DNA of 64,000 nucleotides from Pontibacter aquaedesilientis (GTDB lineage: Bacteria; Bacteroidota; Bacteroidia; Cytophagales; Hymenobacteraceae). The first letter of the stretch is position 1, and each line of letters begins with the position of its first letter. The translations under genes and the position numbers were made by a program. The DNA lies in the NCBI RefSeq assembly GCF_014773225.1, contig NZ_JACXAJ010000001.1:310001-374000 (forward strand), given 5' to 3'. The notes below the pieces were generated by a model. The model did not search any database. It saw only the letters and a program-made list of their open reading frames with translations, and was not told where the DNA came from. This document shows positions 1-64,000 of this stretch, piece by piece.

Positions 1-1
1 G

Positions 2-2842
2 CTAAGCGAAGTTGTGGTGGTCGGTTACGGCGAACAGAAGAAATCGCACCTGACGGGCTCTATCTCCCGACTGGAGAACAAGAACCTGGAGCAGATCCCT
101 GTCTCACGCATTGACCAGGCTATACAAGGCCAGATTGCGGGTGTAAGGGTTCAGAATATTACGTCTGAAGTCGGCCAGGCGCCTGAAGTGAGTATACGGG
201 GCGTCAGCTCGATCAGTGCCGGAAGCGCTCCGCTTGTGGTGGTGGACGGTTATCCTACAAACGACGGCCTGGAGTTTATAAACGCTGCCAGCATAGCTTC
301 GATCGAGGTGCTGAAGGATGCGAGTTCAACCGCAATTTACGGTTCGCGGGGAGCCAATGGGGTAATTCTGGTGACAACAAAGGAGGGTAAGGCAAATGAG
401 CCACGCTACGATTTCCAGTCCTCATTCGGTGTGAAGTCATTCTATAAGAAAGAGGATGTGATGGATGCCTATGCGTATACCGACATGCTGCTCCGCGAGA
501 ACCAACTGATTGAGAATGCTGCCGCCGCACGCGCAGGGAGGGAGGCCAAGGTACTGAACTTTACGGCAAGGGAGAAGATGATGCGCCTGATCGCCGATAA
601 CTCAGGTATAACCGACTGGCAGGACGAAGCTACCCGCGACCTGACAACCATGAAAAGTTACCTGCTGAACGTAGCTGGCGGAAGCGGAAACGTGAACTAC
701 TTCATATCGGGGCAATACGTGGATGATGAGGGCATACTGAAGGATAACAGTCTGGACCGATTTAACCTCTCTGCCAAAATAAACGCCAAATTAACCAAGA
801 AGATCAAGATTGGACTTGATATCAAGCCCACCTATACGCGTACCCAAAGGTCTTCGGTGCCTTACGCAGATTTCACCCGTACCCATACCTGGTCGCCGGT
901 CAGGCACAACGCCTATACCTCTGCTGCCACAGGCTATGCCCTAGGGGAGTATGCGCACGGCAGGCACTACAGGAATATTGTGCTGACCTACATGGATGCC
1001 GAGGGAAACCAGCAGTCTGTTACAAACTCCAACATCTGGGGAACTGGCAATAATAACCCTGTTTCGCGCATGGAAAATGAATCGCGCCAACAGTACGATT
1101 ACCGCCTGGTTGCCAACTCAAATCTGCAGTGGGACATTGTGAAGAACCTACGCTTCAAAACGACATTTGGTACCTACATTAAGTACAGAGACTACGACAG
1201 ATGGCGTAGTTCGCAAGCCGATGAAGCCGGCCTCCGCCTTTCCTCCAATAACACATTGCTCACCAAAGACCTTCTGAGTGAAAACACGCTGGATTACAAG
1301 TGGGCAAAAGGCCAGCATACGATCAATGCACTGGCTGGCTATACCTACCAATACACCGATTACAAGCACACCTCAATAGAGGGCTCGCAGCAGCCTACCG
1401 ATTACGTGCCAACCGTGAATGCGGCCACCACGCTTAACCTGGCAAACTCCTATACCTTAAAGGAAGAGGATGCCCTGATCTCCTACCTCGGGCGTGTTAA
1501 TTATGCCTACGATGACAAGTACCTCCTCTCTGTTGCGATGAGAACAGATGGCTCCTCCAGGTTTGGCGACAGCAGAAAGTATGGTTCGTTTCCGTCGGCA
1601 TCGGCCGGTTGGAACGTTGCCAATGAAGCATTCTGGGCCGAGTACCTGGGCGTTGTCAACCAATTTAAACTGCGCGCCAGTGTAGGCCTGACAGGCAACA
1701 ACAACATCGCCAACTACGTGAATGTGAACACGCTGGCTGGCGCCAACTATGTTTTTGGCGACGGTATAGGCAGTGTCGCACAAGGCCTTGGGCAGATCAA
1801 CGAGACAATCTCCAATAGCGCCATCACCTGGGAAAAAACCCTTGAGTTTGATTATGGTCTTGATTTGGGCTTATTTTCAAACCGACTGTCACTCACCGCT
1901 GACTATTACTACTCTGTAACACAGGATTTGCTCTATCAGCAAAACATCACCGCCATCTCAGGCTATCGCAATTTCTGGAACAACATTGGCCGCATTGAGA
2001 ACAAGGGCCTGGAACTGTCGCTGAGTGCTTATGCCTTTAACAAACCTGAGTTTAGCTGGCAAGTTGGGGCCAACGTCTCTGCAAACCGTAACAGGCTGCT
2101 TTCGCTGGGAGGTGCCCAGCAGTTCATCAACACTGGTGAGCGAGGGGAGCAGTACCTTTCTAAGGTAGGGCAGGAGATGGTGCAGTTTTTCGGCTACAAA
2201 AAAATCGGTGTGTGGCAGAACCAGGAAGAGATCAATGCCAACCCGCACTCTGCTGAGGATGCCCCTGGAGGTATACGGGTGGCCGATATCAACGGCGACG
2301 GCGTGATCGACGCAAACGACCGCACGGCGGTGGGAAGCCCGTTCCCTGACTATACCTGGGGCCTGACTAACAGAATAAACTTCAAGGGCTTTGATCTAAG
2401 CGTGGTGATTGAAGGGTCTCAGGGAGCTGAAGTATTCAGTGGAGACGGTTTCTATACGGAGTCGCGCTACCTGCACTACGATTACACGGATGGCCGTTGG
2501 TTCAGCCCAGACTATGCCGCGTCGAAGCCCCGTGAGAAAAATGGCCGGGACTGGGTACACACAGACTACCTGGTGCATGACGCCTCTTACACTGCCCTGC
2601 GCAGCGCCGTGCTGGGGTATACCCTGCCCAAATCGCTGGCCTCCCGGGTAAAGCTGGAGACGATTAGAGTATATGTCTCTGGTTACAACCTGCTATACCT
2701 GATGGCTGATGAATACACGGGCCTTAACCCGGAAGCGCAAATGACGAGTGGCGTGTACCAGTCACCGCTTATTGTGGGCTATCAGCGTGGAGCGTACCCG
2801 ATACAGCGCACAGTGACCATGGGTGTTGATGTGAAATTTTAA
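2..2842 (+). CDS. SusC/RagA-type TonB-dependent outer-membrane receptor, 5' end cut by window
   Basis: TonB-dependent outer-membrane transporter that imports oligosaccharides together with a SusD lipoprotein. The frame is open from base 2, and the first residues read LSEVVVVGYGEQKK, the conserved opening of the SusC plug domain. The signal peptide, carboxypeptidase-regulatory-like domain and TonB box therefore lie outside the window. The plug covers roughly the first 125 visible residues and the 22-strand barrel fills the rest. A DINGDGVID loop near visible residue 760 is common in SusC proteins and looks calcium-binding. The protein ends in VDVKF, a terminal aromatic residue typical of outer-membrane barrels. 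The susD-like gene follows 12 bp downstream. The neighbouring lyases suggest alginate oligosaccharides as substrate; that is inference from context. Confidence 0.94.
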   Translation, partial: LSEVVVVGYGEQKKSHLTGSISRLENKNLEQIPVSRIDQAIQGQIAGVRVQNITSEVGQAPEVSIRGVSSISAGSAPLVVVDGYPTNDGLEFINAASIASIEVLKDASSTAIYGSRGANGVILVTTKEGKANEPRYDFQSSFGVKSFYKKEDVMDAYAYTDMLLRENQLIENAAAARAGREAKVLNFTAREKMMRLIADNSGITDWQDEATRDLTTMKSYLLNVAGGSGNVNYFISGQYVDDEGILKDNSLDRFNLSAKINAKLTKKIKIGLDIKPTYTRTQRSSVPYADFTRTHTWSPVRHNAYTSAATGYALGEYAHGRHYRNIVLTYMDAEGNQQSVTNSNIWGTGNNNPVSRMENESRQQYDYRLVANSNLQWDIVKNLRFKTTFGTYIKYRDYDRWRSSQADEAGLRLSSNNTLLTKDLLSENTLDYKWAKGQHTINALAGYTYQYTDYKHTSIEGSQQPTDYVPTVNAATTLNLANSYTLKEEDALISYLGRVNYAYDDKYLLSVAMRTDGSSRFGDSRKYGSFPSASAGWNVANEAFWAEYLGVVNQFKLRASVGLTGNNNIANYVNVNTLAGANYVFGDGIGSVAQGLGQINETISNSAITWEKTLEFDYGLDLGLFSNRLSLTADYYYSVTQDLLYQQNITAISGYRNFWNNIGRIENKGLELSLSAYAFNKPEFSWQVGANVSANRNRLLSLGGAQQFINTGERGEQYLSKVGQEMVQFFGYKKIGVWQNQEEINANPHSAEDAPGGIRVADINGDGVIDANDRTAVGSPFPDYTWGLTNRINFKGFDLSVVIEGSQGAEVFSGDGFYTESRYLHYDYTDGRWFSPDYAASKPREKNGRDWVHTDYLVHDASYTALRSAVLGYTLPKSLASRVKLETIRVYVSGYNLLYLMADEYTGLNPEAQMTSGVYQSPLIVGYQRGAYPIQRTVTMGVDVKF

Positions 2843-2854
2843 GTTGCTATAGAA

Positions 2855-4363
2855 ATGAGAACTATCCATACGATATTAAAGCACACAGGTATCAGCCTGT
2901 CATTGGTAGCGGCCACCTGCTTTATCTCCTCCTGCGAAGACAAGCTCGACCTTCGCCCCATCTCTGAGGTAGAAGAGGGCGGCTTTTACAAGAACGCACA
3001 AGATGTGAACCAGGCGCTCATTGCCACCTACAACAGCCTGCACGGTATGATGGAGGATGAGTGGACGCTTACTGAAATCCGTTCCGATAACACCACCATA
3101 ACTCCGAGTGCCAGTGTTGCAAGACACATAACCGTGCGTGACCTGGACCGGTTTGTGGTGAACCCCCTTAACGAGTATGTTGAGAGCTATTGGCGCGCGG
3201 CCTACCGCACCATTGCACTCTCCAACGATGTGCTGGACCACATCGAGGTCGTGACTGACCCGGTGCTGCGAGGGCAGTACGAGGGAGAGGCACGTTTTTT
3301 AAGAGCATTGGCCTATTTCAACCTTGTTAGGTTGTGGGGCGGCGTTTTTATCACAGACCACTCCATGACAGGGGTAGAGGCTGTCGGGAAGAACTACCAG
3401 CGCAGCACAGAGGCAGAGGTATACAAATTCTTACTTGAAGACCTGGAGAAGGCTACCGGCATGCTGCAAACAAATGTGGCCAAAGGACGCGTAAGCAAAT
3501 GGGCGGCGCAGGCATTGTGGGCCAAAGCGCTCCTGACGGCCAAAGGCTCTGGAGACGCACAGAAAGCTGAGGGCCTGCTGCGCGAGATAGTGGGTAAATA
3601 CAACCTGCAGAATACCTATGCTTCGGTGTTCAGCATTAGCAATGAGTATAACAGCGAGATTTTGTTTGCGGTGCGCTATACCTCGGGCAACGTAGGGCTG
3701 GGCTCTCCGTTCGCCAACCTGTTCGGGCCCGACAACAGCGAAAACTATGTTGTGACCGGAGACGGCGAGGAGTACAACTATCCCACCGAGAGCATTACCA
3801 ACGCTTTTCTGAATGAAGGCGACCTGGCCAGAAAAGAAGCCTCTATGGCGCAAAGCTGGGTTGGCAAAGGAGGGAAGGTGACCAACCTCAACTATGTAAC
3901 GAAGTACCTTTCCAAATTTGCGGTAGCGTTCGATGCCGAAAATGACTGGCCTATTCTGCGTTATTCCGATGTGTTGCTGTTGCTGGCCGAAGCCATTAAC
4001 GAGAAAAGCGGAGCCCCAACCGGCGAGGCCATCGGATACCTTAACCAGGTACACAGACGTGCAAAACCCGGCAGCGAACCCTATTCCACTACCAATGCCG
4101 GTAATTATTACGACTTTGTACTTGCCCTGGCAAAAGAGCGGCGCCTGGAGTTCGCGTTTGAGAACCAGCGCTGGTTCGATCTGCTGCGCCTTGGCCTGGC
4201 CAAATCGATCATGAACGCACACTTCCAGACAGAGCCATACTATAACAACCCCAGTCAGGGATTCTTCTCCACCGGACCAATCACAGATTGGCAGCTCGTG
4301 TTGCCTATTCCGCAGTTTGAGTTGGACGTGAACCCCCGGGTTACGCAGAATATCGGGTACTAG
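2855..4363 (+). CDS. SusD/RagB-family surface lipoprotein
   Basis: Partner of the upstream SusC: a surface lipoprotein that closes over the transporter and binds incoming glycan. It is 502 aa. The signal peptide ends in lipobox ISSC (Cys27), followed by an acidic EDKLD stretch of the kind used as a surface-export signal in Bacteroidota. An N-terminal SusD-like domain with TPR helices covers about residues 30-230 (LRPISEVEEGGFY, then RFLRALAYFNLVRLWG). The RagB/SusD C-terminal domain covers about 310-502 (YSDVLLLLAEAINE, ERRLEFAFENQRWFDLLR). Length and motif order are normal for the family. It sits 12 bp after susC and is surely co-transcribed with it. Glycan specificity cannot be read from the sequence. 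Confidence 0.95.
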   Translation: MRTIHTILKHTGISLSLVAATCFISSCEDKLDLRPISEVEEGGFYKNAQDVNQALIATYNSLHGMMEDEWTLTEIRSDNTTITPSASVARHITVRDLDRFVVNPLNEYVESYWRAAYRTIALSNDVLDHIEVVTDPVLRGQYEGEARFLRALAYFNLVRLWGGVFITDHSMTGVEAVGKNYQRSTEAEVYKFLLEDLEKATGMLQTNVAKGRVSKWAAQALWAKALLTAKGSGDAQKAEGLLREIVGKYNLQNTYASVFSISNEYNSEILFAVRYTSGNVGLGSPFANLFGPDNSENYVVTGDGEEYNYPTESITNAFLNEGDLARKEASMAQSWVGKGGKVTNLNYVTKYLSKFAVAFDAENDWPILRYSDVLLLLAEAINEKSGAPTGEAIGYLNQVHRRAKPGSEPYSTTNAGNYYDFVLALAKERRLEFAFENQRWFDLLRLGLAKSIMNAHFQTEPYYNNPSQGFFSTGPITDWQLVLPIPQFELDVNPRVTQNIGY

Positions 4364-4422
4364 TGGCTGAGGAAGCAATGCCCTATTAGAAAATGTATCG
4401 TTACATAAAATGAATAAACAGC

Positions 4423-5901
4423 ATGTTACAGCTATCGAATTATAGGTTACTCCAGTTCTTGATGGTACTGGTGCTCATGACCTCGTGCTATGATGAGGAA
4501 GTGGATCAAACTTTGGAAGAGATACGTGGGGTGAACCCCATTATTACTTCTTTTAAGCCGGAAGCGGCAGACGTTAAGGAACTTGTAACCGTGTATGGCG
4601 AGAACCTGAACTTTGTGGACAGCGTGTATATTGGCGGTGTGTTAAGCCCCATCTACAGACGCATAAACAGCAACGAGCTGGTGTTGCAGGTTGCGCCGCA
4701 GGCAAAGAGCGGCAAGGTAAGAGTACTGACAGCAGCAAAGAAAGAAGGTATTTCGGAAGCCACGTTGCAGATTAACTATCCGGTGCCGGCCGTGCAGCCG
4801 GAGTTGTCTGAGATAAAGGATGAACTCCTCGCTAACAATGTAGTGGTGCTAGGCGGATCCAAGCTCAATGTAATCGACAAAGTGTTTTTCGGCGAAAAGG
4901 CAGCCACCATCATTTACCAGCGTGCTGCCTCCATTGCGGTGCTTGTGCCGCTTTTCCCTAATGATCAGGTGGTAGATATTTCCTATTCTTACTTCACGCC
5001 GGTGGGTAGCGAGAAAGTCGCCGTTAAGTCTGGCGTGCAAATCATCACACCATCGCCACGGGTAAGCAATTGGGTACCGCTCCTTATAAAAGGGAAAACA
5101 TATACTCTGGAAGGGCAGAACCTGAATATGGTCGAAAAAGTTTTTGTAGGAGCAACCGAGGCTACCATTACGGATAAGCAGGCAGTTTCCCTCTCTTTTG
5201 TGGCACCAGGCGGCACAACTGCCAAAACCAGCCTGAAACTGCAATACACCAACAATGGCGAGCAGCAAGTGTTGGAGCGCCCGGTAGCCTACATTGCCAG
5301 CAACGTTGAGACTTACTTCGATTTCGAGGACAGAAGTTTGGCGGCTGTAACGGTAGGTAAATCGGCAAACACCCTCAGCAGTGCCATCAACGGTACGGTT
5401 GAGCAGCCAGCCTTCCCGGCAGGAAACGCTTACTATCACGCCAACATGTTCGACTCGAAAGGCGACGCAGGCGGTAGCTCCATCACCTATATCCGTTTCG
5501 ACAAGCAGGCAAACAACTCCTGGAAAACGATGTTTGCCAACAACGCCAGCGGCCAGCCTGTGCTGCACTTCTGGCTAAACGTGAACAACACCACGCCTAC
5601 CATCAGGCTATACCTGACCAACTCGGATAGCTATTACCTGAGACTGAAAAACCTGAGCCCTGAAAAGTATAAAGAAGTGTTTGGGGAAGACGGTAAGCAA
5701 TGGGCACTGATCGCCGTGCGCCTCAAAGATCTGGGTCCGGCAGTCACAGATGCCAAAATTGCTACTGACAGCTATGCCCGCATGAACTTCCTGATAGATA
5801 GCCAGCAGAACGTGCCAATTGAAGTAAACATCGACTGGATCTCCATTACGGATAAAGTTCTGACAGGCATTGGCGCCGTGGACATGACAGATTCTTTTTA
5901 A
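4423..5901 (+). CDS. IPT/TIG-domain surface glycan-binding lipoprotein
   Basis: Likely the surface glycan-binding protein (SGBP) of the locus, in the place SusE/SusF-like proteins usually hold. It is 492 aa. Lipobox LMTSC puts the lipidated Cys at 22, followed by YDEEVD, an acidic export-type signal. Three IPT/TIG immunoglobulin-like repeats can be seen at about residues 39-120, 122-205 and 206-290; each opens with a Pro-rich strand and has a VYGENLN or LEGQNLN turn. The last 200 residues form a distinct, probably glycan-binding domain beginning near TYFDFEDRSL. An ATG at 4409 is out of frame; the chosen start gives a clean signal peptide. Function is inferred from architecture and position. 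Confidence 0.82.
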   Translation: MLQLSNYRLLQFLMVLVLMTSCYDEEVDQTLEEIRGVNPIITSFKPEAADVKELVTVYGENLNFVDSVYIGGVLSPIYRRINSNELVLQVAPQAKSGKVRVLTAAKKEGISEATLQINYPVPAVQPELSEIKDELLANNVVVLGGSKLNVIDKVFFGEKAATIIYQRAASIAVLVPLFPNDQVVDISYSYFTPVGSEKVAVKSGVQIITPSPRVSNWVPLLIKGKTYTLEGQNLNMVEKVFVGATEATITDKQAVSLSFVAPGGTTAKTSLKLQYTNNGEQQVLERPVAYIASNVETYFDFEDRSLAAVTVGKSANTLSSAINGTVEQPAFPAGNAYYHANMFDSKGDAGGSSITYIRFDKQANNSWKTMFANNASGQPVLHFWLNVNNTTPTIRLYLTNSDSYYLRLKNLSPEKYKEVFGEDGKQWALIAVRLKDLGPAVTDAKIATDSYARMNFLIDSQQNVPIEVNIDWISITDKVLTGIGAVDMTDSF

Positions 5902-5925
5902 CTGATAGCCAAAGTTTTCTTACCC

Positions 5926-5992
5926 GCACCGGTTAGCCAGTCTGCTTACTTGCCTAGCAAGTATAGGCTACAGGTTAACCGGTGCTTTTTAT
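5926..5992 (+). terminator. Terminator-like hairpin after the uptake genes
   Basis: Arms GCACCGGTTA (5926-5935) and TAACCGGTGC (5976-5985) pair perfectly and are followed by CTTTTT. The 40-base loop holds a smaller hairpin (CTTGC/GCAAG). It lies 24 bp after the SGBP stop and splits uptake genes from lyase genes. Confidence 0.7.
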
Positions 5993-6023
5993 GTGTAATA
6001 CTTATTAAACTACCTACAGAATT

Positions 6024-6051
6024 CCCCTCTTGGGAGGGGTAGGGGTGGGTT
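6024..6051. repeat. G/C-run hairpin repeat, dispersed-element candidate
   Basis: CCCCTC-TTGG-GAGGGG forms a 6-bp stem with a tetraloop and is followed by TAGGGGTGGGTT. Similar short elements are scattered between genes in many Bacteroidota genomes, to my recollection. Only one copy is present here. It sits 45 bp before the PL6 gene. Confidence 0.4.
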
Positions 6052-6096
6052 ATTCAAACACCATTTTCACCGCATTTAACATTCATAGCATACCCT

Positions 6097-7437
6097 ATGA
6101 CAAAGTACCGTATCCTCATTTGCCTTTTCCTGCTCATCGGACTTGGGAGCAGTGCCTGGACACCCCGCGCCACTAGTACCCTCGTGAAAAACCAGACAGA
6201 GTTGAAAGCAGCCATTGCCAAGGCCAAGCCCGGCGACACGCTGGTGATGGCCAACGGGCAATGGGAAAACGTGTCCATCCTGTTTGAGGGGTATGGCAAA
6301 CCCGAAGCGCCTATTGTGCTCCTCGCCCAGGAAAAAGGAAAAGTGATCCTGAGCGGCCAAAGCGAAATCCGGATAGCCGGGGAGCATTTGGAGGTAAACG
6401 GCCTGCATTTTAAAAATGGGATGGCGCCTTCTAACACGGTGATTTCCTTCCGAAAAGACTCTAAAACAGTAGCCAACAACTGCCGCGTCACCAACTGCGT
6501 GATTCAGGATTACAGCAATGTGGGCGCAGACGAGAAGTGGGTGAACATCTACGGCAAGTACAACCGCTTCGATCACAACATGCTGGAGGGCAAGAAAAGC
6601 GAGGGCACCACGCTCGTGGTATGGCTCAGTGACTCGGCCAGCCTTGAGAACAAGCACCGCATTGACCACAACTATTTCGGACATCGACCCGCGCTGGGCA
6701 AAAACGGTGGCGAAACGATCCGTATCGGTACTTCGGACCACTCGATGCACCGCTCCCAGACGGTTGTGGAGCAAAATTACTTTTACCGTTGCGATGGTGA
6801 GGCAGAGATCATTTCTATCAAATCAGCCGAAAATGTGATTCAACAGAATGTGTTTTACGAGTCGCAGGGGTCTGTGGTGCTGCGCCACGGCAACAACAAC
6901 ATCGTCCGCGACAATGTGTTTATTGGGAACAGAGTGAAGGGCACCGGCGGGATACGCGTGATCAATCAGGGCCACCAGGTATACGGCAACTTTCTGCAGG
7001 AACTGAACGGCAGCGAGAACAAGTCCAGTCTGGTGGTGATGAACGGTATTATAAATTCTCCGCTGAACGGCTACCACCAGGTGCGCGATGTCACGATCAA
7101 AGACAATACGTTTGTGTTTTGCAGCCCCTGGCAATTGGGCGTGGGCAGCAGAGCAAAGCAAACGCAGCAACCGGAGCGCACTCTTATCGCCGACAACACT
7201 TATTACAACCCCATTGGCAAGGTGGTGTACGAAATGGAAAACCCCTTGCCCGGCATTACCTTCCGCGAAAACAAGTATACCATTGGTGTGCCCACCCCAG
7301 TAGAGGGTTTCACCAGAAACAAGCAAACCTTTGTGAAAGGCAAGAACGGCATTTGGAAAGTGAAAGGTGCGCCGGATCGGGAACTGCCTGTTAGCCTCGA
7401 CGCTGTTGGCCCGGAGTGGCTGCGGCCTGCGCTTTAA
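6097..7437 (+). CDS. Polysaccharide lyase family 6 (alginate lyase / chondroitinase B type)
   Basis: Secreted beta-elimination lyase, 446 aa, with an N-terminal signal peptide of about 20 residues. PL6 includes alginate lyases and chondroitinase B and folds as a right-handed parallel beta-helix. The family signatures are visible: KPGDTLVMANGQW near residue 45, repeated helix turns such as GGIRVINQG, and the catalytic pair Lys242 (ISIKS) and Arg263 (VLRHGN), exactly 21 residues apart as in chondroitinase B (Lys250/Arg271). It is the short single-domain form; many PL6 enzymes carry a second beta-helix and reach about 750 aa. The PL17 enzyme next door makes alginate a much better guess than dermatan sulfate. 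It starts a second transcription unit after the terminator at 5926-5992. Confidence 0.9.
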   Translation: MTKYRILICLFLLIGLGSSAWTPRATSTLVKNQTELKAAIAKAKPGDTLVMANGQWENVSILFEGYGKPEAPIVLLAQEKGKVILSGQSEIRIAGEHLEVNGLHFKNGMAPSNTVISFRKDSKTVANNCRVTNCVIQDYSNVGADEKWVNIYGKYNRFDHNMLEGKKSEGTTLVVWLSDSASLENKHRIDHNYFGHRPALGKNGGETIRIGTSDHSMHRSQTVVEQNYFYRCDGEAEIISIKSAENVIQQNVFYESQGSVVLRHGNNNIVRDNVFIGNRVKGTGGIRVINQGHQVYGNFLQELNGSENKSSLVVMNGIINSPLNGYHQVRDVTIKDNTFVFCSPWQLGVGSRAKQTQQPERTLIADNTYYNPIGKVVYEMENPLPGITFRENKYTIGVPTPVEGFTRNKQTFVKGKNGIWKVKGAPDRELPVSLDAVGPEWLRPAL

Positions 7438-7490
7438 AGGCAGTTTCGAGACCAGTATAAGTATAGATCCATTTTCTTACCCAAGCCATT

Positions 7491-9692
7491 ATGAAAGCTA
7501 GGTATAGCCTGAAGGTTTTCTGGATTTGCTGTTTGCTACTGTGGCAGCAGGGGCTGGCGCAGCAGTCATCTAAAGTCAAAACGGCTCATCCGTCGCTGTT
7601 GCTGACGGAGCAGGGCGCGCGGCAGATAAAGGAAAGCCTGGGCAGCTACCCCTTGCTGGACCAATCGTATGCCCAACTGAAAAAAGAGGCTGACAAAGCG
7701 CTCAAGGCGAAAATGGACGTACCTTTTCCGCGCGACCCCGCCGGCGGGCATACCCACAAACAGCACCAGAAAAACTACAAAACCATGCAGGCGGCGGGCG
7801 TGGTGTACCAGGTGACCAAAGACGAACGCTACGCCCGCTTCATCCGGGACATGCTGCTGGCTTACGCTAAAATTTACCCGATTTTGCCGCTGCACCCGGA
7901 GGCTACCTCCAAAACACCCGGCAAGCTTTTCTGGCAAAGCCTCAATGATTGCGTGTGGCTGGTGCACACCATCCAGGCTTACGATTGCATTTATACCTGG
8001 TTGAGCCCCGAGGATCGGAACACGCTGAACAAGCAGCTTTTCTACCCGATGACGAAATTCTTGTCCGAGGAATCGGCCTATTCTTTTAACCGCATACATA
8101 ACCACGGTACCTGGACAGTAGCCGCAGTAGGCATGACGGGCTATGTGCTGGGCGATCAGGAGTTGGTGGAGAAGTCGTTGTACGGGTTAGGCAAAGACGG
8201 CAAAGGTGGATTTTTTGCGCAGCTCGATCAGCTTTTCTCTCCGGATGGTTACTATACCGAAGGGCCTTATTACCAGCGCTACGCCATGATGCCCTTCGTG
8301 CTGTTCGGCAAGGCCATTGCGCAGCACCAACCCAAGTATAACCCCTTTGCCTACCGCGACAGCGTACTGGTGAAGGCCGTGCAAACAACCCTGCAACTCA
8401 CTTATAACGGCGATTTTTTCCCTCTAAACGATGCCATCAAAGGAGAGAACCTGACAACCGATGAACTGGTATATGCCGTGGATTTGGTGTATGGCTACAC
8501 AGGCCAGCGCGAGCTGTTGAGCATTGCCAACATGCAGCAGCGCGTCATCCTGACGGCGGAAGGTGTTGCGGTTGCCGCTGCCCTAAGCAAAGGAGAAGCT
8601 GTGCCTTTTAACTGGCGCTCGATGGCAGTACGCGACGGTGCGCAGGGAAATGATGGGGGCATCGGTATTTTGCGAAGCGTCGCTGAGCCGGACCATACCT
8701 GTGCCGTGTTCAAGTACAGCGCGCATGGCCTCAGCCACGGGCATTACGACAAGCTTTCTATCTTGCTTTACGACAAGGGGCAGGAGGTGCTGCAGGATTA
8801 TGGCGCGGTACGTTTTGTGAACGTCCTGGAGAAGAACGGCGGCCGCTACCTAGCTGAAAACAAAACTTGGGCGCACCAAACGGTGGCGCATAATACAGTC
8901 GTGGTCGATGGGCAATCACACTTTGGCGGTGACATCAGGCGCTCCGAAACGTCGGCACCACAGGGTTTATACTTTAACAGCGAGAACCCAGCCGTTCAGG
9001 TCTCTGCCGCCACCACAACCGATGCCGTTCCGGGCGTGAAGATGAGTCGCTACGTAGCCCTTATCCAGGATGCGCAGCTGCAAGAGCCTGTGCTGCTCGA
9101 TGTGTTTGACCTTGCCTCGGATACTGAGCACCAGTATGATTTGCCCTACTATTATTTAGGAGCATTAACAACCACAAACTTCGAGCGGAAAGAAATTGTA
9201 GGAACTACTCTGGGCAAGGATCATGGCTATGAGCACCTGCTGCTGCAAGCCGAGGCAAAACCCGGCAAGGGAGCCGCACAAATCACGTGGCAAAACAAGG
9301 AGCAATTCTATACCCTGACAACTGCAGCTACAGACAAAACGCAAGTGCTATTTACTCAGATTGGTGCAACGGACCCAGACCAGAACCTGCGCCATGAGCC
9401 GGGGTTGCTGCTTCGGGTGCCACAGGCAAAGCATTATACTTTTGTGTCAGTGGTGGAACCGCATGCCAAACGTAGTACGGCAAGCCAGGTGGCGGCAGTA
9501 GAGCTGCTGGTAAAATCTGCCACAGGTATGGCAGTTGGGTTGCGCCTTGCTTCCGGTGAGGAGCGCGTGCTGCTGTTGTCAAAAGGGCCAGTATCGGCAG
9601 GGCCTTCTGAAGTTATTTTGGACGGCAAAAAGGTGCGCTGGCAGGGCACGCATTGGTATGGCTTGCGCGGCGAGTTGCCGGTTAATTTATAG
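7491..9692 (+). CDS. PL17 oligoalginate lyase (alginate lyase plus heparinase II/III-like domain)
   Basis: Exo-acting lyase that splits alginate oligosaccharides to unsaturated monouronates, which open to DEH. It is 733 aa and the signal peptide ends near LAQQSS. The N-terminal alpha-toroid domain (about residues 30-370) carries NHGTW (Asn204-His205), matching the Asn-His pair of PL17 Alg17C, and the YYTEGPYYQRY segment (254-264) holding the catalytic-region tyrosines. The C-terminal heparinase II/III-like beta-sheet domain (about 385-733) has HGLSHGHYDKLSILLY, with His residues expected to bind metal or substrate. Length and layout match PL17. It lies 53 bp after the PL6 gene, so an endo-lyase and an exo-lyase probably act in sequence. 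Alginate specificity is inferred from family and context. Confidence 0.9.
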   Translation: MKARYSLKVFWICCLLLWQQGLAQQSSKVKTAHPSLLLTEQGARQIKESLGSYPLLDQSYAQLKKEADKALKAKMDVPFPRDPAGGHTHKQHQKNYKTMQAAGVVYQVTKDERYARFIRDMLLAYAKIYPILPLHPEATSKTPGKLFWQSLNDCVWLVHTIQAYDCIYTWLSPEDRNTLNKQLFYPMTKFLSEESAYSFNRIHNHGTWTVAAVGMTGYVLGDQELVEKSLYGLGKDGKGGFFAQLDQLFSPDGYYTEGPYYQRYAMMPFVLFGKAIAQHQPKYNPFAYRDSVLVKAVQTTLQLTYNGDFFPLNDAIKGENLTTDELVYAVDLVYGYTGQRELLSIANMQQRVILTAEGVAVAAALSKGEAVPFNWRSMAVRDGAQGNDGGIGILRSVAEPDHTCAVFKYSAHGLSHGHYDKLSILLYDKGQEVLQDYGAVRFVNVLEKNGGRYLAENKTWAHQTVAHNTVVVDGQSHFGGDIRRSETSAPQGLYFNSENPAVQVSAATTTDAVPGVKMSRYVALIQDAQLQEPVLLDVFDLASDTEHQYDLPYYYLGALTTTNFERKEIVGTTLGKDHGYEHLLLQAEAKPGKGAAQITWQNKEQFYTLTTAATDKTQVLFTQIGATDPDQNLRHEPGLLLRVPQAKHYTFVSVVEPHAKRSTASQVAAVELLVKSATGMAVGLRLASGEERVLLLSKGPVSAGPSEVILDGKKVRWQGTHWYGLRGELPVNL

Positions 9693-9739
9693 TAGCGAAT
9701 CAGACGCTTCATTTCCAAAATATAAAACTGAAATTGAGT

Positions 9740-12058
9740 ATGTATAGCTTTTCAGATTTCTCTCGATCAGGTATAAAATGTACTTTTTTTATACTTTGCT
9801 TGCTAACTGCTTTTACAGCGGCAGCGGCTGCACCTAAAGTGCCGGCAGACAAGGTGCTGACGGAACAGGAGCTGTTTAAGGTTTTGCAAGGAGCAACGGA
9901 CCCGACGCTGGCACAGGCGCTGCAGCTGCACCAAAAAGGTGGAAAGAAAAACCGCGAACAGGCGGTGCAGCAACTGGCGGCATACTTCCGGCAGAAGGCG
10001 GCCGAGCGGTATTATTTTAACTGGCAGCATTTTGATGAGCGGCTAAGCGATTACCTGGCCCGCTTCCCCGAGAAGGTGGCGGCCCATCCGGTAAATGCCG
10101 CTTCGCACATGGACCTGTACCCGGCGAAAACTGTTTGGAAGTTGCCTTTCAAAAACCAGAAAGGCGAAGACGTAAATGCGTATGCTGTGCGGCATTTATC
10201 GCGCCAGCACAAAGCACCGGACATGGCGCTTAGTCATTTCATCTCTGGCAACGAAAAGTATATCAACTATTTCACGGAGCAGGTGGCCTCGCTAAACACG
10301 GCGTTTAATGCGGGCAAAGTGGAGACGCTGGAAGACGGAAACGGCACCTACGAGGCGTTCCGGGGCGGGAACCGCATGCTCAACTGGCTCTTTGCGCACC
10401 ACGCTTTCTTGGCCTCCGAGCACTACTCCGACGAAGAGCAATTGCTGCTGATACGTACTTTTCTGCACCACGCCGCTTTTCTGTACCGCGATAACCAGCA
10501 GTTTAAGTATGGCAACCACCAAACCAAGGGCATGACGGCATTGGCCATGATTGCCATGCTTTTTCCGGAGGTGGAGGAGTCTAAGGTATGGTATGCGCAC
10601 GCGATGAAACTACTCGGCGAGCACCTGACCAAGGAAATCAACCCGGACGGCTTTCAGTTTGAGCGCACCGTGCACTACCACATCGGCGACATCGACAATT
10701 ACTTTATGGTATACCAGCTGGCGCAGCGAAATAACATGCCCGTAGATGCCGCCTGGTCTGAAAGCCTGCAACGGATGTTTACCGCTTTGTCAGCCATCGC
10801 TTTTCCGAACAAAAACGCTCCGGTGCTACAGGACGATACCGACGAGCCCTGGGCAACGCAAAACGAGATAGGAGAAGCTATGTTGCTCGGGTATTTGGTG
10901 TTCAAAGATCCTGCGTACGGCTACTTTGCCTCAGATGCCATCAGCAGTACGTATTACTGGCTAACCTCGCGGGAGCAGCTGCAGGCACTTCAGCAAATCG
11001 AGCGCCAAAAACCGGCCTTTACTTCTATAACGCTGCCCGAAACCGGCTACTACGTAATGCGCGAAGGCTGGAACCCGAACGACATGTACATGATCATCTC
11101 AACGGGAGTATCCAAGCAGAAACCGGATCATCAGCACGGAGATATTCTAGGGGTTCAGGCTTACGCGTTTGGAGTGCCTTTGCTGCCTAATTACCAGGTG
11201 CGTTACTCGCTGCCGGATCTGGAGCTGTTCAAAAACTCGTGGGTGAAAAACGTGGCGCTGGCAGATTCCATTTCGCAGGGACAGCAATATGCAGGCAACT
11301 CCGGGGGCAGCGGTTTCGGTAAGTTTGCCGTGCTGCCAAAAGCAACAGTGCAGGTGTGGCAACCAACAGAAACACATGACCTGTTCATCGGTACGCACAA
11401 CGGCTACGACAAGCAGCAGATCAGCTATACTCGCAAGGTGATTTTTCTGAAAGATGATTTCTGGATCGTGAAAGACATTTTCCAGAGCCCGACTGAACAC
11501 CGCTACCAGCAGGTGTGGCAAGGCAATTATTCCCTTGAGGATGCGCCTGCTCTGGCCCGGGCCAACTTCGGAGACGCCACCGGCCTCGACATCCTGCAAC
11601 TGGAGCCTGTTGAGCGTACCACCCTAGGCGGCAATAACGGTAAAAACAGGATTGTGTACCATACCAAACCCGCCAAAAAGCATACATTCCTGACAGTGTT
11701 GCGCCCTTACCAAGGCTTCTCTAACCGCATTGAGGCAACCGAAAAGGAGCTGGGCGATTGGCAGTTGTTCGCAGGGAAGTATACCTCTAAAAATACAAGC
11801 ATACAGGCAGACCATGTGCTGGCGCGCGGCGAGGAGTTTGTGCTTTTCGGCTGCCGAAGCATACAGGTGGCCGGCTTCACCCTGACTTTAACTGAACCGC
11901 AGGATCTCAGGCTTGCCATGAAAGGAGAGGTGCTGACGATCAACTCGCTAAGCGCCGAAGAAATCAAACTTACGGCCAGCGGAAAGAAGCAAGGGCAGTT
12001 TACTGTTCCGGTTGGCGGGGTTTTGCAGGTGCCGCTTACCACCGCCTCAGCACGATAG
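9740..12058 (+). CDS. Heparinase II/III-fold polysaccharide lyase, exact family unresolved
   Basis: Second alpha/alpha-toroid lyase of the locus, 772 aa. An in-frame TTG lies at 9734, but the ATG at 9740 gives a normal signal peptide ending in AAAAAPK. The toroid domain spans about residues 60-400, with YGNHQTKGM (Asn259-His260) and FERTVHYHIGDIDNYF as likely active-site segments. The heparinase II/III beta domain begins near 430, with KPDHQHGDILGVQAYAFG. It is not a paralogue copy of the PL17 neighbour: the motifs and domain boundaries differ. PL38 and PL39 alginate or uronate lyases share this fold, but I cannot choose between them by eye. It is the last gene of the locus; no KdgF-, DEH-reductase- or transporter-type gene follows, so monomer catabolism must be encoded upstream of the window or elsewhere. 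Confidence 0.82.
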   Translation: MYSFSDFSRSGIKCTFFILCLLTAFTAAAAAPKVPADKVLTEQELFKVLQGATDPTLAQALQLHQKGGKKNREQAVQQLAAYFRQKAAERYYFNWQHFDERLSDYLARFPEKVAAHPVNAASHMDLYPAKTVWKLPFKNQKGEDVNAYAVRHLSRQHKAPDMALSHFISGNEKYINYFTEQVASLNTAFNAGKVETLEDGNGTYEAFRGGNRMLNWLFAHHAFLASEHYSDEEQLLLIRTFLHHAAFLYRDNQQFKYGNHQTKGMTALAMIAMLFPEVEESKVWYAHAMKLLGEHLTKEINPDGFQFERTVHYHIGDIDNYFMVYQLAQRNNMPVDAAWSESLQRMFTALSAIAFPNKNAPVLQDDTDEPWATQNEIGEAMLLGYLVFKDPAYGYFASDAISSTYYWLTSREQLQALQQIERQKPAFTSITLPETGYYVMREGWNPNDMYMIISTGVSKQKPDHQHGDILGVQAYAFGVPLLPNYQVRYSLPDLELFKNSWVKNVALADSISQGQQYAGNSGGSGFGKFAVLPKATVQVWQPTETHDLFIGTHNGYDKQQISYTRKVIFLKDDFWIVKDIFQSPTEHRYQQVWQGNYSLEDAPALARANFGDATGLDILQLEPVERTTLGGNNGKNRIVYHTKPAKKHTFLTVLRPYQGFSNRIEATEKELGDWQLFAGKYTSKNTSIQADHVLARGEEFVLFGCRSIQVAGFTLTLTEPQDLRLAMKGEVLTINSLSAEEIKLTASGKKQGQFTVPVGGVLQVPLTTASAR

Positions 12059-12179
12059 ATCGTAACGTTGCTGAACTAAACCAGGGTAGGTCTAAAATCA
12101 TACACATGAAAGCCTGATAATACTTTGGGAAGTATTTGCGAAAAAATGATTAGGTTAGCTAATTAAGTGTCCATTAATA

Positions 12180-12332
12180 ATGAGTACAAGAGCAAACGAC
12201 CAACAAAAAAAGCAGCGCCAAAAGGAGTTCAAGGAAAGGAAGGCACATCAGGAGTCTCTTAAACTTGCGGCAAAAAAAGCTAAGCAAAATTCATCCAAGA
12301 ATGATGACAAAAGCTCTGAAAGCAAAGACTAG
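12180..12332 (+). CDS. Small basic hypothetical protein (50 aa)
   Basis: Short ORF starting MSTRANDQQKKQRQKEFKER and ending in an acidic SKNDDKSSESKD tail. About a quarter of the residues are Lys and it is rich in Gln and Glu, consistent with one long helix. It lies in the 440-bp AT-richer gap between the last lyase and the PLP enzyme, about 120 bp after the lyase stop. No Shine-Dalgarno sequence is visible, which is usual for this phylum. The rest of the gap (12059-12179 and 12333-12497) holds nothing else I can name. A chance ORF cannot be excluded, but the biased composition and amphipathic layout favour a real gene. Confidence 0.5.
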   Translation: MSTRANDQQKKQRQKEFKERKAHQESLKLAAKKAKQNSSKNDDKSSESKD

Positions 12333-12497
12333 GCTTGTCTCTATAGATTTCTAAATAGTCTACAGTTCCTCCATCAAATAAGTTTGCTAGGATGAATAAG
12401 CTCAGAAAATGAGCAACCTGCCTATCACGTTAAAGCCAAGCCTGAAATGTTATTTTATACTATTTTGTATCTTTAAGCTTTTATCAAGCTATAGAAC

Positions 12498-14348
12498 ATG
12501 AAAGAAGATAAATTGCTCAACTATATAAAAGATATTTTGAATAACATACCAGCGGATTGGCTGAAGCTAACAACCCACCGGCTGGATATTTATGACGAGA
12601 GTTTAGCCAAAACCCAGTTTCTGGAGCAGTTTGAGAAATTATTCAGCAATAATAATTCTGATACAGCAGCATTAAGCGAGCTTCCCACTGCCTACGACTA
12701 TATTAGGCTTGGTCATCCCTTATCTTCGGTTTTAGAATGGGCAATAGCCAGGTTAAATAATCTAAAACCGGAAGGTGTGATCAGTTTTTCATCCAGAACA
12801 GTTCCGATTTTAGCAGTTCTAAGAAAAAACCTTTTAGACGATAAACACACCCAGATTTTATATACTGGTGAGTTACCGGATGCCTTTGATGCTGAAGTTA
12901 TTAAAAGCGTTTACGGGTATAAATTCGACCTAAAGCAGGTTGAGAATGTAGAGGGTATTACTGAGTTTAACGGCAGCACCGTTTTTGTGACACAAGATGA
13001 TGCAATTGGTCATCTAAATCTTACCCCACACATTGATTTCTACATCAGTATTCATCCTGATTTGGGTAGTATATTACTGGTTAACGGGGAACAGAATGAG
13101 TCATACATTTCAGAGATTCAGCATGTAAGAAGGAGAGAGACAATCGCCATGACCCCAGCCAATTGTTTTGTTGCCTTGCAGCAGCTGATAGGAGAATCTT
13201 CATCTGATACGGAGAAAAGTGATTTCGAAGCAAACAAAGCACTTGTCTTAGATACCATAAAAGAGGTTACCGCTACCAATACAAATGCACTGCTTGGTTC
13301 CTCAGGGTTATCTATTCAGTATGCGATTATGATGGGCTTGGTGCACGATGCCCTGGAAAACCACAAAGGGAAGGCCATCAAGTTTGTTGTTCCTCCGAAT
13401 TGCTATGGCGGAACCAACGACCAGGCTAGGCGAGTAGCTGCTTGCTTGGATAATGTTGAAGTCATGGACCTGCCAGTTGACGGTGACAATGACATGGTGC
13501 AAAGTATTGAGGCAGTGCTGGCGAATATAGCCAGCCAGGATGCTGTTCCGTACATAATCGCTGAAATACCTACAAACCCAAGAGTAGAGGTTCCGGACCT
13601 TTTAAAACTAAAGGAGGTTTTAAGCAAAGAGCGTAAAACTGCAACAGGAGGAACTGCTATTGACCCAGTATTTATCTTAGATCAAACCTTTTGCCCTAAT
13701 GTGCAATTTTTGAGCAAAGACGGGGTTTTCTCAGCCATCAGGGCCATAGCTTATGTTAGTGGTTCTAAATTCCCAAGTGGAGGCAAAAGCACCGCAGGTT
13801 ATTGTGTGGCAAACACAAAAGCGGAAGACTTGCTGCAAAAAATAGAAAAGCACCTTATACTTTGCGACAACGAGGCTACAGCGCTTCAAACCGAAATACT
13901 GGCTAAGCAACTGCCTTCCATGAACGAAAGGATTGAAGCTGCTTATAAGAACACGCGTGCGTTTGTAAACTTTATTAAGGAAACTCTACCAGAGGCGAAG
14001 ATCAATTTCGTTTCAGAAGAATTGGCAAATGAAGGGTTTACCCCTTCTGTGTTCTCCCTGGATTTGCCTACTAAAGGAAATACGGAAGAGGAAAGAGAGA
14101 CTTATAAAAGAGCGCTGAATAATAAGCTGATCCATATGATGATCAATGAAATACCTCAGGAAAGTAAATATTGCGTGAGCTACGGACAGTTGAAGGGCTG
14201 TTACTGGACCATACCAGCAACATCCACACAGGGTACAACCAAAGAAGCCGACAAAGATTACATTGCCCGTGTAGCTTTATCGCCGGACATGGATCTGGAA
14301 CGCCATAAAAAGGTGTTTCTGGAGTTTGTGAAGGAAATAAAATCTTAG
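12498..14348 (+). CDS. PLP-dependent Cys/Met-metabolism-like enzyme with long N-terminal extension
   Basis: Fold-type I pyridoxal-phosphate protein of 616 aa, related to the cystathionine gamma-synthase/beta-lyase group. The PLP domain occupies about residues 255-616: SSGLSIQYAIMMGL, VPPNCYGGTNDQARRVA, EIPTNPRVEVPDL (counterpart of the ETPTNP motif), and Lys424 in YVSGSKFPSGGKST as the probable Schiff-base lysine. The first 250 residues match no domain I recognise. Family members normally run about 380-420 aa, so this is a long variant. Base composition is clearly richer in A and T than both neighbours, with codons such as TTA, AAA and ATA, and no AGGTATA heptamer is present, which suggests acquisition by transfer. 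It ends 85 bp before tRNA-Glu. The exact reaction is unknown. Confidence 0.75.
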   Translation: MKEDKLLNYIKDILNNIPADWLKLTTHRLDIYDESLAKTQFLEQFEKLFSNNNSDTAALSELPTAYDYIRLGHPLSSVLEWAIARLNNLKPEGVISFSSRTVPILAVLRKNLLDDKHTQILYTGELPDAFDAEVIKSVYGYKFDLKQVENVEGITEFNGSTVFVTQDDAIGHLNLTPHIDFYISIHPDLGSILLVNGEQNESYISEIQHVRRRETIAMTPANCFVALQQLIGESSSDTEKSDFEANKALVLDTIKEVTATNTNALLGSSGLSIQYAIMMGLVHDALENHKGKAIKFVVPPNCYGGTNDQARRVAACLDNVEVMDLPVDGDNDMVQSIEAVLANIASQDAVPYIIAEIPTNPRVEVPDLLKLKEVLSKERKTATGGTAIDPVFILDQTFCPNVQFLSKDGVFSAIRAIAYVSGSKFPSGGKSTAGYCVANTKAEDLLQKIEKHLILCDNEATALQTEILAKQLPSMNERIEAAYKNTRAFVNFIKETLPEAKINFVSEELANEGFTPSVFSLDLPTKGNTEEERETYKRALNNKLIHMMINEIPQESKYCVSYGQLKGCYWTIPATSTQGTTKEADKDYIARVALSPDMDLERHKKVFLEFVKEIKS

Positions 14349-14395
14349 TGGGGTGGTATTGTCCAGCTTGCTCTGGTGCTTGTCACAAGCAAAAT

Positions 14396-14431
14396 AAAAA
14401 AGGCCTTAAGTGTTGTCTGAAGGCCTTTTTT
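14396..14431. terminator. Bidirectional terminator between PLP gene and tRNA-Glu
   Basis: AAAAAAGGCCTT (14396-14407) pairs with AAGGCCTTTTTT (14420-14431) around a 12-base loop. A- and T-runs on the two sides let it serve both the + strand PLP gene and the - strand tRNA. Confidence 0.85.
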
Positions 14432-14433
14432 AG

Positions 14434-14505
14434 TAGTCCGTAGGGGAATCGAACCCCTGTTGCCAGAATGAAAATCTGGAGTCCTAACCCCTAGACGAAC
14501 GGACC
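14434..14505 (-). tRNA. tRNA-Glu (anticodon TTC)
   Basis: On the minus strand the sequence begins GGTCCGTTCGTCTAGGGG and folds as a cloverleaf. The acceptor stem is GGTCCGT/ACGGACT with a G-U first pair, the anticodon stem is CCAGA/TCTGG with loop TTTTCAT (anticodon TTC), and the T arm is AGGGGTTCGATTCCCCT. CCA is not encoded. The 3' end faces the AT-rich PLP gene. Confidence 0.96.
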
Positions 14506-14618
14506 ATTCTGTCGTATTGTGGTGCAAATATACGGCAAAGCTCTTACAAGGCAAATGTTTTTTTATGTTTTTAGCCTTGTTTTACGTAATTAACTAAGAA
14601 TCAGCTTAGAAAAAAATA

Positions 14619-15679
<1,061 letters not shown>

Positions 15680-15703
15680 TCTTAGCTTCTATACCTTATT
15701 TTG

Positions 15704-15735
15704 CAAAAGCCCGCCTTTTTGGCGGGCTTTTGTAT
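15704..15735 (+). terminator. Intrinsic terminator of gapA
   Basis: CAAAAGCCCGCC (15704-15715) and GGCGGGCTTTTG (15721-15732) form a perfect 12-bp stem with a TTTTT loop, 24 bp after the stop codon. Confidence 0.9.
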
Positions 15736-15860
15736 TTATTGGCGTATATAAAAGATTTCTACTATATTTTGTGTAAAATGCTAATTGCCATATCGATTAG
15801 GGTAGCATAGCCGTAATTTAATAGCAGGAATCAACCATTGTACAAACCACAACAGAACTT

Positions 15861-16706
15861 ATGAGAAGAATACTTGTTCCCACCGACTTTTCTGACCAGG
15901 CCAGAAACGCTTTTGAAGTAGCCGTAGCCATCGCGCAGAAGACGGGTGCCGCCATCAAACTGCTGCACGTTGTTGAGATGCCTTCTTCGTATTCCTTCAG
16001 TGCTACCGGTGACCTGGTAGGTGGCAATGGCATGGAGCAGGTATACATGATGAAGCTGCTGGAGAACACCCGGTACCGTATGGCGGAGTTGGAACGGACC
16101 ATCGCGCATCAGGGAGTGGAAGTGGTGCAGGAAGTGGATACCGACAATGTGATCCGAAAGATCAAACGTGTGATCAGTGATGACAAGGTAGACCTGGTGG
16201 TGATGGGTTCCAAGGGCTCCAGCGGTATGGATGAGTTTCTGATAGGTTCTAACACAGAGAAGGTGGTGCGCACAGCAGCGTGCCCGGTCTTGACGGTGAA
16301 AGGGCGCATGCCTCATTTTAATATCCGCAATATTGTGCTGGCTTCTGATTTTAAGCGGGAGATCGGCTCGGCGGTAGAGAAGTTTAAATATTTCCAGCAT
16401 GTGTTTGGCGCCAAACTTCACCTAGTTTACATCAATACGCCGGGGGCGTTTGAGTCAACGAACACGCTGCGGCTGCGTATGCAGACAGCCGCTGAGCGCT
16501 ACGGGTTGCAGAACTTTACCATCAATGTATACAACGATACGATAGAAGAAGATGGCATTCTGCACTTTGCGGAGGAGATGAAAGCCGACCTGGTGATGAT
16601 GGCCACGCACGGTCGCACCGGCCTGTCGCACCTGCTGAGCGGCAGTATCGCCGAAGATCTGGTGAACCATTCCAACATTCCTGTGCTGACCTTCCATCTT
16701 AAATAG
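15861..16706 (+). CDS. Universal stress protein with two Usp domains
   Basis: Cytosolic UspA-superfamily protein of 281 aa made of two tandem Usp domains (about residues 1-145 and 150-281). Both carry the ATP-binding signature: GSKGSSGMDEFLIGS in the first and THGRTGLSHLLSGS in the second. Tandem-Usp proteins usually bind ATP and act in stress survival; the partner is unknown. The gene is monocistronic, bounded by the gapA terminator upstream and its own terminator at 16730. The start MRRILVPTDFSDQA matches the typical N-terminus. The last four codons (HLK) follow immediately after the second domain, so nothing else is fused. Confidence 0.92.
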   Translation: MRRILVPTDFSDQARNAFEVAVAIAQKTGAAIKLLHVVEMPSSYSFSATGDLVGGNGMEQVYMMKLLENTRYRMAELERTIAHQGVEVVQEVDTDNVIRKIKRVISDDKVDLVVMGSKGSSGMDEFLIGSNTEKVVRTAACPVLTVKGRMPHFNIRNIVLASDFKREIGSAVEKFKYFQHVFGAKLHLVYINTPGAFESTNTLRLRMQTAAERYGLQNFTINVYNDTIEEDGILHFAEEMKADLVMMATHGRTGLSHLLSGSIAEDLVNHSNIPVLTFHLK

Positions 16707-16729
16707 AGCTAGGTATAGCATCCACGCAC

Positions 16730-16762
16730 AAAAGCCCGGCCCTTGTCGCCGGGCTTTTTTTA
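16730..16762 (+). terminator. Intrinsic terminator of the Usp gene
   Basis: AAAAGCCCGGC (16730-16740) pairs with GCCGGGCTTTTTTT (16748-16761), 24 bp after the stop; the T-run is typical of an intrinsic terminator. Confidence 0.9.
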
Positions 16763-16780
16763 TTCTATCCCGGAAAGGGC

Positions 16781-16788
16781 TATTTTTG
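16781..16788 (+). promoter_or_regulatory. -7 box TATTTTTG before the lipid-kinase gene
   Basis: Perfect TAnnTTTG match 15 bp before the ATG at 16804. It decides the start: an in-frame TTG at 16786 lies inside the box, so it cannot be the initiation codon of a transcript made from this promoter. The 5' leader would be only about 8-10 bases. Confidence 0.55.
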
Positions 16789-16803
16789 CGTAAAGTCTTT
16801 GAT

Positions 16804-17691
16804 ATGACAAAACACCCCCATATTCGGTTTATCATCAATCCTACGTCAGGGCCTAAAAGCAGGGTAGACGTTGCCGCCCGCATCAAGCTGCACCTCGACC
16901 ACGACAAGTATGGCCACGACATTGTGTATACCGACTATGCAGGCCATGCCACAGAGTTGGCAAAGCAGGCTGCTGAAGGTGGCTGCGCAGTAGTGGTGGC
17001 AGTTGGGGGCGATGGTACCGTAAATGAGGTAGCACGAGGCCTGCTGCGCACTGAAACGGCGCTGGGAATCATTCCAAGGGGCTCAGGCAACGGACTGGCC
17101 CGACACCTGCAGGTGCCGCTCAGCGTGGATGGGGCGATCCGTTTCATTAATCAGGGCCATCGTTCCAAAATTGACAGCGGCAACATCAACGGCCACCCCT
17201 TTTTCACGACGGCAGGTATAGGTTTCGATGCGTACATCAGCTCTGTGTTTGCGGGCAGCAAGCGCCGCGGGCTCAAGACTTATGTAGAGCTGATCCTGAA
17301 AGAAGTGCGCAACTACCGTCACCTGCCCATTAAGGCGACTATCAACGGCAAAACGATCGATACGGATATGTTTGTCATGGCCTTTGCCAATGCCGCCCAG
17401 TATGGCAACAATGCCTACATTGCGCCGATGGCCAATATCCGCGATGGCTTGCTCGATGTTTGCCTGGTACGGCAACTGGATATGCTCAAAGCCCTAAACC
17501 TGAGTTACTCCATGCTGGCCAAAAAACCAGCCGGAGCCGACAGCGCCGAATATTTTAAGGCAGAGAAAGTGGAGGTGATCACAGACCATCATATCATGTA
17601 CCATGCCGACGGAGAGTTTATTGGTAAGGCCTCTGAGTTTATTGTGGGCATGCTGCCGCAGTCGCTGCATGTGGTGGCGCCTTGCGTATAA
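16804..17691 (+). CDS. YegS/DgkB-type lipid kinase (diacylglycerol-kinase catalytic domain)
   Basis: Cytosolic or membrane-associated kinase of the diacylglycerol/sphingosine kinase superfamily, 295 aa. It probably phosphorylates diacylglycerol or another lipid, recycling it into phosphatidic acid. The nucleotide-binding loop GGDGTVNEVARGL (near residues 62-74) and the second motif PRGSGNGLARHL (near 88-99) are intact. The C-terminal beta-sandwich begins near residue 150 and ends HADGEFIGKASEFIVGMLPQ. Start ATG 16804 (MTKHPHIRFIINPTSG) places the domain right at the N-terminus, as usual. The SUI1-family gene follows 23 bp later on the same strand. Confidence 0.88.
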   Translation: MTKHPHIRFIINPTSGPKSRVDVAARIKLHLDHDKYGHDIVYTDYAGHATELAKQAAEGGCAVVVAVGGDGTVNEVARGLLRTETALGIIPRGSGNGLARHLQVPLSVDGAIRFINQGHRSKIDSGNINGHPFFTTAGIGFDAYISSVFAGSKRRGLKTYVELILKEVRNYRHLPIKATINGKTIDTDMFVMAFANAAQYGNNAYIAPMANIRDGLLDVCLVRQLDMLKALNLSYSMLAKKPAGADSAEYFKAEKVEVITDHHIMYHADGEFIGKASEFIVGMLPQSLHVVAPCV

Positions 17692-17714
17692 GTTGATAGA
17701 TACAAAAAAGCATT

Positions 17715-18062
17715 ATGAGTGATAAGAATAAAAAAGGAAGACAGGGGGTAGTGTATTCCACTAACTCAGACTTCAACTACGATTATGAGCAGGAGCATGA
17801 AGCCGATACATTACCGCCTCAGCAGCAGAACCTGAAAGTCATGCTCGATAAAAAGTCGCGGGGCGGTAAGCAGGTGACACTGGTAGCCGGCTTTGTCGGT
17901 TCTGACGAAGACTTGAAAGAACTGGGCAAAATGCTCAAGAACAAGTGCGGGGTGGGCGGCTCAGCCAAAGACGGTGAAATACTGATACAGGGCGACTTCC
18001 GCGATAAGGTCATGCAAGTCCTGCAAGCCGCTGGGTATAAAGCAAAGAAAGCGGGAGGGTGA
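17715..18062 (+). CDS. eIF1/SUI1-family translation factor (YciH-like)
   Basis: Small 115-aa bacterial homologue of eukaryotic initiation factor eIF1. The SUI1 domain occupies about residues 40-112, with [14 protein letters not shown] and the [21 protein letters not shown] signature; the first 38 residues are a variable, charged tail. In E. coli YciH was linked to start-site fidelity, but its physiological role in bacteria is still unsettled. It follows the lipid-kinase gene by 23 bp and probably shares its promoter. A word-repeat array begins directly after the stop. Confidence 0.93.
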
Positions 18063-18064
18063 TT

Positions 18065-18141
18065 TTAGTTAGAAAGTTTGGAAGTGATAGTAAGCATTTT
18101 GACTTTCTAACTTTTAAACTTCTAAACTTTCTAACTTCCTT
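18065..18141. repeat. Inverted word-repeat array (AAGTTAGA family)
   Basis: Left arm TTAGTTAGAAAGTTTGGAAG (18065-18084) is complementary to the right arm at 18103-18141, which is built from repeated CTTTCTAACTT/CTAAACTT words. The element lies between two convergent genes, starts 3 bp after the SUI1 stop, and supplies the last codons and stop of the minus-strand gene. Confidence 0.7.
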
Positions 18142-18539
18142 AACGGTCCCCGAACATGGTAGAATTTGGTGGATTTAAGGACGAAGATCTTGCCAGCCAG
18201 AACGGGTGCTTTGGGCGGGCGTGGTTTGTATACCTGCGCTGCACCCTTGTTTGGGGCAGGTATACGCTCATAGCCCAATGTCTCTAGTTTGTCCTCCAGC
18301 CCACTTTGCGAAATCGTCTTGACAGGTATACGGAGCTCCGTCCTGCGGTACCAAACCAAAAGTGCCGTTGTGAACATAAGCGAAAAGATGGCCGCATTGG
18401 ATAGAATCTCCTGGATGGCTGTTCCGGCGTCCTCCCCAAACCTTCCACTCAAACCATACCAGGCAGCAGTCAGCAGCCCATACATCCCGAAGAAGTACAG
18501 ATTCAGTTTTACAAAGCGCTGCAAAGTATAGTTTTTCAC
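18114..18539 (-). CDS. Hypothetical small membrane protein
   Basis: I do not recognise this 141-aa protein. It has two predicted membrane helices: about residues 12-31 (LNLYFFGMYGLLTAAWYGL) and 44-64 (ILSNAAIFSLMFTTALLVWY). A basic cytosolic C-terminal half follows, with KPRPPKAPVLAGKIFVLKS. A transmembrane pair followed by a soluble tail fits a small inner-membrane protein of unknown role. The last eight residues (RKLESLEV) are translated from the AAGTTAGA word array at 18103-18141, so the repeat has either replaced or extended the native C-terminus. The gene stands alone, convergent to the SUI1 gene. Confidence 0.65.
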   Translation of the reverse strand: MKNYTLQRFVKLNLYFFGMYGLLTAAWYGLSGRFGEDAGTAIQEILSNAAIFSLMFTTALLVWYRRTELRIPVKTISQSGLEDKLETLGYERIPAPNKGAAQVYKPRPPKAPVLAGKIFVLKSTKFYHVRGPLRKLESLEV

Positions 18540-18628
18540 TTAATGTAATACCTTATTCGGTTGGTATATTGTGATTGATTATTATGTTGTTATAAAATTG
18601 TAAAGGCAATGGAGTATATATTGCCAAA

Positions 18629-18683
18629 ACTCCCCAACTTTCTAACTCCTAAACTTTTTAACTTTCTAACTCCCCAACTCCCT
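18629..18683. repeat. Word-repeat array at the kdsB stop codon
   Basis: Repeated AACTTTCTAACTCC/TAAACTTTTTAACTT words. The array enters the 3' end of kdsB: the codons for ELGS and the stop are written in the same word pattern (GAG TTG GGG AGT TAG on the minus strand). Confidence 0.65.
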
Positions 18684-19403
18684 CACTTTTTCCAGATCCT
18701 CCGGTGTGTCGATGCCGATGGTTTCAAACTCGGTTATGGCAGTAGCAATGTGGAAGCCATTTTCGAGCCAGCGCAGCTGCTCCAGCGATTCGGCCAGTTC
18801 CAGGCCTGATGGCGGCAATTGGGTGATCTGCTCCAGGATATCGGTGCGGTAACCGTAGATGCCGATGTGCTTGTAGTAGGTATGCTGCTTGTGCCAGATA
18901 TCGTTGGGCACATTGCGGCAGTAAGGTATAGGTTGGCGGCTAAAGTAAAGCGCTTCGCCAGCCCGGTTAACCACCACCTTTGGGGCGTTCACGTTAAACA
19001 ATTCCTCCGCCGTTTCGATTTTCTTGATGAGTGTGGCGAGTTGCGTTTGCAGGTTCCGGAAGCAGGAGGCTACCAGGTCAATCTGCTCCGGCCGGATGAA
19101 AGGCTCGTCGCCCTGTATGTTGATGACGTAGTTGAAGGACTGGCCATGCAATTGGTAAGCCTCGAAGCAGCGGTCGGTGCCGCTCTGGTGATGTTCCGCT
19201 GTCATGACGGCCTTTCCGCCAAATGACACGACATGGTCCAGAATACGCTGATCGTCAGTGGCCACAACTACTTCAGTTAGAGAAGAACTGGAAGCTTGTT
19301 CGTACACCCGCTGTATCATAGTTTTACCGTTTATAACAGTAAGGGGCTTTCCGGGGAAGCGGGTAGAAGCGTAGCGGGCAGGTATGATGCCAAGAATTTC
19401 CAT
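18666..19403 (-). CDS. kdsB: 3-deoxy-manno-octulosonate cytidylyltransferase
   Basis: Cytosolic enzyme that activates Kdo with CTP to CMP-Kdo for the inner core of lipopolysaccharide. It is 245 aa, the normal length. The nucleotidyltransferase motif IPARYASTRFPGKPL is at residues 7-21. The IQGDEPFI motif near 96-103 and SRQPIPYCR near 153-161 are also conserved. The gene ends LEKVRELGS, with the terminal codons overlapping a word-repeat array. It is followed on the same strand, 126 bp away, by the small membrane protein at 18114, but the array between them argues against tight coupling. Confidence 0.97.
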   Translation of the reverse strand: MEILGIIPARYASTRFPGKPLTVINGKTMIQRVYEQASSSSLTEVVVATDDQRILDHVVSFGGKAVMTAEHHQSGTDRCFEAYQLHGQSFNYVINIQGDEPFIRPEQIDLVASCFRNLQTQLATLIKKIETAEELFNVNAPKVVVNRAGEALYFSRQPIPYCRNVPNDIWHKQHTYYKHIGIYGYRTDILEQITQLPPSGLELAESLEQLRWLENGFHIATAITEFETIGIDTPEDLEKVRELGS

Positions 19404-19476
19404 AGGGCGGGGCGTTAAGATAAAGCTTGCCAGAAGGAGGCAAGCCGGACAAATTTACATCAATAGCGGCATTATT

Positions 19477-19818
19477 TTATTTCTTTTTGACGGAGACAAC
19501 CCGTATTCCGTCCATCGCTCTGCTCTGGGTAGACAGACCACAGCGGCGGTCTATCTGCTCACCTAAACGAACAAATTCGATGATGACCGGCATCTGGCCC
19601 TCTACCTTGAACGATTCGTCGATGTCGTCTTCGTTCTCCGGTTTATACTTTTTGTCGTTGATGATCACTTCAAAGCCACAGCCGTCCACCATATATTCAC
19701 CCGACCAGACAAGGGTTGCTTCCGCAGTTTCAGAGTCTTGTTGCATGGTGTCCTGGCAGGATGTGAAAAAGAAGGCAGAAAAGCCAATTATGGCTAGCAG
19801 TACAAGTTTACATTTCAT
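19477..19818 (-). CDS. Small lipoprotein, paralogue of the next gene upstream
   Basis: Predicted lipoprotein of 113 aa; the signal peptide ends in FFTSC (lipobox Cys21). The mature part holds LVWSGEYMVDGCGFEVIINDKKYKP, nearly the same pattern as TWSGDYAADGCGYRIEIDEQIYKP in the gene at 19866, including the single DGCG cysteine and a second late Cys (RRCG). Two conserved cysteines could form a disulfide. The small beta-rich domain is unknown to me. It sits 47 bp downstream of its paralogue on the same strand, so the pair arose by tandem duplication and has diverged strongly since. Confidence 0.75.
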   Translation of the reverse strand: MKCKLVLLAIIGFSAFFFTSCQDTMQQDSETAEATLVWSGEYMVDGCGFEVIINDKKYKPENEDDIDESFKVEGQMPVIIEFVRLGEQIDRRCGLSTQSRAMDGIRVVSVKKK

Positions 19819-19865
19819 AGGGATCTGTTTTTAAGTTAAGGTTAGCAATGAACGTTGTAGGGTAT

Positions 19866-20204
19866 CTATATTTTTTTGATGGATATAATTTGGATGAACT
19901 GCACGGACTGCGAGGCAGGGAGCATACCGCACTGTATATCTTTTCTCCCCTGTAAAATAAATTTCACATCGACCGGTATGGGTTCGGAAGATTTGAATGA
20001 CTCGGCTATATCTTGCTCGTTTCCAGGTTTATAAATCTGTTCGTCTATTTCAATCCTGTAACCACATCCATCTGCCGCGTAATCCCCGGACCAGGTGAGT
20101 GTAGCGGTTGATTCTACAATAGACAGGTCTTTGCAAACTTCAGCTTTGCAGCCAAAAAGCAGGAGAGTGGCCAAAAGTAGGGAGTAAGGTAGAAAGTGCT
20201 TCAT
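19866..20204 (-). CDS. Small lipoprotein, first of a tandem paralogue pair
   Basis: Predicted lipoprotein of 112 aa with lipobox LLFGC (Cys19) followed by KAEVC. Its mature part shares WSG(D/E)Y..DGCG, the YKPGNEQDI/YKPENEDDI segment, the DIAESFK/DIDESFK segment and a late CG pair with the gene at 19477. Both end in a short basic tail (ISIKKI, VSVKKK). The family is unknown to me; the shared pattern suggests one compact beta domain stabilised by two cysteines and anchored to a membrane. It lies 121 bp downstream of the NfeD gene, with a word-repeat array between them. Confidence 0.75.
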   Translation of the reverse strand: MKHFLPYSLLLATLLLFGCKAEVCKDLSIVESTATLTWSGDYAADGCGYRIEIDEQIYKPGNEQDIAESFKSSEPIPVDVKFILQGRKDIQCGMLPASQSVQFIQIISIKKI

Positions 20205-20273
20205 CAGGTATAAGTTTTAGTGTATAGTATATCTACACGACCCAGTATGATGCCAAATCGTTGCATCGCCCAT

Positions 20274-20331
20274 TCCTAAACTTTCTAACTTTCTAACTTC
20301 CAAACTCTCTAACTTTCTAACTCTCTAACTT
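20274..20331. repeat. Single-arm word-repeat array (AACTTTCT family)
   Basis: Six consecutive variants of the words CTTTCTAA, CTTCCAAA and CTCTCTAA, with no spacer and no inverted partner nearby. The array runs into the NfeD stop: the minus strand reads ACA AGT TAG, so the stop codon itself is part of a word. Confidence 0.7.
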
Positions 20332-21689
20332 GTGACAATTTTCTTCACTCGTAGCGCAAACGTGCTCTGGTCGATTACCTGTACTGTGTCGCCTTTCTCG
20401 ATGAAGCCGTCGCGGGCCTGGGCGTCGTAGAGGTTGTCGTCGATCATCACGCGGCCGGAAGGGTTCATGGGGGTATGGGCTATACCTGTTTTGCCGATAA
20501 GGTGCTCAGCGGATTTAGCGGACTGGTAACCTTCGTTGCTGTGGAAGGTGTTGCTGAGGACGACCCGTTGCATAGCACGACTGCCCAGCACCCGGTTCCA
20601 GGTCATGGCCACGATCACGACAGCCCCAATCATACCCAGCAAGACAGATATCAGGCTTTCCATCAGCTGATCGGAAGGCACAAAGGTGAAGTCGAAGGCC
20701 TGGTTGTTGACCATGATCAGGAGCAGGGAGAGGAAGACAAGTACAATGCCGCTTATACCTGTCACCCCGAAGCCTGGCACAACGAAGACCTCCAAGCCAA
20801 TGAGCACAATACCCGCTACGAAGAGCAGGATCTCCCAATGCTCTGCGAGCCCGTTTAGGTAGTAGGGCGTCAGGTATAGCACACCGGCCACGATAGCCGC
20901 CATAAGCGGGAATCCCACACCAGGCGTCTGCAGCTCAAACCACAGTCCCCCGATGATAACGAGAATCAGAATGCCGCTGATGACGGGGTTCAGGAAAAAG
21001 GCAATGACCTTGTTCGTGGAGCTCAACTCATAGCGAATGATTTCGGCGTCCTGCAGGTTGAGTTTTTGCAGTACCTCTTCGATGTTGTTTGCCTGTCCTT
21101 CGCAGTAACCATGTTTGATAGCCTCGGAAGTAGTGAGCGTCAGTACCTGACCGGCTGAGAGCGTGCTGTCTACGCTGGCCTCGACCATGGCCTCTGCCAG
21201 GTAGGGGTTGCGCCCGTTGGCCTCGGCAGTGGAGCGCATGATGGAGCGCATGTAACTCTGATACTTACCCGGCGCAGCCTCACCATCGGCACCTACCACG
21301 GTGGCCGCCCCGATGTTAGCCCCGGGTGCCATGTATATGCTGTCGCAGGCGATGGAAATGAGGGCTCCGGCAGAGGCGGCGTTTTTGTCTATGAACACAT
21401 AAACAGGCTTGGGGTATTCCAGCAGGCGCAAACGAATGGCATCAGCATCGTTCAGCGCTCCGCCAAAGGTGTTGAGCTTGAGCAGGATGTGGTCAGCCTC
21501 CACGCGAGTCGCCTCGTCCAGCGCCAGTTGGGTGTAGCGGTTGGTGCGTGGGTCTATGTTGTCCCCGATCTCCATGATAAACACCTTTTGCTTTTTTTTC
21601 TCCTGCGCCAGGGTGTCGGAGGGGAGAAGCAGGCCAGCCAGCAACAGGAAGAGCAGCTGCCACTGCCAGAGTTTTGCGTTAGATTTCAT
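20325..21689 (-). CDS. NfeD-type membrane protein with ClpP-class serine protease domain
   Basis: Full-length NfeD (NfeD1b type), 454 aa from ATG 21689; an in-frame TTG at 21713 would add eight residues before the signal peptide. After the signal peptide (ending DTLAQEKK), a ClpP-like protease domain covers about 30-230. It has FGGALNDADAI and the SDH-type active-site segment DKNAASAGALIS, where the Ser is the likely nucleophile and a downstream Lys the base. Five or so membrane helices follow (about 240-370). A C-terminal OB-fold NfeD domain (about 385-454) has LIGKTGIA and GEVIIDD-like strands. In other bacteria NfeD works beside stomatin/SPFH proteins in membrane quality control; no SPFH gene is present here. 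It is divergent from the gene at 21707 with only 17 bp between starts. Confidence 0.9.
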   Translation of the reverse strand: MKSNAKLWQWQLLFLLLAGLLLPSDTLAQEKKKQKVFIMEIGDNIDPRTNRYTQLALDEATRVEADHILLKLNTFGGALNDADAIRLRLLEYPKPVYVFIDKNAASAGALISIACDSIYMAPGANIGAATVVGADGEAAPGKYQSYMRSIMRSTAEANGRNPYLAEAMVEASVDSTLSAGQVLTLTTSEAIKHGYCEGQANNIEEVLQKLNLQDAEIIRYELSSTNKVIAFFLNPVISGILILVIIGGLWFELQTPGVGFPLMAAIVAGVLYLTPYYLNGLAEHWEILLFVAGIVLIGLEVFVVPGFGVTGISGIVLVFLSLLLIMVNNQAFDFTFVPSDQLMESLISVLLGMIGAVVIVAMTWNRVLGSRAMQRVVLSNTFHSNEGYQSAKSAEHLIGKTGIAHTPMNPSGRVMIDDNLYDAQARDGFIEKGDTVQVIDQSTFALRVKKIVTS

Positions 21690-21706
21690 ACATTTGGGCT
21701 CGTTAC

Positions 21707-22573
21707 TTGCCAATTGAATATAAGATACTAAAAATATTCCAGCTTATTCTTTCTTTCCTATTTAAATACGATTTCGGAGCGCCCGTGTGGCGTATCCGCA
21801 TCGACACGTCCGCCGGTCGGCTGGCGCTGGAGGTGCGTGACAGCGATTTGCTGCTGGCCTATTTCTATACCCTGGACTGCCAGAGCCATACCCTTCTGAA
21901 GCTGGAACTGGCGGAAAAGCATACCTGGTGGCTTGGGTTAGAGGATGCGCGGCAGGGCATGGTCTACCTGCACGGCTACGGCGACCGCAAACTGGGCCAG
22001 CACAAAGGTATACGCACGCTGTCGGCCAACACAGGAGAGGAACAGTGGCACCGGCCCGGGCTGACCTTCTACGGAATAGAAGACACAGGGCTGCTGGCCC
22101 ACGACGCCGCTTTGCCGGAAGAGCCGCTACAGCTGCTGGACCTGCGGACCGGGGAAGTGCTGCAAAAAGGCATCAGTCAAAAAATGGCAGCTGACCGGGT
22201 GGAGGCCTATAGCCGGGAGCGTTACAGCCAGGTAGGGTACCCGATTTTGTACCGGGAAGGGGAGGAATACTTTGAGCAGGTGCGCGATTTCTTGGCGCAG
22301 CAGCTTGACTGTGAGCCGATAAAGGCGGTGGAGTATGCCGAAACCGACAACGGTCTGGTCATCAGTTACTACGTGGCCAATGAAAAAAATAAGTTAGATA
22401 ATTTTCTGGCTGTTTTTGATTTAAATGGTTTTTTGCACTTAAATGAGTTACTTGCCGGAGGATTAAATGGCGTTGGTTCAGATACTTTTTTTATCTTTAT
22501 GCGAAGTTTATACTTCGTCCAGAACCAAATATCTTTGAAGGCATATTCTCTTAATTTTATAGTTACTACTTGA
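21707..22573 (+). CDS. DUF4905-like protein of unknown function
   Basis: A 288-aa protein that I tentatively match to DUF4905, a Bacteroidota family without assigned function. No membrane helix or signal peptide is obvious. Repeated short segments with LLDLRTGEVL, GIRTLSANTGEEQW and VYLHGYGD suggest a beta-propeller-like series of blades. No ATG lies near the N-terminus; the TTG at 21707 is the first in-frame start and a GTG at 21785 is the alternative. Base composition changes sharply near 22380: the last 65 codons are very AT-rich (KNKLDNFLAVFDLNGF onward) while the first 220 are GC-rich. The LysM gene starts 3 bp after the stop, so the two are probably co-transcribed. Confidence 0.65.
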   Translation: MPIEYKILKIFQLILSFLFKYDFGAPVWRIRIDTSAGRLALEVRDSDLLLAYFYTLDCQSHTLLKLELAEKHTWWLGLEDARQGMVYLHGYGDRKLGQHKGIRTLSANTGEEQWHRPGLTFYGIEDTGLLAHDAALPEEPLQLLDLRTGEVLQKGISQKMAADRVEAYSRERYSQVGYPILYREGEEYFEQVRDFLAQQLDCEPIKAVEYAETDNGLVISYYVANEKNKLDNFLAVFDLNGFLHLNELLAGGLNGVGSDTFFIFMRSLYFVQNQISLKAYSLNFIVTT

Positions 22574-22576
22574 GCT

Positions 22577-23593
22577 ATGATCCGAATTCTATTCATCAGC
22601 ATTTTATCTGCCCTACTGCTCCCATTTTCCGCCTCAGCCTTTGATACATCGGTGCTGCGCGATTCTGTTGGCGTAGAGCGTAAAAACGGCAAGCTATACC
22701 TCCAGCACAGAGTGGAGCCAAAGGAGACGCTGTATGCGCTTTCCAGGAAGTATAACGTGTCCGTAGCCCAGATCGTGGATTCCAACCCCGCCGTGGAGAC
22801 GACGATTAACATAGGGCAAATCGTGCTGATTCCCCGCAAGGCACCCGCACATAACACAGCATCAGCCACCAAAGCGCCTGCCACCATTCCGGCAACCGGA
22901 ACGACAGCCGCAGCCGCTGCTGCCAGTAACCGTACGTTCACGGTGAATAACAAAGGAGAGAAAATCCATACGGTGGAGCCTATGCAAACGCTGTACGCGA
23001 TATCCCGCATGCACGGCGTGAAAGTAGAGGACATCAAACGTTGGAACAACCTGCCAGACAACAACATCAGTGTGGGAGCTGCCCTGATCGTAGGCAAAGG
23101 TTTTGAAGCTTCATCCAAGAAGCCGATCTACGTAGCCGAATCGGATGATGAGATAGCCAAGCCAAAAGAGACAGAGACTGCCGTCGCATCAAACACGACA
23201 ACACTGGGCGGTACAACCCCTAACAATACGCATGTTGTTTTAACACCCTCCGCACCAACGCCAGCCCCGGCTGCAGACCGTGGAGTGAAAGTGGAGGTAG
23301 AAGTGGATGATGTTTCTGGCGCCAAGAAGATCATGGAAAGCGGTATGGCTGAGATGATCGATCCGAAGGCCGATACGAACAAGTACCTGGCCCTGCACAA
23401 ATCGGCCCCGGTTGGCACGATCATGCAAGTAAAGAACACGATGAACGACCAGGTAGTATACGTGCGCGTAATTGGCAAACTGCCAGATACGGGCGCCAAC
23501 GACAAAGTGGTAGTTCGCCTTTCTAAAAAGGCTTGCCAGAAGTTGGGTGCCGTTGATCAGAAATTCAGAGTAGAACTGTCTTATATGCCCTAA
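22577..23593 (+). CDS. Secreted double-LysM protein with RlpA-like (DPBB) C-terminus
   Basis: Exported peptidoglycan-binding protein of 338 aa. The signal peptide ends near SASAFD. LysM 1 is at about residues 42-88 (HRVEPKETLYALSRKYNVS), followed by a Thr/Ala/Pro linker. LysM 2 is at about 133-176 (HTVEPMQTLYAISRMHGVK), followed by a second low-complexity linker with TTTLGGTTPNNTHVV. The last 80 residues (KYLALHKSAPVGTIMQVKN onward, with VIGKLPDTGANDKVVVRLS) resemble the double-psi beta-barrel of RlpA-like proteins. The likely role is cell-wall binding or remodelling. It lies 3 bp after the DUF4905-like gene and ends in a strong terminator. Confidence 0.88.
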   Translation: MIRILFISILSALLLPFSASAFDTSVLRDSVGVERKNGKLYLQHRVEPKETLYALSRKYNVSVAQIVDSNPAVETTINIGQIVLIPRKAPAHNTASATKAPATIPATGTTAAAAAASNRTFTVNNKGEKIHTVEPMQTLYAISRMHGVKVEDIKRWNNLPDNNISVGAALIVGKGFEASSKKPIYVAESDDEIAKPKETETAVASNTTTLGGTTPNNTHVVLTPSAPTPAPAADRGVKVEVEVDDVSGAKKIMESGMAEMIDPKADTNKYLALHKSAPVGTIMQVKNTMNDQVVYVRVIGKLPDTGANDKVVVRLSKKACQKLGAVDQKFRVELSYMP

Positions 23594-23620
23594 TCAGGTA
23601 TAGGCATCAGCATACAGGGG

Positions 23621-23649
23621 AAGCCTGGGCACGTAGCCCAGGCTTTTTC
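23621..23649 (+). terminator. Intrinsic terminator of the LysM gene
   Basis: AAGCCTGGGC (23621-23630) and GCCCAGGCTT (23636-23645) pair perfectly around ACGTA and are followed by TTTCTTTTT. Confidence 0.9.
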
Positions 23650-23725
23650 TTTTTATGTCTGTTCAGGTTCCCAGAGGAGGGCAATATTTCTTAACTTGCC
23701 ATTACCCATTAAACGATCCCACCCT

Positions 23726-24502
23726 ATGAAACAGGATATTGCTGCGATCAAAGCCTTGTTGGACAACCGGGTAGCCCAGTATAACCGGCCGGACTTTATA
23801 CCCAATGACCCGGTTTCAATCCCGCACCGTTTCACCAAAAAGCAGGACATTGAGATCAGTGGATTCTTTGCTTCTATCCTGGCCTGGGGGCAGCGCAAAA
23901 CCATCATCAACAATTGCCTGAAACTGATGGATCTGATGGATAACGCGCCGTATGATTTCGTTCTGCATCACCAGGAGCAGGACCTTACGCGCTTCCTGGG
24001 TTTTAAGCACCGTACTTTCAACGACACCGATCTGCTATACCTGTTGCATTTTTTCAGGTGGTATTACCAGCAGCACGAGAGCCTGGAGACGGCATTCACG
24101 GGTGAGCAGCATGAAATAAAGTCGCAAAAAGATCGGCTGACATATTTCCACGACCTCGTCTTTAGCTTGGAGGACGCCCCGCACCGCACCCGCAAGCACA
24201 TCGCCACACCGGCTCGAAAATCGGCCTGTAAGCGGCTGAATATGTACCTGCGCTGGATGGTGCGACCAGCCGACGGGGGCGTGGACTTTGGCTTGTGGCA
24301 TACCATAAAGCCTGCCGATCTGGTTTGTCCCTGCGATGTGCACGTGGAGCGTGTCGCTCGCCGCCTGGGCCTCATCACCCGCAAAGGCATGGACTGGCAG
24401 ACCGCCGAAGAACTGACCGATCACCTCAGAGTTTTCGACCCGTTGGACCCGGTGAAGTACGACTATGCTTTGTTTGGGCTGGGTGTGGAGGAGAAATTTT
24501 AA
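23726..24502 (+). CDS. TIGR02757 (DUF2400) family protein
   Basis: Conserved protein of 258 aa whose biochemical role is unknown to me. Signatures seen are FIPNDPVSIPHRFTKKQDIE, FFASILAWGQRKTI and, near the C-terminus, the MYLRWMVRPADGGVDFGLW and DVHVERVARRLGL segments. These resemble the helix-hairpin-helix layout of small DNA-glycosylase-like proteins, an inference from the VDVH/VERVARRLG pattern only. ATG 23726 (MKQDIAAIK) is preferred over an upstream in-frame start at 23696, which adds ten residues outside the family core. The stop is followed by GACACAAGACACAAGACC, a short word repeat of the kind seen at other loci here. Confidence 0.85.
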   Translation: MKQDIAAIKALLDNRVAQYNRPDFIPNDPVSIPHRFTKKQDIEISGFFASILAWGQRKTIINNCLKLMDLMDNAPYDFVLHHQEQDLTRFLGFKHRTFNDTDLLYLLHFFRWYYQQHESLETAFTGEQHEIKSQKDRLTYFHDLVFSLEDAPHRTRKHIATPARKSACKRLNMYLRWMVRPADGGVDFGLWHTIKPADLVCPCDVHVERVARRLGLITRKGMDWQTAEELTDHLRVFDPLDPVKYDYALFGLGVEEKF

Positions 24503-24597
24503 ACGGACACAAGACACAAGACCACTGAGGTCGGAAATCACCATGCTGTACCTTCCCACGCCATCCGATAGTTTAACCTGATTGTATACCTTCGCGC

Positions 24598-25644
24598 ATG
24601 ATGAACCTGTTGCATGAAGCCCTGGATGCACACCTGCAGTCGAACTATAGCCGTACCGGGCCCGGTGCAGCGGTGCTGGTGGCGCTACAGGGGGAAGTGC
24701 TGTATGCCCAAGGGATAGGTATAGCCGATCTGTCCACCGGTGAGCCGATTACGCCTCATACAAATTTCAGGCTGGCTTCGGTGAGCAAGCAGTTCACGGC
24801 CATGGCGATTCAGTCGCTGGAGCGGCGAGGGCTTCTCGCGTATGAGGATAACTTGCTGGGCTTCTTTCCAGAGTTTGCCCCGGTGGGCGCAAAGATCACC
24901 TTACGGTATCTGCTCACCCATACCTCCGGACTGCTGGACTACGAAGCGTTTGTGGAAGAGCAAACGGATTGGCAAATAGGCGATCAGGAAGTTTTGGCCA
25001 TAGCCGCTGCCCAAACAGCTACTTATTTTTCGCCGGGAGCCCGATATAGGTATAGCAACACAGGGTATGTGCTGTTGGCACTGGTAGTCGAAAAGGTGTC
25101 AGGTATGGCCTATGCCGATTTTCTAGGGCAGCAAATTTTTGAGCCGCTGGGCATGCATAACACTACCCTCTATGAACACGGGAAACTTATACCTAACCGG
25201 GCCATGGGTTATGCCAGAAATGCCTTAGGACAAATCATAAACTCAGACCAGGGAATCTGTACCGCAACCAAAGGCGATGGTTGTATCTATACCTCCGTAA
25301 GTGATTACCTGCACGGTTACCGGGCGCTGAACAAGGCAGGTAGGGCACCTAAGCTGGACGACGCTTCTTTTCCGCTGTCAGGTTATCCAAACGGGTTTTA
25401 CGGCATGGGTTGGTTCTTTGCAAAGCGCAGGGATGGAGGGCTAGAAATGTACCATACCGGCAACACCAGCGGTTTCAGCAACCTGGTTATCCGTATACCT
25501 GACTGTGAAGTGCTGATCGCTTATTTTTCCAATATGGCGGATAACCCGCATCTCCTAACAGATTTTTTGGATGAACTGCATAAATTTCCGTTGCTGCGTC
25601 CGGAGTCCAGGCTGGTGCGCGATTTACTCAAACTAACGCGATAA
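24598..25644 (+). CDS. Serine hydrolase, beta-lactamase/CubicO family
   Basis: Penicillin-binding-protein-like serine hydrolase of 348 aa (class C beta-lactamase fold). The nucleophile motif is Ser61-Val-Ser-Lys64 (ASVSKQF), and a YSNTGY segment near residue 151 gives the catalytic Tyr-x-Asn. The third KTG-like box is probably HTGNTSGF near residue 284. There is no clear signal peptide or lipobox, so the location is uncertain. Substrate is unknown; relatives include esterases, D-aminopeptidases and PBP4-like enzymes, so a lactamase role should not be assumed. A TACCTTCG box lies just before the start (24587-24594), implying a very short or absent leader. Confidence 0.87.
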   Translation: MMNLLHEALDAHLQSNYSRTGPGAAVLVALQGEVLYAQGIGIADLSTGEPITPHTNFRLASVSKQFTAMAIQSLERRGLLAYEDNLLGFFPEFAPVGAKITLRYLLTHTSGLLDYEAFVEEQTDWQIGDQEVLAIAAAQTATYFSPGARYRYSNTGYVLLALVVEKVSGMAYADFLGQQIFEPLGMHNTTLYEHGKLIPNRAMGYARNALGQIINSDQGICTATKGDGCIYTSVSDYLHGYRALNKAGRAPKLDDASFPLSGYPNGFYGMGWFFAKRRDGGLEMYHTGNTSGFSNLVIRIPDCEVLIAYFSNMADNPHLLTDFLDELHKFPLLRPESRLVRDLLKLTR

Positions 25645-25699
25645 GAAGCAAGATAAAAACCAAGGAGTCAGTTCCTCCGCATGGCAATAAACTGTAGGG

Positions 25700-26155
25700 T
25701 TAAGGTATAAGCTTTTCAAAGCACAGGCTGTTTTCCACGCCAGCATATTGCCCGTAATTGGGAATCACGCTGTAGCCATGCTTCTGATAAAGCCCGATCG
25801 CCTCTGGCTGCTTTTTTCCGGTTTCGAGGATGCACCTTTGATAGGCCAGTTCCTTGGCCCATTTTTCCAATTCCGAGAGCACTGAAGTGGCAACGCCTGT
25901 GCCTCTGCTTTCAGGGGAAACATACATCCGTTTTACTTCGACTGTTTGTAAATCATACGCTTTGATAGCTCCGCAACCTACCGGTTTCTCTCCTGCATAG
26001 GCCACCACTACATGCCTGATCATGTCAATCTTGTTGAACTGGGCATAAAATGAGTGCTCTTCGCCGTCCCGTTCGGCCAAATCCGCGTCAAGGTAGCGCA
26101 CAAGTTCCACGAAATCAGCATGAGTAGAATCTGTTCTTATTAATTGGATGTTCAT
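25700..26155 (-). CDS. GNAT-family N-acetyltransferase
   Basis: A 151-aa acetyltransferase using acetyl-CoA. The start chosen is ATG 26155 (MNIQLIRTDSTHADF); the open frame extends 45 codons upstream into the next gene, but those codons are low-quality and precede the fold. The CoA-binding motif is MYVSPESRGTGVATSVLSEL (about residues 82-101), with ILETGKKQPEAIGLYQKHGY as the C-terminal motif. The acceptor substrate is unknown. It is the second of two GNAT genes in a three-gene minus-strand run (YhcH, GNAT, GNAT), with 22 bp to the neighbour. Confidence 0.88.
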   Translation of the reverse strand: MNIQLIRTDSTHADFVELVRYLDADLAERDGEEHSFYAQFNKIDMIRHVVVAYAGEKPVGCGAIKAYDLQTVEVKRMYVSPESRGTGVATSVLSELEKWAKELAYQRCILETGKKQPEAIGLYQKHGYSVIPNYGQYAGVENSLCFEKLIP

Positions 26156-26177
26156 AGAAGTAGGTATAAAGTAGGGG

Positions 26178-26729
26178 CTAGGCTTGTTGAAAATCCGCGT
26201 GACGGTCAAGCAGCAGCCTGAGGCCAAACACAGGGAGCTCGCTCTGCATGAAGTCCAGGTCTTCAGAGCGTTTAAACCCCATGCTTTCATACATTTTCCA
26301 AGCCGTCTGCATGGCCTTGATGCTATGGATAATCACTTGGGAAAGCCCGCTTTCACGCGCTTTCCGGATACACTCGTTTGTCAGAAGTTTGCCTATACCT
26401 TGTCCTCTTGCAGAAGGAGCAACAGCCAGCAACCTGAAGCCGGCTGCATCTTTCTCCTGCGTGGCAGTGCCGCCAGAGCCATAGTATTGCATGTTGCTAA
26501 AGTAAACCACTACACCCACTATGTCACCCTCTGCATGAGTCGCTACCAGCAGTTCCGTCCCCGGATAGTGTGTAAACTCACCGATATTATATAGCCTGTT
26601 ATAGTAGGCAGGTTGCTCTGTTTCCTTTGGAAAGCCGTCCAGTTGGGAGTAGACACTCACCAGCAGTTTACCGATTGCCTCGAATTCGGATGGGTCGGCG
26701 TTCCTGATATTGAAGGCTTGTTTAAGCAT
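26178..26729 (-). CDS. GNAT-family N-acetyltransferase
   Basis: An 183-aa acetyltransferase. The core fold spans about residues 7-165, with the acetyl-CoA loop LLAVAPSARGQGIGKLLTNE (about 103-122) and an AWKMYESMGF helix after it. It is distinct in sequence from the smaller GNAT downstream, so the pair is not a recent duplication. The acceptor is unknown. It lies 5 bp after the YhcH gene on the same strand, which suggests one transcript for all three. Confidence 0.88.
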   Translation of the reverse strand: MLKQAFNIRNADPSEFEAIGKLLVSVYSQLDGFPKETEQPAYYNRLYNIGEFTHYPGTELLVATHAEGDIVGVVVYFSNMQYYGSGGTATQEKDAAGFRLLAVAPSARGQGIGKLLTNECIRKARESGLSQVIIHSIKAMQTAWKMYESMGFKRSEDLDFMQSELPVFGLRLLLDRHADFQQA

Positions 26730-26734
26730 ACCAG

Positions 26735-27184
26735 TTACTGCACTGCAATTTTCAAAACTACTTTGCGTACATGCTCCTGGGTAATCATGGCGGCGTGGGC
26801 ATCATCGGGGTAGAAGATCGTGAATGAGCCGGCCGGCACATCAAACCAGTTTCTTGTTTTATCCGGAAAAAAAGCTGCGTCCCGTTCCTCGTTGTACGGA
26901 TCGTTAGGTGGGCTGCATTGCGCCAGGTCCTTCCAGCCCATGTGATCGGTGCCGGAGATAACATACTGTATGTCGATGTATTTACGGTGCACCTCCAACT
27001 TGGCGTCCTGCTCCGGTATACCGGTGCCTTCCGAGATGATGGCAAAGAGATCCTGACCGACGATGGCTTTCTGTCCGATCGGAAGTGCCGTCAGGTCAGC
27101 TTCACGCAGAAAATCAAAGGCCTGTTCGAAAAGCGGGTGCAGGCAGGTATAGCGGTTGGCGTTGGCCAGTTTATCGAGTATCAT
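26735..27184 (-). CDS. YhcH/YjgK/YiaL (TabA) family cupin-like protein
   Basis: Small beta-barrel protein of 149 aa, the usual family length. ATG 27184 (MILDKLANANRY) is used; the frame runs 25 codons further upstream through a repeat array, which is unlikely to be translated. Family motifs are visible: EVHRKYIDIQYVISG near residues 69-83 and the DDAHAAMI segment near 127-134 with probable metal-binding His. Relatives act in sialic acid or other sugar-acid catabolism in E. coli (YhcH) or affect biofilm (TabA). A sugar-acid role would fit the alginate locus, but there is no direct link. Confidence 0.88.
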   Translation of the reverse strand: MILDKLANANRYTCLHPLFEQAFDFLREADLTALPIGQKAIVGQDLFAIISEGTGIPEQDAKLEVHRKYIDIQYVISGTDHMGWKDLAQCSPPNDPYNEERDAAFFPDKTRNWFDVPAGSFTIFYPDDAHAAMITQEHVRKVVLKIAVQ

Positions 27185-27185
27185 G

Positions 27186-27290
27186 GGAGTTTGGAAGTTA
27201 GAATGGTTAGAAGTTAGAAAGTTATGAGTAACGAGTTGAAATGTGTGAAAAAAACTCATAACTCAAAACTCGAGACTCAGAACTAAACCA
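27186..27290. repeat. Inverted word-repeat arrays before the YhcH gene
   Basis: GTTAGAATGGTTAGAAGTTAG words (27197-27217) lead into AAAGTTATGAGTAACGAGTT (27217-27236). The second part is answered by ACTCATAACTCAAAACTCGA (27254-27273) and GACTCAGAACTAAACC. The complementary halves can fold back on one another. Two words, AAGTTAGA and CTCATAACTCAAAACTC, meet at this locus. Confidence 0.6.
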
Positions 27291-27314
27291 CAGGTTTTAC
27301 TTGTTATAAAATGC

Positions 27315-27322
27315 TAAATTTG
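27315..27322 (+). promoter_or_regulatory. -7 box TAAATTTG before mutS2
   Basis: Perfect TAnnTTTG match 21 bp before the mutS2 TTG start; a TTTTACTTG stretch lies upstream at about 27296-27303. The spacing is shorter than usual, so the -33 element is uncertain. Confidence 0.5.
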
Positions 27323-27343
27323 CCTTAAATTAAGAGATAACAA

Positions 27344-29740
27344 TTGATCTATCCAGAGAATCTTGAAATAAAAATCGGGTTTGCACAGGTACGCGAAATG
27401 CTGCTAGAGCTTTGCCTGAGTCCGCTGGGACGCCATTTTGTAAACCGCATGACTTTTCTGAACCGGCAAGACCTGGTTCAGCGACTTTTACAACAAACCA
27501 ACGAGTTTAAGCAGCTGCTGGAGTCCGATGCCGAGATTCCACTGCAGCACTACTTCGACGCCACGGCTTATCTGGACAGAGCAGCCATTGAGGGCACCTA
27601 CCTCGATGTGCAGGCTTTCTTCGAGATCAAGATGTCGCTGCGCACCATCCGCGACTCCCTACAATTTATTTCCAATGCCGAGGAAGGTACTTACGAGGCG
27701 CTGAAGGCGCTGGGTGCCAACATCATCGTGGAGCGTTCTTTGATCGCCGCCCTCGACAAAGTGGTGGACGATGCTGGTGCCGTGCGCGACGATGCCACGC
27801 CTGAGTTGCAGCGTTTGAAGCGAGACCTGATTTCCCAGCAGGCAATCCTGCGCAAGACGATCAGCTCGATCATGCGGCATGCCAAGAACGAGGGCTGGAC
27901 ACCAGGAGATGCCGAGCCAACCATTCGTGGCGGGCGTCTGGTTATACCTGTTACTGCCGAGCACAAGCGCCGCGTCAAAGGGCTGATACATGATGAGTCG
28001 AACACAGGCCAGACAGTATACATTGAGCCGGAATCCATCTTCGAACTCAACAACGACATCAAAGACCTGGATAATGCCTATCACCGGGAGCTTATCCGTA
28101 TCCTGATCGGGTTGACCAACACGCTGCGTAACTTTATACCTGAGTTGCGTAGGGCCTATCAGTATCTGGGTTTGCTGGACTTTATCCGGGCCAAAGCAGC
28201 CTTTGCCCGACGGGTGGAGGCCACCATGCCGAAGCTGCATAAGTATCCGCATATTGCCTGGAAACAAGCCATCCACCCGCTGCTATACCTGTCACACAAA
28301 CAATTGGGCAAGCCAACAGTGCCTATGGATTTGGAACTTACCCGCGATCAGCGGATTTTGCTTATATCAGGGCCAAACGCTGGTGGTAAATCCGTGAGTT
28401 TGAAAACTGTAGGACTTGTGCAGTACATGCTGCAAACCGGTATGCTTATACCTGTGGCCGATGGGTCGGAGGCGGGCATCTTCCACGATATCTTTATCGA
28501 CATCGGGGATGAGCAGTCTATCGAGAACGACCTGAGTACCTATAGTTCGCACCTCACCAACATGAAGAAATTTGTGACGGTGGCCGATAACAAAAGCCTG
28601 GTGCTGATTGATGAGTTTGGTACAGGCACAGAACCCGTGCTGGGTGGTGCCATTGCCGAGGCCGTGCTCCAGAACCTAAACGACAGCAAGGTGTTTGGCG
28701 TGATCACGACGCACTACACCAACCTGAAGAACTTTGCAGAGCGCACGCCAGGTATTGTGAACGGGGCCATGCGCTACGATCATAAGCACCTGCAGCCACT
28801 CTACCAGCTGGAAATCGGAAAACCGGGCTCGTCCTTCGCCATTGAGATTGCCCGTAAGATCGGTCTGCCGAAGCACATCGTGGACAAAGCCAGCAGCCTG
28901 GTGGGCAAGGACAAAATACGCTACGACCGGTTACTGGAGGAGTTGGAGACAGAGAAGCAGGAACTGGAAAAGAAACTGCGCGAAGCCACAACCCTGGAAC
29001 TGAAGCTGAAGCGCAATGTGAAGGAGTATAACGACTTGAAAAACTTCCTGGAGGAGAGTAAGCAGGATGTGATGCGCGAAGCCAAAGGCAAAGCCAAGCT
29101 GTTGTTGAAAGACGCAAACCAAAAAATCGAGTCGACGATACAGCAGATCAAGCAGAGCCAGGCCGAGAAGGAGCAGACCAAAGCTGCCCGGCGCGATCTG
29201 GAGACCTTTGCGACGGAAGTTGTGCGCAAAGAAGAGCCGCGCCCAGCTCACAGACGGGTAGCCAGCAATGGAGGACCGCTGAAACCGGGTGATAGCGTGT
29301 CGTTGATCGGGCAGGATTCAGTAGGCCAGATTGTGGGTATCAAAGGCAAAACGGCAGAGGTACTCTTTGGCGGGCTGAAAACAATCGTGAAGGTGGACAA
29401 CCTGGAGCGGGCTGAGGCGCAGACGGCCAAGCAGAAAAAAGCCGAAGCCACAGAAGGCTATACCCGCGGGATGAACATCACACAGCGTATGGCGGACTTT
29501 ACCGCTACACTGGATATAAGGGGGGAGTATGCCGAAGAAGCCCTGACCAAAGTGATGAACTTTACCGACGAGGCGATTATGCTGGGTATGCCGGAGATCA
29601 AGATCATCCATGGCCGTGGAAACGGTGTTCTGCGCCAGGTAGTGCGCGACTACTTATACTCCGTACGGGAAGTGGCTAGCCTGAGCAGCGAAGCCGAGGA
29701 AAGGGGAGGTGATGGTGCTACCCTGGCGGTGTTGAAATAA
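27344..29740 (+). CDS. mutS2: Endonuclease MutS2
   Basis: MutS2 protein of 798 aa that suppresses homologous recombination and, in Gram-positives, rescues collided ribosomes. It starts at TTG 27344; no ATG is available nearby. The clamp and coiled-coil domain runs to about residue 310. The ATPase has Walker A GPNAGGKS (343-350) and LIDEFGTGTEP as the Walker B region near 422-432. A long coiled coil at about 515-640 is rich in Glu, Lys and Gln. The C-terminal Smr nuclease domain (about 720-798) has LDIRGEYAEEA and HGRGNGVLRQVVRDYL. All expected parts are present. Confidence 0.96.
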   Translation: MIYPENLEIKIGFAQVREMLLELCLSPLGRHFVNRMTFLNRQDLVQRLLQQTNEFKQLLESDAEIPLQHYFDATAYLDRAAIEGTYLDVQAFFEIKMSLRTIRDSLQFISNAEEGTYEALKALGANIIVERSLIAALDKVVDDAGAVRDDATPELQRLKRDLISQQAILRKTISSIMRHAKNEGWTPGDAEPTIRGGRLVIPVTAEHKRRVKGLIHDESNTGQTVYIEPESIFELNNDIKDLDNAYHRELIRILIGLTNTLRNFIPELRRAYQYLGLLDFIRAKAAFARRVEATMPKLHKYPHIAWKQAIHPLLYLSHKQLGKPTVPMDLELTRDQRILLISGPNAGGKSVSLKTVGLVQYMLQTGMLIPVADGSEAGIFHDIFIDIGDEQSIENDLSTYSSHLTNMKKFVTVADNKSLVLIDEFGTGTEPVLGGAIAEAVLQNLNDSKVFGVITTHYTNLKNFAERTPGIVNGAMRYDHKHLQPLYQLEIGKPGSSFAIEIARKIGLPKHIVDKASSLVGKDKIRYDRLLEELETEKQELEKKLREATTLELKLKRNVKEYNDLKNFLEESKQDVMREAKGKAKLLLKDANQKIESTIQQIKQSQAEKEQTKAARRDLETFATEVVRKEEPRPAHRRVASNGGPLKPGDSVSLIGQDSVGQIVGIKGKTAEVLFGGLKTIVKVDNLERAEAQTAKQKKAEATEGYTRGMNITQRMADFTATLDIRGEYAEEALTKVMNFTDEAIMLGMPEIKIIHGRGNGVLRQVVRDYLYSVREVASLSSEAEERGGDGATLAVLK

Positions 29741-29744
29741 AGGA

Positions 29745-29794
29745 AATGCCAGCATAAAAAGATACCCGTTTGGGGCGGGTTTTATGCTGGCATT
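29745..29794. terminator. Long hairpin terminator after mutS2
   Basis: AATGCCAGCATAAAA (29745-29759) pairs perfectly with TTTTATGCTGGCATT (29780-29794), with a nested ACCCG/CGGGT stem inside. It lies between mutS2 and a convergent lipoprotein gene and can serve both. Confidence 0.8.
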
Positions 29795-29797
29795 GAC

Positions 29798-30214
29798 TTA
29801 ATGTGAAAACCTGAACTCAAAAGGCAAACCATCGATTTCCTGCTCATAATACAATTCGGTGGCGTTGAGTTTGTTTATTTTGACGGTGTAGGCCTGGTTA
29901 GTGCCTTTGTCGAAAAGGATTTCCTGCTCATTGTTCACGAATTCCCAAGTGCCGACAATCGTGCGGCCAAAGGTTTCCCGGTATTCTCCGTTCTTGTCGA
30001 AGCGGGTGCTGAGCTGGCGTACATCGAAATTAGCAGAGTCGCGGAGAAGCTGTGAGATGTCCTGCCCCTGTATATAAACGCTACTGCCGGTCCAGAGGCC
30101 AGTGGTCAGGAGGTCGCTCCTAGAGGGCTCCTTGTCTTCATCGTCTTTGTCGCAGCTTGTAAAAACCAAAAGCAAGGCGGCGAAGAGAAAAGGAATAATT
30201 CGTTGTGTTTTCAT
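29798..30214 (-). CDS. Lipocalin-like lipoprotein, copy 3 of a tandem set
   Basis: Lipoprotein of 138 aa with lipobox VFTSC (Cys20) and an acidic tether DKDDEDKEP. The mature domain resembles the lipocalin-like family common in Bacteroidota: SDLLTTGLWTGSSVY, DKNGEYRETF and GTWEFVNNEQEILF. It shares SDLLTxGxWTG, GTWEFVxNEQxIL and the tail pattern with the genes at 30362 and 30973, so the three are tandem paralogues with the same strand and order. The function is unknown; such lipoproteins are usually periplasmic or surface-bound. It ends 3 bp before the mutS2 terminator hairpin. Confidence 0.8.
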   Translation of the reverse strand: MKTQRIIPFLFAALLLVFTSCDKDDEDKEPSRSDLLTTGLWTGSSVYIQGQDISQLLRDSANFDVRQLSTRFDKNGEYRETFGRTIVGTWEFVNNEQEILFDKGTNQAYTVKINKLNATELYYEQEIDGLPFEFRFSH

Positions 30215-30361
30215 GTGGTTTGCTGTTAAAGGTTCTGCCGGAAAAGCTGTGAGAGGCCATCGGGATGGGTTCTCACAGCTTTTATCTGTTACTACATCAT
30301 ACTGCTGTGCAGTCTTTTCGTTGTTGTAGCGATATAAAATCCCTATTCAGGTAACTGTCAT

Positions 30362-30784
30362 TTATTTGGCGTATCGCTCTTCGTACAATTTCTCGCGATA
30401 AGTATACTCCAAGATTAGTGCTTTGTCTGTAAGTTTTGTAATTCGGACGCTTAATTCGTCCGTTTGATTCTTATCGTGGAGTATGTGCTGTTCATTATCT
30501 ACAAACTCCCAGGTTCCCAGCAAGGCTTTCCGCTCATAGGTGCTTGCATATTTACCATCCTTCTCGTATTTCCACAGTTGCTTTTTGATATCGTAATTTT
30601 CCTTTTCGATGAGGAGCTGGGTAACGTCTTCTCCATTTCGGAACATGGATACACCTGTCCAGGTGCCAGCCGTTAACAGGTCGCTTTTTGTTGGAGAGCT
30701 TTCTTCTTTGTCTTTATCACAACCAGTGAGTAATACAATGAACACAAAAGTTAACAGAAAACCATAGAATCGTTGTGTATACAT
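30362..30784 (-). CDS. Lipocalin-like lipoprotein, copy 2 of a tandem set
   Basis: Lipoprotein of 140 aa with lipobox LLTGC (Cys22) followed by DKDKEESSPTKSDLL. It shares SDLLTAGTWTG, DGKYASTYERKALLGTWEFV and NEQHIL with its downstream neighbour. The mature part is about 118 residues of predicted beta strands. Its DNA is more AT-rich than the neighbouring housekeeping genes, as is common for fast-evolving lipoproteins. A 147-bp gap separates it from copy 3, so the two may be expressed separately. The ligand is unknown. Confidence 0.8.
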   Translation of the reverse strand: MYTQRFYGFLLTFVFIVLLTGCDKDKEESSPTKSDLLTAGTWTGVSMFRNGEDVTQLLIEKENYDIKKQLWKYEKDGKYASTYERKALLGTWEFVDNEQHILHDKNQTDELSVRITKLTDKALILEYTYREKLYEERYAK

Positions 30785-30881
30785 GATAAATTAAATTAGT
30801 TAAAAAATATATTGAATTATTGCATATACGGACATCTGTAATAAATGTGAATATGATATATATGTTTATTTGAAAAAAAAC

Positions 30882-30925
30882 AGACCCGCCACCGTTAGCT
30901 GCTGTAGCTAATCGGTGGCGGGTCT
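30882..30925 (-). terminator. Intrinsic terminator between lipoprotein copies 1 and 2
   Basis: AGACCCGCCACCG-TTAGCT (30882-30900) pairs with AGCTAA-T-CGGTGGCGGGTCT (30906-30925). On the minus strand it is followed by a run of eight Ts (30873-30880). It ends the transcript of the gene at 30973. Confidence 0.9.
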
Positions 30926-30972
30926 CTTTTGGAAGGTTAATATGCAGGTATAGGGATTGTACCAGCCAGTCC

Positions 30973-31407
30973 TTATTTTACAAAGTGCACCTCTGCATCA
31001 TATGTGGTATTACCTTGGGTCACGGTTTTAAACAGGCTCATGTTGCTGCCCGTAAGGGAAATGATTTGCAGATCGCCCAGCAGGTCAAAATAAAGAATGG
31101 TTTCGTTTTCCTTGAAAGTCCAGGTACCCGTGGTGTTTTGAGGGACGCCATTTTGGGTATACACTGCCGTGTAAGTGCCGTCTCGGCGAAGTGTCAGGGT
31201 AGTGCTTTTTATGTCCAGCAGCATGCTTTTGATTTCAGGTCTGTCTGAAACGTCGAAGCCATTAACCGTAACCCGATCACCTTTCCACTCATGCGCAACA
31301 ATTAAATCGGTCTTGGTAGGTTCGGTATCTTTATCTTTTTCGCAGGCTGATAGGGTAAGCGAGAACACAGCCATCAGAAGGAGAAAGCTTATTTTAAGTA
31401 TGTTCAT
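30973..31407 (-). CDS. Lipocalin-like lipoprotein, copy 1 of a tandem set
   Basis: Lipoprotein of 144 aa with lipobox TLSAC (Cys21) and tether EKDKDTEPTKTDL. It is the most diverged of the three paralogues: WKGDRVTVNGFDVSD replaces the WTG.S..GxD block, yet RRDGTYTAVYTQNG and TGTWTFKENETILYF keep the lipocalin-like pattern. It has its own terminator (30882-30925), so it is transcribed apart from copies 2 and 3. A palindromic TATA-rich stretch lies just upstream (31409-31440) but matches no box I know. The ligand is unknown. Confidence 0.78.
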   Translation of the reverse strand: MNILKISFLLLMAVFSLTLSACEKDKDTEPTKTDLIVAHEWKGDRVTVNGFDVSDRPEIKSMLLDIKSTTLTLRRDGTYTAVYTQNGVPQNTTGTWTFKENETILYFDLLGDLQIISLTGSNMSLFKTVTQGNTTYDAEVHFVK

Positions 31408-31511
31408 AAGGGTATATATATTTAGAAAATTATACCCTTGTATATCGCTTTAACGCTAATTTAGTTCCTGCTTTTTCGCTAAAATTTAGGAGAGGTTGTC
31501 AAAAATTTTGT

Positions 31512-32528
31512 CTACAGAATATTCACCTCTGGTTGCAGTATGATTCCAAACTTTTCCTGTACTGAATCAATAATATCGTAGGCCAGTTGCAACAATTTTT
31601 CACCTTCAGCACCACCATAGTTCACCAGCACCAGCGCCTGGTTTTTGTGCACGCCGTAGTTCCCGATCTCTTTGCCTTTCCAACCGCATTGCTCAATCAG
31701 CCAACCGGCCGGTATTTTGACCCTGTCCTCCGATACTGGGTAGGCAGGCATATCCGGGTGCTTTTCTTTGAGCACATCAAACAGCAGTACCGGTATTTCG
31801 GGGTTTTTGAAGAAGCTGCCCGCATTCCCGATCTGGGTTGGGTCCGGGAGTTTGCTGCGACGGATATGGCACACGGCGGCGCTCACATCCTGTATAGTGG
31901 GCTGCTGCACCCGCATTTCTTCCAGTGTGGTTTTAATGGCACCATAGGCAGTGTTGAGCTGATGCTGCTTGTGCAGTTGGAGTGTGACGGATGTGACAAT
32001 GAACTGGTCTTTTGCCGCATGCTTGAACACACTTTCGCGGTAACCGAACTGACAGGCGTTTTTATCGAAGGTATGGATGCTGCCCGTTTCCAGGTGCACG
32101 GCTTCCAGTTCCACAAATACATCCTTTAGTTCAGTCCCATAGGCCCCGATGTTTTGGAGGGGGGCAGCACCCACGGTTCCAGGTATAAGCGAGAGGTTCT
32201 CAACGCCGCCCAGGTTATGCTCCAGGCAGAACTGTACCAGATCATGCCATACCTCACCGCCGCCAGCTTTTACGTAGGCAAACGCATTGTCCTGGCGTAA
32301 TACCGCTATTCCCTTAATGCCGTTGAGCAACACAATCCCCTCAAAGTTTTTGGTGAACAGCACATTGCTGCCGCCCCCCAGGATAAGTTTCGGCTCATCC
32401 TTCACTTCTGGTCTCTGCAACAGCTCCTGCAACTCCTGCACACTGTCAAAACGCGCAAAGTGCCTGGCTTTCACATCTATGCCAAAGGTATTGTAGGGTT
32501 TAAGGGAAAAGTCGGTCTCAAATTTCAT
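31512..32528 (-). CDS. murB: UDP-N-acetylenolpyruvoylglucosamine reductase
   Basis: FAD-dependent cytosolic enzyme that reduces UDP-GlcNAc-enolpyruvate to UDP-MurNAc, the second committed step of peptidoglycan synthesis. It is 338 aa, long like the type I (E. coli-like) form. The FAD-binding segment is LGGGSNVLF near residues 49-57, QNIGAYG lies near 124-130, and the catalytic Ser is in GNAGSFFKNP near 234-243. The C-terminal NYGVHKNQALVLVN block is also typical. murA, the step before it, lies 1.5 kb away on the same strand but is separated by an opposite-strand gene. Confidence 0.97.
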   Translation of the reverse strand: MKFETDFSLKPYNTFGIDVKARHFARFDSVQELQELLQRPEVKDEPKLILGGGSNVLFTKNFEGIVLLNGIKGIAVLRQDNAFAYVKAGGGEVWHDLVQFCLEHNLGGVENLSLIPGTVGAAPLQNIGAYGTELKDVFVELEAVHLETGSIHTFDKNACQFGYRESVFKHAAKDQFIVTSVTLQLHKQHQLNTAYGAIKTTLEEMRVQQPTIQDVSAAVCHIRRSKLPDPTQIGNAGSFFKNPEIPVLLFDVLKEKHPDMPAYPVSEDRVKIPAGWLIEQCGWKGKEIGNYGVHKNQALVLVNYGGAEGEKLLQLAYDIIDSVQEKFGIILQPEVNIL

Positions 32529-32544
32529 AAGTGGGTATTTACAG

Positions 32545-32552
32545 CAAAAATA
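32545..32552 (-). promoter_or_regulatory. -7 box for murB
   Basis: CAAAAATA on the + strand reads TATTTTTG on the minus strand, a perfect TAnnTTTG match 17 bp before the murB ATG. No clear -33 element was found. Confidence 0.45.
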
Positions 32553-32562
32553 AGGTTAATTA

Positions 32563-32640
32563 GTGAAGAGTAAAACCTTAAGTTCTGTGTCTTGGGCTCT
32601 GAGTCCCGAGTTTTATTTTAATCAGAACTCACTTCTCATT
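32563..32640. repeat. Inverted word-like segment between murB and the RlmL-like gene
   Basis: AGTTCTGTGTCTTGGGCTCT (32581-32600) faces CAGAACTCACTTCTC (32625-32639). GAAGAGT at 32563-32569 and GGACTCAGAG-type words (GAGTCCCGAG) continue the pattern. The arms are degenerate and imperfect. It lies between divergent genes, unlike most of the other arrays. Confidence 0.45.
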
Positions 32641-32644
32641 TCCT

Positions 32645-32652
32645 TATCTTTG
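32645..32652 (+). promoter_or_regulatory. -7 box TATCTTTG before the RlmL-like gene
   Basis: Perfect TAnnTTTG match 21 bp before the ATG at 32674; no clear -33 TTG at the expected distance. Confidence 0.5.
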
Positions 32653-32673
32653 TGGAAGCATTAACGAATTACA

Positions 32674-33867
32674 ATGGCAAAACAAAAACCGAGCGGCAAT
32701 TTCAACATGGTTGCTACCACGCTCAGCGGACTGGAAGAGGTGCTGGCTGAAGAGCTTCGCGCCCTGGACATGGAGTATATTAAAGTAGGCAACCGTGCCG
32801 TAAGTTTCTCCGGAACACTGCGTCAGATGTACGAGGCTAACCTGTGGTGCCGTACCGCCATCCGTATTCTCAAGCCCATCCGCAATTTCAAAGCCCGTGA
32901 TGAGAAAGACCTGTATGAACAGGTACAGAAAACCAACTGGGCCGAGGTAATGGACCTGTCCCAGACGTTCGCCATTGACGCTGTGGTGAGCCACTCTACC
33001 TTTGAGCATTCGCTTTTTGTGGCGCAGCTTACCAAAGACGCCATCGTGGACCAGTTCCGGAAAGCCACCGGTGAGCGCCCTTCCGTGGATCGGGTACGTC
33101 CGGACGTGCGCATTAACCTGCATATGCACGAAAACATGGTCACGTTGTCGCTAGACTCCTCCGGGGACTCACTGCACCGCCGCGGTTACCGGTTGCTGAC
33201 CAACGTTGCCCCGCTCAACGAAGTGCTGGCCGCCGGAATCATTGCCCTGACAGGCTGGGATAAGAAATCGACTTTTGTTGATCCGATGGCCGGTTCCGGC
33301 ACATTTCTGATCGAGGCTGCCCTGATGGCCCAGAACATTGCACCAGGTATATTCCGGCGCGACCCTTTTGCCTTTGAAAGCTGGAAAGACTATAACAAGG
33401 AGCTTTTTGAGATGGTATGGAAAACGGCAGAGATAAAAGAGAAGCGTGAGCCGCAGGCTGAGATCATTGGGTACGACATTGACCCGGATTATGTGCTGGC
33501 TGCCCGAAAGAACATCGAGAATGCCGGACTGGGTCATGTGATCAAAATCGGACTGGCTGACTTTTTCGAGACGAAAGCCACAGCGGAGCAGGGAGTAGTG
33601 GTGATGAACCCACCCTACAACGAGCGCATTCTGTCTGATGACATTAACCAACTTTACAAGCAAATTGGGGATGCCCTTAAAAACAACTACCAGGGATTCG
33701 ACGCCTTTGTATTAACGGGTAATCTGGATGCCGCCAAGAACATCGGTCTGCGGGCATCCCGCCGTACGCCCCTCTACAACGGAGCCATCGATTGCCGCCT
33801 GCTGAAATACGAACTGTACAGAGGCAGCAGAAGGGGAGAGGGTAAAGAAGAAGCGCAGCAAGATTAG
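32674..33867 (+). CDS. THUMP-domain 23S rRNA (guanine-N2) methyltransferase, RlmL-like
   Basis: SAM-dependent RNA methyltransferase of 397 aa, similar to the N-terminal half of E. coli RlmKL and to the UPF0020 family. The THUMP RNA-binding domain covers about residues 55-165. The Rossmann methyltransferase domain follows, with SAM-binding DPMAGSGTFLIEAA near 208-221, YDIDPDY near 267-273, and the catalytic NPPY motif near 311-314. E. coli RlmKL modifies G2445 of 23S rRNA with this half; the second (RlmK) half is absent here. The C-terminus is a basic, low-complexity tail (RGSRRGEGKEEAQQD). Confidence 0.9.
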   Translation: MAKQKPSGNFNMVATTLSGLEEVLAEELRALDMEYIKVGNRAVSFSGTLRQMYEANLWCRTAIRILKPIRNFKARDEKDLYEQVQKTNWAEVMDLSQTFAIDAVVSHSTFEHSLFVAQLTKDAIVDQFRKATGERPSVDRVRPDVRINLHMHENMVTLSLDSSGDSLHRRGYRLLTNVAPLNEVLAAGIIALTGWDKKSTFVDPMAGSGTFLIEAALMAQNIAPGIFRRDPFAFESWKDYNKELFEMVWKTAEIKEKREPQAEIIGYDIDPDYVLAARKNIENAGLGHVIKIGLADFFETKATAEQGVVVMNPPYNERILSDDINQLYKQIGDALKNNYQGFDAFVLTGNLDAAKNIGLRASRRTPLYNGAIDCRLLKYELYRGSRRGEGKEEAQQD

Positions 33868-33906
33868 CATGCTGTTGCAGGTATACCTTACAATCTTCTG
33901 AGTCAA

Positions 33907-33948
33907 TAAATCAAAAAGAGCACCCTCAGTAGGTGCTCTTTTTGATTT
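33907..33948. terminator. Bidirectional terminator between RlmL-like gene and murA
   Basis: AAATCAAAAAGAGCACC (33908-33924) pairs with GGTGCTCTTTTTGATTT (33932-33948), with A- and T-runs on both sides. The genes on both sides converge on it. Confidence 0.9.
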
Positions 33949-33974
33949 ATCAGGTGTAAGATGCCAAAGATGAG

Positions 33975-34026
33975 ATCTTAAAAAAACAATTTCCTGAGTC
34001 TAATATCTAGCATCTAGAATCTAACA
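33975..34026. repeat. Word-repeat array behind murA
   Basis: Repeated words around TCTAATATCTAGCATCTAGA, CTAACATTAAA and similar, directly after the murA stop at 34027-34029. The words differ from the AAGTTAGA arrays. No inverted partner was found. Confidence 0.55.
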
Positions 34027-35331
34027 TTAAATTCTTCTGATCTGTGCTCCGAGTGCATTCAGGCGGCCATCGATGTTCTGGTAACCACGGTCGATCTGCT
34101 CTACGTTGTCGATGATGCTGGTGCCTTCGGCTGAAAGCGCGGCTATCAACAGGGCTACACCGGCACGGATGTCAGGGGAGGCCATGCGGATACCGCGAAG
34201 CGGGATCTGGTTGTTCTGTCCGATCACAGTGGCGCGGTGCGGGTCGCAGAGGATGATCTGCGCGCCCATATCAATGAGTTTGTCCACGAAGAACAGACGG
34301 CTCTCAAACATTTTCTGGTGAATGAGAACAGTACCTTTTGCTTGGGTAGCTACCACGAGCGCCACACTCAGCAAGTCAGGCGTCAGGCCCGGCCAGGTAT
34401 GGTCCGATATGTTCAGGATGCTGCCGTCGATATAGGTGTCTACCTCATAAAGGTCTTGCGCAGGTATAAAGATATCATCGCCTCTGAATTCCATCTTAAT
34501 GCCCAGTCGCTGGAACGTGTCCGGTATAAGGCCAAGCTCAGGAATCTGGCAGTCTTTGATGGTGATCTCAGAACCCGTCATGGCGGCCAGACCGATGAAA
34601 GAGCCGATCTCGATCATATCGGGCAGCATGCGGTGATCCGTACCTCCCAACTGCTCCACACCTTCAATCACCAGCAGGTTAGAGCCGATGCCGCTAATTT
34701 TGGCGCCCATACGGTTGAGCATGCGGCAAAGCTGCTGCACATAGGGTTCACAGGCAGCGTTATAAATCGTGGTCGTGCCTTCTGCCAGCACTGCGGCCAT
34801 CAGGATGTTAGCCGTACCTGTTACGGAGGCCTCGTCCAGGAGCATGTAGGCTCCTTTCATGCGGTCGGCCGTAACGGTATAGAAGCTCTCCTCTGAGTTG
34901 TACTCAAACTTTGCTCCCAGCTTTTCGAAACCGATAAAGTGCGTATCCAGGCGGCGGCGACCAATTTTGTCGCCACCCGGCTTCGGCATTTTGGCCTTGC
35001 CGAAACGGGCCAGCATCGGACCAACGATCATCACAGAACCCCTGATGGCGCGGCCAAGCTCCACGAAACGATCCGTCTCCAGAAAATCCAGGTCAATATT
35101 ATCAGCCTGGAAGGTATAGGTATCTGGAGCAATGCGCTCGATGGCAACGCCGAGCTCACGCAGCAGCTCGATGAGTTTGTTCACATCCCGAATATCGGGG
35201 ATATTGGAAATGGTAACTTTTACGGGGGTCAGCAGGACGGCACAAAGTATCTGCAGTGCCTCGTTCTTGGCACCCTGCGGAATGATCTCACCGCGCAGCT
35301 TGTTGCCGCCAATTACTTCAAATGAAGCCAT
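34027..35331 (-). CDS. murA: UDP-N-acetylglucosamine 1-carboxyvinyltransferase
   Basis: First committed enzyme of peptidoglycan synthesis, joining phosphoenolpyruvate to UDP-GlcNAc. It is 434 aa with the two-domain inside-out barrel of the EPSP synthase superfamily: N-terminal GGNKLRGEIIPQGAKNEALQ and C-terminal DIRAGVALLIAALSAEG. The active-site loop reads KPGGDKIGRRRLDTH, with Asp121 where E. coli has Cys115. Asp at this position is known from mycobacterial and chlamydial MurA and abolishes fosfomycin alkylation, so this protein should be resistant to fosfomycin. Murein synthesis otherwise proceeds normally with Asp. DUF4290 precedes it by 6 bp. Confidence 0.97.
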   Translation of the reverse strand: MASFEVIGGNKLRGEIIPQGAKNEALQILCAVLLTPVKVTISNIPDIRDVNKLIELLRELGVAIERIAPDTYTFQADNIDLDFLETDRFVELGRAIRGSVMIVGPMLARFGKAKMPKPGGDKIGRRRLDTHFIGFEKLGAKFEYNSEESFYTVTADRMKGAYMLLDEASVTGTANILMAAVLAEGTTTIYNAACEPYVQQLCRMLNRMGAKISGIGSNLLVIEGVEQLGGTDHRMLPDMIEIGSFIGLAAMTGSEITIKDCQIPELGLIPDTFQRLGIKMEFRGDDIFIPAQDLYEVDTYIDGSILNISDHTWPGLTPDLLSVALVVATQAKGTVLIHQKMFESRLFFVDKLIDMGAQIILCDPHRATVIGQNNQIPLRGIRMASPDIRAGVALLIAALSAEGTSIIDNVEQIDRGYQNIDGRLNALGAQIRRI

Positions 35332-35337
35332 TTATTA

Positions 35338-36009
35338 CTATTTATTTCTTTGGTTGGATGTAGTTCTGGGGTTTTTGCGGCCCCGGTTGTCGCCGCCACG
35401 GTTCTGCTGTTGCTGCGGACGATTGCTGCCGCTGTCCTGCTGGCTTCTGCCACCCACGGACTCAAACAGGTTATTGCTCTCGATGTAGCCAAGGTCCAGG
35501 TTCAGCTTGCCTTTGGAGATCTGCTGGATATCGCTCAGGATCACGTCGTCTGTTATGCTGTCTTTGTTGTAAGATCGGTACAGCGTCTTCATCAGTTTCC
35601 CGATAGAGATAGTAGCCGCTTCGCGTTCCTTGTCATCTTCTAACTCTGTCGCACGCTGAATCAGTAACTCCACGTTTTTGCCATAGTGCTTATACCTTGG
35701 CGTGTTAAGCGGGTATTCCATGGGCTGCGGCTTGTCGTTGAGGTACTCCATCGCGCTCAGTTTGTATGGCGCATCCACATCCAGTTTAGAGCCTGACATG
35801 ACGAACAGGTGGTTCCAGAGTTTCTGCTGAAAGTCCTGGGTGTCGCGAAGCTGCGGGTTGAGCTTGGCCATCAGATTGACCAACAGGTAAGACAGGCGTG
35901 TACGCTCTGCTTTGTCATCAATACTCAGTATGTGGTTCACAAGATCCTGTACGTTTCTGCCGTATTCGCGCAGCAACAGGTCTTGCTTAAAGGTGGTACT
36001 TGCTTCCAT
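35338..36009 (-). CDS. DUF4290 domain-containing protein
   Basis: Cytosolic protein of 223 aa; DUF4290 is a Bacteroidota-specific family of unknown function, often next to murA. The conserved block is LLLREYGRNVQDLVNHIL at about residues 11-28, with SYLLVNLMAKLNPQLRD and YKHYGKNVELLIQRA further on. The C-terminal 45 residues are disordered and rich in Gln, Asn, Arg and Gly (SNRPQQQQNRGGDNRGRKN), which may bind nucleic acid. It lies 6 bp upstream of murA, so the two are one operon, an arrangement I recall as common. Confidence 0.85.
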   Translation of the reverse strand: MEASTTFKQDLLLREYGRNVQDLVNHILSIDDKAERTRLSYLLVNLMAKLNPQLRDTQDFQQKLWNHLFVMSGSKLDVDAPYKLSAMEYLNDKPQPMEYPLNTPRYKHYGKNVELLIQRATELEDDKEREAATISIGKLMKTLYRSYNKDSITDDVILSDIQQISKGKLNLDLGYIESNNLFESVGGRSQQDSGSNRPQQQQNRGGDNRGRKNPRTTSNQRNK

Positions 36010-36011
36010 TA

Positions 36012-36132
36012 TTATCGATTACGAATTAAGAATTACGAATTACGAATTAAATATCACGAATTAAAAATTATAGTTGTAAATGGAGACAGATAGGTCCATT
36101 GCTAATTCTTAACCCCTAATTCGTAATTACTC
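36012..36132. repeat. Inverted word-repeat arrays, ACGAATTA family
   Basis: ATTACGAATTAAGAATTACG (36017-36036) and further ACGAATTAAATATCACGAATTA words are answered by CTAATTCTTAACCCCTAATT (36100-36119) and CGTAATTACTC on the other side of a spacer. It fills the gap between the UvrD stop and the DUF4290 start, beginning at the UvrD stop codon. Confidence 0.65.
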
Positions 36133-38379
36133 ATGTATACGCAGCTTGGCAAAGCTGAGCAGGAGCGTTTTTTCACCCACTTCATCGAAGTTGATGATCG
36201 CTTTGGTGCTGTTGCCTTGCGTATCCATACGGGCTACTACGCCAAATCCGAATTTAGGGTGCTCTACCTTCATGCCTGCTGCCAAATTGGAGGTATCGCT
36301 TGGCTGAAAATCGGCAGGAGCGGTATAGGCTGTGGCCGCCTGCTTGCGCGGCGGTGGCGTTACCAGGCTGCTGATGCTACTCTTGCGTTGCAGCACGCGG
36401 TCGAACACGTTGCCCCCGGTGGCCGTGTTCTGCTCGCCATATTTAAAGTTGAGGTACTTCGGGTCAATCTCGTCGAGGAACCGGCTCTTCTCACAGGAGC
36501 GCAGGTTGCCCCACTGGTAACGGCTGGTGGCGTAGGTCAGGTATAGCTTTTTTTCGGCACGGGTGATGGCTACATAGAAAAGGCGTCTCTCTTCTTCCAG
36601 GTCGGCGCGGGAGTTAAGCATCATCTGGCTCGGGAAGAGGTTCTCTTCCATACCCACAATAAATACGTTCTTGAACTCCAAACCCTTGGCCGAGTGAATG
36701 GTCATGAGCGTGACGTACTCGCCGTCCATGTCCGCCTTGGTATCGGCGTCGGTAATCAGGGCGATGTCCTGCAAGAAAGCCGATAGGCTTTTGTCCTCCT
36801 TCTCCGGGTCGTCCACATACTCCTTTATACCATTGAGCAATTCCTGTATGTTCTCGTAGCGGGCGAGGCCCTCCACGGTTTTGTCTTGGTACAGGTCATC
36901 GACTATACCTGAATGCTTGGCTACATGCTTGGCTACTTCAAAGGCATCGGAGTTATCGGCTATACGGGCAAAATCCTTGATCATAATCGAGAAGTTCTCG
37001 ATAGCGGTGCCCACCCGGTTACCCAAAAACTGACCGGCGTTCTGTATCACTTCCCACACGCTGTGGTTGGTTTCGTCAGCCGTTACAAAAATCTTCTGCT
37101 CGGTCGTCTCGCCTATACCTCGTTTCGGGTAGTTGATCACGCGGCGCAGCGCCTGCTCGTCATTCGGGTTCACCACCAAACGCAGATAAGCGATCAGGTC
37201 CTTGATCTCTTTACGCTGGTAGAACGACAGGCCGCCCACAATTTTATACCTTATATTCATGCGGCGCAGGGCCTCTTCCATGGCTCTGGACTGTGCATTG
37301 GTGCGGTACAGGATGGCAAAATCGTCGTAAGAGAGGTGGTTGTTCATCTTCTCTTCGAAAATGGTCGTGGCCACCAATTTGCCTTCCTCGTTGTCCGAAT
37401 TGGCTTTGATCACCTCGATCAGTGGTCCCTGCTCGTTGTCGGTGTATACATCCTTCTTGAGCTGGGCCGAGTTGTTCCTGATCACCGAATTAGCCGCATT
37501 CACGATGTTCTTGGTGGAGCGGTAATTCTGCTCCAACTTAAACACCTCCAGTTCTGGGTAGTCACGCTCAAAGTTGAGGATATTCTGGATATCGGCGCCC
37601 CGGAAGGCGTAAATGGACTGCGCATCGTCACCAACCACCACAATGTTGCGGTTCTGGGCGGCGAGTTTGCGCGTGATCAGGTACTGGGAGTAGTTTGTGT
37701 CCTGGTACTCGTCCACCATCACAAATTTAAAGATGTGCTGGTACTTGTTGAGCGCATCCGGATGGTCGCGGAACAGGACGTTGGTCTGGAACAGCAGGTC
37801 GTCAAAGTCCATCGCGCCCGCCTTGAAGCAGCGGTTCGCATACTGTTCATAAATCTTGCCGATCTTGGGGCGCATGGCGGCCTCGTCATCGGCCTGTATT
37901 ACCGGGTCGTTGAGGTACTGCTTGTGCGAGATCAGTTTGTTCTTGGCTGATGAAATGCGGCCCAGCACGACATTCGGCTTGTAGAGTTTGTCATCTAGGT
38001 TCATCTCTTTCACGATGGTGCGAATGAGTGTCTTGGAGTCGTCTGTATCGTAAATCGTGAAGCTTTTCGGATAGCCAATTTTATCGGCCTCCGCACGGAG
38101 TATGCGCGAAAACACCGAGTGGAAAGTACCCATCCAGATGTTCTTGGCCTCGTTCCCGATTACTTTTTCGATACGGTGGCGCATCTCTTTGGCCGCCTTG
38201 TTGGTAAAGGTCAGGGCCAGTATGTTGAACGGATCAATCCCCAGGCTGATCAGGTGGGCGATCCGGTAAGTAAGTACTCGTGTTTTGCCTGAGCCGGCAC
38301 CCGCTATGATCATGGCAGGCCCCTCGGTGTGGAGCACGGCCTTGCGTTGCGACTCGTTCAGTAAACTAATATAATCCAT
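36127..38379 (-). CDS. ATP-dependent 3'-5' DNA helicase, UvrD/PcrA family
   Basis: Superfamily 1 helicase of 750 aa acting in nucleotide-excision and mismatch repair. Motif I GAGSGKT is at residues 28-34 and motif II VDEYQDTN near 228-235. Motif III SIYAFRGAD lies near 263-271, and motif VI VAITRAEKKLYLTYA near 614-628. The C-terminal 90 residues include a Tudor-like KVEHPKFGFGVVARMD segment that ends INFDEVGEKTLLLSFAKLRIHE, as in PcrA. The gene is alone on its strand behind DUF4290, from which it is separated by a 117-bp repeat-filled gap. A RecB-type nuclease domain is not present. Confidence 0.96.
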   Translation of the reverse strand: MDYISLLNESQRKAVLHTEGPAMIIAGAGSGKTRVLTYRIAHLISLGIDPFNILALTFTNKAAKEMRHRIEKVIGNEAKNIWMGTFHSVFSRILRAEADKIGYPKSFTIYDTDDSKTLIRTIVKEMNLDDKLYKPNVVLGRISSAKNKLISHKQYLNDPVIQADDEAAMRPKIGKIYEQYANRCFKAGAMDFDDLLFQTNVLFRDHPDALNKYQHIFKFVMVDEYQDTNYSQYLITRKLAAQNRNIVVVGDDAQSIYAFRGADIQNILNFERDYPELEVFKLEQNYRSTKNIVNAANSVIRNNSAQLKKDVYTDNEQGPLIEVIKANSDNEEGKLVATTIFEEKMNNHLSYDDFAILYRTNAQSRAMEEALRRMNIRYKIVGGLSFYQRKEIKDLIAYLRLVVNPNDEQALRRVINYPKRGIGETTEQKIFVTADETNHSVWEVIQNAGQFLGNRVGTAIENFSIMIKDFARIADNSDAFEVAKHVAKHSGIVDDLYQDKTVEGLARYENIQELLNGIKEYVDDPEKEDKSLSAFLQDIALITDADTKADMDGEYVTLMTIHSAKGLEFKNVFIVGMEENLFPSQMMLNSRADLEEERRLFYVAITRAEKKLYLTYATSRYQWGNLRSCEKSRFLDEIDPKYLNFKYGEQNTATGGNVFDRVLQRKSSISSLVTPPPRKQAATAYTAPADFQPSDTSNLAAGMKVEHPKFGFGVVARMDTQGNSTKAIINFDEVGEKTLLLSFAKLRIHE

Positions 38380-38684
38380 TTCGTCTCTTCCGCGTGCGTC
38401 TTTAATAATCCATGCAATTTACAAATACTAATCCGTTTTAGGAATGCCCTCGGCACATTTACAGAACCAGATGCGAAGCCACTTGGTTTCTTAGTTAGAA
38501 TGCGACAGATTTGGCACCCCGTTTGCGATGCATGATGGGCTATACCTAAGGTATGGCTAGAAGCCCTGCGTGCTTAGATAAAAGGCCTATAATCTATATC
38601 TTTGTAAAAAATTGACGCGTTAGAAGCAGGCGCTGTATAGAGCCTAACAGGAATATTTGAATTTCCATGACCCTTATACCTACC
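38380..38684. promoter_or_regulatory. Divergent 305-bp gap with a -7 box at 38597-38604
   Basis: Holds the divergent start regions of the helicase and the ankyrin-repeat gene. The only box I support is TATCTTTG at 38597-38604 on the + strand, 80 bp before the ATG at 38685. The rest shows no hairpin, ORF or array. Confidence 0.5.
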
Positions 38685-40301
38685 ATGAAGAGACTGTTTT
38701 TGATACTGCTGCTGTTACCTGCCAGCCATCTTGCGATGGCCCTGACCGGTACAAACCAACATTATGGCAGTGTGCCTGCCAAGCAGAGCGTCCGAACAGA
38801 TACTTCCATTAATTCTAAAGCAACAAAACAGGAAACTTTAGAAGTTTATCGCACCGCCAGGCAGGTATGGCGCACCCCGGAAATGCAGGAAGCCGTGGAT
38901 CTTTATATGGGCCTGCAGTACAAGGAAGCCTATGAAAAGTTTCGTCAGGCCGCTGCCCGGGAGGAAGCCGCTGCCTATTATTTTATGGGACGCATGCACC
39001 AATATGGCGAATTGAAAGACTCTGATGCGCTTTCAGACTCGCTTCGTCTTCGCAACCCTGAGACGGTCTATGCGGCAAATCCTGATTCCGCCAGGGCACT
39101 TTTTGAATTGGCACTGGAAGGCAACAACCTGTTGGGTAACCTCGGGCTAGCCGAAATGATGACACTGCGTAATGAAGAGGATAAAAAACGCTTCACGCAA
39201 CTGATGCGCAGTGCTGCCGTGGAGATTAGAGAGATGGCCGTGGCTGGCGATGCTTTCTGCAACAGGATTCTGGGGAGCATGTACTATACCGGTTATGGCG
39301 AAATGCAGGATAAAGAATATGCCTTTAACTACATTCAGCGTGCCGCCAACAGGCACGACGTGGTGGCTTATACCTCGTTGGCTAACCTTTACCTGACTGG
39401 AGAGGGAGTGGAAGCAAATACCGAAAAGGCTAAATACTGGCTCGAGCGTGGTGTGGCAGCCGGTTCAAAAGAAGCGCTCTATACCTTGGGCCTGCTTTAC
39501 GAAGAAGGCAACCTGGGAGAGCCCGAGCCGGAGAAAGCCCGTGAACTTTACCACCAGGCTATTGCCAAAGGAAGCGCCAATGCCTTCGAACAACTCAAGT
39601 ACCTGAGCCAGACGGCAGACCAGAAACTGGTGTTGGCAGCTATAGAGCGAAACCCCGATATTGTGAAGCGTTCTTTGTCCAACGGGGCGAACGTGAACAC
39701 ACTGGCTGTTCCGAATGGCTATGACTTCGATTTCAGACTGCGCACCCCGCTTATGCACGGCATCTTTATTCCGCTGCTGCTCGAAGACTATGGCGTGATC
39801 TATAAACCAGATGTGCGACTTCAGGTCGCCAGTGAACTGCTGCGCAAAGGAGCCGATGTGAATGCCACTGATCAGGACGGCAAAACGGCCCTGCATTATG
39901 CCATGTCGGGAGCGCGCATCAATACGGAGCTTTTCGAGATAGAGCAAGCCCGCTTACTGGATACCCTTTTCAAGTTCAGAGCCGATCCGAACATTGTGGA
40001 TAATCTGGGCAACACGCCACTGTTTTACGCCGTGCGTTTCGCTAACGGTACGCACTTGATGGAGATGAACAGGCTGCTGCAGGGAGGGGCTAATCCCAAC
40101 ATCCAGAACCTGGAAGGCAAGACTCCCCTGATGCTGGCTTGTGAGCTGGATGGCGGAAATGAGGTGATCGTGGCCCTGCTCAGTGCCGGTGCCGATCCGG
40201 GGCTTCGTGACTACGAGGGCCGGGTTGCCATAGATTTCACGAAGCGTGAAAGTGTGCACAACATTTTGCTCGCCGCCGGGTCAAGAGGGCCGAAGCGGTA
40301 A
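38685..40301 (+). CDS. Secreted Sel1-like and ankyrin-repeat protein
   Basis: Exported protein of 538 aa with two kinds of helical repeat. The start ATG 38685 (MKRLFLILLLLPASHLAMAL) gives a textbook signal peptide; an upstream in-frame ATG at 38667 adds six residues before it. Sel1-like (tetratricopeptide-type) repeats cover about residues 65-310: AAYYFMGRMHQYGE, GDAFCNRILGSMYYTGYGE, VVAYTSLANLYLTGEGVE and EALYTLGLLYEEGNLG. Ankyrin repeats cover about 320-535, starting near VKRSLSNGANVNTLAV, with clear repeats at DQDGKTALHYAM, NLGNTPLFYAVRFANG, NLEGKTPLMLACE and LRDYEGRVAIDFTK. The repeat surface suggests protein-protein binding in the periplasm. The fusion order is unusual. Confidence 0.85.
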   Translation: MKRLFLILLLLPASHLAMALTGTNQHYGSVPAKQSVRTDTSINSKATKQETLEVYRTARQVWRTPEMQEAVDLYMGLQYKEAYEKFRQAAAREEAAAYYFMGRMHQYGELKDSDALSDSLRLRNPETVYAANPDSARALFELALEGNNLLGNLGLAEMMTLRNEEDKKRFTQLMRSAAVEIREMAVAGDAFCNRILGSMYYTGYGEMQDKEYAFNYIQRAANRHDVVAYTSLANLYLTGEGVEANTEKAKYWLERGVAAGSKEALYTLGLLYEEGNLGEPEPEKARELYHQAIAKGSANAFEQLKYLSQTADQKLVLAAIERNPDIVKRSLSNGANVNTLAVPNGYDFDFRLRTPLMHGIFIPLLLEDYGVIYKPDVRLQVASELLRKGADVNATDQDGKTALHYAMSGARINTELFEIEQARLLDTLFKFRADPNIVDNLGNTPLFYAVRFANGTHLMEMNRLLQGGANPNIQNLEGKTPLMLACELDGGNEVIVALLSAGADPGLRDYEGRVAIDFTKRESVHNILLAAGSRGPKR

Positions 40302-40319
40302 TCTAAACTAATTTCTCCG

Positions 40320-40327
40320 TAACTTTG
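40320..40327 (+). promoter_or_regulatory. -7 box TAACTTTG before the DUF3109 gene
   Basis: Perfect TAnnTTTG match 59 bp before the ATG at 40387; no -33 element was identified. Confidence 0.45.
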
Positions 40328-40386
40328 TCTCTAGTTCATGCTGACAGGTATAGCGCCTGCCAGTACATGTCTTTTTCTTTACCTAC

Positions 40387-40968
40387 ATGATCGTTCTTCA
40401 GAATACCGTCATCAGCGATGACATCCGTGATAATTTCTTTGTCTGCAATCTTGAGAAGTGCAAAGGCGCCTGCTGCGTAGAAGGGGACCTGGGTGCTCCC
40501 CTGGAGGAAGACGAGCTGGTGATTCTGCAGGAGAGCTACGAGCAGATTAAACCCTATATGACGGGTGCCGGTAAGCTGGCCGTGGAAGAACAAGGGCTGT
40601 ACATTCAGGATTTTGAAGGAGACTACTCTACCCCAACCATTGAAAACCGGGAGTGTGCCTACGCCCTTTATGATGAGAAAGGTATACTCAAATGTGCGAT
40701 TGAACAGGCCTATTACGACGGTAAGATAAGTTGGAAAAAACCGATCTCCTGTCACCTATACCCGATTCGCATCACTAAATACGACGACTTCGAGGCACTG
40801 AACTATGACCGTTGGAGCATTTGTGCCGCGGCCTGCAATTTCGGGGCAGACCTGGGCGTGAAGGTTTACCAATTCCTGAAAGAGCCCCTAATACGGAAGT
40901 ACGGGGAAGGATGGTATAATGAATTGACACAGATGATCGAGGAGGAGCAACAAGCCGCTACGTCCTAA
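40387..40968 (+). CDS. DUF3109 family protein with conserved cysteines
   Basis: Conserved Bacteroidota protein of 193 aa. Eight cysteines are arranged as [16 protein letters not shown] near residues 22-37, RECAY and ILKCAIEQ in the middle, [12 protein letters not shown] near 120, and [11 protein letters not shown] near 140-150. The pattern resembles an iron-sulfur or zinc site such as that of the YkgJ-like CxxCxxCC proteins, but a cofactor is inference. The C-terminal [11 protein letters not shown] is a short helix. It has its own promoter box and a bidirectional terminator at the 3' end. Confidence 0.85.
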
Positions 40969-40988
40969 GTCAAGCTGTCAGAAAATAT

Positions 40989-41024
40989 AAAAAGCCCGGC
41001 TTCTCAAGTCGGGCTTTTGCTTTT
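40989..41024. terminator. Bidirectional terminator after the DUF3109 gene
   Basis: AAAAGCCCG (40990-40998) pairs with CGGGCTTTT (41010-41018) around an 11-base loop; the converging lipoprotein gene ends at 41101 on the other side. Confidence 0.85.
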
Positions 41025-41100
41025 CAGGTTAGCTGGTTTTAGTCTACTGACCCTGCTGATAGGTATAGACGCCCTTCTGACAGGTATGGACCGTGTGCTA

Positions 41101-42054
41101 TCACTTAAAGATGCCTGCCTCTTCCCACGCTTCCAGCAGCAAAGCAGAGCATTTGTCACCCTGGCCCGCTGCCTGCATGGCCCAATAGATTGCCTGTTCG
41201 TAATTGCCAGCCCCTTCATAAGCTACCGCCAGGTTATGGGCTGCTTTTTTGCGATGCTTATACCTGGCATCCTGTGCCATCGGAAGCAAGAGGTCGATCG
41301 CCTGCTGCCAGCGGTTGGTGTGGATGTAAGCAGCGGATTCCGACAGAGCCTGTGTACTGTGTACCTGGCGAACCAATAACATGGGCTTCGGGTATAGTCG
41401 GTCCCAATAGCTATACCCGGCTTCGACAGCGAGTCTGTTGATAGCAGGCCCGGCTTTTGCGATGGCAGGCCCGATAGCCAGCAGGCCACTAATTGCTGTA
41501 CGGGAGTCGTAGAAGTCATCGTGCATTAAATCAGCTTGGTCAATAACAGTGCCGGTACTGTCATAGAGTGTCCAGCTCGTCCTGACAAGCAGGTTGTAAT
41601 TGGCAATCTTGGTGCGGGAACCTTCCTCGTCCTCGTAAGTGTCCACCTGCTTCTTCATCCGGGCATCGAATTGATCTAGTGTCAGAATCAGGTGGGGGCT
41701 ATACTTGGCAAACAGTCGGCGGACTTCCTCTTGGCCTAGTTGCGCAGTGGCAGAGGAGGGAAGCACAATGGCCGAGTCCGGATTAATCAGCACGAAGGTA
41801 GAGTCGTTGTAGACTGCGCCCATGGCACCGCCGGCAGCCTGGTTGGCACCATCCCGGAAAACCTCAATTACACGCTCGTTTTTGTTTGAAGCCTGGCTGG
41901 CATCGTACCTGTTCACTACCAGGATTTTCCACTGATTATGCGTTACCTGCACGGCGGGCGGTTGCACGGTTTCCAGAGTGAGCAAAGTTACACAGCTGCT
42001 AAGCTGCAGGGCGAGCAGGGAGCAAAGTACAGCACGGATTCTACTTAGTTTCAT
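41101..42054 (-). CDS. DUF6340-like lipoprotein with TPR-like C-terminus
   Basis: Lipoprotein of 317 aa with lipobox QLSSC (Cys21) and VTLLTLETVQPPAVQV after it. I tentatively match it to DUF6340, a Bacteroidota family of unknown function. The middle part (about 30-190) looks like a beta-rich domain with ILVVNRYD and WTLYDSTGTVIDQ. The last 110 residues are helical with a TPR-like rhythm: RWQQAIDLLLPMA, HNLAVAYEGAGNYEQAIYWAMQAAGQG. A role in envelope protein assembly or stress is possible but unproven. Confidence 0.7.
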   Translation of the reverse strand: MKLSRIRAVLCSLLALQLSSCVTLLTLETVQPPAVQVTHNQWKILVVNRYDASQASNKNERVIEVFRDGANQAAGGAMGAVYNDSTFVLINPDSAIVLPSSATAQLGQEEVRRLFAKYSPHLILTLDQFDARMKKQVDTYEDEEGSRTKIANYNLLVRTSWTLYDSTGTVIDQADLMHDDFYDSRTAISGLLAIGPAIAKAGPAINRLAVEAGYSYWDRLYPKPMLLVRQVHSTQALSESAAYIHTNRWQQAIDLLLPMAQDARYKHRKKAAHNLAVAYEGAGNYEQAIYWAMQAAGQGDKCSALLLEAWEEAGIFK

Positions 42055-42141
42055 GCCTTCATCTTAAAATCACAACTAAGATAATAGGAAAGACTTATAA
42101 TTTAAATCATGAATATTTGACTTGGGGTGTCGCATGAAAAC

Positions 42142-42173
42142 AAAAAGACCGGCCTCTAGAGACCGGTCTTTTT
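42142..42173 (-). terminator. Intrinsic terminator of the efp-accB-accC operon
   Basis: AAAAAGACCGG (42142-42152) pairs with CCGGTCTTTTT (42163-42173), 30 bp after the accC stop, with T-runs on both strands. Confidence 0.9.
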
Positions 42174-42202
42174 GTTAAGGTATAGCTTTCGCGAAAACGA
42201 GA

Positions 42203-43546
42203 CTACAAAGCGTTAAAATCAAAGTTATCCAGGTAGGCCGTTGTGAAGTTGCCTTCCTTGAAGCCTGGATCATCCATCAGTTTCAGGTGGAATGGTACAG
42301 TTGTCTTTATACCTTCGATCACAAATTCGCTCAAAGCACGCTTCATCTTCACCAAGGCCTCCTCACGGGTCTGTGCGCTCACAATCAGCTTGGCGATCAT
42401 AGAGTCGTAGTTCGACGGGATGGTATAGCCAGAGTATACGTGAGAGTCTACACGAACCCCGTGGCCACCCGGCACGTGCAGGTTGGTGATTTTGCCTGGC
42501 GAAGGGCGGAAGTTGTTCTTTGGATCCTCGGCGTTGATGCGGCACTCAATGGCGTGCATCTTCGGGTAGTAGTTCTTTCCTGTAATCTTCTCACCAGCTG
42601 CTACCTTGATCTGCTCTTTGATCAGGTCGTAATCAATTACTTCCTCGGTAATAGGGTGCTCTACCTGGATACGGGTGTTCATCTCCATGAAGTAGAACTC
42701 GCGGTGCTTGTCCACTAGGAACTCAATCGTACCCACGCCTTCGTAGTTGATGGCCTTGGCACCTTTGATAGCAGCCTTGCCCATGCGGTCGCGCAGGTCG
42801 TCGGTAATGAACGGGGAAGGGGTTTCCTCCACCAGTTTCTGATGGCGACGCTGGATTGAACAGTCACGCTCCGACAGGTGTGCCACTTGTCCGTGCTGGT
42901 CACCGATGAGTTGGATCTCGATGTGACGTGGCTCCTCGATGAATTTCTCCAGGTATAGACCGTCGTTGCCAAAAGCGGCCTTCGATTCGGTACGGGCATC
43001 GTTCCAGGCTTTCTCGAACTCGTCTTCGTGCTTGATGATACGCATACCGCGGCCACCACCACCGGCAGTAGCCTTGATGATCACCGGATACTTGATCTTT
43101 TTAGCCAGTTTTATACCTTCTTCCAAAGATTTAAGCAAACCGTCAGATCCAGGAATAGTCGGTACACCGGCTTTCTTCATGGTATCTTTGGCAGAGGCTT
43201 TATCGCCCATGGCATTGATCATCTCTGGTGTGGCACCGATAAACTTGATGTTGTGCTCGGCGCAGATACGGGAGAACTCAGCGTTCTCGGAAAGGAACCC
43301 GTAACCCGGGTGGATCGCATCGGCGTTGGTGATCTCGGCAGCCGAGATCAGGTTTGGCATGTTCAGGTAAGACTGGGCACTTGGAGGCGGGCCTATGCAA
43401 ACGGCCTCGTCAGCGAAGCGCACATGTAGGCTTTCTTTGTCGGCAGTAGAGTATACGGCTACCGTTTTAATGCCCATCTCCTTACAGGTACGGATGATGC
43501 GCAGGGCAATCTCGCCTCTGTTGGCGATTAGTATTTTCTTAAACAT
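42203..43546 (-). CDS. accC: Acetyl-CoA carboxylase biotin carboxylase subunit
   Basis: Cytosolic ATP-grasp enzyme that carboxylates the biotin on AccB, the first half-reaction of acetyl-CoA carboxylase. It is 447 aa, normal length. The N-terminal pre-ATP-grasp domain begins [18 protein letters not shown]. The ATP-binding loop is [11 protein letters not shown] near residues 159-169, and the metal and substrate residues lie in [17 protein letters not shown] near 285-301. It is the last gene of efp-accB-accC. A 120-bp gap to accB is filled by a word-repeat array, unusual for two subunits that must be made together. Confidence 0.98.
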
Positions 43547-43549
43547 AGG

Positions 43550-43666
43550 TACAGATTTGGAGATTTGAAGATTTGGAGATTTGAAAATTATACATGAAAA
43601 TGGAGATCACCTAAGCCATCTCCATCTTCAAATTTTCTCATTTTCAAACTTTCAAATTGAAATGAA
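43550..43666. repeat. Inverted word-repeat arrays between accB and accC
   Basis: GAGATTTGAAGATTTGGAGA (43560-43579) and TTTGAAAATT on one side face CATCTTCAAATTTTCTCATT (43624-43643) and TTCAAACTTTCAAATTG on the other, with AAAATGGAGATCACCTAAGCCATCTCC-type inner pairing. The word is AGATTTGA/TCAAATCT, not the AAGTTAGA word. Confidence 0.65.
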
Positions 43667-44155
43667 TTAGCTAGGATCTACCAGGAACAGTGGCTGATCG
43701 TACTCAACAGGCGTGGCGTTGTCTACCAGTACCTTCACGATCTTGCCTGACACCTCAGACTCAATCTCATTGAAGAGTTTCATTGCCTCGATGATACAGA
43801 TCACCTGGCCCTTTTTCACCTCATCACCCACATTGACAAATGATGGTTTGTCTGGGCTGGAAGAGCGGTAGAACGTACCGATCATAGGCGCTTTGATGGC
43901 AATGTACTTGCTGTCGTCGCTGGCAGGTGCTGGTGCCGGAGCGGCAGGAGCAGCAGGTGCCGGTTGTGGTGCAGCGGCCGGGGCCGGCGCTGCAGCGTGC
44001 ATCGCTGGGGCAGAGGCAGCCTCTTTAACGTAGGTTACCTGCTGGTCCGGATCACGTTTTACGGAGATCTTAAACTCCTCTGTCTCGATGTTTACTTTAT
44101 TCAAGCCGGATTTGGCGATAAAGTCAATAAGGTCCTGGATTTCTTTGGCTTTCAT
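43667..44155 (-). CDS. accB: Acetyl-CoA carboxylase biotin carboxyl carrier protein
   Basis: Carrier subunit of acetyl-CoA carboxylase, 162 aa. The N-terminal helical region binds the biotin carboxylase (about residues 1-45). A flexible Ala/Pro linker covers about 46-79 ([20 protein letters not shown] pattern). The biotinyl domain is about 82-162, with biotin on Lys126 in the EAMKLFNEI motif. It follows efp by 4 bp on the same strand, so the two are translationally close. accC, the enzyme it serves, lies 120 bp away across a repeat array. Confidence 0.97.
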
Positions 44156-44159
44156 ATAG

Positions 44160-44723
44160 TTATTTTACTCTCTCTGCGTAAGAATAAGTACGTGTATCTA
44201 CTTTTATTTTTTCGTCCTGCCCGATAAAAAGAGGCACCTGTATGGTCGCGCCCGTCTCTACGATAGCCGGTTTAGAAGCGTTAGTGGCTGTGTCGCCTTT
44301 CAAACCTGGCTCGGTATAAGTAATCGTAAGCTCCACAAAAGGAGGGATCTCGCAGGTAAGCGGGGTTTCCGTTTCCGCATGGAAAAGGATTGTTACTTCC
44401 TGTCCCTCTTTCATCAGGTCGGCAAAAGGTACCATCTTCTCATCCAAAGCAACCTGCTCAAAAGTATTCATATCCATGAAGTTATACCCCATGTCATCTT
44501 TGTATATAAACTGATGCGGACGCTGCTCCACGCGCGCGGTCGTAATCTTGTGACCAGCTGAGAAGGTATTGTCGATTACTTTTCCTGTTTTGATGTTGCG
44601 GAGTTTCGTTCTAACGAAAGCCGGTCCTTTGCCTGGTTTAACATGCTGGAATTCAATAACAACATAGAGGTCGTTGTTGTATTCCATGCACAGACCGTTT
44701 CTGATGTCAGCTGTGGTTGCCAT
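44160..44723 (-). CDS. efp: Elongation factor P
   Basis: Ribosome-binding factor of 187 aa that relieves stalling at consecutive prolines. The N-terminal KOW-like domain carries KPGKGPAF with Lys32, the residue that corresponds to the modified Lys34 of E. coli EF-P. Two OB-fold domains follow, and the C-terminal one ends with [18 protein letters not shown]. No EpmA or other modification gene is nearby. Polyproline-coding motifs are not unusually frequent in the window, so no special link is apparent. It is the first gene of an efp-accB-accC run. Confidence 0.97.
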
Positions 44724-44793
44724 AATATGGTGTGGTTACGCTTAATATTAAATTCAAACGATAAAAGTATAGCGCAAATCGCTGTCTTGCAAA

Positions 44794-44827
44794 CAAAGTT
44801 AGCTAATCTGATGAAAAAGTGGTCAAA
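44794..44827 (-). promoter_or_regulatory. Putative promoter of efp-accB-accC
   Basis: On the minus strand TAACTTTG (complement of CAAAGTTA, 44794-44801) matches TAnnTTTG, with TTTG (complement of CAAA, 44824-44827) 22 bases upstream, and lies 71 bp before the efp ATG. Confidence 0.55.
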
Positions 44828-45043
44828 AAAAGAGTAATCGTTTTGGGTGGAAGCCTCCGGATAAACGTTCTGAATACCGAATGTGGCGGATTTTTGGCGT
44901 AATGTGCGATTTAATGCATAACTTGCATGTTGTTAAAATTAAAGCTAGATAAACTTCCTTCGCCAGTTTTTCCGTAAGGGAGTTAGTTGTAGTTCCCGGT
45001 GCTCCTATGCCGGGGAGTTTTTTTTGAATTAAAGCATGCATTT
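44828..45043 (+). promoter_or_regulatory. Leader of the PAS gene with a terminator-like hairpin (44992-45025)
   Basis: CCCGG (44995-44999) pairs with CCGGG (45010-45014), extended by T-G and T-A pairs, and is followed by eight Ts (45018-45025), 18 bp before the ATG at 45044. TTG (44932-44934) and TAAACTTC (44950-44957) form a weak promoter-like pair upstream. This could be an attenuator or the end of a short leader RNA; the hairpin is only moderately stable. Otherwise the 320-bp gap holds nothing recognisable. Confidence 0.4.
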
Positions 45044-46297
45044 ATGGATTTTAAGCAGGTATTTGAACATGTTCCGGAAGCCTTGGTGCTAATTTCACCA
45101 GACATGAAAATTCTTGGGGCATCCAATGTCTATCTTGAGACAACCATGCGTAGCAGAGAAGACCTTTTGGGTAAACATTTTCTTCTCGAAGCCTTTCCGG
45201 AGCCCACTGTATCATACGAGGACAACCCCGTTCGCATCTCCATAGAAAAAGCAATACAGACCAAAAAGAAGGAGTGGCTGGATGTACTTCGCTATGATAT
45301 CGCACGGCCAGACGGAACAGGATATGATGTCCGCTTCTGGGAAGCATCGCACACGCCGGTAATGGACGCCCAGGGAGAAGTGCTCTACGTGATTCAGGAA
45401 ACCAAAGACGTGACCGAAAGGGAGAATGCTAAGCGAGCCTTGCAAGAGAGTGAGCATAAGTTCAGGTTCATGGCCGACTCCATGCCGCAGCTGATCGACG
45501 CGAATAACGTGGATGGAGAATCCAACTATTTTAGCAAGCAGTGGGAAAACTACACTGGTATACCGGTGCAGCAACTGATGCAGGGCAGATGGAAAGAAGC
45601 GATACACCCTGACGATTTGATCGCTGCGGAAACCTTATGGCAACAAGCCCTGCATAACGGGGAGGCCTGTCAACTGGAGATCCGCATTCGAGACAAGGAC
45701 GGTGACTATCGTTGGTTCCTCAACCGCTATCTGCCCATGCAGGATGAAGCCGGCAAAATCATAATGTGGATCGGAAGTTGCAACGACATCCACGACATGA
45801 AGAATATGGTGGAAGAGCTGTTGGCTTCGAATGAGCAAATGTCGGAACTCTCGGATCAGGTGCAGCTTGCTTACCGCAAAGCCGAGAATGAGCGCCTCAC
45901 GATTGAGCGGCTGTTCATGCAGGCACCGGCCTTCTTTTGTATCCTGAAAGGTCCTCAGCACCGCTACGAACTTATAAACGAGAAGTATCAGGCGCTGTTC
46001 CCTCATCTGGATCTGATTGGCAGGACTGTGGCGGAAGCTTTGCCAGAGGTGGCCGAACAGGGTTTCGTGGATTTGCTCGACAAGGTATACAACACCGGAG
46101 AAAGTTTCCTGGCGGAAGACATCACGGTAAAAATAGCCAATGCGGAAGGTATACTGGAGGATAAGCACGTCACATTTATCTACCAGGCACATTACGATGA
46201 GCAAGATCAGATTGTCGGAATACTGGTGTTTGGCTATGATGTGTCAGACAAGTTTGCCCTGAAGCAGAAATTAGAGCAATTGAGCTCAGCAGAGTAA
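45044..46297 (+). CDS. Triple-PAS protein without output domain
   Basis: Cytosolic protein of 417 aa made only of sensory PAS domains. The start is ATG 45044 (MDFKQVFEHVPEALVLIS); upstream in-frame starts at 44999 and 45035 add residues outside the fold. PAS 1 is about residues 1-125 (ISPDMKILGASNVYL, then PAC segment QGEVLYVIQETKDV). PAS 2 is about 138-255 (FRFMADSMPQLIDAN, with DGDYRWFLNRYLPMQDEAGK). PAS 3 is about 290-405 (MQAPAFFCILKGPQHRYELIN). A short coiled coil follows 255. There is no HisKA, HATPase, GGDEF or DNA-binding domain, and the protein stops cleanly at EQLSSAE. The CZB-like gene lies 33 bp downstream. They probably work together as a free-standing sensor. Confidence 0.8.
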   Translation: MDFKQVFEHVPEALVLISPDMKILGASNVYLETTMRSREDLLGKHFLLEAFPEPTVSYEDNPVRISIEKAIQTKKKEWLDVLRYDIARPDGTGYDVRFWEASHTPVMDAQGEVLYVIQETKDVTERENAKRALQESEHKFRFMADSMPQLIDANNVDGESNYFSKQWENYTGIPVQQLMQGRWKEAIHPDDLIAAETLWQQALHNGEACQLEIRIRDKDGDYRWFLNRYLPMQDEAGKIIMWIGSCNDIHDMKNMVEELLASNEQMSELSDQVQLAYRKAENERLTIERLFMQAPAFFCILKGPQHRYELINEKYQALFPHLDLIGRTVAEALPEVAEQGFVDLLDKVYNTGESFLAEDITVKIANAEGILEDKHVTFIYQAHYDEQDQIVGILVFGYDVSDKFALKQKLEQLSSAE

Positions 46298-46330
46298 AGC
46301 ATAATAGAGACAGGAGGGAAGTTAAAGAGG

Positions 46331-46696
46331 ATGAATTCAGCACAGGTCGATTTTCAGCAAGTCCGGATTAAACATATACTGTTTAAGTCCAAGGTACGCT
46401 CTGTGCTATATGGAGGGGTGTTAGATACCGCGTTCTTCTCAGAGGCCGGACCAATCAATCAATGGTTTTCGAAGGTGGGAAGAGTGAAGTATGCCCAGGA
46501 GCCCGAACTCTTTAGTTTGCACAAGACGCATAATGAGTTGATGGCCAATGCACAGAGGCTTTTCAGCCTATACAGAAGCGGGAGCATCGATCAGGCCCAT
46601 CAAGGGATGAAGGATATCGAGAAACTATCCGATAAATTCCAGGGTTTGCTGACGCAGATCGAAAAAAGGCTGTCTGTACGGGCTGATGTATATTAA
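46331..46696 (+). CDS. CZB-like four-helix protein lacking the usual zinc cysteine
   Basis: Small 121-aa all-helical protein resembling the chemoreceptor zinc-binding (CZB) domain: KHILFKSKVRSVLYGG at about 13-28, then a short loop and PINQWFSKVGRVKYAQEPEL (about 41-60), then LHKTHNELMANAQRLFSLY (about 64-82), and a final helix to residue 117. In standard CZB domains a Cys precedes the conserved Trp (C-x-L/F-G-x-W) and three His complete the zinc site. Here the equivalent stretch is GPINQW, so the Cys is lost, and the second His of the HxxLH pair is Met. Zinc binding is thus doubtful. It is coupled to the PAS gene by a 33-bp gap and ends in a bidirectional terminator. Confidence 0.5.
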   Translation: MNSAQVDFQQVRIKHILFKSKVRSVLYGGVLDTAFFSEAGPINQWFSKVGRVKYAQEPELFSLHKTHNELMANAQRLFSLYRSGSIDQAHQGMKDIEKLSDKFQGLLTQIEKRLSVRADVY

Positions 46697-46705
46697 TAGG
46701 TTAAG

Positions 46706-46758
46706 ACCTATATAAACAGAAAAAGCGGCTCGAAGCCGCTTTTTCTGTTTATATAGGT
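46706..46758. terminator. Perfect 25-bp inverted repeat, bidirectional terminator
   Basis: Arms of 25 bp (46706-46730 and 46734-46758) pair without a single mismatch around the loop CGA. The inner part is AAAAAGCGGCT/AGCCGCTTTTT, a terminator for both converging genes. The outer arms (ACCTATATAAACAG) extend the stem far beyond what termination needs. Confidence 0.92.
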
Positions 46759-46762
46759 ATAC

Positions 46763-47761
46763 CTATTGCGGATCGTAAGCCCACTTCACGTAAATGGCCC
46801 CCCAGGTGAAGCCACCACCGAAAGCAGCCAAAATAACGTTGTCACCTTTTTTGAGTTGTTTCTCATACTCCCACAGGCACAGTGGAATCGTGCCGCTGGT
46901 GGTGTTGCCGTATTTCTCGATGTTGAGCATTACCTTGTCGCTGCCTACGCCCATACGGTTAGCTGTCGCGTCGATGATGCGCTTATTTGCCTGGTGAGGC
47001 ACTAGCCAGGCCACATCCTCTGAGGTTAGGTTGTTACGCTCCATTACTTCTGCCGATACATCAGCCATGCCCTTCACGGCAAATTTGAACACTTGCTGAC
47101 CTTCCTGGTAAGCGTAGTGCTCACGCGCCAGAATGGTGTCCATGGTAGCTGGTTTGCGGCTACCGCCTGCTTTCATGTGCAGATATTGCGCACCCGTACC
47201 GTCAGATTTTAACACAGAGTCCATTACACCAAATCCTTCCGTGTTTGGCTCCAACATCACAGCTCCACCTCCGTCACCGAAAATGATGCAGGTAGTTCGG
47301 TCAGTATAGTCTATGATAGAAGACATTTTGTCGGCCCCCACTACTACTACTTTTTTGTACTGACCTGACTCTATGAATTTGGATGCGGTGGCAAGTGCGA
47401 ACAGGAAGCCTGAGCAAGCTGCCTGCAGGTCGTAACCAAATGCATTGACTGCGCCAATTTCAGCAGTGATCAGGTTGGCCGTAGCCGGGAAAACCATATC
47501 TGGAGTTGTAGTGGCGCAAATCAATAGCTCAACTTCCTCCGGCTTCGTGTTAGTCTTTTCCAGGAGATCCAGCACTGCCGGCACAGCGATATGTGAGGTT
47601 CCTTTTCCTTCGCCTTTTAAGATGCGCCTTTCTTTGATACCAGTACGGGAGAGAATCCACTCATCGTTGGTCTCCACCATCGTTTCAAGTTCCTTGTTAG
47701 TAAGAACGTAATCGGGAACGTAGCCGGCCACACCAGTAATAGCGGCAGTAATTTTACTCAT
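46763..47761 (-). CDS. fabH: Beta-ketoacyl-ACP synthase III
   Basis: Condensing enzyme that starts fatty-acid synthesis from an acyl-CoA primer and malonyl-ACP. It is 332 aa, normal length. The catalytic triad is Cys116 ([13 protein letters not shown]), His in [11 protein letters not shown], and Asn in [27 protein letters not shown]-terminus closes the thiolase fold. It ends the DUF177-rpmF-plsX-fabH run, 133 bp after plsX. The terminator at 46706 lies 4 bp past its stop. Confidence 0.97.
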
Positions 47762-47894
47762 TGTGAAAAGGTCTTAGTGTTGGAAGTTTAAGACGGCAAT
47801 ATAACAAAAAACTTGGCACAAACTGTCAGTACCTTAAAAAGAGTAACTGAAGCAGTATGTGCCAAGCGTAATGTTTGCCCTAAGGGCCTGCGCA

Positions 47895-48836
47895 CTAGGC
47901 GCTGATATTCTTCTTGAATCGCTCCGATAAGTTAGAAGCCACCATCTTCTGAGCCTGCAGTACCATGTTGCAAACAGCCAGGGGGCTGGATACGCCATGG
48001 CCAATAACGGCATTGCCGTTGATGCCCAGAATAGGACTGCCGCCTACGGCCTCATAGTTGAACTTGTCGAAGAAATTATCGTGCATGTTCTTCTCGTTGA
48101 GTATATCGTAGATGGACTCGGCCATTTTGAGGATGATGTTCCCGGTATAGCCATCGCACACAATCACATCGGCCTTGTCGTTGAACATGTCGCGTCCTTC
48201 GATGTTGCCTATGAAATTGATGTTTGGATTTACCTTGAGGCGTTGGTGGGCAGCCTGAGTGTTCACAGTGCCTTTGCCTTCCTCTTCGCCCAGGTTCATC
48301 AAACCTACTTTTGGCTTATCGATATCCAGCACGTATTTGGCGTAGATGGATCCGATTTCGCCGAATTGCTCCAGTACTTCGGGCTTGCAGTCGGCGTTGG
48401 CGCCCACGTCAAGCATGATGCCAAATCCACCGTTGAGTTTAGGAACCAGGCCACCGATGGCGGGGCGCAGGATACCTTCTACGGCTTTAACGCTGAACAT
48501 GGCTCCCACCAGCATGGCACCGGTGTTGCCTGCGCTGCAGAAAGCATGTGCTTTCCCGGCTTTCAGCATACCATAGCCTACTGCAATACTGGAGTCAGGT
48601 TTCTGGGTGAGTGCTTTGGTGGGGTGTTCTCCCATCTCAATCACCTGGGTGGCGTTTACCACTTTGATACCAGAACCAGTGTAACCATATTCTTTCAGCA
48701 GCGGATTAATTACTTCCTCCTTGCCAATCAGCAGGATTTCATAATCTTTATCGAGCTGCTCTGCGGCTAACATAGCACCTTTCACATTTGCTTCAGGTGC
48801 ATAGTCGCCGCCCATAGCGTCCAGGGCGATCCTCAT
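47895..48836 (-). CDS. plsX: Phosphate acyltransferase PlsX
   Basis: Peripheral membrane enzyme making acyl-phosphate from acyl-ACP, the entry to phospholipid synthesis by the PlsX/PlsY route. It is 313 aa. Motifs seen are [20 protein letters not shown] at the N-terminus, [15 protein letters not shown] near 102-116, and [12 protein letters not shown] near 193-204. The C-terminus ends [12 protein letters not shown]. It sits between rpmF and fabH in the classic order, with 51 bp to rpmF, whose start is upstream on the same strand. Confidence 0.97.
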
Positions 48837-48887
48837 GTACTGGATGAAGTTAAATTATACGGAACTGAAACGGAGTACAGGCTAAGC

Positions 48888-49085
48888 TTACTGAGCGTTA
48901 GTTGTATAATTTTTGATAGCCAATTTGCCTTTGTGGTACAGATCGCCTTCTACCACATATGCATGGTGGAATAGGTGAGGCGTGTCTGTAGTTGGGCAGA
49001 TAGCAATAGCTTTCTCAGAAAGTTTGTAATGAGTTCTTCTCTTATCTCTTCTGGTCTTCGAAATCTTGCGTTTAGGATGTGCCAT
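48888..49085 (-). CDS. rpmF: 50S ribosomal protein L32
   Basis: Structural protein of the large ribosomal subunit, 65 aa. It begins with the signature [20 protein letters not shown] and continues [19 protein letters not shown]. Only one Cys is left (ICPTT), so the zinc-ribbon of C+ forms is absent and this is the C-minus type. It lies 55 bp downstream of DUF177, as in many bacteria where the pair is a conserved unit. It is not listed as needing its own promoter; the box at 49710-49717 probably serves the whole run. Confidence 0.98.
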
Positions 49086-49140
49086 TTTTCAGTTAAAAAT
49101 TTACTTGCTGTTATTTTATAATTTTTAATTCTACTGCTTG

Positions 49141-49686
49141 TTAGTTCAGGTTCTTGAGTGCGTCCCAGCGTGGATCGATGTCCTCATCGTCATCGCTGTC
49201 GTCGTCCCCGTCGCTTACGCCGCTGTTTTTCGAGGAGTAGATCAGGATATCCTGCTCATCTTCTTCGTCCTGCTCCTCCACAAAACGGGGATGCAGCTTT
49301 TTCATCGGCAGCGACAGACCTATGTAATCATACAGGTGCTGTGCTATGTTAAGCGTCTGCGTCTCGGGCGTGATCTGCCACAAATCCTCATCCAGCTCCA
49401 TGTTTTCAGGTCCGTATTTAATACGGAGCGTCTCCTCCACATCCACTGGCTGGTCAAACTCTTCCAGGCTGCGGTCGCAGGTGAGGCGCACATGTCCTTT
49501 TATGTCAAAGTGCAACGTCAGCAGCGACTCGTTCTTATCAAGTTCTACCTTTGCCAGTAGCTTTCCCCCCAGTATGATCTCCTGCTCAAACAAAGCAAAG
49601 AATGAATCGTCCATCTCAAACTCGTATGCATGCTTCTTGTTGCTGAGTTTGGCAATACCGATTTCGTAGTCTCTTAGCTTTTTCAC
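49141..49686 (-). CDS. DUF177/YceD-family protein
   Basis: Protein of 181 aa in the conserved YceD-rpmF pair; YceD homologues take part in 23S rRNA or large-subunit maturation in plants and bacteria. The family Cys motif is LTCDRSLEEFDQPV near residues 69-82, where typical members have C..CL. The C-terminus is very acidic (SDGDDDSDDDEDIDPRWDAL), a feature of Bacteroidota members. It starts the run DUF177-rpmF-plsX-fabH. Confidence 0.88.
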   Translation of the reverse strand: MKKLRDYEIGIAKLSNKKHAYEFEMDDSFFALFEQEIILGGKLLAKVELDKNESLLTLHFDIKGHVRLTCDRSLEEFDQPVDVEETLRIKYGPENMELDEDLWQITPETQTLNIAQHLYDYIGLSLPMKKLHPRFVEEQDEEDEQDILIYSSKNSGVSDGDDDSDDDEDIDPRWDALKNLN

Positions 49687-49709
49687 TACCGTGTTTTTAT
49701 TGCAAGACG

Positions 49710-49735
49710 CAAAATTAGAACATTATTTTGACAAA
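49710..49735 (-). promoter_or_regulatory. Putative promoter of DUF177-rpmF-plsX-fabH
   Basis: On the minus strand TAATTTTG (complement of CAAAATTA, 49710-49717) is a perfect TAnnTTTG match, 24 bp before the ATG. CAAA at 49732-49735 could be the -33 TTTG but is only 14 bases away. Confidence 0.5.
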
Positions 49736-49748
49736 TAAAATAGCTGTC

Positions 49749-50774
49749 CTATTTAAGAACAGGCTTTTGTTCGGCCTGACGCTTTTTTATGATGTCGCAG
49801 GCCAGAAACAACGCTTCTCTGAAAGAGGTTTCATCGGCGATGTGCTTCCCGGCTATGTCGTAGGCCGTGCCATGATCAGGAGAGGTCCGTACGACTGAAA
49901 GGCCGGCTGTGTAATTTACGCCGCTTTCCATGGCCAGTGTCTTGAAAGGTATAAGTCCCTGATCGTGGTACATGCTCAGCACTGCGTCAAACTGCTTGTA
50001 CATGCGCATGCCGAAGAAGCCGTCGGCAGGGTAGGGGCCGAACACCAGATGCCCTTTATCTTTCAGATGCATGACGGCTGGGCGAATAATCTCGACCTCT
50101 TCGGTACCCAACAGCCCTTTTTCACCAGCGTGGGGGTTAAGGCCCAGCACCGCAATGCGTGGTTTCAAAATTCCAAAGTCCTGGCGAAGTGACTCTTGCA
50201 GAATGGTGATCTTGCGGATGAGCAAGTCGAAACTGAGCTTGCTGGCCACCTCCTTGATCGGTATATGGCCTGTCACGGTAGCCACGCGCAGGTCGTCGCT
50301 TACGAGCAGCATCAGGCTGTCGGCCGCGTCGAAGTAGGAGGTCAGGAACTCGGTATGGCCCGGGAACTTAAATTCCTCGGACTGGATGTTATCCTTATCA
50401 ATTGGCGCTGTTACGATGCCATCCAGCAGGCCGGCCTTCAGGTCACGGGCGGCGGCCAGCAGCGAGTCGAGCGAGGCTTTGCCGGATTCCGGTTTGGGAG
50501 TTCCCGGCTCCACGGCAATGTCTTCTTCCCAACAGTTGATCAGGTTTACCTTCTTCGGCAGAAGGGCTTGCGCCGATCCTACCTGCTGGTAATGGAAATG
50601 CTCGGCACTCAGCGCCTTGCGCACTTTGTTGATCACGTCGGCGGAACCGTAGATGACCGGTGTGCAGAAGTTGAGTATGCGCTGGTCCGAAAGGGTTTTA
50701 ACGATCACCTCCGGGCCAATGCCATTGGTGTCGCCTATGCTAATGCCTATTTTCGCTTTGTATCTGTTGTCCAT
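49749..50774 (-). CDS. pdxA: 4-hydroxythreonine-4-phosphate dehydrogenase
   Basis: NAD-dependent enzyme of vitamin B6 (pyridoxal phosphate) synthesis by the DXP route, 341 aa. It begins IGISIGDTNGIGPEVIVKTL. The metal-site His residues lie in FPGHTEFLTSYF near 147-158 and in SMYHDQGLIPFKTLA near 277-291. The C-terminal TSPDHGTAYDIAGK is also conserved. It overlaps neither neighbour and follows pepA by 6 bp on the same strand. Confidence 0.96.
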   Translation of the reverse strand: MDNRYKAKIGISIGDTNGIGPEVIVKTLSDQRILNFCTPVIYGSADVINKVRKALSAEHFHYQQVGSAQALLPKKVNLINCWEEDIAVEPGTPKPESGKASLDSLLAAARDLKAGLLDGIVTAPIDKDNIQSEEFKFPGHTEFLTSYFDAADSLMLLVSDDLRVATVTGHIPIKEVASKLSFDLLIRKITILQESLRQDFGILKPRIAVLGLNPHAGEKGLLGTEEVEIIRPAVMHLKDKGHLVFGPYPADGFFGMRMYKQFDAVLSMYHDQGLIPFKTLAMESGVNYTAGLSVVRTSPDHGTAYDIAGKHIADETSFREALFLACDIIKKRQAEQKPVLK

Positions 50775-50780
50775 TTTTTC

Positions 50781-52214
50781 TTAGTTAGCCAAAGAGCTAA
50801 GGTAGTTGTAAACCAGGCGCACGCCCGAACCTGTAGCCAGTTTGCCACGGTAAGAGTCCTCGCCGAGCAGGTAGGCCGTGCCGGCAATGTCAAAATGCAC
50901 CCAAGGGTAATCGGTGAAATACTCCAGGAAGACACCTGCTGAAATAGCACCCGCCTCGGCACCGCCCAGGTTTTTTATGTCGGCGATGTCCGACTCGATG
51001 TGTTTCTTGTACTCGTCCCAAAGCGGAAACTCCACAATGCGCTCGTGCTCGTTTTCACCAGCTCTTTTGAGAGCGCCCATCACCTCGTCACCGGCATTGC
51101 TCATGGCCACTAGGCCCTCTTTGCCGATGGCTCGGGCAGCTGCCCCCGTCAACGTGGCCATGTCGATCACGAGTTCGGGCTTATACTTTTGCGCAAAGCT
51201 CAGGGCATCGGCCAGGATCAGGCGTCCTTCGGCATCCGTGTTCAACACTTCCACGGTCATGCCGTTGTGCATGGTGAGCACGTCGCCTGGCGCATAGGCC
51301 TTACCGCCCGGACGGTTGTCGGTGGCAGGTATGAGTGCGATCACGTGCAGCTGTATGTTGTTTTTCGCAAGGGCATACATAACGCCGGTTACAGCGGCAG
51401 CGCCAGCCATGTCGGACTTCATATAGTCCATGGACTGCGGCGTTGGCTTCAGGCTGAGTCCGCCGGTATCGTATACCACGCCTTTGCCAACCAATATATA
51501 AGGTTTGGCGTTCGTGGCGCCTCCCGGCTTCCACTCCAGTATATTAAAGGTAGGCGGTTCTTCGCTGCCCTGGTTCACGGCAAGCAAACCGCCCATTTTC
51601 AGCGACTGAATCTGCAACTCGTCGAATACCTGTGTCGTGAAGCCGGCTTCTTTGCCCAGCTCGACCAGTTGCTCACTGAACTGCGTGGCAGACTGGTGAC
51701 TGTTCGGTTCGTTTACCAGGTCGCGGGTAACAGTCACGGCGTCGAGCACGTTCTGCAGCTCCATTACGTCAAACTCCGACAGGTCTTCGTCGGTGAGTAC
51801 GATAGTCTGCAGCGAACTAGGCTTGTTGTTTTTGGTTTTGTATTTCTGAAACTGGTAGTTGCTCAGGTATAGGCCCTCGGCCAGGTAGGGACTGGCGTCT
51901 GACTTGGTGAGGTCCTGAATGGCGAGTTCCTCCACTTTGTCGGCTTTGAGTTGCTTGAGCAAGGTATAGCCAGCCTGGCGCAGTGCCTCTTTCCCGGCGT
52001 TCTCGGTTTTGGCTTCGGCGTATACGACCAGGTACAAACGCTGGGTATAGCGGTTCAGCGTAACGATTTTGGCCTCGGCCTCCAGCTGGCGTTTCACATA
52101 GGCGGCCTCCTCAGCGCTCAGTTCCGAGAGCGAAGCGGCCTGGTCAGCCCGCACAATCAGGGCTACGTCTGTATTTTTACCTACCGATGTATTGTATTTG
52201 AGTTGTGTTGGCAT
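50781..52214 (-). CDS. Leucyl aminopeptidase family protein (M17)
   Basis: Cytosolic metallo-aminopeptidase of 477 aa. The N-terminal macro-like domain covers about residues 1-165. The catalytic M17 domain begins near 185. VGKGVVYDTGGLSLKP near 252-267 supplies the first metal and Lys, KSDMAGAAAV near 278-287 the bridging Asp, and the signature NTDAEGRLILADAL near 341-354 the remaining Asp and Glu. The gene is upstream of pdxA by 6 bp, so they share a transcript. I give no symbol because pepA/pepB-type subfamilies cannot be told apart by eye. Confidence 0.95.
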   Translation of the reverse strand: MPTQLKYNTSVGKNTDVALIVRADQAASLSELSAEEAAYVKRQLEAEAKIVTLNRYTQRLYLVVYAEAKTENAGKEALRQAGYTLLKQLKADKVEELAIQDLTKSDASPYLAEGLYLSNYQFQKYKTKNNKPSSLQTIVLTDEDLSEFDVMELQNVLDAVTVTRDLVNEPNSHQSATQFSEQLVELGKEAGFTTQVFDELQIQSLKMGGLLAVNQGSEEPPTFNILEWKPGGATNAKPYILVGKGVVYDTGGLSLKPTPQSMDYMKSDMAGAAAVTGVMYALAKNNIQLHVIALIPATDNRPGGKAYAPGDVLTMHNGMTVEVLNTDAEGRLILADALSFAQKYKPELVIDMATLTGAAARAIGKEGLVAMSNAGDEVMGALKRAGENEHERIVEFPLWDEYKKHIESDIADIKNLGGAEAGAISAGVFLEYFTDYPWVHFDIAGTAYLLGEDSYRGKLATGSGVRLVYNYLSSLAN

Positions 52215-52372
52215 TTGTCATTCGTATCTTTGAGTGCGCAATATAGTAAGTATATAGTGTAATGCGAAAAAGCCTGAGCCAGGTATAGCCAGTCCTGGTA
52301 TCGCATATAAATAAGGTATAACGGGTTTCCGGCAAATTTGTCTTAACAAGCCGGAGGCATAACGCATAGCAA

Positions 52373-53152
52373 GTGAGCAAAGTAAGTCCGAAGAAGCACC
52401 TGGGCCAGCACTTCCTGGTCGACCAGAACATCGCCCGCAAGATCGTGGAGCAACTCACTTTGCCCCAGGGGGTGGAGGATGTGCTGGAGATTGGCCCAGG
52501 TATGGGCGTGCTCACGCAGTATATGCTTGAGCACAAGGAATACAGGACCACGGTGCTGGACATAGACCGTGAGTCCATTGCCTACCTGCAGCAGCATTTT
52601 CCGCAGCTAGGCGACCGCATTATCTCAGCGGACTTTCTAAAGACAGACCTGAGCACGCTGTTCCCGGGTAAGTTCGCCATCATCGGAAATTTCCCTTACA
52701 ACATCTCCAGCCAAATTTTCTTTAAGGTGCTGGAGCATCGTGATGTGGTGCCGGAGGTGGTGTGCATGATCCAGAAGGAAGTGGCCGAGCGTCTGGCTTC
52801 GCCTCCCGGAAGTAAAGCCTACGGTATTCTGAGTGTGCTGCTACAGGCCTTCTATACCATTGAGTATAAGTTCACGGTGCATGAAAATGTGTTCCATCCG
52901 CCACCCAAAGTAAAGTCCGGCGTGATCAGTGTCGTGCGCAACGACCGCCAAAGCCTGCCTTGCGACGAGAAGCTGTTTTTCTCTGTGGTGAAGAACAGTT
53001 TTGGAACCAGGCGCAAGACGCTGCGTAACTGCCTCAAGACATTCAACCTGCCGCCAGAAGTAACGGCGTTGCCTGTCTTCGACAAAAGAGCGGAGCAGCT
53101 GTCGGTAGAGGATTTTATAGCATTGACCCAGCTCATCGAGCAGAACAAGTAA
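52373..53152 (+). CDS. rsmA: 16S rRNA (adenine(1518)-N(6)/adenine(1519)-N(6))-dimethyltransferase
   Basis: Ribosome-assembly methyltransferase (KsgA) that dimethylates two adenines near the 3' end of 16S rRNA. It is 259 aa and starts at GTG 52373 ([17 protein letters not shown]). The [10 protein letters not shown] motif, the SAM loop [11 protein letters not shown] near residues 40-50 and the catalytic NFPYNISS near 102-109 are intact. mgtE follows by 4 bp. The upstream gap holds two AGGTATA sites but no clear promoter box. Confidence 0.97.
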
Positions 53153-53156
53153 TACC

Positions 53157-54509
53157 ATGCAGGTAGAGATCACACGCGAGTACATAGACCAGGTTGAAGA
53201 AGCGATAGCACGCGACGACAAGGCATTCATACTGGAGACGATGGCCGATATGTACCCGGCTGACATCACTACCGTGCTGTACGAGCTGGACGCCAACGAG
53301 TCGAAGTATGTGCTGGACCTGCTTCCGCCGGAGGTAGGCTCAGAAATCCTCAGCGACCTGGACTACGACATACGCACCGATTTCCTGCAATACTTCACAA
53401 GCGAGGAGGTAGCCCGCTATGTCAACCTGATGGATTCGGATGACGCGGTGGATATTCTGAACGAGCAGAATGTACAGCGTCGCGAAGAGATAATAGCGCT
53501 GATCGAAAACGAGGAGAAGGCCGATGACATCCTGGACCTGCTGCACTATGAGGAGGACTGCGCCGGCGGTCTGATGGCCAAGGAGCTTATCAAAGTAAAC
53601 ATTAACTGGCGGGTGCGGCAATGCATTGAAGAGATTCGCCGGCAGGCCGAGGATGTGGAGAAGATCTATACCGTGTATGTGGTGGATAACCGCGATATCC
53701 TGGTGGGACGAGTAAGTGTGAAGGCCCTGCTGCTCTCCAAGGACGACAAGCTGGTGAAAGACATCTATAACCCGGATGTGATCTCGATTGAGTCTTTCCG
53801 GGACGAGAATGAGGTGGTGAGCGTGATGCAGAAATATGACCTGGAGGCCATACCTGTCGTGAACATACAAGGCAGGTTGCTGGGTCGGATCACCATCGAC
53901 GACGTGATTGACGTAATGCAGGAGCAGGCTGAACTTAGCCGCCAGCTCATGACGGGTATCTCGGAGAATGTGGAGGAGGACGACAGCGTTTTCCGGATCT
54001 CGCGCTCCCGTATACCCTGGCTGGTGATTGGCATGGTGGGTGGTTTACTGGCCGCGCAGTTTATGGGATTTTTTGAGGCGGATATTGCCTTGCTACCAGC
54101 CCTGGCGCTGTTTGTGCCGCTAATCACGGCAACCGGTGGCAATGTAGGTATACAGTCCTCGTCTATCATCATCCAGACCCTTTCCTCCAACGCCGTGATC
54201 TTTGAGAACTTTGCCCAGCGTCTTCTAAAGCTCATCATGGTGGCTTTCCTGAATGCCCTTATTATCTCATCGCTGGTATTCGGTTTCACTTACCTGTTCC
54301 GGCAGGACTTCAAGTTGTCGCTGGTTGTGTCGGTGGCTTTGTTCTCGGTCGTGATGCTGGCCTCGCTCATGGGTACCCTTACCCCGATGGTACTCGACAA
54401 AATGGGTGTAAACCCGGCTGTGGCGGCTGGTCCGTTCATCACGACGGCCAATGACCTGCTGGGCCTCGCCATCTACTTTGGGGTAGCGCATATGCTTTAC
54501 GAACTGTAA
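53157..54509 (+). CDS. mgtE: Magnesium transporter MgtE
   Basis: Inner-membrane magnesium channel of 450 aa. The N-terminal superhelical domain (about residues 1-125, with LDLLPPEVGSEIL) and two CBS domains (about 130-255: ILVGRVSVKALLL and GRLLGRITIDDVID) form the cytosolic magnesium sensor. Five membrane helices follow from about 280, with PLITATGGNVGIQSSS as the pore-region motif. It starts 4 bp after the rsmA stop, so the two are co-transcribed. The terminator at 54533 closes the unit. Confidence 0.96.
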   Translation: MQVEITREYIDQVEEAIARDDKAFILETMADMYPADITTVLYELDANESKYVLDLLPPEVGSEILSDLDYDIRTDFLQYFTSEEVARYVNLMDSDDAVDILNEQNVQRREEIIALIENEEKADDILDLLHYEEDCAGGLMAKELIKVNINWRVRQCIEEIRRQAEDVEKIYTVYVVDNRDILVGRVSVKALLLSKDDKLVKDIYNPDVISIESFRDENEVVSVMQKYDLEAIPVVNIQGRLLGRITIDDVIDVMQEQAELSRQLMTGISENVEEDDSVFRISRSRIPWLVIGMVGGLLAAQFMGFFEADIALLPALALFVPLITATGGNVGIQSSSIIIQTLSSNAVIFENFAQRLLKLIMVAFLNALIISSLVFGFTYLFRQDFKLSLVVSVALFSVVMLASLMGTLTPMVLDKMGVNPAVAAGPFITTANDLLGLAIYFGVAHMLYEL

Positions 54510-54532
54510 TAATAATTACTCCTTATTCTAGC

Positions 54533-54575
54533 ACTGAGCCCAAGGGAATGCATAACCACGGGCTCAGTTTCGTTT
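54533..54575 (+). terminator. Intrinsic terminator of rsmA-mgtE
   Basis: ACTGAGCCC (54533-54541) pairs with GGGCTCAGT (54560-54568) around an 18-base loop and is followed by TTCGTTT. Confidence 0.75.
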
Positions 54576-54604
54576 AGAGGTATAGGTATACAATTCCGAT
54601 TTCA

Positions 54605-54612
54605 TAATTTTG
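54605..54612 (+). promoter_or_regulatory. -7 box TAATTTTG before the hydroxyacid dehydrogenase
   Basis: Perfect TAnnTTTG match 30 bp before the ATG at 54643. An in-frame TTG at 54610 overlaps the box, which argues against the longer reading frame. Confidence 0.55.
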
Positions 54613-54642
54613 CGCAATAGTTTCTTTCTAAATACTGCATCC

Positions 54643-55593
54643 ATGTCCGCAACCCGCCTATTGATTATCGACGAAGTGCACCCCAGTCTTTTTCCGATGC
54701 TGGAAAGTATAGGTATAGCCTATGAGTACCGGCCAGACATCAAGCCGGTAGAGGTATGCGAGGCGCTGGTTGGATTTGACGGGCTGATCGTGCGGAGCAA
54801 AATGCGGATAACAGCCGACACCATCAAACTGGCTGATAAGCTGAAATTTGTGGCAAGGGCAGGAGCGGGGCTGGACAATATTGACGCGGAGGCGCTGGAA
54901 GCGAAAGGTATCGCTTTGCTGGGTGCCAACGAAGGCAACCGACAGGCAGTGGGCGAGCATGCGCTCGGTATGCTGCTCAGCCTCATGCGCAACATCACCC
55001 GTGGCGACCGCCAGGTACGTGGCCAGGTATGGCTTCGCGAAGAAAACAGGGGGGAGGAAATCAATGGCAAAACAGTCGGTATTATAGGTTACGGCCACAT
55101 GGGGCAAAGCTTTGCCCGGGTACTGGGTGGCTTTGGCTGTCGCATACTGGCCTACGATCGCTATATGCCCGAAAAAATATCCGCTCCAGCTGAAAACGTG
55201 TCGCTCGGTGAACTGCAGGCAGAGGCAGATATCGTGAGCCTGCATATACCTTATATACCTGAAAACTGGGCTTTTGCGAACGAGGAGTTTTTCCAGGGCT
55301 TCCGCAGACCCATCTGGTTCATGAACACCTCTCGTGGCGAGGTGGTGGATCAGACCGCTTTGGTGAGCAGCCTGCAGTCAGGCAGGTTGAAGGGCGCAGC
55401 CCTGGATGTGCTGGAAAATGAAAAACTCCATACCCTCACCGAGCTCCAGAAGCAAACTTTTGAGTTTCTGGCCAATGCCGACAATGTGGTGCTCACACCG
55501 CACATAGCCGGCTGGACGCATGAGTCTTACGTGAAAATAAACGAGGTGCTGGTCGAGAAGATAGCCCGGCTGTGCGAAGCTGACTGGCAATAA
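54643..55593 (+). CDS. D-2-hydroxyacid dehydrogenase (phosphoglycerate-dehydrogenase-like)
   Basis: NAD-dependent dehydrogenase of 316 aa. The start is ATG 54643 (MSATRLLIIDEVHPSL). The NAD-binding loop is GIIGYGHMGQSFARVL near residues 144-159. The catalytic triad is Arg in MNTSRGEVVDQ (about 229-239), Glu in LDVLENEKLH (about 262) and His in TPHIAGWTHES (about 287). It is a short form without a regulatory ACT domain. The substrate could be 3-phosphoglycerate in serine synthesis or a related acid; no serC or serB gene lies nearby to decide it. Confidence 0.88.
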   Translation: MSATRLLIIDEVHPSLFPMLESIGIAYEYRPDIKPVEVCEALVGFDGLIVRSKMRITADTIKLADKLKFVARAGAGLDNIDAEALEAKGIALLGANEGNRQAVGEHALGMLLSLMRNITRGDRQVRGQVWLREENRGEEINGKTVGIIGYGHMGQSFARVLGGFGCRILAYDRYMPEKISAPAENVSLGELQAEADIVSLHIPYIPENWAFANEEFFQGFRRPIWFMNTSRGEVVDQTALVSSLQSGRLKGAALDVLENEKLHTLTELQKQTFEFLANADNVVLTPHIAGWTHESYVKINEVLVEKIARLCEADWQ

Positions 55594-55701
55594 GTAGAAT
55601 TGCTGCCTCTGTGCTGCCCCGCCTGTCCGAATTTACGTATATCCGCTATAGAGACTTTAAGAGAGGCCATTTTCGAGTGAATTTTTATGTGCCAGCGGAA
55701 A

Positions 55702-55730
55702 TTTGGTATTAAAATAAATTTGTATATTTG
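55702..55730 (+). promoter_or_regulatory. Promoter of the greA leader RNA
   Basis: TTTG (55702-55705), a 17-base spacer, and TATATTTG (55723-55730): both boxes are perfect matches to the Bacteroidota consensus, the clearest promoter in the window. Transcription should begin near 55737. The gap from 55594 to 55701 shows nothing else. Confidence 0.75.
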
Positions 55731-55736
55731 TCTCTG

Positions 55737-55882
55737 TGCAGCGCAAACGGGGGAAGCCCGAGAGTCTGCAACTTACCCAGACCGCCTGGCGACGCAGAAG
55801 GGGCCGGGCTGAAGAAGAAAACATTAATCATCAACATATTTGGCAAAAAGAACGGTTATGTAAAACATAGCCGTTCTTTTTG
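55737..55882 (+). ncRNA. Structured greA leader RNA / candidate small RNA
   Basis: A GC-rich block at 55741-55810 sits between a perfect promoter and a strong terminator, in otherwise AT-rich DNA. AGCCCG (55755-55760) can pair with CGGGCT (55805-55810) as an outer stem. Inside, GTCTG (55764-55768) pairs with CAGAC (55778-55782), or alternatively TCTGC (55765-55769) pairs with GCAGA (55794-55798); the two cannot form together. It resembles no riboswitch or small RNA family I know; SRP, 6S, TPP, cobalamin and c-di-GMP motifs were considered and do not fit. In E. coli greA also has a leader with an internal terminator (GraL). Whether the RNA acts in cis or in trans is open. Confidence 0.5.
55846..55882 (+). 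terminator. Terminator inside the greA leader
   Basis: AAAAAGAACGGTTATGT (55846-55862) pairs with ACATAGCCGTTCTTTTT (55865-55881) with a single G-U pair, and then TGTTTTTG follows. It ends 32 bp before the greA ATG, so greA expression needs read-through or a further promoter. Confidence 0.85.
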
Positions 55883-55913
55883 TTTTTGTGTTTTAAAACG
55901 TGAAGACAACACT

Positions 55914-56387
55914 ATGAGCAACATTTCTTATTATACTGCAGAAGGTTTGCAAAAACTGAAAGACGAACTGGCAGAGCTCAAAACAAAAGGCCGCGCTGAA
56001 GTGGCCCGCCAACTGGCCGAAGCACGCGACAAGGGCGACCTGAGCGAGAACGCCGAATACGACGCCGCCAAAGATGCCCAGGGCCACCTGGAACTCAAGA
56101 TCGCCAAACTGGAGGAAGTGGTAGGCAACGCCCGTCTCGTCGATGAGACACACCTGGACACCAGCAAGGCACTGATCCTCTCCAAGGTGAAGATCAAGAA
56201 CCTGAAGAACAACATGGTGATGGACTACCTGTTGGTAGCGGAAGAAGAAGCGGACCTGGCATCCGGTAAAATCTCTGTTAAATCACCAATAGGGAAAGGT
56301 CTTTTGGGTAAATCGGTCGGCGATATCGCCGAAATTACCGTACCAGCAGGTAAGATCGAGTTTGAGGTACTAGAAATCAGCCGCTAA
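55914..56387 (+). CDS. greA: Transcription elongation factor GreA
   Basis: Secondary-channel factor that lets stalled RNA polymerase cleave backtracked RNA. It is 157 aa from ATG 55914 (MSNISYYTAEGLQKLKDEL). A longer frame from 55728 would translate the structured leader and terminator and is not credible. The N-terminal coiled coil (about residues 8-75) has the acidic tip in KGDLSENAEYDAAKDAQG. The C-terminal FKBP-like domain has SPIGKGLLGKSVGD near 126-139. The HIT gene follows 4 bp downstream. Confidence 0.97.
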   Translation: MSNISYYTAEGLQKLKDELAELKTKGRAEVARQLAEARDKGDLSENAEYDAAKDAQGHLELKIAKLEEVVGNARLVDETHLDTSKALILSKVKIKNLKNNMVMDYLLVAEEEADLASGKISVKSPIGKGLLGKSVGDIAEITVPAGKIEFEVLEISR

Positions 56388-56391
56388 AATT

Positions 56392-56793
56392 ATGGAGCCA
56401 ACCATCTTCACTAAAATTGTAAAAGGCGAGATCCCTGCTTACAAAATAGCTGAGGATGATCGTTACCTGGCCTTCCTGGACGTATTCCCGACTACCAAAG
56501 GCCATACGCTGGTCATTCCGAAACAGCAGATCGACTACCTGTTAGACCTGGATGACGAGCTATACCTGGGCTTGATGGCTTTCGCCAAGAAGGTGGCCGC
56601 CGCCGTAGAAAAAGCTATACCTTGCAAACGCATTGGGGTAGCGGTCGTAGGGCTGGAAGTGCCGCATGCGCACGTACACCTGATTCCGCTGAATAAGATG
56701 GGCGATATGAATTTCGCCAACAAGCAGCAGTACAGCAAGGAGGAGTTTGAGGAGGTAGCCGACAAGATCCGTCAAGCATATGAAACTGCCTAA
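56392..56793 (+). CDS. HIT-family nucleotide-binding protein
   Basis: Histidine-triad protein of 133 aa that hydrolyses nucleoside phosphoramidates or similar bonds. It begins TIFTKIVKGEIPAYKIAEDD and has DVFPTTKGHTLVIPKQ near residues 28-43. The HIT motif HAHVHLIPL near 96-104 carries the three histidines. It lies 4 bp after greA and shares its transcript. A perfect palindromic terminator follows. Confidence 0.95.
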   Translation: MEPTIFTKIVKGEIPAYKIAEDDRYLAFLDVFPTTKGHTLVIPKQQIDYLLDLDDELYLGLMAFAKKVAAAVEKAIPCKRIGVAVVGLEVPHAHVHLIPLNKMGDMNFANKQQYSKEEFEEVADKIRQAYETA

Positions 56794-56818
56794 GGTATAG
56801 CCTTAGCATGAATAGCCC

Positions 56819-56862
56819 AAACAGAAAGGGGCGAATCTCATGAGATTCGCCCCTTTCTGTTT
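56819..56862. terminator. Perfect 22-bp palindromic terminator
   Basis: AAACAGAAAGGGGCGAATCT-CA/TG-AGATTCGCCCCTTTCTGTTT: two 22-bp arms with no loop. It serves the converging HIT and mlaD genes. The centre is an uninterrupted palindrome. Confidence 0.9.
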
Positions 56863-56873
56863 TAAGGTCTCAG

Positions 56874-56915
56874 AGCTGCTCCAATTTCTACGTCAAACGG
56901 TAAATTGGAGCAGCT
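56874..56915. terminator. Second hairpin between the HIT gene and mlaD
   Basis: AGCTGCTCCAATTT (56874-56887) pairs with AAATTGGAGCAGCT (56902-56915) around a 14-base loop, directly at the mlaD stop. On the minus strand no strong T-run follows, so it may stabilise the mRNA rather than end it. Confidence 0.6.
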
Positions 56916-56921
56916 TTAATT

Positions 56922-57965
56922 TTAATTTTTGATCTGCTGTACCGTATCAGGCTGCTGCTGTTTTAAGGTATCTTGCTTTTGTAACTGCTCCTTTTGCTTG
57001 GCTTCTTCCTTTTCCTGGCGTCTGAAAAATCCTCTCAGCAGGAAGTTATTTTGAAGGGCCTCCATGTTCTGGTCAAGTTTTTCGCTGCCTGTCTCCAGGT
57101 TCTTCATGGTGCTTTGCAGCTGACGGGCGAATTGCTGGTCATTCAATAACACACCCACTGCACTGTTGCTGTTGGTTAATTTATTACTGGCGTTACGCAG
57201 GTTATCGGTCATCTCAGAAGCTGAGGTCGTAGCCTCTTCCAGCTGCGCCACAGACGATTTGAGTTGCTGGAATACCTGCTTGTCGGTAACCAGTTGGTTG
57301 GCCAGTCCGCCGGGTGCGTTGAGTTTGTTGGTGAAAGAGGACAGCGCACGGGAAGCATTGACGGTGCTTTGCGAGGTACGCTGCAGGTTGGCTACCATGT
57401 TACGGAAATCGTTGGCCAGGGTCGTGTCTGTCAGGATGGCGCCCACTGTGCCTTCGCCTTGTACCAGCTTGCCACTCAGTTCTTTAAAATCGCTGGTGAT
57501 GGCCACCAGGTTCTTGTTGTTTTTCTGCAGGGTTTCCATCAGATCGTCGGTGTTAAGCGGATTCTGGGCCTGTAGTCGGTCACCGGTTTGGATAGGTGCG
57601 GCCTGCTGCGTTCCGCCGTCTATCACAATGTTTTTGTTGCCGATGAAGCTCTCAGAACTGATGCGTGCTACGGCATCCTTGCGGATATATTCCTGCACGC
57701 GCTCCTCAATGTTCATCACCACTTCCACCTGCGAGTCGCCATACAGGTTGATGGCCTTGATGGTTCCGATCTTTACACCCGAAAACCAGACGTTGTTACC
57801 GGTTTTAAGTCCTGCTACGTCGTCGAACACGGCTTTTACCTCCAGGGTTCGGATAAACCGCTTCTGCTGGCCTGCCAAAGTGAAAATACCTGCCACCAGG
57901 ATCACGATGGCCAGGAATACGAAAATTCCGACAATGACGGAACGTTTATTATCTGCTGCGCTCAT
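56922..57965 (-). CDS. MlaD-family (MCE domain) lipid-transport protein
   Basis: Periplasmic lipid-binding component of a Mla-type ABC transporter, 347 aa. A single N-terminal membrane helix covers about residues 8-28 (VIVGIFVFLAIVILVAGIF). The MCE domain is about 38-120, with GLKTGNNVWFSGVKIGTI and ISSESFIGNKNIVIDGG. A long coiled-coil or helical tail, about 150-310, has repeated TS..TV.ASRAL-type heptads. The last 40 residues are Gln/Lys-rich low complexity. It follows mlaF directly (stop TAA and start ATG abut) in an mlaE-mlaF-mlaD operon. Confidence 0.9.
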   Translation of the reverse strand: MSAADNKRSVIVGIFVFLAIVILVAGIFTLAGQQKRFIRTLEVKAVFDDVAGLKTGNNVWFSGVKIGTIKAINLYGDSQVEVVMNIEERVQEYIRKDAVARISSESFIGNKNIVIDGGTQQAAPIQTGDRLQAQNPLNTDDLMETLQKNNKNLVAITSDFKELSGKLVQGEGTVGAILTDTTLANDFRNMVANLQRTSQSTVNASRALSSFTNKLNAPGGLANQLVTDKQVFQQLKSSVAQLEEATTSASEMTDNLRNASNKLTNSNSAVGVLLNDQQFARQLQSTMKNLETGSEKLDQNMEALQNNFLLRGFFRRQEKEEAKQKEQLQKQDTLKQQQPDTVQQIKN

Positions 57966-58739
57966 TTAGTCTATAAAGTTGTAATTGTAAAACGCTTTCA
58001 CACGCTCATCTGTCGTGGCGAACACTTCGTCGAAAGTGCCCTGCCGCTGAAACTGCCCATCGAGGAGCATAACCACACGGTCGCCAACAGCACGGGCACA
58101 GGTGAGGTCGTGCGTAATGATGATGGATGATGTATTGAATCTACGTTGTACTTCGTTTATCAGGTTATTGATGTCCATGCTCGTAATCGGGTCGAGGCCG
58201 GCGGTTGGCTCATCATAGAGCATGATCTCGGGCCTCAGGATCAGGGTGCGTGCTATCCCGATCCGCTTGCGCTGCCCGCCCGAAAGTTCCGATGGCATCT
58301 GGTTGATGCTCTGCGAAAGGCCCACTGCCTCTAGCACTTCTTCTATGCTCCGGTCGCGGTCGGCTTTGCCCAGTTCCTTCATGTGCCGCACCAGCGGGAA
58401 TTCCAGGTTCTCGTACACCGTCATACTGTCATAAAGGGCGCTGTTCTGGAACGAGAAGCCTATTTTCAGCCTTAGTCGGTCGAGCTCTTTCGGCGTGAGT
58501 CTGTCTACTTCCTGACCCAGCACATTGATCATGCCCTCGTCAGGTCGCAGCAGGCCGGCGATAATTTTGATAAGAACCGATTTGCCAGTGCCGGAACGAC
58601 CGAGCACCACCAGGTTCTCGCCCTGGTACAATTCCAGGTCCACGCCCTTGAGTACTTCGAAATCATCGAAAGCCTTTTTGAGCCCCTCAATGGCGATGAC
58701 CTTGCTGCTTTTGTCTATTTTAGGGTTTAGGGTTTTCAT
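57966..58739 (-). CDS. MlaF-type ABC transporter ATP-binding protein
   Basis: Cytosolic ATPase of the Mla lipid-transport complex, 257 aa. Walker A is GRSGTGKSVLIKI near residues 47-59, and the ABC signature LSGGQRKRIGIARTLI lies near 146-161. Walker B is ILRPEIMLYDEPTAGLDP, directly after it, and the switch His is in SIIITHDLTCARAV. Mla systems move phospholipids between the inner and outer membranes. It lies 13 bp after mlaE. Confidence 0.94.
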   Translation of the reverse strand: MKTLNPKIDKSSKVIAIEGLKKAFDDFEVLKGVDLELYQGENLVVLGRSGTGKSVLIKIIAGLLRPDEGMINVLGQEVDRLTPKELDRLRLKIGFSFQNSALYDSMTVYENLEFPLVRHMKELGKADRDRSIEEVLEAVGLSQSINQMPSELSGGQRKRIGIARTLILRPEIMLYDEPTAGLDPITSMDINNLINEVQRRFNTSSIIITHDLTCARAVGDRVVMLLDGQFQRQGTFDEVFATTDERVKAFYNYNFID

Positions 58740-58752
58740 GCTATACCTTGAT

Positions 58753-59556
58753 TTAGATGCCGCGTAGGGCGTTTACCACCTGCAGGATCAGCAGCTCTTC
58801 TATAAAGATCAGGAACATAGCCGTTACTACAGCCGAGTTGGCCGCCTTGCCCACGCCCTCTGTGCCTTTCGAAGAGTTATACCCTTTATAGCAACCCACC
58901 ATCCCGATTGTAAAACCGAAAATGACGGACTTAACGGAAGACGAAATGATATCTAGGAAGGTAATGGCATCAAAAACCTGCGTGAAGAAGGTCGTGAGGC
59001 TAGTGAGCTCGTTCTGGCTTACATTCACAAAACCACCCATCAGCGCCACAAAAGTGGTATACATGGTCAGGGCCGGGATCATGAGGGTAGTGGCCAGCAC
59101 GCGGGTCACGACCAGAAAGTTAAACGGGTTGGTGGCCGAAACCTCCATGGCGTCGATCTGTTCGGTTACCCGCATGGAGCCCAGCTCGGCGCCTATACCT
59201 GAGCCCACCCGGCCAGAAGCGATCAGGGCGGTTACCAGCGGTGCCATGGCACGCACGATGGCCACCGAGATAAGGGCAGGCAACAGGGCTGTCGCGCCCA
59301 GGTCGGCCAGCGAGGGACGCGACTGGTTCGTAAACACAATACCGATGATAAAACCGGTAAGGGAGATGAGCGGAAGTGAGCGAACACCCACCTCGTAACA
59401 TTGCCTGATGATTTCACGGAATTCGTAGGGCGGCACAAACACCTCCCTGAAAAAGCGGGCAACAAAGGCATAAATGCTGGCCAGTTCCATAAATATCCGG
59501 TCCATTCTGCGGGAGAGGACATATTTAGGGCCAGACTGATGATTGCTTGGATCCAT
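58753..59556 (-). CDS. MlaE-type ABC transporter permease
   Basis: Inner-membrane permease of 267 aa with about five membrane helices. The family core includes PLISLTGFIIGIVFTNQSRP near residues 58-77, GRVGSGIGAELGSMRVTEQI near 116-135 (the conserved E-rich coupling helix), and the C-terminal IFIEELLILQVVNAL. It opens the mlaE-mlaF-mlaD run; no MlaB or MlaC homologue lies in the window. Upstream is a 392-bp gap with repeats and no clear promoter box. Confidence 0.94.
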   Translation of the reverse strand: MDPSNHQSGPKYVLSRRMDRIFMELASIYAFVARFFREVFVPPYEFREIIRQCYEVGVRSLPLISLTGFIIGIVFTNQSRPSLADLGATALLPALISVAIVRAMAPLVTALIASGRVGSGIGAELGSMRVTEQIDAMEVSATNPFNFLVVTRVLATTLMIPALTMYTTFVALMGGFVNVSQNELTSLTTFFTQVFDAITFLDIISSSVKSVIFGFTIGMVGCYKGYNSSKGTEGVGKAANSAVVTAMFLIFIEELLILQVVNALRGI

Positions 59557-59948
59557 TTAACTGCGGTGAAAACTGGTACGCCGGTGCAAACTACGATAAA
59601 AAAACACAACAGGCTACCAGTACATAGGTTTTAGACTACATACGGAAGATAATGAAGTTTAGAAGTTAGAAAGTTAGAAAGTTTGGAAGTTAGAAGGCAA
59701 ATTACGGAGCACGATATTTTTTGCTTACAAAGGACGAAGGACTGTTTGAGTTTCTAACTTCCCAACTTTCTTACTCCTAAACTGTTGCTGTTTAGTATTT
59801 GTAATTCGCTTGCCTGCTGGTAGCCACGGCCTTTCATAAGCGGATTGCAAATCCGCTGGGTATAGACTTTCGGATTACAAATACGAAAGAGCATCAGCAA
59901 TGTCTTATTTCAAACTTTCTAACTTCTAAACTTCCAAACTTTCTAACT
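59557..59948. repeat. 392-bp repeat-rich gap between mlaE and ruvC
   Basis: Three AAGTTAGA-family arrays lie here. The one at 59654-59697 reads GAAGTTTAGAAGTTAGAAAG and onward. It is inverted relative to the ones at 59751-59783 and 59911-59950 (CAAACTTTCTAACTTCTAAA). Between them are two REP-like palindromes: AGCGGATT-GCA-AATCCGCT (59839-59857) and CTTTCG..CGAAAG (59867-59889), both with GGATTRCAAAT cores. The last array runs up to the ruvC stop. No ORF or promoter box is convincing. Confidence 0.7.
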
Positions 59949-60515
59949 TTACATAAGCCTCTCCGGATTGTCAGTAACGAAGCTCTTCCAGGATTTGCCG
60001 CCTTGCTTGGCGTTGTTGCCTTTCTGGTAGTGGTGGCATAGGGCGACGGACAGGGCGTCGGTGGCGTCGAACATTTTCGGGTCGGGCTGAATTTTGAGGA
60101 TCTGCACCAGCATGCTGGCCACCTGCTCTTTGGAGGCGTTGCCGTTTCCGGTAACCGACTGCTTTACTTTTTTGGGGGCGTACTCCACGTAGGGGATGTC
60201 ACGGGAAAGGGCCGCGGCAATGGCAACTCCTTGTGCGCGACCCAGTTTGAGCATACTCTGCACATTCACGCCAAAGAAGGGCGACTCGATGGCCAGCTCG
60301 TCGGGCAGGTATTCGTCGATGAGCTGTATCATGCGGTCAAAAATTTTCTTTAACTTGATGGCGTGGTTGCTGTAGCTTTTCAGGTGAATGACGCCGTACT
60401 GCACTACCTTTACCTTGGAGCCCGTCACCTCTATCAGGCCATAGCCCATGACTTGTGTGCCTGGGTCAATGCCAAGAATCAGTTTATTAGGGGGAAGTGC
60501 GGAAGAGTAAACCAT
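59949..60515 (-). CDS. ruvC: Crossover junction endodeoxyribonuclease RuvC
   Basis: Resolves Holliday junctions by paired nicks during recombination. It is 188 aa, about 15 longer than E. coli RuvC. Catalytic acidic residues are seen in [15 protein letters not shown] (Asp17), [11 protein letters not shown] (Glu77) and [14 protein letters not shown] (two Asp near 150). The extra C-terminal 20 residues ([19 protein letters not shown]) are basic. ruvA and ruvB are not in the window. The flippase-like gene starts 25 bp away in the opposite direction. Confidence 0.96.
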
Positions 60516-60540
60516 AAGAGGCGCAATTTAAAACATTATC

Positions 60541-61530
60541 TTGAACATCACCCGCAACAGAAGGTTCCTTTTAGTCACCGGCAAAATTGTCGTGGTGCTG
60601 CTCACCCTTTACTTCCTCTACCTGGCCGTTTTTACGGCGCCCGACACCCTGCTTTCGTGGCGAGGTATACTGCGGGCCGCCCGCCAAAGCGACTATACCT
60701 TTCTGCTGGTGCTGAGTGCTCTGCTTATACCTGCCAACTGGGGGGTAGAAGCCTGGAAGTGGAAAATCCTGGGGCAAAAGCTGGAACGCATCTCCTACCT
60801 ACGGGCATTCCGCGCCGTTATGGTCGGGCTTACGCTCGGCTTTATCACCCCCAACCGACTGGGCGACTATGCCGGCCGTGTGCTCGAGCTCAAAAGCAAA
60901 GCACGACTGGAGGGGATAGGTGCGGTGTTCATCGGCAGGTTTTGTCAGCTGGTGGCCACAGTGCTGGTCGGTACTTTAGGCCTGGTTTACTTTGCGCTGC
61001 TACTTTACTGGCGCGACTATCCGGGTATCTGTATGAGTATTTTCTTTTTGCTGCTTGTCCTCAATGTGGCTTTGCTCTTGCTGCTCTTTAATGCCCGCGC
61101 TATGGTGGCATTGGTGGCGGCCGTAAGGCCCGTGCGGAAACTGGCTAAATATGTGGCCATCATGAGCAGCTATACCTTTGCAGAAATGAACAAGGTGCTG
61201 ATGCTCTCGCTGTTGCGTTACTTTGTTTTCCTGTTGCAGTTCGTTTTGCTGCTCGTTCTGTTTGAGGTGCGACTAAGTCCGGTAGAGTATATCAGTGGTG
61301 TGTCGACTGCCTTTTTTCTGAAGTCGGTGGTGCCTTCGGTGTCGCTGCTCTCCGACCTGGGGGTACGGGAACTGTCGGCCATGTACGTGTTCGGGCTGCT
61401 GGGGCAGGAACGCCTGCAGGTGCTGAGTGCCAGCCTGAGTCTGTGGCTGCTCAATATTGTGGTGCCGAGCGCCGTCGGGTTGGTTTTTGTGCTGCGCCTG
61501 AAATTGGGGAAAAGGGGAGGGGCCGCCTGA
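60541..61530 (+). CDS. Lysylphosphatidylglycerol-synthase-like membrane protein (flippase-like)
   Basis: Integral membrane protein of 329 aa with about eight helices, similar to the transmembrane flippase part of MprF/LPG synthases and to related lipid-scrambling families. It starts at TTG 60541 (MNITRNRRFLLVTG). The conserved core includes GLTLGFITPNRLGDYAGRVL near residues 96-115 and VPSVSLLSDLGVRELSAM near 262-279. The catalytic lysyltransferase domain is absent. It overlaps the glycosyltransferase gene by one base (TGATG), so the two are translationally coupled. Confidence 0.85.
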   Translation: MNITRNRRFLLVTGKIVVVLLTLYFLYLAVFTAPDTLLSWRGILRAARQSDYTFLLVLSALLIPANWGVEAWKWKILGQKLERISYLRAFRAVMVGLTLGFITPNRLGDYAGRVLELKSKARLEGIGAVFIGRFCQLVATVLVGTLGLVYFALLLYWRDYPGICMSIFFLLLVLNVALLLLLFNARAMVALVAAVRPVRKLAKYVAIMSSYTFAEMNKVLMLSLLRYFVFLLQFVLLLVLFEVRLSPVEYISGVSTAFFLKSVVPSVSLLSDLGVRELSAMYVFGLLGQERLQVLSASLSLWLLNIVVPSAVGLVFVLRLKLGKRGGAA

Positions 61531-62663
61531 TGTTCACACTGCTGCTCCTGCTCTCGCTGCTCGTTTATGGCTGGATCATCCTGCGCTGTTTCGTGGCCTG
61601 GCAGCGCCTGCCTATACTTGCTATACCTGCCGGCTTTATACCTGGCACAAAACTCTCCGTGCTTATACCTGTCCGGAATGAGGCGCAACATATACTGAAT
61701 TTGCTGCGTGACCTGGAGGAGCAGAACTATCCGGCCGAACTGTTTGAAGTGTTGGTGATAGACGATCATTCGGATGATGACTCAGCCTTATTCATCGAAA
61801 GGTTTATACCTGACTCAAACTTGAATCTGCGGTTGCTGCAGCTATCGGAGGCAGACACAGGCAAAAAAGCGGCCATCAAGCAAGGGATAGCCCAAGCCAA
61901 TGGCGAGTTGCTGGTCTTTACCGACGGCGACTGCCGCGTGCAGCCCGACTGGCTCAGGCTCTTTGCCTATACCTATACCACTACCCAGGCAGTCTTTATT
62001 TCCGGGCCTGTGGCTTTTCATCATACTCCTACCTGGCTCGAGCGCATGCAACTGGTGGAGTTTGCCTCACTGATCGGGGTAGGGGGGGCATCGATCGGGC
62101 TCCAGCAACCCAACATGTGCAACGGGGCCAACCTGGCCTATACCCGGCAGCTGTTCGAGGAAGTCGGCGGATTTGAGGGGAACGAAGGGATAGCCAGCGG
62201 CGACGATGAGTTTTTGCTGCACAAAGCCAGCCGGCTATACCCGGAGCGCATCGCTTTTCTGAAGCATGAGCAGGCCATTGTCTATACCGCTGCCCAAAAG
62301 ACCGTGAAAAGTTTCGTTGCGCAGCGGGTGCGCTGGGCAAGCAAGTGGCGGAGTTACCAGAACTGGGACGTGAAACTGGTGGCCCTTAGTGTGTTTGCCG
62401 TGAACCTGCTGCTGTTTCTGGCTATACCTGCCGTGCTCTTTGGCGGGCTGCCGCTGTGGGGTTTCGGGCTGACGTATGCTGCCAAGTTTACGATAGATTT
62501 CTTGTTTTTAGACCGTATGCTAACTTTCATGCGGCAGCGCAATTTACTTATTTATATGCTTCCACTGCAGCTAGTTTACATTCCTTACGTACTATATACC
62601 GCTATAAAAGGCCTTACGGGCCGGTATAACTGGAAAGGCCGAACCATCCGAAACCATGACTGA
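61530..62663 (+). CDS. Membrane glycosyltransferase family 2
   Basis: Membrane-bound GT-A glycosyltransferase of 377 aa. Start ATG 61530 overlaps the TGA of the previous gene; an upstream in-frame start at 61443 lies within that gene. An N-terminal helix precedes the GT2 domain: LSVLIPVRNEAQHIL near residues 45-59, VLVIDDHSDDD near 79-89, FTDGDCRVQPDWL (DxD-type) near 132-144, and QRVRWASKW (QxxRW) near 269-277. Three C-terminal helices follow. The donor and acceptor are unknown; pairing with a flippase-like protein suggests a lipid-linked or envelope glycan. Several AGGTATA/TATACCT heptamers cluster in its first 300 bp. Confidence 0.92.
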   Translation: MFTLLLLLSLLVYGWIILRCFVAWQRLPILAIPAGFIPGTKLSVLIPVRNEAQHILNLLRDLEEQNYPAELFEVLVIDDHSDDDSALFIERFIPDSNLNLRLLQLSEADTGKKAAIKQGIAQANGELLVFTDGDCRVQPDWLRLFAYTYTTTQAVFISGPVAFHHTPTWLERMQLVEFASLIGVGGASIGLQQPNMCNGANLAYTRQLFEEVGGFEGNEGIASGDDEFLLHKASRLYPERIAFLKHEQAIVYTAAQKTVKSFVAQRVRWASKWRSYQNWDVKLVALSVFAVNLLLFLAIPAVLFGGLPLWGFGLTYAAKFTIDFLFLDRMLTFMRQRNLLIYMLPLQLVYIPYVLYTAIKGLTGRYNWKGRTIRNHD

Positions 62664-62913
62664 AAACGAATTTACCCTACTCGACGAACTCTACTTCGTA
62701 ACGTCGTACCCCGACCTGAAAAGCACCAGTGCCCTCACCGACGAGGAACTCTGCGCCGCCCTGCGCGACCTGATCGCCAAAGGCTACATCAAAATCCTCT
62801 ATCCGGACCCTGATACAGAGCATGCCTTCGACGAGAAAACGTTCGGGCAGCAATGCCAGGACTATTTCTATCTGGCGACCAAAGCGGGTCTGGTGGTGCA
62901 CAATTCTATCTAA
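62656..62913 (+). CDS. Small hypothetical protein overlapping the glycosyltransferase
   Basis: Unrecognised 85-aa protein, mostly acidic and Leu-rich: FTLLDELYFVTSYPDLKS, DEELCAALRDLIAKGY and DYFYLATKAGLVVHNSI. The helix-turn-helix-like layout (three short helices and a beta wing around IKILYPDPD) resembles a winged-helix domain, which is a guess. It overlaps the glycosyltransferase end by 8 bp and shares its transcript. Coding bias and length conservation cannot be judged from one copy. Confidence 0.7.
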   Translation: MTENEFTLLDELYFVTSYPDLKSTSALTDEELCAALRDLIAKGYIKILYPDPDTEHAFDEKTFGQQCQDYFYLATKAGLVVHNSI

Positions 62914-63117
62914 GCATCGCATTTACAAGTGTCTGGATTTCCGTTCGCACATGGGTCAGTTTAATTTTGTTTGAACAATTTGTGACGCGGCGGGTTGCCA
63001 TGCTGTAACTGCGGCGAATACGGATTAAAGAGCAGGTTTTTGGTAGAAGGGAAAAGATTGCAGTAGTTTTTTTGTAAATTTACACGATGTATACCTGGCG
63101 CTGTTGTGATGCCGGGT

Positions 63118-63149
63118 GCCTACTGGCCCCACAAGCGAGCACAGTAGGC
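63118..63149 (+). promoter_or_regulatory. Hairpin in the leader of the phosphatase gene
   Basis: GCCTACTG (63118-63125) pairs perfectly with CAGTAGGC (63142-63149) around a 16-base loop, 25 bp before the ATG at 63175. A five-codon ORF (63165-63182, MKQNA) overlaps that ATG in another frame. TAATTTTG at 62962-62969 is a possible -7 box. Confidence 0.4.
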
Positions 63150-63174
63150 AAAGCCCTATAACCTATGAAACAGA

Positions 63175-64000
63175 ATGCCTGAAATAATCACACCTAATGT
63201 TCAGCAGGAACTGAACCTGAAAAAGCTGGAGCTGTCGGCTCTGCTGGAGATTACGCAGGCCATTAACGATAACCTGCCAGAGGAAGCGCTTTACAAAATC
63301 TACCGCTTCACGCTGCTGGCTCAGTTGCAGATTAACCGCCTGGCCCTGTTTGTGCACGACGAGAAGTGGGACTGCAAAGTGAGCTTTGGAACCGACCTCG
63401 ACGCCGCCAAGCTAAACCTGCCCGACGCCATTCTGGAGTTGAAGGAAATCACCCGTATTTCGAAACTGAGCGTGGACAAGAAATGGCGGGCTTTCGAAAT
63501 CGTGATCCCGATTTTGCACAACGGCAAAGTGCTTGCCTTCGTGATGATCGGGAAAATTCAGCCGTACTATACCAACATCGAAGCGCTCAACTTTGTGCAG
63601 ACGGTGAGTAATATCATGCTGGTGGCCATCGAGAACCACCGCATGGCACGACAGCGACTGGCGCAGGAGTCTATCCGGAAAGAGATTGAGATTGCCCGCG
63701 AAGTGCAGTCCATGCTGTTCCCTAAGTCGTTGCCCAACGACAAAGACGTTGCCATCCATGCCAGCTATATACCGCATTCTTCCATCGGCGGCGACTACTA
63801 CGACTTCATTGAGATAGACAAGGACCAGTTTCTTTTCTGCGTGGCCGATGTGTCGGGCAAGGGTGTGCCAGCCTCGCTGCTGATGTCAAACTTCCAGGCA
63901 GGCTTGCGCACCATTTTGCGTCAGACCGCCGACCTGAATACCGTAGTGTCGGAACTCAACCACCTGATCTACCGCAATGCCATCGCCGAGAAATTCATCA
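63175..64000 (+). CDS. GAF-SpoIIE (PP2C-type) serine phosphatase, 3' end cut by window
   Basis: Cytosolic regulator with a GAF-like sensor and a SpoIIE/RsbU-type phosphatase domain; such proteins act on anti-sigma-factor antagonists in partner-switching pathways. The start is ATG 63175 (MPEIITPNVQQELNLKK); the frame stays open to the window end (275 codons visible). The GAF-like part is about residues 15-165 (LLEITQAINDNLPEEALY, FVMIGKIQPYYTNIEALNF). A coupling helix follows (RKEIEIAREVQSMLFPKSLP, 162-181). The phosphatase begins near 190, with SSIGGDYYDF (Asp metal ligand) and FCVADVSGKGVPASLLMSNF. The rest, with the second Asp group, lies beyond the window. Confidence 0.9.
   Translation, partial: MPEIITPNVQQELNLKKLELSALLEITQAINDNLPEEALYKIYRFTLLAQLQINRLALFVHDEKWDCKVSFGTDLDAAKLNLPDAILELKEITRISKLSVDKKWRAFEIVIPILHNGKVLAFVMIGKIQPYYTNIEALNFVQTVSNIMLVAIENHRMARQRLAQESIRKEIEIAREVQSMLFPKSLPNDKDVAIHASYIPHSSIGGDYYDFIEIDKDQFLFCVADVSGKGVPASLLMSNFQAGLRTILRQTADLNTVVSELNHLIYRNAIAEKFI

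Follow-up and report, generated by a model that had tools for sequence, protein, structure and literature searches.

GreA rescues stalled RNA polymerase and proofreads the transcript. In Escherichia coli, GreA lowers the read-through into its own gene via the leader RNA GraL, acting in cis, and GraL takes about two thirds of the greA transcripts (PMC6829880). In vivo, termination is raised by catalytically active GreA, and the sequence of the terminator arms is needed; when the 5′ leader is scrambled or the terminator arms are switched, the effect of GreA is weakened, and termination persists in vitro (PMC6829880). The action of GreA on this terminator apparently involves a further factor, not yet identified. 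For Enterobacteria and bacilli, too, attenuators of greA have been predicted, in a study whose main text has no occurrence of the word stems Bacteroid-, Cytophag- or Flavobacter- (PMC2965389). As for Bacteroidota, searches of open-access literature gave no report of a terminated greA leader, and the Bacteroides atlas paper mentions neither greA nor attenuation. Subscription papers and supplementary data, e.g., the transcript maps of Bacteroides thetaiotaomicron, were outside the scope of this search, so the novelty of what follows is provisional.

The locus described here lies in a window of 64,000 nucleotides, which is the whole stretch of Pontibacter aquaedesilientis DNA that was analysed. 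Its layout resembles that of GraL: a promoter, an intrinsic terminator in the leader, and then greA, which, judging from the sequence, would depend on read-through. It is also like the greA- and rnk-leaders of Enterobacteria, Pseudomonas and bacilli that Naville and Gautheret predicted in 2010, where a premature terminator stands before genes of the greA family. The features, with positions counted from the first letter of the window, are as follows.

55593: end of the upstream neighbour, a 2-hydroxyacid dehydrogenase gene
55702..55730, plus strand: promoter of the Bacteroidota type, TTTG-N17-TATATTTG, with -33 and -7 boxes (motif match; the -7 box is kept in 50/50 Pontibacter)
55731..55841, plus strand: Pontibacter-specific leader insert, from promoter to terminator (50/50 in the genus; missing in other members of the family)
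about 55734-55738: predicted RNA start
55738..55769, plus strand: hairpin P1 of the insert, inner stem CGGG/CCCG (pairing and covariation)
55778..55811, plus strand: possible GC-rich hairpin P3 of the insert, CAG..CC / GG..CUG (RNAalifold on 11 leaders; weak)
about 55842..55884, plus strand: intrinsic terminator hairpin, core GAACGG...CCGTTC (folding and conservation)
55876..about 55897, plus strand: U-tracts (CTTTTTGTTTTTGTGTTTT) closing the terminator (sequence; kept in relatives)
55914..56387, plus strand: greA, 157 aa, ATG at 55914 (Pfam PF03449, GreA_GreB_N, and PF01272, GreA_GreB)
56392..56793, plus strand: HIT-domain gene, starting 4 nt past the greA stop (PF01230)

An earlier note on this DNA had named the promoter, the terminator and the gene, and all three have held up. 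The motif TTTG-N17-TATATTTG occurs once in the window, and a TA[TC]nTTTG box is found in the same place in 50 of 50 Pontibacter; folding supports the hairpin, which is conserved in relatives; and both GreA domains are matched by the downstream frame. Taken alone, the promoter motif is weak, because 0.65 matches are expected by chance in the window; TTTG and TAnnTTTG are what we take to be the promoter consensus of Bacteroidota. The leader as a whole folds better than shuffled sequences (z -4.9), and it does so because of the terminator, the only part that beats them: the GC-rich block alone, with z -1.23, is no better than its shuffles. The HIT gene is probably part of the greA transcript, and with its start 4 nt past the greA stop, the leader terminator may control it too.

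Evidence from relatives is far more extensive. Genes for greA were located by similarity to GreA in 150 genomes of the family, 148 of the order, 149 of the class and 118 of the phylum, and the upstream regions of a sample of these genomes, together with those of 80 named ones, were examined. A simple stem search was used, counting a hairpin when it had at least 9 pairs, a U-rich 3′ side and a position within 130 nt of the greA ATG. With start codons assigned by similarity, and in sets that are samples of relatives that are not independent, a hairpin with a U-tract precedes greA in 50/50 genomes of the genus, 49/49 of the family, 35/38 of other families of the order, 50/61 of other orders, 20/25 of other classes and 69/77 of the named genomes, e.g., Flavobacterium, Winogradskyella, Pedobacter, Mucilaginibacter, Cyclobacterium, Algoriphagus, Dyadobacter and Hymenobacter. 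The same search did not detect it in 11 of the 61 genomes from other orders. By way of control, dinucleotide shuffles give such a hairpin in 3-6% of cases, other genes at the same loci have one upstream in 31 of 324 cases (about 10%), and so do 8 of the 45 genes called in the window.

The promoter box tells a similar story. A TAnnTTTG box lies at most 40 nt before the hairpin in 23/49 leaders of the family, 17/35 of the order, 35/50 of the class and 51/69 of the named genomes, where 1.6-2.9 are expected; the 324 control genes show it in no case. Between the hairpin and the ATG no box is found in the 50 leaders of the genus or in the 49 of the family, and there are 0-2 elsewhere, which is no more than chance. 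Outside Pontibacter, the promoter box often directly adjoins the hairpin; members of the family have no insert, and their -7 box is about 11 nt before it. Going by predicted starts, the hairpin is close to the start site in much of the family, order and class, and about 110 nt away in Pontibacter. In most Bacteroidota no more than about 15 nt separate the promoter box from the start of the hairpin; for GraL the figure is 19 nt before the terminator. The promoter boxes of some genera (g2, g3 and g6) depart from TAnnTTTG. The earlier note had suggested that leader termination of greA may recur in a distant phylum, and the layout is now well supported across Bacteroidota, more widely than had been claimed. 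The best reading of these sequences is that the terminated greA leader is ancient in Bacteroidota and extends across almost the whole phylum.

Another point of interest is the sequence of the terminator stem. The core (AA|GA|AG)CGG..CCGTT is present in 50/50 leaders of the genus and in 82/88 of the non-Pontibacter leaders of the order, while only 1 of 61 leaders from other orders has it, although 50 of these have a hairpin. Other clades have other stems; Flavobacterium, for instance, has AATCCCG..GGGATT, Pedobacter has CAAGACTATGTAG..GTAGTCTTG, and one other class has GCCGCAGCCG..CGGCCGTGGC. Pairing at stem positions immediately flanking the core on either side is more frequent than in shuffles, and the spacing of the core arms varies from 4 to 16 nt, which points to an RNA hairpin rather than to a spaced DNA operator. 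By itself the short core is nothing unusual, since GAACGG-N4-24-CCGTTC has four occurrences in the genome to which the window belongs, no more than the reversed control. Compared by inspection, the stems are unlike those of GraL, GACCTGGG/CCCGGGTC in E. coli and GAACGG/CCGTTC here, so the stems give no evidence of common descent. That one layout spans Bacteroidota, while the stems are unrelated and fixed in each order, suggests either an ancient control or a repeated origin.

Pontibacter has added something of its own, a structured insert of 110 nt before the terminator, and in this it again differs from GraL. In every one of the 50 Pontibacter genomes a TAnnTTTG box is followed by about 120-150 nt of leader, by a hairpin of 17-19 bp with U-tracts and, about 30 nt further on, by greA; measured to the AGAACGG core of the hairpin, the TA[TC]nTTTG box is about 125-160 nt upstream in all 50 leaders. 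In a DNA search of 148 relatives the terminator stretch was matched in all 49 congeners, and the block from promoter to terminator aligned only in the ten closest.

The best-supported part of the insert is hairpin P1. In the 11 closest leaders 94% of its cells are paired. Among 24 distinct Pontibacter leaders outside the subgroup of the window, compensatory changes are found at 8 of the 9 pairs, the covariation score is 0.613 versus 0.249 when shuffled (reached by 0/500 shuffles), 84.9% of the cells are paired versus 62.2% in shuffles, and double changes number 49 versus 21.3; the loop is mostly AGNNG. The covariation that the earlier note had proposed to look for is therefore present in P1, but is lacking in the two stems that it had named as mutually exclusive, GTCTG/CAGAC and TCTGC/GCAGA. 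In the 11 closest leaders, window included, 49% of cells are paired for the first stem and 38% for the second, no different from shuffled letters; the two stems are base complementarity in the species of the window and not a conserved structure, and TCTGC sits within the 3′ arm of P1.

The support for P2 and P3 is below that for P1: P3 shows no compensatory change among the 11 leaders examined with RNAalifold, and P2, with its AUG, is missing from the subgroup of the window. In the 24 aligned leaders a UAUG, containing the AUG of P2, is invariant within ACCAGCnUAUGGUAUA or GCUUAUGCUAAAC (e.g., leaders L037, L046 and L021). A leader peptide starting at this AUG was considered and rejected, because many species have immediate stops and, by eye, no peptide is conserved. 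A covariance model of the insert, built from the leaders with P2, matches the greA leaders of Pontibacter and, weakly, two places in other families of the order; with matches so confined, the idea of a mobile or multicopy RNA was rejected. The model misses the subgroup of the window, which is without P2, apart from one weak partial match (G009).

The earlier note could not match the leader to a known RNA family, and an Rfam scan of the window with gathering and permissive thresholds gave no leader family at threshold. A weak local alignment to L20_leader (RF00558), a leader of a different gene, crosses the insert and the terminator with 28.9 bits; the gathering score is 58.7, and the match is largely to the terminator and U-tract. 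The only match above threshold in the window is a tRNA gene at 14434-14505, on the minus strand.

Does the hairpin belong to a greA leader at all, and if so, is it a terminator? Such a hairpin also precedes about 10% of other genes, so one can picture it as the terminator of the preceding gene, or as a DNA operator, unrelated to transcription of the greA leader. We consider this very improbable: a promoter box stands between the upstream gene and the hairpin, and since the hairpin lies 3′ of greA's own box, an arrangement seen in 0/324 controls, it belongs to the greA transcript and not to the previous gene. An operator is rejected on the spacing of the arms, too variable and unlike that of a dimer operator. 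A different idea is that the hairpin is no terminator, but an element that shields the 5′ end of the greA mRNA or controls its translation. In many orders it does begin right at, or just beside, the predicted RNA start, as is the case for stabilising hairpins; however, the U-tract immediately 3′ of the stem persists across orders, and in Pontibacter the hairpin is about 110 nt inside the RNA, which makes this account unlikely as a full explanation. The hairpin could nonetheless serve in part for stability of the 5′ end.

The two remaining alternatives accept the terminator and differ as to its purpose. In a riboswitch or classical attenuator, as the earlier note had envisaged for the GC-rich block, the block would sense a ligand or factor and toggle between an antiterminator and the terminator. 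The structured 5′ domain of the Pontibacter leaders and the strong covariation of P1 speak for it, but the alternative stems proposed are not conserved, no Rfam family was matched at threshold, and only one genus has the insert, whereas the terminator occurs throughout the phylum, most relatives keeping it without the block. Moreover, by duplex energy, the insert pairs with each of the terminator arms no better than chance (mean z 0.05 and -0.01), and the antiterminator that is part of the models of Naville and Gautheret was not found here, nor is there room for it in most genomes. This mechanism, too, we regard as unlikely. Alternatively, the leader may be chiefly an independent small RNA acting in trans, with the terminator as its 3′ end and read-through into greA as a side effect. 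It would have its own promoter and terminator, and E. coli GraL has been reported to act not only in cis but in trans too (PMC6829880). Yet, apart from the terminator, the RNA differs from genus to genus, and most of the phylum has hardly any of it; the conserved feature is the position ahead of greA, and such a role seems rather doubtful.

The preferred interpretation is a greA leader attenuator resembling GraL, possibly autoregulated by GreA, to which Pontibacter has attached a 5′ domain of its own. That the 5′ leader of greA has a built-in intrinsic terminator, and that read-through sets the level of GreA, appears quite probable from the sequences compared. Transcription would begin just past the TATATTTG box, and the leader would end in a GC-cored hairpin followed by a U-tract. 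A stop at this point would leave a short transcript, about 150 nt long in Pontibacter and about 30-50 nt in most relatives; the alternative outcome would be read-through into greA and the HIT gene. Given that no promoter is predicted between the hairpin and the ATG, greA would need read-through, which would set how much GreA is made. The sequences show the promoter box, the conserved terminator and P1, and no switch of alternative stems; beyond this, polymerase would stop at the hairpin part of the time, and read-through would be regulated.

How would such a decision be taken? In most of the phylum the promoter box and the start of the hairpin are about 15 nt apart at most, and the choice therefore cannot rest on an aptamer or antiterminator located upstream. 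A stem fixed in each order, with little or no room for a sensor, would fit control of the GraL kind better than a riboswitch. Most likely, termination would respond to the state of RNA polymerase itself, and the leading candidate regulator would be GreA, through feedback on its own terminator of the kind reported for GraL. By this analogy a role for GreA in the read-through of greA is conceivable, at somewhat less than an even chance. The fuller proposal is one that we put forward tentatively: a minimal attenuator across the phylum, made of a hairpin beside the promoter with neither aptamer nor antiterminator, in which the transcription complex reads the stem sequence (AACGG..CCGTT in the order of the window, other fixed stems elsewhere), GreA controls termination of its own mRNA in a sequence-specific manner, and the Pontibacter domain modulates the outcome. 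In that genus the insert of 110 nt, with P1, is an addition that perhaps tunes folding, stability or sensing. These leaders also offer very short natural templates, of about 30-50 nt, for studying the influence of GreA and RNA polymerase on termination at intrinsic sites.

Some leaders are more elaborate. Three from Mucilaginibacter (L352, L354 and L359) have two tandem terminator-like hairpins, ..GTAGTCTTGTTTGTTTTT and then a second stem with ..GGGCGGTTTTTTTT. In six leaders from Winogradskyella, Algibacter and Aestuariibaculum (L325, L330, L333, L343, L357 and L361) the first terminator is followed, before the ATG, by another hairpin-like element, GCTGAA..TTCAGCATCTTTT or a variant of it. 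Elsewhere in the window, at about 42139-42176 on the minus strand, a strong hairpin, AACAAAAAGACCGGTCTCTAGAGGCCGGTCTTTTTGTT, is found 85-122 nt before the start of the gene at 41100-42054.
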